29,620 nt of DNA from positions 1 to 29,620 of the forward strand of contig QZKU01000102.1 of assembly GCA_003598085.1 (NCBI GenBank). Reading direction: 5' to 3'. Every line of letters begins with the position of its first letter. Position 1 is the first letter of the stretch. Shown here piece after piece: positions 1 to 29,620 of the stretch. The notes under the pieces were generated by a model that saw nothing but the letters and a program-made list of their open reading frames with translations, searched no databases and was not told where the DNA came from. The translations under genes and the position numbers were made by a program. This DNA comes from Candidatus Abyssobacteria bacterium SURF_5 (GTDB lineage: Bacteria; Abyssobacteria; SURF-5).

Positions 1-116
1 TGTCCTCCTCTCTTTGATTTCCCTACAACTACAACCAAAGATTGGAGCACAAAGCTGGCCGCTTTGTCTACTTTTACAGAAATTAGCCTACACTACCTTT
101 GGGCTGGACTACTATC

Positions 117-156
117 GGCTCTTACAGGACTGATCGGGGTTCTTATAGGACTTATC
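117..156. repeat. short imperfect tandem repeat, about 21-bp period
   Basis: Two copies of a 19-base unit lie at 117-135 and 138-156 and match at 16 of 19 positions. Both contain the core CTTAYAGGACT. The rest of bases 1-231 contains no gene I can support: short open frames there have no recognisable protein and no ribosome binding site. The repeat may be a remnant of a dispersed intergenic element, but only two copies are visible here. Confidence 0.4.
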
Positions 157-231
157 TCGATCCTATTTCGATAGCGAGGGTTTCGGCATCACCCATTGCC
201 GCAATTGTCGCGAATCCGCCTATTCATCAAA

Positions 232-594
232 TCACTCAGACCCGCCCGGCTGTTTCTCCTCTGGAACGAACGACTCCAGAATTGCGATGAGCGGCGGCAG
301 GTCTTGCGTCACAATTTCCCAGAGGACATCAAAATCCACTGCGTCATAGCCGTGGATGAGGCGATTTCGCATGCTCACAATCTGTGACCACGGAATATTC
401 GGACACGCGGACTGCTCCTCCTTGCTCACCCGGCTCGCCGCTTCCCCGACCACTTCGAGCAAGCGAGTAAGCGAAAGGTTCAAACTTCGGTCCGAGTCGA
501 GGTCGCCCCGCATCCTTCCCCGAGCCATGGATACCGCCTCCCTTGCGTGATCGAGCATGTGGCGGTATCGCGTGAGGTCATCGTGTCTGGTCAT
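232..594 (-). CDS. hepT: HEPN-domain ribonuclease toxin of an MNT/HEPN pair (DUF86/HepT-like)
   Basis: The 120-residue protein is the toxin half of a type VII toxin-antitoxin system. HEPN toxins of this family are RNases, and the partner MNT enzyme silences them by adding AMP to a tyrosine. What is seen is the diagnostic RX4HXY motif near the C-terminus (R76, H81, Y83, in the context RNRLIHGY), an all-alpha-looking sequence, and the usual family length. The open frame extends further upstream, but the chosen ATG at 594 begins MTRHDDLTRY, a typical family start. That start overlaps the upstream MNT gene by 17 bases, implying translational coupling. The upstream extension lies antisense-like over the MNT reading frame and is spurious. 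All motif residues are present, so the toxin looks intact. Confidence 0.85.
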   Translation of the reverse strand: MTRHDDLTRYRHMLDHAREAVSMARGRMRGDLDSDRSLNLSLTRLLEVVGEAASRVSKEEQSACPNIPWSQIVSMRNRLIHGYDAVDFDVLWEIVTQDLPPLIAILESFVPEEKQPGGSE

Positions 595-877
595 ACAGGA
601 CTTCGGCCTCGGATAACACCTCGTCGCGGAAATAACGGCTGAGAAATTGTGGCGTGTGCAAATCGACTTTTCGCCCCAGCAGATGGCAAAGCTTTCGCTC
701 GATGTCGAAAAATGCAAGTCCGGGCACGTGTCCTGCCTCAAACTCGACAAGCACATCAATATCGCTGTTGGGCGTAAAATCCTCGCGCAACACGGACCCA
801 AAAAAGGAGAGTTTCTTAATGTGGTGCCTGCGGCAGAACTCCGCAATCTTTTCCTTTTCTATCGATATTTGAATCAT
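578..877 (-). CDS. mntA: MNT-type nucleotidyltransferase antitoxin
   Basis: This 99-residue minimal nucleotidyltransferase is the antitoxin partner of the HEPN gene immediately downstream. Known relatives transfer AMP to the tyrosine of the toxin's RX4HXY motif. The catalytic signature is complete: GS at residues 27-28, then the carboxylate pair D39 and D41 (context SDIDVLVEF) and a third acidic residue, D72, in the context KVDLH. I chose the ATG at 877 (MIQISIEKEK) over the one 30 bases upstream because a purine-rich GAGAGGT site sits just before it. The antitoxin-first order and the 17-base overlap with hepT match the known operon layout. The N-terminal half closely resembles the second MNT gene at 12964-13266 (both read FGSVLREDF). 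Confidence 0.88.
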   Translation of the reverse strand: MIQISIEKEKIAEFCRRHHIKKLSFFGSVLREDFTPNSDIDVLVEFEAGHVPGLAFFDIERKLCHLLGRKVDLHTPQFLSRYFRDEVLSEAEVLYDQTR

Positions 878-923
878 GGCTACCTCTCGGAAGAGGGATG
901 AACCCATTCATTCTTCCTCATAA

Positions 924-952
924 ATTTAACCGAAACAGCGAAGGAAAAGCAA
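924..952 (-). promoter_or_regulatory. possible sigma70 promoter of the MNT/HEPN operon
   Basis: On the minus strand, TTGCTT (947-952) and TTAAAT (924-929) are separated by 17 bases, about 45 bases upstream of the MNT start. The match to consensus is moderate, so this rests mainly on position and spacing. Confidence 0.3.
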
Positions 953-1046
953 GATTATTACCGTTTAACTGAACCACCCGTCGATTCGTGGCGGCCTCGG
1001 CCAGTGAAAGTGAGAAAATTGGTTCGGTCTCGCAGCTACCATGGTC

Positions 1047-1075
1047 TTGGATATTTCGGATATTCGGGATAGAAT
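1047..1075 (+). promoter_or_regulatory. probable sigma70 promoter of mnmG
   Basis: TTGGAT (1047-1052) and TAGAAT (1070-1075) are separated by 17 bases, predicting a transcription start near 1082. That leaves a leader of only about 23 bases before the mnmG ATG at 1105. Confidence 0.45.
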
Positions 1076-1104
1076 AGTTAAAAGAGAACGCGCCAAAGAT
1101 TCAA

Positions 1105-2964
1105 ATGTATATCCATCCAAAGAAATACGACGTAATCGTGATCGGGGCAGGCCATGCCGGCTGCGAGGCGGCGCTTGCCGCCGCGAAGATGGGCTGCGAT
1201 ACGCTGCTTCTGACGATCTCGCTTGATACCTTGGCCCAAATGTCGTGTAATCCTGCGATCGGCGGACTGGCTAAAGGGCAGTTGACTCGCGAGATTGACG
1301 CACTGGGCGGCGCCATGGCAAAAGTGATCGACGCTACCGGCATCCAGTTCCGGATGCTGAACCGGGGCAAAGGTCCGGCGGTTTGGGCGCCGCGCGCCCA
1401 GGCCGATAAAAAAGCGTATCAGCTCAAGATGAAGCATTTCCTCGAGGAGGCCGCCGGGCTGGACCTCAAGCAGGCGCTGGTCGAGGAGATAACCATTCGC
1501 GATGGCAGGGTCGACGGCGTAATCACACAGACCGGAACGAAATTCGAGGGCCGCGCGGTGATCGTCACGGCCGGCACTTTTCTGCGCGGATTGATCCATG
1601 TGGGGCTTTCCCAGCATGAGGCTGGAAGAGCGGGTGAATTCCCGTCGAGACACCTGTCGGATTCGCTCGAAAGCCTCGGTTTCACGCTTGAGCGCCTGAA
1701 AACCGGCACGCCGCCGCGCATCAATAGTAATACAGTCGATTTCACGGCTTTCACTGAGCAGCCAGGCGATGTGCCGCCGCCGCCATTTTCGTTCTCGACC
1801 GAAAAGATCGAGCGCCCGCAGGTGCCATGCTATCTCGGATACACCAATGAGAGCACGCATCGGATCATTCGCGAAAATCTCGACCGCTCGCCGCTTTACA
1901 GCGGGAAAATCCGCGGAATCGGCCCCCGCTATTGCCCATCGATAGAAGATAAAGTGGTGAAGTTTCCCGATAAGCTGCAGCACCAATTATTTCTTGAGCC
2001 GGAGGGACTGGAGACCGACGAGCTTTACTGCAACGGCATATCAACCAGTCTGCCCGAAGACGTGCAGGTCAAGATCGTTCAGAGCATCCGAGGTCTTGAG
2101 CACGCCGAGATCATGCGATACGGTTATGCGATCGAGTACGACTTCGCGCCACCCTCGCAGATCAGGGCAACGATGGAGACCCGGCGGGTCGAGAACTTGT
2201 ATTTTGCCGGCCAGATCAACGGGACATCAGGTTATGAAGAAGCCGCCGCGCAGGGACTTATGGCTGGAATCAATGCGGCTTTGAAGCTGAGAGGTGAGCC
2301 GCCTCTCGTGCTTGAACGCTCGCAAGCCTATATCGGCGTTCTCATCGACGACCTGATCACCAAGGAAATCCACGAGCCGTACCGCATGTTTACCGCGCGG
2401 GCGGAATACCGCCTGCTTCTGCGGCAGGACAATGCCGATCTGCGTCTGACGCCACTGGGCCACAACCTCGGGCTGATCGACGGACGGGCGATGGACCGAC
2501 TGCAGAAGAAATGCGAGCGCATCGAGGATGAGATGAATCGGTTGAAGTCGGTGCGGCTGAATCCGGCGCCGGCCATCGAGAAATTTCTTCTCGAACGCGG
2601 CACGGGGCCGCTTCGGGACGGGACGACGCTCGAGCAACTCTTGAGGCGGCCCGAACTCGACATCTCCGATGTCTATATGCTGGCCGGAGCATCCATACCC
2701 GAACGGGACGTGGCCGAACAACTGCAGATTTCAGTGAAGTATGAAGGATATATCAAGCGCCAACTCGCGCACATCGAGAAGCTGAAGCGGCTGGAGGATT
2801 CGCTCATTCCCGATTCCTTCGATTACGGGCGGGTGCACGGCCTGTCGACGGAGGCGAGGGAAAAGCTTTCGCGGCTGCGCCCGATGTCGCTCGGGCAGGC
2901 CTCCCGCATCTCGGGCGTCAGCCCATCGGACATTTCGATATTGATGATTTACTTGAAGGCGTGA
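1105..2964 (+). CDS. mnmG: tRNA uridine-5-carboxymethylaminomethyl modification enzyme MnmG (GidA)
   Basis: MnmG is an FAD- and NADH-binding protein. With MnmE it installs the carboxymethylaminomethyl group on U34 of tRNAs reading two-codon boxes. At 619 residues it has the usual full length. The N-terminal Rossmann motif GAGHAGCEAALAAAKMG directly follows a short leader. The family patterns SCNPAIGGLAKG, ALGGAMAKVID and NRGKGPAVWAPRAQ follow, then the FAD site near YFAGQINGTSGYEEAAAQG and the C-terminal tRNA-binding helical region. Neither mnmE nor rsmG is adjacent, so it appears to be transcribed alone. It converges with the Rrf2 gene, with only 17 bases between the two stop codons. The ribosome binding site is weak. 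Confidence 0.97.
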   Translation: MYIHPKKYDVIVIGAGHAGCEAALAAAKMGCDTLLLTISLDTLAQMSCNPAIGGLAKGQLTREIDALGGAMAKVIDATGIQFRMLNRGKGPAVWAPRAQADKKAYQLKMKHFLEEAAGLDLKQALVEEITIRDGRVDGVITQTGTKFEGRAVIVTAGTFLRGLIHVGLSQHEAGRAGEFPSRHLSDSLESLGFTLERLKTGTPPRINSNTVDFTAFTEQPGDVPPPPFSFSTEKIERPQVPCYLGYTNESTHRIIRENLDRSPLYSGKIRGIGPRYCPSIEDKVVKFPDKLQHQLFLEPEGLETDELYCNGISTSLPEDVQVKIVQSIRGLEHAEIMRYGYAIEYDFAPPSQIRATMETRRVENLYFAGQINGTSGYEEAAAQGLMAGINAALKLRGEPPLVLERSQAYIGVLIDDLITKEIHEPYRMFTARAEYRLLLRQDNADLRLTPLGHNLGLIDGRAMDRLQKKCERIEDEMNRLKSVRLNPAPAIEKFLLERGTGPLRDGTTLEQLLRRPELDISDVYMLAGASIPERDVAEQLQISVKYEGYIKRQLAHIEKLKRLEDSLIPDSFDYGRVHGLSTEAREKLSRLRPMSLGQASRISGVSPSDISILMIYLKA

Positions 2965-2981
2965 CTGAGGTATCGTTGCAC

Positions 2982-3431
2982 TCAATCGCTGGGCTGGGGT
3001 TCGCGTGCGACTTCTTCGCAAAGTCTTCGGCTGGTTTCGGCGAGGTCAAAGAAACTCTTCTTTTTCAGCAGATCGAGCAGATGGTTTTGCGCGTCGCGCC
3101 ACACGGAATGAACGGCGCAGGTGGGCCGCTGCTCGCACATCTGTCCGTTGCCAAGACACATATTGAGAGAGATCGGCCCTTCAATCGCCTCGACCACATC
3201 GAGAAGGGAGATGTCGCGAGGGTCCTTGATCAACATGAATCCGCCGCCCGTGCCGCGGGACGAGCTGACGATGCCCGCCCGCGCCAGGTTCTGAAATATT
3301 TTGGAGAGAAAACTCGGCGGTATTTGCTGGCGCTCGGAAATTTCACCAAGCAGGCAAACGGATCCTTCCGCTTGCAAGCTGAGGTATAGTACGCCTCGAA
3401 TGGCGTATTCGGCGGCGCGGGTTATCTGCAT
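2982..3431 (-). CDS. Rrf2-family transcriptional regulator with Fe-S type cysteine triad
   Basis: The 149-residue protein begins with the classic Rrf2 winged helix-turn-helix (MQITRAAEYAIRGVLYL; SERQQIPPSFLSKIFQNLARAGIV; the wing SSRGTGGGFML). After the dimerisation helix come three cysteines, C92, C99 and C105, spaced CX6CX5C. IscR, NsrR and RsrR use a similar triad to hold a [2Fe-2S] or [4Fe-4S] cluster that senses Fe-S supply, NO or redox state. The spacing here is one residue longer in the first gap than in IscR and NsrR. It stands alone, with no isc or suf genes nearby, so its regulon cannot be read from context. The G-rich ribosome binding site is close to the ATG. Confidence 0.9.
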   Translation of the reverse strand: MQITRAAEYAIRGVLYLSLQAEGSVCLLGEISERQQIPPSFLSKIFQNLARAGIVSSSRGTGGGFMLIKDPRDISLLDVVEAIEGPISLNMCLGNGQMCEQRPTCAVHSVWRDAQNHLLDLLKKKSFFDLAETSRRLCEEVAREPQPSD

Positions 3432-3464
3432 CGCGTTCCCCCCTTTTTAAACAATTGCCACCTT

Positions 3465-3493
3465 ACTATAGCAACGAAAAGCGCCAGTGTAAA
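3465..3493 (-). promoter_or_regulatory. probable sigma70 promoter of the Rrf2 gene
   Basis: On the minus strand TTTACA (3488-3493) and TATAGT (3465-3470) lie exactly 17 bases apart, with a predicted start about 25-30 bases before the Rrf2 ATG. Rrf2 regulators often repress themselves, so an operator could overlap this site, but I see no clear palindrome. Confidence 0.5.
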
Positions 3494-3530
3494 TGTCTTT
3501 TGCAAAGAAAAAGACCGAAAAAAACAAGAA

Positions 3531-4172
3531 TCAGATGCCTGCAATCACGTAGAAGATCTTAAGAGGAACGCCCAGAATCCCCCTGAATATTCCCACATAT
3601 AAAAAAAGTATTAATAGAATAAATCCATATCGCTCGAGCTTCTGAAACTGCCAGGCGGCGCGGCGAGGGAGGAAATGAAAGAGTACGCGCGAGCCGTCCA
3701 GCGGCGGGATCGGCACCAGGTTAAACACGGCCAGGACCACGTTAATGGTCATCAAATAGTACAGCAGCTTCAGGATTATGCCTGCCACGGCGCTGCCCAT
3801 AAACAACCCGCTGAATGTGGTGATCGTTCTGAAGATGGAGGCCGCCAGGAGCGCAAGCAGGAGGTTGGCGGTTATCCCTGAGAGCGAGACCAGGATATCG
3901 TCGCGCCTGTAGGAGCGGAAGCGGCTCGGATTCACCGGGACAGGCTTGGCCCATCCAAACAGGAAGCGGGCGCCCATCACGAGGCCCAGCAGTGGGAAAA
4001 TGATTGTGCCTATGGGATCGATATGAACGATGGGATTGAGCGTCAACCTGCCGGAAAGCCTGGCGGTATCGTCGCCGCACATGTAGGCTGTCCAGGCATG
4101 GGCAACTTCGTGAAAGCATGCCGAAAACAGCAGCACCACATATAAAGGAAGTAATTCCACCAAATCAGGCAT
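3531..4172 (-). CDS. site-2 protease (M50) family intramembrane metalloprotease
   Basis: The 213-residue, strongly hydrophobic protein belongs to the short, PDZ-less M50 group that resembles bacterial and archaeal SpoIVFB/S2P-like proteases. The zinc motif HEVAH (H21, E22, H25) lies in the first membrane segment. The second metal-ligand motif NLVPIPPLDG, with N151 and D159, lies in a late segment. Four to six transmembrane segments are evident, and no PDZ or CBS domain is attached. The start is 27 bases after the stop of dnaJ on the same strand, with an AGAGGAAA site ahead of the ATG, so it is probably the second gene of a dnaJ operon. Substrates cannot be inferred. Confidence 0.9.
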   Translation of the reverse strand: MPDLVELLPLYVVLLFSACFHEVAHAWTAYMCGDDTARLSGRLTLNPIVHIDPIGTIIFPLLGLVMGARFLFGWAKPVPVNPSRFRSYRRDDILVSLSGITANLLLALLAASIFRTITTFSGLFMGSAVAGIILKLLYYLMTINVVLAVFNLVPIPPLDGSRVLFHFLPRRAAWQFQKLERYGFILLILFLYVGIFRGILGVPLKIFYVIAGI

Positions 4173-4199
4173 TTATTTATTTCCTCTTCCCTGCTTCTC

Positions 4200-5312
4200 T
4201 CAATGTTTCAGCTTGGCCGTCTCGGCGAACCGGGTGAAGGCTTCCCGCTCGGCCTCGCTGAGCGATTCGGGAATCTGGACGCGCACTTCGACGTAATGGT
4301 CGCCCCTGCCGGGCCCGCGCAGCTTCTTTATGCCTCTACCCTTGAGCCGAAGCTTCTTTCCGGGTTGCATGCCGGGAGGGATCCTAAGCTGAACCGGTCC
4401 GTCCAGTGTCTCCACCTGAACGCGGGCGCCGAGGACTGCCTGCGCAAGATTGATCGTCACTTCCGAATAGATGTCGCTCCCCTTGCGCTTCAAGCGCGGA
4501 TGCTGGCGCACGCGCACGGTCAGGATCAGATCGCCCGGCGGGCCTCCCTGCGTGCCTTTTTGTCCCTGACCGGCAACCCGAATCTTTGAGCCGTCGCTGA
4601 CGCCCGGAGGAATATTCACCGCGATCGAGCGGGTACCCGACACGGCTCCAGTGCCGCCGCAGCGGGTGCATGCGCTGCCGCCCACGGTTCCGCGTCCCAG
4701 GCACGTGGGGCAGGGCCGGCTGATTGAAAATGCCCCCTGACTGGTCGCAACATTGCCGCGTCCCTGGCATGTCGGGCACGTTTTGGAGCCCGATCCAGGC
4801 TCCATTCCAGAGCCATTGCAGCGGGAGCAGTCTTCCTCACGGGATATCTGGAAAGTCATTTTTCCGCCGGAAACGGCCTGCTCGAATGGGACCTCTATTT
4901 CCGCTTGAGCATCCTCGCCTCTCGCAGGGCCGTGGGCTCCGCGTCCCGCGCGCGGGCCGGCCCCGAAGCCGAAAATGGAGCTGAAAAGATCTCCCAGATC
5001 GCCGAAGCCGGAAAGGTCTTCATACCGAAATTGGGCGCCACCTCCCGGCCGAGTCGTGTAGCCCTGGAAACCACCGGGCCCGAATCCGGCAAATGCGCCA
5101 TCCCGCATCTGGTCGTACTGTTTCTTCTTGGTCTCATCTCCCAGGACGTCGTAAGCTTCCTGAACCTGCTTAAATTTCTCTTCGGCCGCCTTATTATTCG
5201 GGTTGCGGTCGGGATGGTACTTCTTCGCCAAATTCCGGTAAGCCTTGCGTATATCGTCTGCAGATGCGCTTTTAGAGACACCTAAGACGTTATAATAATC
5301 CTTGGGCGGCAA
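4200..5312 (-). CDS. dnaJ: chaperone protein DnaJ (type I Hsp40)
   Basis: DnaJ delivers unfolded proteins to DnaK and stimulates its ATPase. The 370-residue protein has all type I parts: the J domain with HPD at residues 33-35, a Gly/Phe-rich linker (about 72-132), and four CxxCxGxG zinc repeats (162-169, 179-186, 201-208, 215-222). The C-terminal substrate-binding domains follow. Translation most likely starts at a TTG at 5312. In that frame the protein opens [12 protein letters not shown], there is no ATG nearby, and an AGGTGA site lies about seven bases upstream. dnaK and grpE are not adjacent. The site-2 protease gene follows in the same direction. Confidence 0.96.
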
Positions 5313-5361
5313 TCCTTCTCACCTCGTTAAGTTGTATGAACAGTACGGTAATGTACAATTT

Positions 5362-5391
5362 AATATAGCATAAATCGAACTCCCTTGTCGA
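5362..5391 (-). promoter_or_regulatory. possible promoter of dnaJ and the M50 protease
   Basis: On the minus strand TCGACA (5386-5391) and TATATT (5362-5367) are separated by 18 bases, about 50 bases before the dnaJ TTG. No CIRCE-type heat-shock inverted repeat is visible. Confidence 0.35.
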
Positions 5392-5415
5392 GCTTTTCAG
5401 CAGGGTGAAAATCGC

Positions 5416-5443
5416 TTGCAAAGAGCGTGAAAAATGTGATAAT
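5416..5443 (+). promoter_or_regulatory. possible promoter of the CxxCxGxG membrane protein gene
   Basis: TTGCAA (5416-5421) and GATAAT (5438-5443) are separated by 16 bases, with an extended -10 TG just upstream. It is divergent from the dnaJ promoter and about 30 bases before the ATG at 5476. Confidence 0.4.
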
Positions 5444-5475
5444 ATTTTGAAAAAGTTAACTTTAGGAAGGCTGCC

Positions 5476-5940
5476 ATGGCGTACGATTACAAGCCCGGGG
5501 AAGAAGAAGACGTTCTCAAGCGCTACATCATAGTGGCGGTTGTTGTTGTGGTGCTGGCTTTCCTGCTCGTCCTCACGTTGTACGTGGGCCTGGGAATCGA
5601 CATCGACATGCTGAAGATGCTGTCAAAGCGCATGTCGTTCGATGCCGCCAACATCACGTTCATTTTCGTTTTTGTGCTGGCGGCGTTTGCGCTCTGGGGG
5701 CTTTTGCGCGAGCCGGCTGCATCGGATGACGTGCAGAGGCGGCAGACATATTTCATCCTGTTGCTCATTTTCGCCGGACTTCTTCTGGCCGGCACCATCT
5801 ATTTCCGCTATCTTGCAACGCCGACCCATGAAGTTGTGAAGACCGAGAAATGCCCGCGCTGCGACGGAACGGGCCGGGCGAAGCTGCGGCCGGAATATCC
5901 CTGCGGCGAGTGCGACGGTACCGGCTTCGTGACGCCGTAG
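5476..5940 (+). CDS. small three-helix membrane protein with C-terminal DnaJ-like CxxCxGxG motifs
   Basis: I do not recognise this 154-residue protein as a named family. It has three clear hydrophobic segments (about 17-41, 58-77 and 91-113). A short cytosolic or periplasmic tail follows with two zinc-type motifs, CPRCDGTG (126-133) and CGECDGTG (143-150), separated by nine residues. Two such CxxCxGxG motifs are what one zinc site of the DnaJ cysteine-rich domain uses. A strong AGGAAGG site precedes the ATG. It is divergent from dnaJ and followed within 13 bases by the MBL-fold gene. A membrane-anchored zinc hairpin that binds a partner or client is plausible, but its function is unknown. Confidence 0.75.
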   Translation: MAYDYKPGEEEDVLKRYIIVAVVVVVLAFLLVLTLYVGLGIDIDMLKMLSKRMSFDAANITFIFVFVLAAFALWGLLREPAASDDVQRRQTYFILLLIFAGLLLAGTIYFRYLATPTHEVVKTEKCPRCDGTGRAKLRPEYPCGECDGTGFVTP

Positions 5941-5953
5941 TGACGTTTTCCTT

Positions 5954-6934
5954 ATGCGAATAATGCATCACATACACCAGATTATCACGCCCACCCCGTT
6001 CCCCACCGGGCCGGTCAATTGTTATGTCATCAAAGACGATCCGATTACTCTCATCGATTCCGGATTGAAGATGGATGAAGCGCTCGAGGGTCTGCGGGCG
6101 GGGCTGGCTGAAATCGGCCTGCAGTTCAGCGACATCAGGCGCCTTCTGATTACGCATTCGCACCTCGACCACTACGGCCTGATGGCCACAGTGGCGGCGG
6201 AAGGTTCTCCGCGGGTGTTTGCACATCCGCTCGAGGTGCACGACCTTGAGAATCCGGAAGGTTATGCCGGCGACGACCACTACTCCCGTCGCACCGAACA
6301 GTTTCTGCTCGAAATGGGCCTGCCGCTCGAGTGCCTCGACTCGATCCTGATGCGCCACCCGGTTTTTCAGCAGATGCGAGACCCCATCACCGTCACCGAT
6401 ACCGTTGGCGACGGCGATCGTATCACGTTTGAGCATAGGCAGTTGCTGGTTATCCACTGCCCCGGCCACTCCCCCGGCATGATCAATTTTTATGATGCCT
6501 CAGAGCAGATCCTGCTTTCCGGAGATAACCTGCTCAAGCACATCAGTCCGGTACCCCTGATCTATCTTCCGAGAGATGCCTCCGAACCCCGCACCAACAG
6601 CCTGGCGGCTTACATAGATTCAATCACAAGGCTGAAAACATTCGATATCGCGTCGGTCCTGCCCGGGCATGGCGAGATCATCAACAACTGCAACACAATC
6701 ATCGACAGCATTATCGAACACCACCGGCTGCGGAAGGAAAGAGTGTTCGAGTTCCTGAATGGTTCTCCGAAAACGGCCTACGACGTTTGCTGTCACCTGT
6801 TTCCCGAAATCAGCCAGGTTCAGATTTACCTCGGCATGTCCGAGGCCGTCGGCCACCTCGACCTGCTGAAGGCAGAGGGCGCGGTCGAGACTGAAATAAA
6901 CGACGGAAAGTATTATTACCACAGGGTTTTCTGA
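5954..6934 (+). CDS. metallo-beta-lactamase-fold hydrolase with C-terminal winged-helix-like domain (LACTB2-like)
   Basis: The 326-residue protein carries the full binuclear metal set: HSHLDH (H68, H70, D72, H73), H172 in the context CPGHSPG, D191 in SGDNLL and H239 in LPGHGE. After the hydrolase fold, about 75 residues (ERVFEFLNGSPKTAYDVCCHLF onward) form the small helical winged-helix-like tail found in LACTB2 and glyoxalase II-like hydrolases. Some relatives are single-strand RNA endonucleases and others are thioesterases, so the substrate is open. It starts 13 bases after the preceding membrane protein and probably shares its transcript. No clear ribosome binding site precedes the first ATG; a second ATG lies three codons downstream. 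Confidence 0.88.
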   Translation: MRIMHHIHQIITPTPFPTGPVNCYVIKDDPITLIDSGLKMDEALEGLRAGLAEIGLQFSDIRRLLITHSHLDHYGLMATVAAEGSPRVFAHPLEVHDLENPEGYAGDDHYSRRTEQFLLEMGLPLECLDSILMRHPVFQQMRDPITVTDTVGDGDRITFEHRQLLVIHCPGHSPGMINFYDASEQILLSGDNLLKHISPVPLIYLPRDASEPRTNSLAAYIDSITRLKTFDIASVLPGHGEIINNCNTIIDSIIEHHRLRKERVFEFLNGSPKTAYDVCCHLFPEISQVQIYLGMSEAVGHLDLLKAEGAVETEINDGKYYYHRVF

Positions 6935-7354
6935 GGGCGCCAGCGGGAATTCGGGGAAACGAACTGCCCCTGCGACACCGGGGTGGATTCGGTCACGGTC
7001 GCGATGGGGACGGACTCCATTTACGGAATTCATGTTTTTATTGAAATTCGTAGAATGGTGGTCCCCAGAGCAAGAACCCGGCGACTCGGGCAGTTTCATT
7101 GTCTCCGCCTTTCCTCGAGAATCTGAACCGGGATTTTTCTGCTTGCAAATAAATTATCCAATGCTGTATATTAAACAACCACATCTTGCATAACTGGCGA
7201 AATCTCGATTTTCATCCTATTGGCACGGCGCGCTGGGCTCCTGCGCAAATGACCAGTCACACTAACATCGGAGGAAAGCAAGTCCCATTCATCTTCTGTT
7301 AGCAGGGCCGAAAGACCCCGCCTCACTCGATCAGGAAAACAGGGAGGAAGCGCC
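6935..7354. other. 420-base intergenic region without a supported gene
   Basis: No open frame here has a recognisable product or a good ribosome binding site. A possible promoter for the downstream DUF2851 gene lies at 7143-7172, leaving a leader of about 175 bases. The stretch around 6995-7045, GC-rich and then AT-rich, looks like debris of a dispersed element, but no matching copy is present in the window. I see no tRNA, terminator hairpin with a U-run, or known riboswitch. Confidence 0.5.
7143..7172 (+). promoter_or_regulatory. possible promoter upstream of the DUF2851 gene
   Basis: TTGCAA (7143-7148) and TATATT (7167-7172) are 18 bases apart within a locally AT-rich patch. The implied leader is long, about 175 bases, which lowers confidence. 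Confidence 0.33.
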
Positions 7355-8887
7355 ATGGCCTTCTCGAACGAGTATTTCCACCTGTTTGACGATGTCCCCG
7401 CCTTCGGCGAGCGCATCGAGCGAAACTACCTGCTTGCATCGAACGGCGGCCGCATCAGCGAGCGGCTTCTTCAATGCATCTGGTATGATCGGCTCTTCGA
7501 CGAGAGCCGGCTCGAGACGCGCGACGGCAGGCGCATCATTATTCATTCGCCCGGCATGTGGAATCTGGAAGCCGGCCCCGACTTCAAGAACGCCCAGATC
7601 ACGATCGGACGAGTGCGCCTGTGCGGCGATGTCGAGCTGCACGTCGATTCATCCAGTTGGCGCGCCCACGGTCATGCGAGCGACCCGCAGTACGACAACG
7701 TCATTCTCCACGTCGTCCTGTCTGGGCGCCCGGGCGATTCGCCGCCGCTGGGCCGCCGCGGCGCGAAGATTCCCGAGCTTGTCCTGTGGGACCGCCTCGC
7801 CGACAGTCTCGGCGTGCTCCGCTGTGCGCTCCGTCCCGAGGAATACCCGTATCGCAGCATGTGCAATTTCGGGCGCTGCCAGGCCCTTCTCGAGCATTTG
7901 CCGGCCGAGGCAATCCAGCGCCTGCTCTTGTTGAGCGGGGACGCGCGTATTATTGTAAAGCAGCGCCGTTTCGGATACGAGACCGAGCGCACTAACCTCG
8001 ACCAGATCACCTATTCGGCCGTTCTCGAGGGCATGGGTTACAAGGCGTTCACAAAGCAGTTCGGGTTGCTCGCGCGCAAACTGCCGTATGTACGGCTGCG
8101 CGAGCGGGTGCTTTCGGTTAATCCAGCCAATGGTCTGGATGCCGCTCTTTTGACCCAGGCGCTGTTGCTTGGAAGCGCCGGCCTGCTCGCTTCTGCCGAT
8201 GATGATGAAAAATCACCCGCCGCGAAAAAGCATTACGATCGCCTTCGGAAATTATGGGGCGAATTCGGCTTCAGCGATGAAGACGGAAAAATGGAATGGA
8301 AGGGGGCGGCGGTGCGCCCGGCGAACCGGCCCGAGCGCAGAATTGCGGGAATCAGTCATGTGCTCGCCCGCTCGTATGGAGGCGGTCTGTTTCAGGCGGT
8401 GCTCGAGCGAGTGCTGCTGCCGGCGCGGCGGCGCGCCCAGGCGCAATGCATCAGCTTTCTGACCGATGCGCGCGACGATTTCTGGTCGTTCCACTACAGC
8501 GCACATGGAAAAAGGTTTGAAAGACCCGCGGCAATCGTGGGCCGCGATCGGGCGCAGACGATTCTGGTGAACGCCTTCATCCCTCTTGCGCTGCTCTATG
8601 CGCGGACCGAGCAATCGGCGGAAAAAGAGGAGCGCGTCCACGAAATCTTTTGCGGGATGCCCTCGCTTCTTCCCAACAGCATAACGCGCCTGATGGAATA
8701 CCGCATGTTCGGAGGTGAGCAGAAGGGGCGCCTCTTCAAGTCGGCGCGCGCCCAGCAGGGCCTTCTGCAGATATTCGCCGACTGGTGCAGCGAGGACCCA
8801 TCGTGCGAGAACTGCGGCATCTTCGCCGGCCTCCAGAGCGGGTATATCGGCGAGAAGCTGATGGATGCATCGAGCACTGTCATATAA
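7355..8887 (+). CDS. DUF2851 family protein
   Basis: The 510-residue protein matches the DUF2851 pattern. An N-terminal CIWYDRLF segment is followed by the signature HSPGMWNLEAGPDFKNAQI, then GDVELHV, a tryptophan-histidine stretch (SSWRAHGH) and DNVILHVVL. A long helical middle and a C-terminal CX2C-type element (DPSCENCG) follow. The biochemical role of the family is not established. The conserved D, E, H and N residues in the N-terminal core look nuclease-like, but that is only a guess. A GGGAGGA ribosome binding site fixes the ATG. It stands alone between a 420-base gap and the start of the accessory island. Confidence 0.85.
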   Translation: MAFSNEYFHLFDDVPAFGERIERNYLLASNGGRISERLLQCIWYDRLFDESRLETRDGRRIIIHSPGMWNLEAGPDFKNAQITIGRVRLCGDVELHVDSSSWRAHGHASDPQYDNVILHVVLSGRPGDSPPLGRRGAKIPELVLWDRLADSLGVLRCALRPEEYPYRSMCNFGRCQALLEHLPAEAIQRLLLLSGDARIIVKQRRFGYETERTNLDQITYSAVLEGMGYKAFTKQFGLLARKLPYVRLRERVLSVNPANGLDAALLTQALLLGSAGLLASADDDEKSPAAKKHYDRLRKLWGEFGFSDEDGKMEWKGAAVRPANRPERRIAGISHVLARSYGGGLFQAVLERVLLPARRRAQAQCISFLTDARDDFWSFHYSAHGKRFERPAAIVGRDRAQTILVNAFIPLALLYARTEQSAEKEERVHEIFCGMPSLLPNSITRLMEYRMFGGEQKGRLFKSARAQQGLLQIFADWCSEDPSCENCGIFAGLQSGYIGEKLMDASSTVI

Positions 8888-8986
8888 GAAGGAAAGATTC
8901 TTCGACAGCGCCGATAGAATTCATTCGGGCTCTGTTCTCATCGCGAGAAGAGATTAAGAAGATCAACTATGTTAGTTGGAATAACC

Positions 8987-9838
8987 TCAAGTTTTCGCTC
9001 TCTCAAGGCGAGTTTCGAATTTACCCTGGAGGTCATTCTTCCAATTATCTCTGATGTAAAAAGACTGGTACAATCTCCTGTGTCCCTTGCGACGTGGTAG
9101 AGGTTTTCTATAAACGTTGAAAGTGATTTGCCCCTCAATACGCGGGTCGGCAAATACAACATGATCCTCTAGATCAAGAACATATTGTCTTACATTATCA
9201 TCTGTTGCAATCGAGAAACCGAGATCCTTCAGTCGCTGCTCGGCCCAAGCGATACTAGCAGGGTCACGCGGTACTTTGTCGTACCACAGCGATTCGTCTA
9301 TTAGACGTGGGTCTTCCATGGGCCCTATCAGGTATAAGATCTCGGTTTTCTTTCGTTCCTGCGTAAGGCGAAGCACTTCCTGACGGTCTCGTTCTTCTGC
9401 TTCATGAAATGTTTCGTGGAAGTGCTCTCGGGATAATCTTTCCGCCGCGACCATAACGTCACACTGCCGCACATTACCCCATCCGCCAAGGTGCCGCCGA
9501 AGACCCTCCGGGACGGTGAAACCTCTTTCATACGCTGATGAGCTACCATCACCGCACAACGGGCAATAAGCCCGATCTGATAAGTATGATCCCTCTTCAC
9601 GGGATAGGATTGTCGCAAAACCAATGAGCTGCTCAATCACGTTGTGCTCCCAGGCAATTGATTCCTGCCGGGATTCGCAGGAATAAAAGCTACTTAAGAT
9701 CGACTGAATGCGCTCCGGCATGAGGCGGATTATAGCGATTCGGGCCTTGTACAGTTCATCTTCCAGGTTTTTGATCTTCATCTCCCACGCATTCATCGGG
9801 TAGCGATACCCCATTAAGCTCGTTTCTCGCCTATCCAT
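8987..9838 (-). CDS. unrecognised 283-residue protein, third gene of the restriction-modification operon
   Basis: I do not recognise this protein. It begins with a probable coiled-coil or helical stretch (about residues 18-40). Next is a putative zinc site with C92 and C95 (YCPLCG), H116 and C126, spaced CX2CX20HX9C. A second His-rich helix (SREHFHETFHEAEERDRQ) and a basic C-terminus rich in aromatic and Arg residues follow. It starts only 10 bases after the methylase stop on the same strand, so it is very probably co-transcribed with the NotI-like endonuclease and the methylase. No strong ribosome binding site separates the ATG at 9838 from in-frame alternatives at 9814 and 9796. A role in target recognition or control of the system is plausible but unproven. 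Confidence 0.7.
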   Translation of the reverse strand: MDRRETSLMGYRYPMNAWEMKIKNLEDELYKARIAIIRLMPERIQSILSSFYSCESRQESIAWEHNVIEQLIGFATILSREEGSYLSDRAYCPLCGDGSSSAYERGFTVPEGLRRHLGGWGNVRQCDVMVAAERLSREHFHETFHEAEERDRQEVLRLTQERKKTEILYLIGPMEDPRLIDESLWYDKVPRDPASIAWAEQRLKDLGFSIATDDNVRQYVLDLEDHVVFADPRIEGQITFNVYRKPLPRRKGHRRLYQSFYIRDNWKNDLQGKFETRLERAKT

Positions 9839-9848
9839 TTCTAAAATT

Positions 9849-10820
9849 CTAATGGTTAACCTTACAGCGTCTTCGCTTCTTCGAACGGACGTAACTGGCG
9901 GGAGGCTCGTGAACTGCAGGAAAAGCGTCCATCCAGGAAAGGTCTTTCCCGATTACAAGCTCTTCCATTTTCGCATGATGAGTATTTGTCATTGGCATGA
10001 GCCGCATTTGTAACTTGTGCTCGCGGGCCAGCGCCTTGACTTCATCTGCATTATCGTATGTGATGAGAAAATCTCCTTTCAACTTCTCGCAGATCGAGAA
10101 CAACTTTTCGTGGTCCAGTTCGAAATAACGATAGAGGCGTTTACCTGCCTTCTTTCCGCCTGCCGTGTAAGGTGGGTCAATAAAGAACACCACATCGAGT
10201 GCGGATGCAAATTCTTGTAAGACATCCAGGCCATCGGAGCATCTGAACTCGATTCGATCCGCGACCAGTTCAAGATTCTCGAAGCGTTTGGCAAGCGTGC
10301 GGGGATACCATCTCGAAAGAACGCCTTTGCCGTTCTCGCCATATTTTAGAAACCCTGATCCTTCGGCAAGTATTCCGCCGTGGAAAGTGCGATTTTTAAG
10401 GATCGTCTGAAAAGCGCGCTCCCGTGCTGACCGGCGCTTCTTCGAAATTTCCGTAATTACCGCCTCTTTTGTAAGGTCGAATTCCAGAATGCGCTTTGCG
10501 AGCCATCGCGCCTCGCCGGCGACGATAGACTGCCACACGGCAGCGATTTCCTCGTCCAGTTCTACCATAAGTACAGTATCGACCAGATTTTCAAAAAGAG
10601 CGGTCAAACTAATTATGCCGCCGCCAGCGAAAGGTTCAACGAGCAGGCGAGGCCGTAGGCTCTTATTTTTCAGCCATTCCCGGAAAGTTGGCACAAACCA
10701 CGTCTTGCCACCCGGATAGCGAAAAGGGCTTCTCTGTGGGACCGACGCCACATTCACCGGTTTCGGTGAAGCTTTTTCTTCAAAATCCGCAAACAGAAAT
10801 GTCTGTCGAGCGTCTCGCAT
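9849..10820 (-). CDS. D12-class (Dam-like) adenine-specific DNA methyltransferase
   Basis: The enzyme transfers a methyl group from S-adenosylmethionine to N6 of adenine and should protect host DNA from the endonuclease encoded just upstream. The 323-residue protein has the D12 motif order: FRYPGGK (33-39), the SAM-binding PFAGGG (63-68), an acidic strand end (ELDEEIAA) and the catalytic DPPY (215-218). The later YDNADEVKALA segment is also typical. The open frame extends 51 codons further, overlapping the endonuclease gene. The ATG at 10820 is preferred because it follows the endonuclease stop by one base and has an AAAGG site upstream. The target-recognition insert lies around residues 120-170. 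Confidence 0.92.
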   Translation of the reverse strand: MRDARQTFLFADFEEKASPKPVNVASVPQRSPFRYPGGKTWFVPTFREWLKNKSLRPRLLVEPFAGGGIISLTALFENLVDTVLMVELDEEIAAVWQSIVAGEARWLAKRILEFDLTKEAVITEISKKRRSARERAFQTILKNRTFHGGILAEGSGFLKYGENGKGVLSRWYPRTLAKRFENLELVADRIEFRCSDGLDVLQEFASALDVVFFIDPPYTAGGKKAGKRLYRYFELDHEKLFSICEKLKGDFLITYDNADEVKALAREHKLQMRLMPMTNTHHAKMEELVIGKDLSWMDAFPAVHEPPASYVRSKKRRRCKVNH

Positions 10821-10821
10821 T

Positions 10822-11697
10822 TCAGAATGGCCTTTCAATAGATCTGTTATTGGGTGGTGTCTCAAGTTGCTCGTCCAGTTTTTCCTGAAGAAGCTTGATG
10901 AAATGCTCCACATCACCCACCGCCGGAGTTGTAATTGTGGCAAGAGAGGCGCCAAATTGAGTGAATACCTCATCCACCTTTGTCAGCGCGTATCGATCGG
11001 GATCGCATTCGCTCTTTCTCAGTTCCAAGTCATAGACGAACCAGGCGATATCAGCCTTATCCTTTGGAACCCGTTTAAGCTTCGGCAATGTTTCAAAGAA
11101 TGATCTATTCAAGGCAACGCTAATTTTCTTTCCCCAGCTGTTTAGAATGCCGCCTTTGAAGAGAAGCTGAGGAGCCAGTCTCTTTCGCGAAGAAGACAGA
11201 TAATCAGGTCGCGGGTAGTTCGGCTGATCCGACCAATCCATATTTATGCGTTGTGCCGGGTTGGTCATATAGTGCTCAAAAGGTTCGCGAACATTGCCAG
11301 ATATGTACACCGCCTGCACCTCAAGAGCGCCAAAGTCATATACTTTTCCGTTCCGGTCATATGCAACGAGGACTACATCTATATTACCGGCTGATTTGCT
11401 GTTTGCATCATTCAGGCGAACTTCCACAAGTGAACTCCACTGGGTTCCTTCGGCAAAGAAAAAAGATGCCGCATCATCCGTTATCAGCCAATCCTCGCGA
11501 AAACGGACAGGGCATGTAATGACCGGCCCACTATCATAATAGATGCTGCACACCCCCAAAGGGTCCTTTGCCTTATCCTTCGTGCAATTCGGCACCTTGT
11601 TGTTGAACGGGCAAAGCTTCTTTGTGCGGTACCGAACGGCCCTTTCAGAGGTATCAGAAATGAGATATCCGAACACTTCCGATAAAGGTTGTTTCAT
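10822..11697 (-). CDS. NotI-family restriction endonuclease
   Basis: The 291-residue protein shares the layout I know from NotI. An N-terminal metal-binding region carries cysteines C29, C38, C50 and C62 (contexts KLCPFNN, VPNCTK, LGVCS, ITCPVRF), equivalent to the Cys4 iron site of NotI. It is followed by a PD-(D/E)xK-type core in which the usual lysine is replaced: D107 in GNIDVVLV, then E126 and Q128 in LEVQAV. The EXQ variant and the following YISGNVREPF are hallmarks of that family. The gene is first in an operon with an adenine methylase. NotI itself recognises an A-free site in its GC-only octamer, so this enzyme probably cuts a different sequence. The start is the first ATG after a consensus promoter; the ribosome binding site is weak. 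Confidence 0.85.
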   Translation of the reverse strand: MKQPLSEVFGYLISDTSERAVRYRTKKLCPFNNKVPNCTKDKAKDPLGVCSIYYDSGPVITCPVRFREDWLITDDAASFFFAEGTQWSSLVEVRLNDANSKSAGNIDVVLVAYDRNGKVYDFGALEVQAVYISGNVREPFEHYMTNPAQRINMDWSDQPNYPRPDYLSSSRKRLAPQLLFKGGILNSWGKKISVALNRSFFETLPKLKRVPKDKADIAWFVYDLELRKSECDPDRYALTKVDEVFTQFGASLATITTPAVGDVEHFIKLLQEKLDEQLETPPNNRSIERPF

Positions 11698-11738
11698 GCT
11701 GTCGCGTCCGTAGCCTTTCTTCCCGAATCCCCAATTAG

Positions 11739-11767
11739 ATTATAGGAAGAATATTCAGGTATGTCAA
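11739..11767 (-). promoter_or_regulatory. perfect-consensus sigma70 promoter of the restriction-modification operon
   Basis: On the minus strand TTGACA (11762-11767) and TATAAT (11739-11744) are exactly 17 bases apart. The predicted start is about 35 bases before the endonuclease ATG. No control-protein gene or C-box is apparent. Confidence 0.75.
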
Positions 11768-11890
11768 AGAAAACAAAATAAGAGTGAAGAAGGTTGTGAA
11801 AGATACTAACTTCTATTACCCCCGTCTCCCATACAGATTTGGGGATCCGTGAGCGTTTCGCGGGTAGGTAACTTCCGCTACAATTCTGGC

Positions 11891-11920
11891 TTTACATGCA
11901 ATAAGTTTTGGCCTTATAAT
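11891..11920 (+). promoter_or_regulatory. probable sigma70 promoter of the HEPN-ankyrin gene
   Basis: TTTACA (11891-11896) and TATAAT (11915-11920) are separated by 18 bases. The predicted start, near 11927, is about 37 bases before the ATG and upstream of an AAAGGA ribosome binding site. It is divergent from the restriction-modification promoter, 124 bases away. Confidence 0.6.
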
Positions 11921-11963
11921 CACTATCAAAGAGGGCCAATCGTCATAAATAGGGGGAAAGGAT

Positions 11964-12896
11964 ATGCAACAACAACCTCCGGAAACTCGATGGCTAAGAT
12001 TGAAGGAAGAAACGAACGCATTGGATTACCTTGAACGCGCCTCCCTCTTTATCAGAGAGACGCCGGAGAATACAAAGGCGTGGAAATGGGTAATTATTGC
12101 TTTGCACGGTGCGCTTTACGGTTTTGCAGTGGCAGCCGCGTGCGGCACAGATGATACAAGTCTTAACAGGGGGAGGGGAAAGCTTCTCGGGATTTGGGAT
12201 GTGCTGAAGTTGTGCCAGGATCCCAACCATATGAAAATGCTCAGTCACAGCAAGCACCTCCATCTGACGGAAAGCCAAAGGAAATCCGTCGAATTAATGG
12301 TATCTGAACTCAGAAACGAATTCGCACACTTCAAGCCCAAATTGTGGAGCATTGAACTCCACGGAATGCCAGATATCGCTGTTGACGTCTTAGAGGTCAT
12401 TCGATTTCTTGCCCTTGAAACCAATACCTACATTCATCTGACTCAAAAGGAAATGGAGACGGTAAATAGGCTGGTGGAACAGAGCACAACTTTTCTTCAG
12501 AAGACACAACTGTATGAGGAGAACAGGCTTGCAGAAAACCTTTCTTTCGTTGCCCGAAAAAAACTGGAATTGGCCAATGTGGCTTACACCGATGAAGAGT
12601 TCGTTTCTCAAGCAGCTCAAGGAAATACGCAAACGGTTGAACTCTTTATGGCTTCAGGAATGGACCCAGATATAAGAAATAGTAAAGGTGTGACGGCGCT
12701 GATGTGCGCCACAATGAATGGCCATGTCGAGACCATTAAGGCCCTCTTGGCCAACGGAGCCGAAGTGGACGTGAAAGCCGAAGACGGTGTGACTGCAATA
12801 AAGATTGCAGAATCCAAAAGTTATAAAGAGATCGAAGAAATTTTGAGGCTAGCAAGGTTCTCGTTCATGCGGAGAAATATTTTTCCTGCACCTTGA
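11964..12896 (+). CDS. HEPN-like domain joined to ankyrin repeats
   Basis: The 310-residue protein has two parts. Residues 1-205 are helical and contain R117-N-E-F-A-H122 (SELRNEFAHFKP), an RX4H motif in the position and context typical of HEPN RNases. The HEPN assignment is by motif only. Residues about 209-297 form two to three ankyrin repeats: one degenerate, one clear (KGVTALMCATMNGHVETIKA, then LLANGAEVDV) and one partial (EDGVTAIKIAES). Ankyrin repeats mediate protein binding, so they may sense a partner or trigger. A strong AAAGGA site precedes the ATG. An MNT nucleotidyltransferase gene follows 67 bases downstream on the same strand. No transmembrane or signal segment is present. Confidence 0.8.
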   Translation: MQQQPPETRWLRLKEETNALDYLERASLFIRETPENTKAWKWVIIALHGALYGFAVAAACGTDDTSLNRGRGKLLGIWDVLKLCQDPNHMKMLSHSKHLHLTESQRKSVELMVSELRNEFAHFKPKLWSIELHGMPDIAVDVLEVIRFLALETNTYIHLTQKEMETVNRLVEQSTTFLQKTQLYEENRLAENLSFVARKKLELANVAYTDEEFVSQAAQGNTQTVELFMASGMDPDIRNSKGVTALMCATMNGHVETIKALLANGAEVDVKAEDGVTAIKIAESKSYKEIEEILRLARFSFMRRNIFPAP

Positions 12897-12963
12897 CTTT
12901 AGGAATGTGCGTCAATAAAATGAGTTTAGAAGCTGGTCGCGGGGAATCAAGAGAGGAGTGCGC

Positions 12964-13266
12964 ATGGCCGCGCAGATTCAGATTGAGAGAGAAAAAATCG
13001 CTGCTTTTTGCGAGAAATGGAAGATCAAAGAATTCGTTCTGTTCGGCTCTGTTTTGCGAGAGGATTTTGGGCCTGACAGCGATATAGATGTGCTCATAAG
13101 TTTCTCCGATGATGCGGATTGGAGCCTGTACGATTGGATCGATATGATAGATGAATTGAAGGCCATTTTTGGCCGTGAGGTGGACCTTGTTGAGAAAGGG
13201 ACAATTCGTAATCCCTTCCGCCGCCACGCAATCATGAATAATAAAGAGATCGTCTATGCAGCCTGA
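12964..13266 (+). CDS. second MNT-type nucleotidyltransferase, without a canonical HEPN gene after it
   Basis: The 100-residue protein is a minimal nucleotidyltransferase with the intact signature G28-S29, D40 and D42 (context SDIDVLISF) and D74 in EVDLVEKG. It resembles the antitoxin at 578-877 through residue 45. I chose the ATG at 12964 because AGAGGAG lies six bases upstream; a GTG two codons earlier overlaps that site. The usual HEPN gene does not follow. A tiny frame, MQPEYP then stop, overlaps its 3' end where a HEPN start would be expected, and no RX4HXY protein is present before the convergent gene. Its partner may be lost or may be the HEPN-ankyrin gene just upstream. Confidence 0.85.
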   Translation: MAAQIQIEREKIAAFCEKWKIKEFVLFGSVLREDFGPDSDIDVLISFSDDADWSLYDWIDMIDELKAIFGREVDLVEKGTIRNPFRRHAIMNNKEIVYAA

Positions 13267-13356
13267 ATATCCCTGAACTAATTGCCTTGCTTGAGTCCCC
13301 GATCCCACCAGCGCCGCCGGAAAGTAAAGACCAGTAACCCACACCCCCGATAGTCC

Positions 13357-14541
13357 TTACCCTTCGCTTGCCGTCCTTATTGCGGCAATCTCCGAGAGCT
13401 CCACCTCCTTATAGAACTTCGAGAAATACAATCTCGTTTCGGGACATTTCCGGCGGACGGCGCTTCGGTAGTCGTCCAGGTTCATGTAGCGGTAGAGGGT
13501 GAACGGATTCATGAAGTTGTCGAAGTGGTGGATGAGCGCGACGGCAGGACGGAATCGGTTGATGAGGAACTGCGTGTCGCGCAGCCAGTGGTTGTTCGCC
13601 GGGCAGAAGGGGATCGCGAGCACGTCGACGCGCTCGATAGAGTCCAGCTCGTCCACCTCGCTCGTCAGATTGCCGAAATAGAGCATGGTACCGCCATTCG
13701 GCGGAAACGAAAAGAGGAACGCGAAGCAGTTGCCGAACAGGTTGCGAGCCAGCCAGCGAAAGCCATCGGCGAGCGCGGCCGGTTTCCGATGTTTCCACGG
13801 CCGGATGAACATCTCGCGGATGAACCAGAAATCGATCTCCTCGGTGCCGATCTGATAGGGCGTGATCGAGATGCCGGCGATATCGAAAGATTTTCCTTTT
13901 ACTTGTTCAAGCGCATGAAGAGAACCGGTCGCGGGTAATCCTAAATCCCCCTCAGGAGGCTGTCCCGTGATTGAGATTTGTCTTCTTTTTCCAGACCCTG
14001 GATTCCTGCTTTCGCAGGAATGACGGGTTACTCTGACTTGTCGATACCGTTCTGTCATCGGCGCCAACCCATTATAGGACAGTCTCTCAGTCCCCCTTTC
14101 CGAAAGGGGGAGAGAAGGCGACCCAGGATATGCAATCCGGTCTTCGGGTTCTGCTGATGCCGGCGCCGGCGAAGATATTTTGAAAGGAGTTTGCGTTGGA
14201 CCGCCCTCCGGACCACTTGCGGTTGAAATGCCGGCGGCCGAATAAGGAAGCCCGCTTTTTAAGGGTAGGTGATGGATTTTCGACAGACATGCCGCTGGGG
14301 CGTAGGTGAGCGGATTGTGTTTTGCGGCGAGATACGGGAAGTCCTTCGAATGGTCGAGGTGGCCGTGGGTCAGCAGCAGGCAGTCGATTTTTTCGACATC
14401 GTCTCTTGTGACCGGCAGGTGCGGCGTGTCGCCGGGCAGGCGCGTATACAGCGGATCGATCACGATCCGGGTGTTATTATAGATGATATGATAGTGGGCT
14501 GCCCCGTGCCACAGGAGGGTGACGCTATTGGGTGGAGTCAT
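13357..14541 (-). CDS. metallo-beta-lactamase-fold hydrolase (UlaG-like group) with a repeat-derived insertion
   Basis: The 394-residue frame encodes an MBL-fold hydrolase of unknown substrate. The N-terminal part holds the metal motif HGHLDH (H59, H61, D63, H64). The C-terminal part continues with fold-like segments such as TEEIDFWFIREMF, GTMLYFGNLTSEVDELDSIERVDVLAIPFCPAN and ALIHHFDNF. Between them, residues about 95-210 are low-complexity and Pro/Ser/Gly-rich. They include HSCESRNPG, the translation of a common palindromic repeat, and encode two perfect DNA hairpins. The frame stays open throughout, so the gene has been expanded rather than broken, though the product may be inactive. An AGGAGA site precedes the ATG. 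Confidence 0.75.
   Translation of the reverse strand: MTPPNSVTLLWHGAAHYHIIYNNTRIVIDPLYTRLPGDTPHLPVTRDDVEKIDCLLLTHGHLDHSKDFPYLAAKHNPLTYAPAACLSKIHHLPLKSGLPYSAAGISTASGPEGGPTQTPFKISSPAPASAEPEDRIAYPGSPSLPLSERGTERLSYNGLAPMTERYRQVRVTRHSCESRNPGSGKRRQISITGQPPEGDLGLPATGSLHALEQVKGKSFDIAGISITPYQIGTEEIDFWFIREMFIRPWKHRKPAALADGFRWLARNLFGNCFAFLFSFPPNGGTMLYFGNLTSEVDELDSIERVDVLAIPFCPANNHWLRDTQFLINRFRPAVALIHHFDNFMNPFTLYRYMNLDDYRSAVRRKCPETRLYFSKFYKEVELSEIAAIRTASEG
14002..14021. repeat. REP-like palindrome inside the MBL gene
   Basis: Arms ATTCCTGC (14002-14009) and GCAGGAAT (14014-14021) flank a TTTC loop. This matches a dispersed palindrome that is very common in many bacterial genomes, and read in the gene's frame it gives the characteristic SCESRNPG peptide. 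Confidence 0.7.
14092..14110. repeat. perfect 9-bp-arm hairpin inside the MBL gene
   Basis: CCCCCTTTC (14092-14100) and GAAAGGGGG (14102-14110) are perfect inverted arms around a single C. It is a second dispersed-repeat type within the same low-complexity segment of the MBL gene. Confidence 0.7.
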
Positions 14542-14613
14542 GGGAAGTTCTCCTCTCTTCTCTCTACTCCATGGTTAGGCGTTTGTGCGAGGGCAGAGAT
14601 TCTTCGTCGCTTC

Positions 14614-14760
14614 GCTCCTCAGAATGACAAAAATGAATGCTCCTCGGAATGACAAAGATGAATGCTCCTCAGAATGACAAGATGAATGCTCCTGCGAATG
14701 ATAAGAACAATGCCTGAGAATGAGATGGCTGAGTGTTCCAAGAATGACATGGATGAATGG
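14614..14760. repeat. decaying tandem repeat of a 24-25 bp unit
   Basis: Three near-identical units begin at 14614, 14639 and 14664 (consensus GCTCCTCAGAATGACAA followed by AGATGAAT). Three degenerate units follow at 14688, 14712 and 14735. The flank just before, with CAGAGATTCTTCGTCGC, resembles a widely dispersed intergenic element whose end has been duplicated. No spacers of CRISPR type are present, since the variation is substitution within the unit. It lies in the 590-base gap between the MBL gene and the respiratory operon. Confidence 0.75.
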
Positions 14761-14886
14761 GTCACCCCCAGTCTTTCATTAATTATATATGGATGTATGA
14801 TAATCTGTCCAAAACCGATACGAAGAAAGACTCGGGAAGGCGCGCTCGGTCTGATCGCGCCGCTCTATTGGAGCTCGAAATTTCGC

Positions 14887-14939
14887 TTGGCGTAAAAAAA
14901 TCGCCAAAGGCTACAAAAAGATTCTTTGTCCGTTGGACA
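14887..14939. promoter_or_regulatory. two palindromes upstream of the respiratory-operon promoter, candidate operators
   Basis: TTGGCG (14887-14892) pairs with CGCCAA (14902-14907) around an A-rich centre. TGTCC (14927-14931) pairs with GGACA (14935-14939) around GTT. The second ends 12 bases before the -35 box of the downstream promoter, a position suited to an activator or repressor. The regulator is unknown. Confidence 0.3.
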
Positions 14940-14951
14940 TTCGGAAAATTC

Positions 14952-14980
14952 TTGACAACATCTCAGAAACATGTTATAAA
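14952..14980 (+). promoter_or_regulatory. strong sigma70 promoter of the respiratory operon
   Basis: TTGACA (14952-14957) and TATAAA (14975-14980) are exactly 17 bases apart. The predicted start near 14987 leaves a leader of about 145 bases before the first gene. It is the only strong promoter I see ahead of the fourteen same-strand genes that follow. Confidence 0.75.
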
Positions 14981-14997
14981 ATAAAGTTGTAATTTTC

Positions 14998-15106
14998 GAG
15001 GCCGCTTGAAAACCGGTAGCTGTACGTCTGGATATCGGGCCTCCAAAAACCCTCCAAAACTTCGTACCGGTAGCAAACCGCGCATTCGCCCCAGAATCAG
15101 CGCGGT
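14998..15106 (+). promoter_or_regulatory. structured 5' leader of the respiratory operon
   Basis: Two stems can form in the transcript: GAGGCC (14998-15003) with GGCCTC (15038-15043), and ACCGCGC (15077-15083) with GCGCGGT (15100-15106). The decamer-like ACCGGTAGC occurs twice, once in the loop of the first stem and once just before the second. No U-run follows, so this is not a simple terminator. It does not match a riboswitch class I can name. Confidence 0.3.
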
Positions 15107-15131
15107 AGAAGAGTATTGGGAGAAGTAATCA

Positions 15132-17090
15132 TTGGCTGAGATTCTTTTTGACAGTTGGTTTGTGAATCCCTGCGGAAAACTCGTTGACGAGCAATCCGCG
15201 GAAAAAATCCCATCGGCTCACCAGAAGTTTTTCCAGAACGGCAAATGCCCGCCGGACCTGAAGGCGGTGATCGGCTGGGGCGGCATCGTCCTTTTGAACA
15301 AGGATGTGTGCATCGTCCAGTTGATGGTGAAGTTCTTCGAGCAGGTCCAGGCGAAATCCTGCGGCAGGTGTTTTCCGTGCCGAGTCGGCTCATGCGTGAT
15401 ATTGGATACGCTGCGCCGGATCGCGGCTGGAGAAGGCCGCGCAGCCGACCTCGACCTTTTGAAGTCGCTCGCCGCCGATGTCCGCAATGGGGCTTTGTGC
15501 GGCTTCGGCATCGCGATGGAGAAACCGCTCGTTGACGCCCTCACCAATTTCAAGGCCGAGTTCGAGGCCCATCTCAACGGCAAGAAATGCGAGGCGCCCG
15601 CGACCGAATCGATCATGATCGCGCCGTGCAATTTCGGGTGTCCCGCCACGACCGATGCCGCCCGTTATATAGAGCTTATTCGAGAACAAAAATTCAACCA
15701 ATCCATTGACGTTGCGCGCGCGCCCAATCCATTCGCGGCGATTTGCGGCCGCGCCTGCTTCCATCCCTGTGAGAAACTGTGCAAGCGCAGCAATGTCGAC
15801 GAGCCGATCTCGATTGCCTATTTGAAGCGAGCCGTATCCGATTACGAAAAAAAGCTGATCAAGCAGAAGCAGTTCCGCCTTAAGCCCCACAAATCAACCG
15901 GGGAAAAGGGGAAAGTAGCCGTCATCGGGTCGGGTCCGGCGGGCGCCACGTGCGCGCGCGAACTCGCCTCGTGGGATTATGACGTGACTATTTTCGAGGC
16001 CGCTCCTGTTGTCGGCGGCACGACGCATCTGGGTATTCCCGCATATCGGTTGCCGCGCGACATCGTCAACGGCGAAATCGAGCAGGTGCAGGAATACGGC
16101 GTCACGGTGAAGACCAACAGCGCGCTCGGCAGAGATTTTTCGCTGCAGGACTTGTTCGACCAGGGCTTCAAGGCCGTCTTCCTCGCCATCGGCGCGATGA
16201 AGGGGAAAAAACTCGGCATACCCGGCGAGGACGAGAACGAAGGCGTGCTGGACGCGATGGAATTCTTGCGCCGCGTCAACCTCGGCGACGAGACGCGCCT
16301 GGGCAGGAAGGTAATCGTCATCGGCGGCGGCAACTCGGCCGTTGACTGCGCGCGCGTGCCGCTGCATCTCGGGTATGAAGACGTCAATATCGTCTACCGG
16401 CGCACCCGCAAGGAGATGCCGGCGAGCCCGTGGGAAGTCGAAGAAGCCGAACACGAAGGCGTGAAACTGCATTTTCTGGCCGCGCCCGTGCGCGTGATCG
16501 GGAAAAACGGGAAAGTGGTCGGTCTGGAATGCATTCGCATGGAACTCGGCGAACCCGACGCCAGCGGCCGGCGGCGTCCGGTCGAGGTGAAGGGCTCGGA
16601 GTTTACCATAGATACCGATTTGATCATAGCTGCGGTGAGTCAGGCGCCGGACTTGGACTACTTCAGGAAAATACAGGGACTCGGCATAAGCAAGCGCGAA
16701 ACGTTCGAGGTGGACCCCGACACGTTGCAGACGACGCTCCCCGGCGTTTTTGCGGGCGGCGACGTTGCAACCGGACCGCAATCGGTCATCGCGGCGGTAC
16801 AGTCCGGCCTGCAGGCGGCGGTCTCGATCGACAAATATTTGAACGGCGGCACGCACGCAGAATTCGAGCGGCTGCAGCGCCTGCGCGCAATCGTCAACGC
16901 GCTCGGCCCTGTTGACAAATCCGAATACTGCGCCGGCACAAGCGGTCTGAAGCGGGCGCAGATGCCCGCGCTCCCGCCGAAGGAGCGCATCGGCAACCTC
17001 GACGAGGTCGAGCTTGGCTTCAGTGAACAGGCCGCGGCGGCCGAGGCCGAACGCTGTATGAGATGTTACCGGATCATTATGACCGCCTGA
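15132..17090 (+). CDS. NuoF C-terminal domain fused to GltD-like FAD/NAD(P) oxidoreductase (SfrB-like NADPH oxidoreductase beta subunit)
   Basis: The 652-residue protein probably oxidises NADPH or NADH and passes electrons to the NuoG-like protein encoded next. Residues about 45-150 match only the C-terminal part of NuoF, with the N3 [4Fe-4S] ligands C77, C80, C83 and C123 (SCGRCFPCRVG; LCGFG). The FMN/NADH domain of NuoF is missing. The rest is a GltD-type flavoprotein: a cysteine-rich helical domain (C166, C170, C205, C209, C213, C217), an FAD motif GSGPAG (266-271), an NAD(P) motif IGGGNSA (near 396), and AGGDVATGPQSVIAA. A terminal CMRC motif closes it. The start is a TTG with GGGAGA upstream. 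From memory this architecture equals Geobacter SfrB. Confidence 0.85.
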   Translation: MAEILFDSWFVNPCGKLVDEQSAEKIPSAHQKFFQNGKCPPDLKAVIGWGGIVLLNKDVCIVQLMVKFFEQVQAKSCGRCFPCRVGSCVILDTLRRIAAGEGRAADLDLLKSLAADVRNGALCGFGIAMEKPLVDALTNFKAEFEAHLNGKKCEAPATESIMIAPCNFGCPATTDAARYIELIREQKFNQSIDVARAPNPFAAICGRACFHPCEKLCKRSNVDEPISIAYLKRAVSDYEKKLIKQKQFRLKPHKSTGEKGKVAVIGSGPAGATCARELASWDYDVTIFEAAPVVGGTTHLGIPAYRLPRDIVNGEIEQVQEYGVTVKTNSALGRDFSLQDLFDQGFKAVFLAIGAMKGKKLGIPGEDENEGVLDAMEFLRRVNLGDETRLGRKVIVIGGGNSAVDCARVPLHLGYEDVNIVYRRTRKEMPASPWEVEEAEHEGVKLHFLAAPVRVIGKNGKVVGLECIRMELGEPDASGRRRPVEVKGSEFTIDTDLIIAAVSQAPDLDYFRKIQGLGISKRETFEVDPDTLQTTLPGVFAGGDVATGPQSVIAAVQSGLQAAVSIDKYLNGGTHAEFERLQRLRAIVNALGPVDKSEYCAGTSGLKRAQMPALPPKERIGNLDEVELGFSEQAAAAEAERCMRCYRIIMTA

Positions 17091-17125
17091 CCCGAGGACA
17101 GAGACGGAGCGAGAAGAATCTTCCG

Positions 17126-19690
17126 ATGATTACCCTGACGATAAACGAACAAAAGGTGAGCGTCCCTGAGGGGACCACTATTCTAAAGGCGGCGCAATCC
17201 GCCGGCATCTATATTCCCACGCTGTGCTATCACGCGAAGCTGTCGCCCATCGGCGCGTGCAGGATCTGTCTGGTCGAGGTTGACGGCGAGAAACGGCCGG
17301 TAGCCTCCTGCGACACGCAAGTGCGCGAGGGCATGGTTGTTCGCACCGACAGCGAAGAAATCATCCGGCAGCGCAAACAAATGCTGCAGTTCGTGCTGTT
17401 GAATCATCCGCTTGATTGCCCGGTCTGCGATAAGGCGGGCGAATGTCTGGTCCAGGATATAACGGTCAATATGTCCGTTCTGGAACAGCGGTTCACGGCG
17501 CCGAAACCGGAGAAAACGAAAGAAGAGCTTTCTCCTCTGCTCGATATCTGGCACACACGCTGCATCATGTGCGGGCGATGCGTCCAAGTCTGCAAGGAAA
17601 TCCAGGGAGCGCGCGCGATCGATTACGTCGTCAGGGCGGGCTACACCTCGAAGGTGGGCCCGACCGAAAGCGGCGGGTATGCGTGCGAGAGCTGCTCACA
17701 GTGCCTGTCGGTCTGCCCGGTCGGCGCTATCATCGATAACACATTCCGCTACAGCGCGCGCGCGTGGCAACTGAAAAAGGTCAATTCCGTTTGCACGTTC
17801 TGCGGCGTCGGGTGCCAGTACGAGCTCAATGTCCGCAACAACAAGGTTTTTCGCGTTACCGTCGGCGATTTCCAGGGGCACAACCGGGGGAACCTGTGCT
17901 CGGCGGGCAGATTCGGCAAAGACGCGATCCACAGCGAAGCGCGGCTGAGCGCCCCCGCCGTTCGCAAAAACGGCAGCCTCCAGTCCGTCTCCTGGGACGA
18001 GGCGCTGGATTACGCAGCGCAGAGGCTCAAGGAGATTGTGTCGTCGCACGACGGCGACAGTGTCGCCGGACTGGCTTCGGCTCGATGCACGAACGAAGCG
18101 CTCTTCGCGTTCCAACGTCTGATGAGACAGGGTCTTGGCTCGAACAGAGTGGATACGCCGGCGCATCTTTCCAATCATGCAATCATTCATGCCATGACCG
18201 GCGTCTACGGGATTCCCGCGCCGACCGCGACGCTGTCCGATCTGGACGAAGCCGACGCGATCCTGGTTGTCGATTCAAACATCATCACGACACATCCGGT
18301 GGCCGCTCTCGAACTCCTGCGGGTGCATAATAGCGGGACGGCGAAAGTGCTGGTGATCGGCCATCGCTCCAACAAGCTGACCACTCAATGCGCGCAATAT
18401 GCGAGGACTTCGCCCGGCGCAGAGACGGCATTATTAAATTGCCTGACCAACATTCTGCTTTCTCAAAACGACCTCAACAAGGAATCGCTCGAGAAGCTGG
18501 ATGGTTATGATAAGCTGAAGCTGCATGTGATGAAATATTCGCTCGGGGATACGGCGACGCGCACGGGGATCGATCCTGACATCATCTCCGATATGGCAAA
18601 TTCGATTTCCGCATCGAAGAAATTTCTGCTGGTTCTCGCGCCCGGCAGCCTGCAATCGGCGCTGAACGCATCGGTTGCAAGTGCGGCGATCAATGTTGCC
18701 GTGCTGAAAGGCGGCAAGGTGCTCTCGCTGCTTTGCGAAGGGAATGCGCAGGGGGCGCTTGATCTGGGGATTTCGCCCGATTTCCTGCCCGGCTATAAAG
18801 AGACGGCGACCGCGCAAAACGGATCCGGCGTTCCGAACATCCGTCAGGCCATGGAGTCTGGCGACATCAAGGCGTTGTACCTTATGGGGAGCGACATCCA
18901 GAAGGAGATGTCGCTGTTCGGGATCGGGATGGATGCGCTCCGTGAGCTGGAACTGCTGGTGGTGCAAGATGTATTTGCAGGGCCGGTAGCCGACCTGGCG
19001 CACGTCGTATTGCCGGCGAGCAGTTTTGCGGAGCGGGAAGGCTCTTACACCAACGCCTGCAGGATCGTTCAGCATAGCTCGAAGGCGATCGAGCCGATCG
19101 AGCGGAGCCGGAGCGACCTGTCGATAATTTCACAACTGGGGCAGCGGCTTGGGCTCGCTTCGATGGAGACGGTTGAGGCGGCGCGCGTTCAAATCGCGCA
19201 AAATGTGCCGATTTATGATTTTCTGACGGATAAGGCCCGCCTTGCCAAAGGCGAGCCCTGGCAATATGAAAAAGTGGCCCCGGCCGGACGGCACAAGCTG
19301 TCGCTGGTGGTTGAAGGCCGGCCGGCGGCTGATGACACCTATTCTTTTGTGCTGACATTTGATAGCATGTTGCATTATGGCGGCTCGGTCTCGCTGCATT
19401 CGCGCAGCCTGGCGAAACTGCGGGTGGACGAGGCGATCGAAATCAGCGAAGACGACGCGAAGGCGCTGGGCGTCGAGAACGGCGCGCCGGTTGTGGTCAA
19501 AACGAAAAACGGCGGCTCGGTCAAGCTGCCTGCTCTCATCAGCGAGGAATTACCTCCCCGCGTGGTCAGCGTGCCCTCGCATAATTATCGGGCGGTCCAG
19601 GCGCTGATCGGCAAGCTCGACGCTTCGGTGTTGCGTGATGAGGAAGGCGCGCCGGCGTGGGTCGCCAGCGTCATGCCGGCAAAGGGATAA
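17126..19690 (+). CDS. nuoG: NuoG/SfrA-like iron-sulfur subunit with inactive molybdopterin-oxidoreductase-type domain
   Basis: The 854-residue protein carries an electron wire. It has an N-terminal [2Fe-2S] domain (C34, C45, C48, C62) and a His-ligated cluster (H94, C98, C101, C107). Two ferredoxin-type [4Fe-4S] sets follow (C146, C149, C152, C156; C187, C190, C193, C197), then a further [4Fe-4S] set C223, C226, C230, C258 (CTFCGVGC; NLCSAGRFG). The large C-terminal domain is formate-dehydrogenase-like, but the catalytic Cys/Sec position reads Ser (S349, in VDTPAHLSNH), so formate oxidation is unlikely. The open frame extends 21 codons upstream; the ATG at 17126 opens the ferredoxin fold directly. 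It lies 35 bases after the flavoprotein gene. SfrA-like NADPH oxidoreductase alpha subunit is the main alternative name. Confidence 0.88.
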   Translation: MITLTINEQKVSVPEGTTILKAAQSAGIYIPTLCYHAKLSPIGACRICLVEVDGEKRPVASCDTQVREGMVVRTDSEEIIRQRKQMLQFVLLNHPLDCPVCDKAGECLVQDITVNMSVLEQRFTAPKPEKTKEELSPLLDIWHTRCIMCGRCVQVCKEIQGARAIDYVVRAGYTSKVGPTESGGYACESCSQCLSVCPVGAIIDNTFRYSARAWQLKKVNSVCTFCGVGCQYELNVRNNKVFRVTVGDFQGHNRGNLCSAGRFGKDAIHSEARLSAPAVRKNGSLQSVSWDEALDYAAQRLKEIVSSHDGDSVAGLASARCTNEALFAFQRLMRQGLGSNRVDTPAHLSNHAIIHAMTGVYGIPAPTATLSDLDEADAILVVDSNIITTHPVAALELLRVHNSGTAKVLVIGHRSNKLTTQCAQYARTSPGAETALLNCLTNILLSQNDLNKESLEKLDGYDKLKLHVMKYSLGDTATRTGIDPDIISDMANSISASKKFLLVLAPGSLQSALNASVASAAINVAVLKGGKVLSLLCEGNAQGALDLGISPDFLPGYKETATAQNGSGVPNIRQAMESGDIKALYLMGSDIQKEMSLFGIGMDALRELELLVVQDVFAGPVADLAHVVLPASSFAEREGSYTNACRIVQHSSKAIEPIERSRSDLSIISQLGQRLGLASMETVEAARVQIAQNVPIYDFLTDKARLAKGEPWQYEKVAPAGRHKLSLVVEGRPAADDTYSFVLTFDSMLHYGGSVSLHSRSLAKLRVDEAIEISEDDAKALGVENGAPVVVKTKNGGSVKLPALISEELPPRVVSVPSHNYRAVQALIGKLDASVLRDEEGAPAWVASVMPAKG

Positions 19691-19698
19691 AAGGGATT

Positions 19699-20232
19699 AT
19701 GCTGTCATTCCAGATTTTGGCGATTATCACCGTGGTTTCGGCCTTCATGGTGGTCACGCGCCGCAATCCGATGCACTCGGCGCTGTGGCTGCTGGTGACG
19801 TTCTTCGCATTGGCCGGCCTCTATCTTCTGATGAATGCCGAGTTCGTCGCCGCGATCCAGATAATCATCTACGCGGGCGGCATCCTGGTCCTGTATATTT
19901 TCGTCATCATGTTTGTCGACCTCTCGAAGGATTCGACGCTGCGCAAAGCTTTCCATAAGCCGGGCCAAGTCGTATTCGCGGCCGTTTTCTCGGCGCTGAT
20001 CATGGTTGTTGTTGTCGCGGTCAGCCTGACCGGCATCGAGCCGTTTGCAATCGGAGAACCCGCGGCGGCGGCAACCGATTCAACGAAAGCGTTTGCGAAG
20101 GATTTATTCCTGCAGTACCTCTATCCGTTCGAGATAGCTTCGATCCTGCTTCTGGTGGCGATGATCGGATCGGTCATCCTGGCTCGGCGAAGCACGACAT
20201 CCGTTTCCGCAAGGGAGAAAGAACTTCAATGA
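19699..20232 (+). CDS. nuoJ: NADH-quinone oxidoreductase subunit J
   Basis: NuoJ is a membrane subunit at the junction of the complex I quinone module and the pump arm. The 177-residue protein has five hydrophobic segments and the conserved stretch NPMHSALWLLVTFFALAGLY, then EFVAAIQIIIYAGGILVLYI with the pi-bulge tyrosine-glycine region. The ATG at 19699 is preferred over a longer frame because AAAAGGG lies just upstream and the protein then opens with the first membrane helix. It is eight bases after nuoG and overlaps nuoK by four bases (ATGA). The usual upstream neighbours nuoH and nuoI are missing. Confidence 0.95.
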   Translation: MLSFQILAIITVVSAFMVVTRRNPMHSALWLLVTFFALAGLYLLMNAEFVAAIQIIIYAGGILVLYIFVIMFVDLSKDSTLRKAFHKPGQVVFAAVFSALIMVVVVAVSLTGIEPFAIGEPAAAATDSTKAFAKDLFLQYLYPFEIASILLLVAMIGSVILARRSTTSVSAREKELQ

Positions 20233-20531
20233 TTCCGCTGCAGCAAACAATGATTCTCGGTGCCGTCCTGTTCGGCATCGGGATGCTGGGTTTCCTCACG
20301 AGGCGTAATCTGATCGTAATATTCATGTCAATGGAACTCATGCTCAACGCGGTCAACCTGAACCTGATCGCCTTTTCCAACTATCACCATTCGGCGCAGG
20401 GGCAGGTTTTCGCCGTTTTCGTCATAACGGTCGCCGCGGCCGAGGCGGCCACGGGACTTGCCATATTGATAGCTTTATACCGATTGTACCGGAGCGTCAA
20501 CATAGACGACGCGAACACGCTGAAATGGTGA
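20229..20531 (+). CDS. nuoK: NADH-quinone oxidoreductase subunit K
   Basis: At 100 residues with three transmembrane helices, this is a standard NuoK (MrpC-like) subunit. Both membrane-buried glutamates needed for proton transfer are present: E36 in FMSMELMLNAVNL and E72 in VAAAEAATGLA. Its ATG overlaps the nuoJ stop codon, indicating coupled translation, and nuoL follows after 16 bases. Confidence 0.97.
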   Translation: MIPLQQTMILGAVLFGIGMLGFLTRRNLIVIFMSMELMLNAVNLNLIAFSNYHHSAQGQVFAVFVITVAAAEAATGLAILIALYRLYRSVNIDDANTLKW

Positions 20532-20547
20532 TTGAATAGGACACGCG

Positions 20548-22662
20548 ATGGAACAAATACTGAATTACATCTGGCTGATTCCGCTGTTTCCTCTGATCGG
20601 TTTTGTGGTTATCGGCGTGCTCGGCCGCCCGTTGTTCAAAGGAAAGACGGAACTTGTTCCCGCGATAATCGGATGCACGACGATTTTCCTCTCCTTTGTC
20701 GTTTCAGTTCTCAGCGTGGTTGCGCTTTACCGGTACATCGAGCCGAATGCAGTAGGCTCGCGCGTCTTCACGCGCGAGCTGTTCACGTGGATCGAAATGG
20801 GCGCGTTCAAGGTGCCGTTCAAGCTTCACCTGGACGCGCTTTCGTCCGTCATGATCCTGGTGGTCACCGGCGTCGGTTTCCTCATTCACGTCTATTCGTA
20901 CGGCTACATGCACAAGGACCCGAGCCAGTACCGGTTCTTTGCTTACATGAATCTGTTCACGTGCGCGATGCTCATCCTGGTGCTCGGCGGCAATTTCCTG
21001 CTGATGTTCATCGGGTGGGAGGGCGTCGGCCTGTGCTCGTATCTGCTCATCGGGTTCTGGTTCGAGAAGGATTCGGCCGCGACGGCCGGGAAAAAGGCGT
21101 TCGTCACCAACCGTGTCGGCGACTTCGGGTTTGTGCTCGGCATGCTGCTGATGTTTTCGGTCTTCGGCACGCTCGATTATGAGACGGTTTTCGCGGAGGC
21201 CCCGCACAGATTGGCGGTGGGAGGCGGGATAGTCACCGCGATAACGATGCTGCTCTTCGTCGGCGCGACCGGAAAATCAGCGCAGATACCGCTGTATGTG
21301 TGGCTGCCCGACGCGATGGAAGGCCCCACGCCTACCAGCGCTCTCATCCACGCCGCCACGATGGTCACGTCCGGTATCTACATGGTTTCGCGGGCCAACG
21401 TGCTGTATTCGATGGCGCCTGCAAGCCTGATCCTTGTGGCCGCCGTTGGCGCGGGCACGGCTTTCTTCGCCGGCTCTATCGGTCTTGCGCAAAACGATAT
21501 CAAGAAGGTTCTGGCGTATTCGACGGTGAGCCAGCTCGGATACATGCTGCTCGGCTGCGGAGTCGCGGCCTATTTTGCCGGAATATTTCACCTGATGACA
21601 CACGCATTCTTCAAGGCGCTGCTGTTCCTTGGCGCCGGCAGCGTGATCCACGGCATGAGTGGCGACCAAGACATGCGCAACATGGGCGGCCTGAGGAAAT
21701 ACATGCCGCACACGTGTTGGACGTTCATGATCGCCTATCTCGCAATCGCCGGGATTCCTCCGTTCGCCGGATTCTTCAGCAAAGACGAGATTCTGTGGAA
21801 GGCGTTCACCTACAATTCGCCGATCCTCGGGCCGATGTGGGGGAAGTTTTTGTGGGCGATCGGGGCCGCCACCGCGGCAATGACGGCTTTCTACATGACG
21901 CGCCTCGTGTCTCTGACGTTTTTCGGCGAATCCCGCGTTTCGCACGAGGCGGAGCATCACCTGCATGAGTCGCCGGGCGCAATGATTTATCCGCTCATGG
22001 GGCTGGCCGTCCTCTCGCTGATCGGCGGATGGGTGGGCATCCCGGCCGCTCTTGGCGGCGGAAACCATTTCCATCATTTTCTGGCGCCCGTGCTTGATCA
22101 GGCTTCGCACGGCGCGCAGGGAGCGCATGCGGCCGCAACCGCGGGCCTGGCGTATGCCGCGGAAGTGACCGGTCACGGGGGCGGCGCAGAATCCTCGCAT
22201 GGCCTCGAGCTGTTCATGATGGTGGTTTCAGTGGCGCTCGCGGGTATCGGCATCGGCATCGGGTATTTCTTCTATATCAAGAATCCGAACATGCCGCAGT
22301 TGCTCGCATACAAGTTCCAGGGGCTTCACAAGGCGCTGGTGAATAAGTGGTACGTGGACGAGATATACGAGTTCGCCGTCATCAACGCGACGAAGCAGTT
22401 CGCCAACCTGCTGTGCTGGTTTGACGCCCATATCATCGACGGCATCGTGAACGGAGCCGCATACGCGACCAAAGCGTTCAGTTCCGGCAGCATGTTGTTC
22501 GACGGCACCGTCGTCGACGGGCTGGTGAATCTGACGGGCCGCATTGTGGAAGTGGCAAGTGGAATGATGCGGCGCGTGCAGACCGGCTATGCCCACAGTT
22601 ACGCCCTGGTTATGGCAATCGGGACGTTTGTGCTTTTAAGCATCTATATCCTCTTACGGTAA
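20548..22662 (+). CDS. nuoL: NADH-quinone oxidoreductase subunit L
   Basis: NuoL is the distal antiporter-like proton channel of complex I. The 704-residue protein has the key charged residues: E158 in FIGWEGVGLCSYLL and K243 in GATGKSAQIPLYVWLPDAMEG. The conserved histidine-rich segment SALIHAATMVTSGIYM is also present. The C-terminal half includes the lateral helix region and final anchor helix (YALVMAIGTFVLLSIYILL). It is longer than the E. coli protein by roughly 90 residues. A His/Ala/Gly-rich loop at about 505-550 accounts for part of the extra length. An AGGA site precedes the ATG, and nuoM follows after 55 bases. Confidence 0.97.
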   Translation: MEQILNYIWLIPLFPLIGFVVIGVLGRPLFKGKTELVPAIIGCTTIFLSFVVSVLSVVALYRYIEPNAVGSRVFTRELFTWIEMGAFKVPFKLHLDALSSVMILVVTGVGFLIHVYSYGYMHKDPSQYRFFAYMNLFTCAMLILVLGGNFLLMFIGWEGVGLCSYLLIGFWFEKDSAATAGKKAFVTNRVGDFGFVLGMLLMFSVFGTLDYETVFAEAPHRLAVGGGIVTAITMLLFVGATGKSAQIPLYVWLPDAMEGPTPTSALIHAATMVTSGIYMVSRANVLYSMAPASLILVAAVGAGTAFFAGSIGLAQNDIKKVLAYSTVSQLGYMLLGCGVAAYFAGIFHLMTHAFFKALLFLGAGSVIHGMSGDQDMRNMGGLRKYMPHTCWTFMIAYLAIAGIPPFAGFFSKDEILWKAFTYNSPILGPMWGKFLWAIGAATAAMTAFYMTRLVSLTFFGESRVSHEAEHHLHESPGAMIYPLMGLAVLSLIGGWVGIPAALGGGNHFHHFLAPVLDQASHGAQGAHAAATAGLAYAAEVTGHGGGAESSHGLELFMMVVSVALAGIGIGIGYFFYIKNPNMPQLLAYKFQGLHKALVNKWYVDEIYEFAVINATKQFANLLCWFDAHIIDGIVNGAAYATKAFSSGSMLFDGTVVDGLVNLTGRIVEVASGMMRRVQTGYAHSYALVMAIGTFVLLSIYILLR

Positions 22663-22717
22663 GCTGAACGATATATGTGGCATATTTTGCATGCTCTAGA
22701 GAAGGGAGAATAGAGGA

Positions 22718-24502
22718 GTGACTCCGGAAATCCTGACGTATTCAGAGATGGGATTGCAGGTGCCGATCCTCTCGATCATCACCTATATTCCCGTCGTCGG
22801 CGCACTGATCATCATGCTGTTCCTGCGCCGGGACACCACGATTAAATGGTTTGCAAACGTAGTTGTGCTCGTCGACTTCATTGTCTCGCTGCGGCTGGTC
22901 TCGGGCTTTGTCAAAGACCGGCATGTGCTCCAGTTCGTCGAGCGCGCCGACTGGATCCAGAGCCTCGGAGTGCAGTATTTCTTCGGGGTTGACGGAATCA
23001 GTATCCTGCTGGTAATGCTGACGACGTTCCTGGGAGTGCTGGCGGTGCTTTCGTCATGGTCGGCAATCCACGAGCGCGTCAAAGAGTATTACATCTTCAT
23101 GCTGCTCTTGCAGACCGGCATGCTCGGAGTCTTCTTCTCGCTCGATTTCTTCCTGTTCTACGTTTTCTGGGAAGTGATGCTGGTGCCGATGTACTTCCTC
23201 ATCGGCGTGTGGGGCGGCCCGCGCAAGCTGTATGCGGCCATCAAGTTCTTCCTCTACACGCTGGCGGGCAGCGTGCTGATGCTGCTGGCCATTCTGGCGC
23301 TGTGGTTTATCCACTACCATCAGACGGGCGAGCGCAGCTTCGAAATCATGAGGTTCTACAACCTCGACATTCCGTTCCACATCCAGCGGTGGCTGTTCTT
23401 GGCCTTCTTCGTCGGCTTCGCGATCAAGGTGCCGATGTTTCCGTTCCACACGTGGTTGCCCGACGCGCACGTGGAGGCGCCGACGGCGGGCAGCGTCATC
23501 CTGGCAGGCGTCTTGCTGAAAATGGGCACCTACGGCTTCGTGCGCTTCAGCCTGCCGCTGTTCCCGGAAGCGATGATGTGGTTCCTGCCGTACGGGATCA
23601 CGCTGGCGGTTATCGGCATTGTCTACGGCGCGCTCACGGCGATGATGCAGCCGGACATGAAGAAGCTGGTCGCCTACTCGAGCGTGAGCCACCTCGGCTT
23701 TGTGATGCTGGGCGTGTTCGCGCTCAATCAGCAGGGCATCGAGGGCGGCATCCTCCAAATGATCAACCACGGGCTGAGCACCGGGGCATTGTTCTTGGCC
23801 GTCGGCCTCATTTACGAACGGCGGCACACCCGCATGATCAAGGACTTCGGCGGGCTGAGCAAGCAGATGCCGGTCTATGCGGCGATGTTCATGATCGTGA
23901 CGCTTTCCTCGATCGGGTTGCCGGGGCTCAATGGGTTCATCGGCGAATTCACGATTCTGGTTGGCGCGTTCAAGGCGCTGTGGATGAAATCGGTCGTCGT
24001 GAACGAGGCTATCTCGACGCTGATGGTGCTTCTGGCCACCAGCGGCATTGTTCTCGGCGCAGCCTACATGTTGTGGATGTTCCAGCGCGTGATGTTCGGA
24101 AAGCTCGAGAATCCGGAAAACATGAAGCTCAAGGACCTCAACCTCCGCGAGGCGATGACGCTGATTCCGATCATTTTCCTCTGCTTCTGGATCGGCGTGT
24201 ATCCGAAGCCGTTCCTCAAATTTATGGAAGCGGCTGTCGCGAATACCGTCGAGATCACGAATCCGGTCGCGGCGGCGGAAGAGAAGGCGCTGATGCAGGA
24301 GCAACTGGCTCGCGAGGAGGCGAAGGCTTCCGGCCAGGCGCATGCGATGCCGGCCCATTCGGAACACGCCGACGAGGGCGAACCGGTTCATGGTTCAGCA
24401 GGCGAAGGCGCGCGCCAACTGGAAGAGGCATCGGGTGAGGTCATGCCGGTCCAGGCCGATTCGCATGCTTCCGCTCACGAGTCCGGCCACCCGGTACACT
24501 AG
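22718..24502 (+). CDS. nuoM: NADH-quinone oxidoreductase subunit M with His/Glu-rich C-terminal tail
   Basis: NuoM is the middle antiporter-like pump subunit. E152 (FYVFWEVMLVPMYFLIG) and K237 (FAIKVPMFPFHTWLPDAH) are the buried charges of the proton path. The VEAPTAGSVILAGVLLKMG signature follows. The protein is 594 residues long: after the usual end near residue 507 comes a hydrophilic, Ala/Glu-rich tail of about 87 residues with eight histidines. The start is a GTG at 22718 with GGGAG upstream; an in-frame ATG at 22748 is an alternative. nuoN follows after 12 bases. Confidence 0.96.
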   Translation: MTPEILTYSEMGLQVPILSIITYIPVVGALIIMLFLRRDTTIKWFANVVVLVDFIVSLRLVSGFVKDRHVLQFVERADWIQSLGVQYFFGVDGISILLVMLTTFLGVLAVLSSWSAIHERVKEYYIFMLLLQTGMLGVFFSLDFFLFYVFWEVMLVPMYFLIGVWGGPRKLYAAIKFFLYTLAGSVLMLLAILALWFIHYHQTGERSFEIMRFYNLDIPFHIQRWLFLAFFVGFAIKVPMFPFHTWLPDAHVEAPTAGSVILAGVLLKMGTYGFVRFSLPLFPEAMMWFLPYGITLAVIGIVYGALTAMMQPDMKKLVAYSSVSHLGFVMLGVFALNQQGIEGGILQMINHGLSTGALFLAVGLIYERRHTRMIKDFGGLSKQMPVYAAMFMIVTLSSIGLPGLNGFIGEFTILVGAFKALWMKSVVVNEAISTLMVLLATSGIVLGAAYMLWMFQRVMFGKLENPENMKLKDLNLREAMTLIPIIFLCFWIGVYPKPFLKFMEAAVANTVEITNPVAAAEEKALMQEQLAREEAKASGQAHAMPAHSEHADEGEPVHGSAGEGARQLEEASGEVMPVQADSHASAHESGHPVH

Positions 24503-24514
24503 TGGAGTGAATAG

Positions 24515-26059
24515 ATGCAACTACCGGCAATAGATATTTCAGCTATCGCGCCCGAGGTGGTAATTGCGTTAACAGGGCTTCTCATCCTGGCAGCCGACAT
24601 TTTCCTCAAGCCACGGAGGGCAATGTCACTGGCTGTGCTGGCGCTCGCCGGCCTGTTCATCTCGCTCCTGATGACGGGCGCGATCTGGAGCAGGGACGAG
24701 ACCGCATTCAGCGGGATGGTCGCCGTCGATACCTATTCGCAGTTTTTCAAGATCATCTTCATTCTTTCCGCGGCGTTCACCGTTCTCATGTCGCCGCGCT
24801 ACCTGAAACTTTTCAACATCAGCATGGGTGAATACCTCGAGCTGATCCTGTTCGCGACGCTGGGAATGATGGTGATGGTGGCAGGGAACGACCTGCTCAC
24901 CATCTACATCGGGCTCGAGCTGATGGCGATCTCGATCTATCTGATGGCGGGGTTCCAGCGGCAAAGCCCGCGCTCGAGCGAAGCCTCGATCAAGTATTTT
25001 CTGCTCGGCTCGTTCGCGTCCGCGATCCTGCTGTACGGCATATCGTTCTTCTACGGGATCACCAGCACCACCAGCCTCCCCGGGATCGCGGAATATCTCG
25101 ATTTCACCAAGAGCGCGGAATCGGGCAAACAGATAACCCAGATGCTCAATCCGAGCCTGATCACGCTTTCGCTGGTGTTAATGACCGTCGGGTTCTCTTT
25201 TAAAATCGCCGCTGTTCCTTTCCACATGTGGACTCCGGACGTATACGAGGGAGCGCCGACACCGCTGACGGCGTTCATGTCGGTCGGCCCGAAGGTGGCG
25301 GGTTTTGCGGTTATCATGCGCGTGTATCTGACCACGTTCAACACGCTGGTGCTCGACTGGACGCAGCTGTTCATGTTATTGTCGATCCTGACAATGATCG
25401 TGGGCAACGTGGTCGCGGTAGCCCAGAGCAACATCAAGCGCATGCTCGCGTACTCGAGCATTGCGCACGCCGGCTACCTGCTGATCGGCGTCGTTTCGGC
25501 CGGATCGGCGATGGAGGTCACATCCCGGATTACCCTGCGCGGTGCCCTGATTTCGGAGTCGATAATCAGCGTGATGGTGTACCTGTTCGCCTATATGTTC
25601 ATGAACCTGGGCACATTCGCGATCGTGATCACGTTGGCGCGGGAAGGCGACCCGCACGAATCGTTGAGCGATTATGCGGGACTGGCGAAACGAAGGCCGC
25701 TGACCGCCATGCTGATGGCGATTCTGCTGCTCTCGCTTGCCGGCATTCCGCCGACCTTCGGATTTGTGGGGAAACTGTTCATCTTCAAAGCGGCTATTGA
25801 TACGGAAAACACGCAACTGGCCGTTATCGGCGTGATCAACAGCGTGATCGCTGCGTTTTACTATATTCGCGTTATCGTATACATGTACATGAAAGAGTCG
25901 GAAGCGGGAGCCGTCGCAGAAGGGGATATGGCCGGGTCAACCATGTACGCGGCTGTTACTGCATCGCTGTTCACGATTGTTTTCGGCGTTGCCCCTGGAA
26001 CGGTTATCGGATTGGCCCGAGACACCATCGCGCCAATGCTGCAGCGGATACTCGGGTAA
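24515..26059 (+). CDS. nuoN: NADH-quinone oxidoreductase subunit N
   Basis: NuoN is the third antiporter-like pump subunit of complex I. At 514 residues it is slightly longer than most relatives but complete. The buried charges are E135 (TIYIGLELMAISIYLMAG) and K230 (FSFKIAAVPFHMWTPDVYEG). The APTPLTAFMSVGPKVAGFAV and NIKRMLAYSSIAHAGYLLIG stretches are characteristic of the family. A GTGGAGTGA site precedes the ATG. It is the last complex I gene here; the ATP synthase genes begin 110 bases later on the same strand with no clear terminator between. Confidence 0.97.
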   Translation: MQLPAIDISAIAPEVVIALTGLLILAADIFLKPRRAMSLAVLALAGLFISLLMTGAIWSRDETAFSGMVAVDTYSQFFKIIFILSAAFTVLMSPRYLKLFNISMGEYLELILFATLGMMVMVAGNDLLTIYIGLELMAISIYLMAGFQRQSPRSSEASIKYFLLGSFASAILLYGISFFYGITSTTSLPGIAEYLDFTKSAESGKQITQMLNPSLITLSLVLMTVGFSFKIAAVPFHMWTPDVYEGAPTPLTAFMSVGPKVAGFAVIMRVYLTTFNTLVLDWTQLFMLLSILTMIVGNVVAVAQSNIKRMLAYSSIAHAGYLLIGVVSAGSAMEVTSRITLRGALISESIISVMVYLFAYMFMNLGTFAIVITLAREGDPHESLSDYAGLAKRRPLTAMLMAILLLSLAGIPPTFGFVGKLFIFKAAIDTENTQLAVIGVINSVIAAFYYIRVIVYMYMKESEAGAVAEGDMAGSTMYAAVTASLFTIVFGVAPGTVIGLARDTIAPMLQRILG

Positions 26060-26169
26060 GCCTGCACCCCATCGCCCGCACAAATTGGGCGGCGCGAACG
26101 GCGAACCGGGATACGTGATTCGCGGCAGGAAGCTTTCGTGGAAACACGAATGGCGCCGTCGCGGACCGG

Positions 26170-26460
26170 ATGGGTGGAACCAGCGCGGCTATGAACCGGG
26201 ACCGCAACAAATTTCTTGTCAGTTGGGGCATTGCCTTTACGCTTTCCGTCGAAATGGCTGTTGCCGTGATTGTCCCCCTACTGATCGGACGGTGGCTGGA
26301 CGCGAAAACGGGGAAATCGCCGTGGTTCACCATCGGCGGAGTGATTCTGGGGGGTGCTGCCGCGATTCGCTCGGCGTATCGGACGCTGACCAGTCTGCGG
26401 AGGGAACTGGGCGACGGCGGCGATAAGGAGCGTACGGATTCAAGAGATAAGGAAAAGTAA
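26170..26460 (+). CDS. AtpZ-like (ATPase gene1) ATP synthase accessory membrane protein
   Basis: The 96-residue protein has two transmembrane helices and the family element LLIGRWLDAKTGKSPWFTI between them, followed by a charged tail. Relatives encoded at the head of ATP synthase operons assist Fo assembly or Mg2+ or Ca2+ movement, but the exact role is debated. The ATG at 26170 gives 96 residues; an ATG at 26191 (MNRDRNKFLVSW) is at least as likely, with GGTGGA 11 bases upstream. It is the first gene of the ATP synthase cluster, and its stop is followed immediately by the next ATG. Confidence 0.8.
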   Translation: MGGTSAAMNRDRNKFLVSWGIAFTLSVEMAVAVIVPLLIGRWLDAKTGKSPWFTIGGVILGGAAAIRSAYRTLTSLRRELGDGGDKERTDSRDKEK

Positions 26461-26778
26461 ATGAATGTAGTGCCTGTAATCGTCGGTCTGGCGGTGGGAA
26501 TCGCAGCGGCGGCGATGGATTTTTCGCTGGCGAAATCGATTGCCTCGCTCATTCGACCTTCAACCATCCGCTACGGACAGGCGATTGTTTTGGGCGGTTT
26601 TGTTTTTCGATTCGGGTTCATCGGGCTGCTGCTGTGGACTCTCTCTCGCGCGAGCAATGTGAACTTTGTCGCCGCCTGCATCGGGCTGGTCGGCACGTTC
26701 ACCGTGCTGACGATCGTGCAGATGTTCAGGACACTCGGGGGAATCCGCCAGCAGAAGCAGGCGTCGGATAGGAGGTAA
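26461..26778 (+). CDS. AtpI/AtpR-like small membrane protein of the ATP synthase operon
   Basis: The 105-residue protein has three hydrophobic segments (about 1-20, 40-61 and 66-88) and a short basic tail. By size, topology and position between the AtpZ-like gene and atpB it corresponds to ATP synthase subunit I or AtpR-type proteins, which help build the c-ring. Sequence conservation in this group is low, so the assignment rests largely on context. AAGGA lies about eight bases before the ATG, inside the end of the preceding gene. Confidence 0.7.
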   Translation: MNVVPVIVGLAVGIAAAAMDFSLAKSIASLIRPSTIRYGQAIVLGGFVFRFGFIGLLLWTLSRASNVNFVAACIGLVGTFTVLTIVQMFRTLGGIRQQKQASDRR

Positions 26779-26783
26779 GAGCT

Positions 26784-27798
<1,015 letters not shown>

Positions 27799-27838
27799 TC
27801 GCTGAGCGTGTTCCGCTCGCAAGATGGAGGTGAATGAC

Positions 27839-28450
27839 GTGGCCGAAACCGTGTTTTACCTGGCTCAGGAAGTTCACGAGCTGGAGGAGACGGTCGAACA
27901 GGCCGTTTCCGAAACGCATGAGGAGCATGCGGCCGAAGGCGGGCACGAAGGCTCTCCCATGCAGGTGCAGCCGAATCTCTGGGTGTGGACTCTTGTCGCG
28001 TTCGGCATTGTGTTTTTTGTCCTGGGAAAGTTCGCATTTCCGCGGATCACCGCGATGATCGATGAACGCAACAACAAGATCGAGGGCGATATCAAGAACG
28101 CCGAGATGACGCGCGAAGAGGCCCAGCAGATGCTCGCCCAGTACAAGGCCCAGCTCAATGAGGCGCGCACCGAAGCCAAGAAGATCATCGACGAAGGCAA
28201 GCAGCTCGGCGAAAGCCTGCGCAAGGAAGCCCTGAACAAGGCTTCCGAAGAAGCCAACCAGGTCATCCGGCGGGCGCAGGAGGAGATCGCGCGACAGACG
28301 GAGAAAGCCATCAAGGAGCTCCAGTCGCAGATCGCCGACATCTCGATACAAGTGGCTTCGAAAGTGATTCAGAAGTCGCTCAATAAAGACGAACATACTA
28401 ACCTGATCAAGCAGTACATATCCGAGGTAGGCAGGCTCTATGAAGGTTGA
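27839..28450 (+). CDS. atpF: ATP synthase Fo subunit b with acidic N-terminal extension
   Basis: Subunit b is the peripheral stalk. The 203-residue protein has one transmembrane helix (about residues 47-66, LWVWTLVAFGIVFFVLGKFAF) followed by a long charged helix typical of the dimeric stalk and a C-terminal delta-binding region. Unusually, about 41 mostly acidic and His-containing residues precede the membrane helix. The GTG at 27839 is the likely start because GGAGGTGA ends five bases upstream; an in-frame ATG at 27824 lacks a site. It overlaps atpH by 11 bases. Confidence 0.92.
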   Translation: MAETVFYLAQEVHELEETVEQAVSETHEEHAAEGGHEGSPMQVQPNLWVWTLVAFGIVFFVLGKFAFPRITAMIDERNNKIEGDIKNAEMTREEAQQMLAQYKAQLNEARTEAKKIIDEGKQLGESLRKEALNKASEEANQVIRRAQEEIARQTEKAIKELQSQIADISIQVASKVIQKSLNKDEHTNLIKQYISEVGRLYEG

Positions 28451-28976
28451 CCCAATCGTAAGCGCATACGCCGAATCCCTGTTCCGCGTGGCGTCGGCTG
28501 AAGGCGTCGCCGATCGGGTGGAGGAAGAACTCCACGAAGTCGAGCGGTTGTACGAAAAGAACTACGAGGTCAAGGAGTTCATCCACAACCCGCACGTCAG
28601 AACCGAAGGCAAGAAAGACGCATTGGCCGATCTGCTCCGTGACAAGATCAGCCGCATCCTGCTCAACCACCTGTACCTGGTCGTCGACCAGGACCGCGGC
28701 CGCCTGTTGCCCAAGATCGCCGAAGAATACTACCGCATGGTGAGCGAGATCCGGGCGAAGGTGACGGCGGAGGTGACCACCGCGTTTCCGGTTACCGACG
28801 GCATGCTGGACGAGCTGGCCAGGGAGCTTCGCAGACTGACGAAGAAGGACGTGCACCTGCGCACGCGCGTGGACGAGTCGATCATCGGCGGAGTCATCGT
28901 CAGGGTCGGCGACAAAGTACTGGATGGAAGTGTTAGAAAGAAGCTGTCCCAGATCAAGAAGCAGATGGAAGTGTGA
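28440..28976 (+). CDS. atpH: ATP synthase F1 subunit delta
   Basis: The 178-residue protein matches OSCP/delta. It has an N-terminal helical domain (VSAYAESLFRVASAEGVADRVEEELHEV) and the conserved C-terminal element RTRVDESIIGGVIVRVGDKVLDGSVRKKL. It links the peripheral stalk to the top of the alpha-beta hexamer. AGGTAGG lies within the end of atpF before the ATG, and the two genes overlap by 11 bases. Confidence 0.96.
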   Translation: MKVDPIVSAYAESLFRVASAEGVADRVEEELHEVERLYEKNYEVKEFIHNPHVRTEGKKDALADLLRDKISRILLNHLYLVVDQDRGRLLPKIAEEYYRMVSEIRAKVTAEVTTAFPVTDGMLDELARELRRLTKKDVHLRTRVDESIIGGVIVRVGDKVLDGSVRKKLSQIKKQMEV

Positions 28977-29008
28977 TCTTCCGCTTCTCATTAAAGGGAG
29001 GATAAGTC

Positions 29009-29620
29009 TTGGAACTGAAGCTTGATCCCTCTGAAATATCAGAGATACTACGACGACATATTAAGGAGTCGCAGATCTCGGTCGATGTAGAGGAGGTCGG
29101 CACCGTAATCGAGGCCGGCGACGGCATCGCCCGAATCAAGGGTTTGCCGAGCTGCATGGCCGCCGAGATGCTCGAATTTCCCAACAGCGTTTTCGGCATG
29201 GCGCTCAACCTCGAAATCGATCAGATCGGAGCGGTCATCCTGGGCGACTTTGAAAAAATCGAACAGGGCGACCAGGTGAAACGGACCGGCAGAATCCTGC
29301 AGGTGCCCGTCGGGCCCGAGTTGGTCGGACGCGTTGTCAACGGCATCGGCCTGCCCGTCGATGGAAAAGGCCCGCTCAACGCGAAGAAGTACCGCCCCGT
29401 CGAGGGCGGCTCTCCCAACGTCGTGCAGCGCCAACCGGTCAAGGAGCCGTTGCAGTCGGGGCTGAAATGCATCGACTCGATGATCCCCATCGGGCGCGGA
29501 CAGCGCGAGCTGATCATCGGTGACCGGCAGACGGGCAAGACGGCACTCGCCGTCGATACCATCATCAACCAGCGCGGCGGTGATGTCTATTGCATCTACG
29601 TCGCGATCGGACAGAAGCAG
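29009..29620 (+). CDS. atpA: ATP synthase F1 subunit alpha, N-terminal part (runs off the window)
   Basis: The first 204 residues are visible: the beta-barrel crown ([17 protein letters not shown]) and the start of the nucleotide-binding domain with the Walker A GDRQTGKT (171-178). Translation starts at a TTG at 29009, following a GGGAGGA site; the N-terminus [17 protein letters not shown] is normal for AtpA. The gene is cut by the window edge. atpG, atpD and atpC are expected to follow. Confidence 0.97.

Follow-up and report, generated by a model that had tools for sequence, protein, structure and literature searches.

The block of an sfrB-like gene, nuoG and nuoJKLMN in this genome of Candidatus Abyssobacteria is no chance juxtaposition, but half of an SfrB-type complex I whose genes are split over two loci. 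The other half, a cassette of nuoABCDHI, is encoded on a second contig. Comparison with related operons makes it quite probable that the two halves form a single 13-subunit complex I, in which an SfrB-like protein replaces both NuoE and NuoF. The fusion protein at the head of the block is most likely the electron-input subunit of this complex.

Gene content of the locus

The window, the whole stretch of DNA analysed here, is an entire contig (C102) of 29,620 bp from a 5.1 Mb genome that is 98.5% complete. Between 15132 and 26059 it carries an sfrB-like gene, a nuoG-like gene, nuoJ, nuoK, nuoL, nuoM and nuoN in this order, with short intergenic gaps. The features are as follows:

14952..14980, plus strand: putative promoter (TTGACA-17-TATAAA) 5′ of the sfrB-like gene, from sequence inspection
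15132..17090, plus strand: sfrB-like gene, 652 aa, assigned by Pfam/NCBIfam, PDB sequence matches, conserved cysteines and YRR motif, and an AF2 model with Foldseek
17126..19690, plus strand: nuoG-like gene, likely start at 17126 (MITLTINEQ); listed open reading frame 17063-19690
19702..20232, plus strand: nuoJ, likely start at 19702; listed open reading frame 19657-20232
20229..20531, plus strand: nuoK, family profile match; overlaps nuoJ by 4 bp
20548..22662, plus strand: nuoL, family profile match
22718..24502, plus strand: nuoM, family profile match
24515..26059, plus strand: nuoN, family profile match

The promoter-like sequence is unlisted by the motif scan, the rule of which demands a T as the last base. 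The sfrB-like gene starts with TTG, and GGGAGAAG lies just 5′ of this start. The named genomes nearest to this one are the Candidatus Abyssobacteria MAG SURF_17 (82% identity for the sfrB-like gene) and a Poribacteria-labelled MAG (77%). From 26170, 3′ of nuoN, the contig continues with an F-type ATP synthase operon, and the same arrangement is present in two relatives of the phylum.

The first-pass annotation had described a fusion gene and a NuoG-like gene placed directly 5′ of nuoJKLMN with short spacings and one overlap, and the genes, their order and the nuoJ/nuoK overlap bear this out. It had also noted that the NuoF FMN/NADH domain, nuoE, nuoA-D, nuoH and nuoI are missing at the cluster. 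Domain and gene searches agree, as none of nuoA-D, nuoE, nuoH and nuoI is found in the full 29,620-bp window.

Elsewhere in the window, the minus strand at 9849-11697 encodes a NotI-family restriction endonuclease adjoining a D12-class adenine methyltransferase, a restriction-modification pair. By eye, an MNT-type nucleotidyltransferase gene with an overlapping HepT-like partner (232-907) is likely a toxin-antitoxin pair, and a solitary relative of the MNT-type nucleotidyltransferases resides at 12958-13266.

The SfrB-like and NuoG-like proteins

In the SfrB-like protein, the C-terminal N3 4Fe-4S domain of NuoF is joined to an FAD and NAD(P)H domain of the GltD/NfnL type. Pfam places the NuoF iron-sulfur domain (PF10589) at residues 65-147, Fer4_20 at 164-241 and Pyr_redox_2 at 261-559, and detects no PF01512, the FMN/NADH domain of NuoF, in the protein. 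The alignment retains all four N3 cysteines (77, 80, 83 and 123), the GltD-type cluster cysteines (166, 170, 209, 213, 217, 642 and 645) are kept, and the motifs for FAD and for the nucleotide (GGGNSAVDCARVPLHLGYEDVNIVYRRTRKEMPA) are intact. The AF2 model (pLDDT 85, pTM 0.86) is good and has as its best Foldseek matches the GltD-type chains of NfnABC, StnABC and Nfn/NfnL, at 37-42% identity, and of glutamate synthase.

The single feature that bears on the substrate is the intact nucleotide motif, and it indicates that the protein probably uses NADPH. The 2′-phosphate of NADPH is held, in GltD, NfnL and dihydropyrimidine dehydrogenase, by arginines that follow the tyrosine. These arginines belong to a YRR motif that is invariant across 22 aligned relatives, which is consistent with NADPH.

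Inspection of the alignment finds the ligands of clusters N1b, N5, N4 and N7 in the NuoG-like protein. It has, in addition, one complete 4Fe-4S motif that the NuoG of this genome's canonical operon lacks.

The missing subunits and the conserved split

It had been suggested in the first-pass annotation that the other nuo genes may be encoded elsewhere, and this proved correct. A search of the source genome with the NuoD family returned two loci. The first, on contig C42, is a free-standing cassette of nuoA-B-C-D-H-I that ends after nuoI and comprises exactly the subunits that the window lacks. The second, on contig C115, is a canonical operon in the order A-B-CD-E-F-G-H-I-J-K-L and onward (inspected as far as nuoL), which includes nuoE and nuoF. 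The set of 11 core subunits is therefore complete, with J, K, L, M and N in the window and A, B, C, D, H and I on C42. The iron-sulfur ligands of N3, N1b, N4, N5, N6a/b and N2 are retained, as judged by inspection of sequences and alignments.

Neither the window cluster nor the C42 cassette contains nuoE or a NuoF with PF01512; within the genome these are confined to the C115 operon and other enzymes. The NuoF iron-sulfur domain occurs in four copies: in the window, on C115, in a 631-aa HydB-type frame and in a 1042-aa NuoF-GltD fusion. The last of these (contig C127; L235:7191-9830) joins a full NuoF to a GltD domain, is flanked by genes for a NuoE-like protein and a HydA-type hydrogenase, and is ~42% identical to the window SfrB.

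The two halves, sfrB-G-JKLMN and nuoABCDHI, reside at separate loci in 3/3 genomes of the phylum, one from each of three genera. In two relatives (G001 and G002) the nuoABCDHI cassette is internal to its contig, with genes flanking it. A contig-edge or assembly artefact was considered as the cause of the split and rejected: with the split repeated in three genera and the cassette inside contigs, an assembly or binning error is unlikely. In another genome (G007), a GltD-like reading frame is located 5′ of nuoA-B-C-D-H at a contig end (L233:1-5001).

Contiguous operons in Nitrospirae and exchange of the input module

A comparison of gene order across relatives, as the first-pass annotation had proposed, adds to the sfrB-G-JKLMN order kept in three genera a set of contiguous 13-gene operons in Nitrospirae. 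In the Nitrospirae MAG group around locus L017, an sfrB homologue is present in 16/24 genomes. Six loci (L158, L159, L162, L163, L165 and L171) have the uninterrupted order sfrB-G-A-B-C-D-H-I-J-K-L-M-N, and the remaining sfrB loci are broken by contig ends or have altered nuoL/M copies. At L161, L166, L167 and L168 the nuoL/M-like genes after nuoK are altered or duplicated, possibly giving an extra pump subunit. Most of the Nitrospirae genomes with an sfrB-type operon encode a single full-length NuoD.

The NuoB and NuoD proteins of Nitrospirae are 62-68% and 52-58% identical, respectively, to those of the C42 cassette; the corresponding values for the cassette versus the canonical operon of its own genome are 48% and 39%. 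A tree of NuoB+D+H, based on the C42 genes, places the second complex of the phylum beside the Nitrospirae operons with a support of 100, and a tree of NuoK+L, based on the window genes, does so with a support of 96. The trees of the two halves are congruent, in that the quinone-module genes and the pump genes independently fall beside the Nitrospirae operon.

In two genomes of this group (G019 and G021), the orthologous operon starts not with sfrB but with a NuoF fused to a thioredoxin-like 2Fe-2S domain. G019 nests beside the sfrB-bearing G020 in both trees, with supports of 99 (NuoB+D+H) and 97 (NuoK+L). As NuoF stands in place of sfrB on an orthologous core, the input modules have been exchanged in place. 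Of all the evidence that the SfrB-like protein takes over the job of NuoE/NuoF, the swap in G019 and G021 is the strongest.

SfrB in Campylobacterota and in other contexts

Dozens of loci of the Sulfurimonas, Sulfurovum and Sulfuricurvum type have, on contigs of sufficient length, the order nuoA-B-C-D-sfrB-G-G-H-I-J-K-L-M. Here sfrB lies between nuoD and nuoG, the position of nuoE/F. The tandem NuoG pair of these operons (L035-L094) has full cluster motifs in both copies. In one Campylobacterota family an SfrB-like protein is present in 75/81 genomes, and 53 of these 75 are without PF01512. The link between SfrB presence and PF01512 absence in this family is no more than suggestive (Fisher p 0.08), and PF01512 is an imperfect marker of NuoF that HydB/HoxF-type frames match too. 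RnfC is also expected to match it. The third N3 cysteine is missing from Campylobacterota SfrB in 10/11 aligned rows, with a glycine instead, and the nucleotide motif is degenerate. The enzyme of these bacteria may therefore differ.

SfrB-like genes are also found directly 5′ of another gene at L020, L026, L027, L030, L031, L034 and L050. In the four that were aligned (L020, L026, L030 and L034), this partner is a HydA-type [FeFe]-hydrogenase with the motif MPCTAKKE, and these loci were rejected as stand-alone SfrAB. They likely encode a hydrogenase that is linked to NADPH through the type of input module seen in the SfrB-type complex I. With SfrB-like proteins encoded beside [FeFe]-hydrogenase genes, the module is not confined to complex I, which fits an NAD(P)H module of general, plug-in use. 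In a Kuenenia MAG (L028:7406-10558), a GltD-type FAD/4Fe-4S protein is encoded between the genes of a Rieske protein and a cytochrome b, i.e., beside a bc complex.

The first-pass annotation had reasoned that a second, complete nuoA-N operon in this genome, together with SfrAB homologues that stand alone elsewhere, would reduce the arrangement to a chance juxtaposition. Taken literally, this is what is found, with the canonical operon on C115 and SfrB homologues outside nuo operons. Chance juxtaposition nonetheless does not follow, because sfrB-G-ABCDHI-JKLMN is contiguous elsewhere and sfrB occupies the nuoE/F position in Campylobacterota.

Origin of the SfrB-NuoG module

Approximately unbiased (AU) tests treat the input module differently from the core. 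In the SfrB tree, a joint clade of the SfrB of the phylum and that of Nitrospirae is rejected (p 0.0019; 0.021 with Campylobacterota added). In the NuoG tree, the p value for a joint clade with Nitrospirae is 0.0105, and 0.30 with Campylobacterota added. For both proteins the hypotheses were chosen after viewing the first tree, and long branches are present. These tests disfavour a common ancestor with the Nitrospirae operons from which SfrB and the core were simply inherited together; as the SfrB and NuoG trees stand apart from Nitrospirae, co-inheritance of input module and core is unsupported. This suggests that the phylum acquired its SfrB-NuoG pair independently and added it to a core that otherwise appears sister to that of Nitrospirae.

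Proposed electron path

The assembly of the complex, its cofactor, electron path, NADPH preference, direction and ion pumping are predicted from the sequences as follows. The SfrB-like protein would oxidise NAD(P)H, probably NADPH, at the GltD-type FAD. Single electrons would then pass from the FAD through two GltD-type 4Fe-4S clusters to the retained N3 and on to NuoG, where N1b, N5, N4 and the extra 4Fe-4S cluster would form the next leg. From there they would reach NuoI (N6a and N6b), NuoB (N2) and finally the quinone, with ions pumped by NuoH and NuoJKLMN. Complex I in general can run backwards, and in reverse the ion gradient and quinol would drive the formation of NADPH. A second complex I is not forced by need, because the genome also has a canonical one.

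The idea of a complex I variant fed by an FAD-based module, put forward in the first-pass annotation, is well supported by the comparative genomics (split halves, contiguous operons and NuoF swap). Its overall interpretation is supported in part, for this variant and for the genes encoded elsewhere, with the NADPH preference suggested by sequence motifs; what it overlooked is that the block is half of a split whose counterpart is a conserved six-gene cassette.

Alternative explanations

It could be argued that SfrB-NuoG is a soluble NADPH oxidoreductase that shares only a promoter with nuoJKLMN, with NuoABCDHI and NuoJKLMN making up an 11-subunit complex that takes its electrons from ferredoxin or a different donor. 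Nuo complexes of 11 subunits without NuoEFG exist (PMC5736913), a canonical complex I is already present in the genome, and SfrB-like proteins are encoded outside nuo operons beside HydA-type genes. However, sfrB is linked to nuo genes in 3/3 genomes of the phylum, a purely genomic linkage that speaks against a stand-alone enzyme, and the sfrB-G-JKLMN order persists across the three genera. The contiguous 13-gene operons, the NuoF that occupies the position of sfrB in an orthologous operon, and the Campylobacterota sfrB between nuoD and nuoG in genomes mostly without any NuoF domain also oppose it, and this explanation is considered unlikely. A still smaller chance, barely above dismissal, is given to formate dehydrogenase as the identity of the NuoG-like protein, with the block as a whole acting as a formate:quinone or formate:NADP+ enzyme. 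The best PDB matches of the NuoG-like protein are formate dehydrogenases and it scores 365 bits with the Fdh-alpha profile, but the NuoG profile (TIGR01973) scores higher at 425 bits. The alignment also lacks the active-site Cys/Sec-His of formate dehydrogenases, with DTPAHLSNH at the site, and this identity was rejected on that ground.

A further proposal is that the input module is electron-bifurcating, such that the GltD-type FAD splits the electrons of NADPH between ferredoxin and quinone, or that the extra clusters pass ferredoxin electrons in or out. The solved structures closest to the SfrB-like protein by sequence and structure are the bifurcating NfnABC, StnABC and Nfn, its FAD is homologous to that of NfnL/Stn, and the extra 4Fe-4S cluster of NuoG recalls HydA and FdhA. 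The homologous GltD of glutamate synthase, on the other hand, shares the NfnL-type FAD domain and does not bifurcate, and no second flavin subunit (NfnA-, StnB- or NuoF-like) is encoded in the window cluster or the C42 cassette. Also on the side of this proposal, a ferredoxin-reducing role has been put forward for Nitrospina NUO-2, with a NuoF2 without FMN and a NuoG2 with an extra 4Fe-4S cluster (PMC3578206). On balance, bifurcation is very unlikely, and the 13-subunit complex I remains the preferred reading.

Relation to known systems

With respiratory complex I (NDH-1, NuoA-N), the proposed complex shares the 11 core subunits ABCDHIJKLMN, NuoG and the iron-sulfur ligands from N3 to N2. It differs in that one GltD-type FAD protein stands for NuoE and the FMN/NADH domain of NuoF, in its two loci and in the extra 4Fe-4S cluster of NuoG. 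SfrAB of Geobacter, described as a soluble NADPH oxidoreductase, has by description the same NuoF C-terminus with GltD domain and an adjoining NuoG/FDH-alpha-like protein, whereas here the pair is linked to complex I genes. The Nfn, Stn and NfnABC transhydrogenases have a homologous GltD-type FAD/NADP domain but are soluble and contain a second flavin subunit.

Going by published descriptions, input subunits are also replaced in the Nuo of Epsilonproteobacteria, where NuoE/F give way to NuoX/NuoY (reviewed in PMC6682613), thought to take flavodoxin or ferredoxin (PMC6682613, PMC4585668), in contrast to the 652-aa GltD-type FAD protein found here. NUO-2 of Nitrospina and Kuenenia, likewise compared by description, has a NuoF2 that lacks FMN but contains N3 and an NADH-type domain, a NuoG2 with an extra 4Fe-4S cluster and, in Nitrospina, dispersed nuo genes; unlike the present system, its NuoF2 is said to have extra 2Fe-2S and 4Fe-4S ferredoxin-like clusters, and nuoE is present (PMC3578206). 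No account of a GltD-type input subunit on complex I was found in the openly accessible papers searched.

Implications

Textbook complex I is tied to NADH, and replacement of its electron input would alter which fuel the pump burns or makes. If the complex is fed by NADPH or makes it, no transhydrogenase would be needed to connect respiration with the biosynthetic redox pool, and such a link would matter for autotrophs such as Sulfurimonas. It may be, as a somewhat speculative generalisation, that the input slot of complex I is exchangeable and that related 11-subunit cores acquired a GltD-type NADPH module on two or more occasions. In several phyla this would yield an ion-pumping NADPH:quinone oxidoreductase or, in reverse, a gradient-driven NADP+ reductase, and the FAD might also bifurcate. 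The pair of Nitrospirae operons that bear either SfrB or NuoF on orthologous cores is a natural experiment on the exchange of input modules, through which the modular-evolution view of complex I becomes directly testable.
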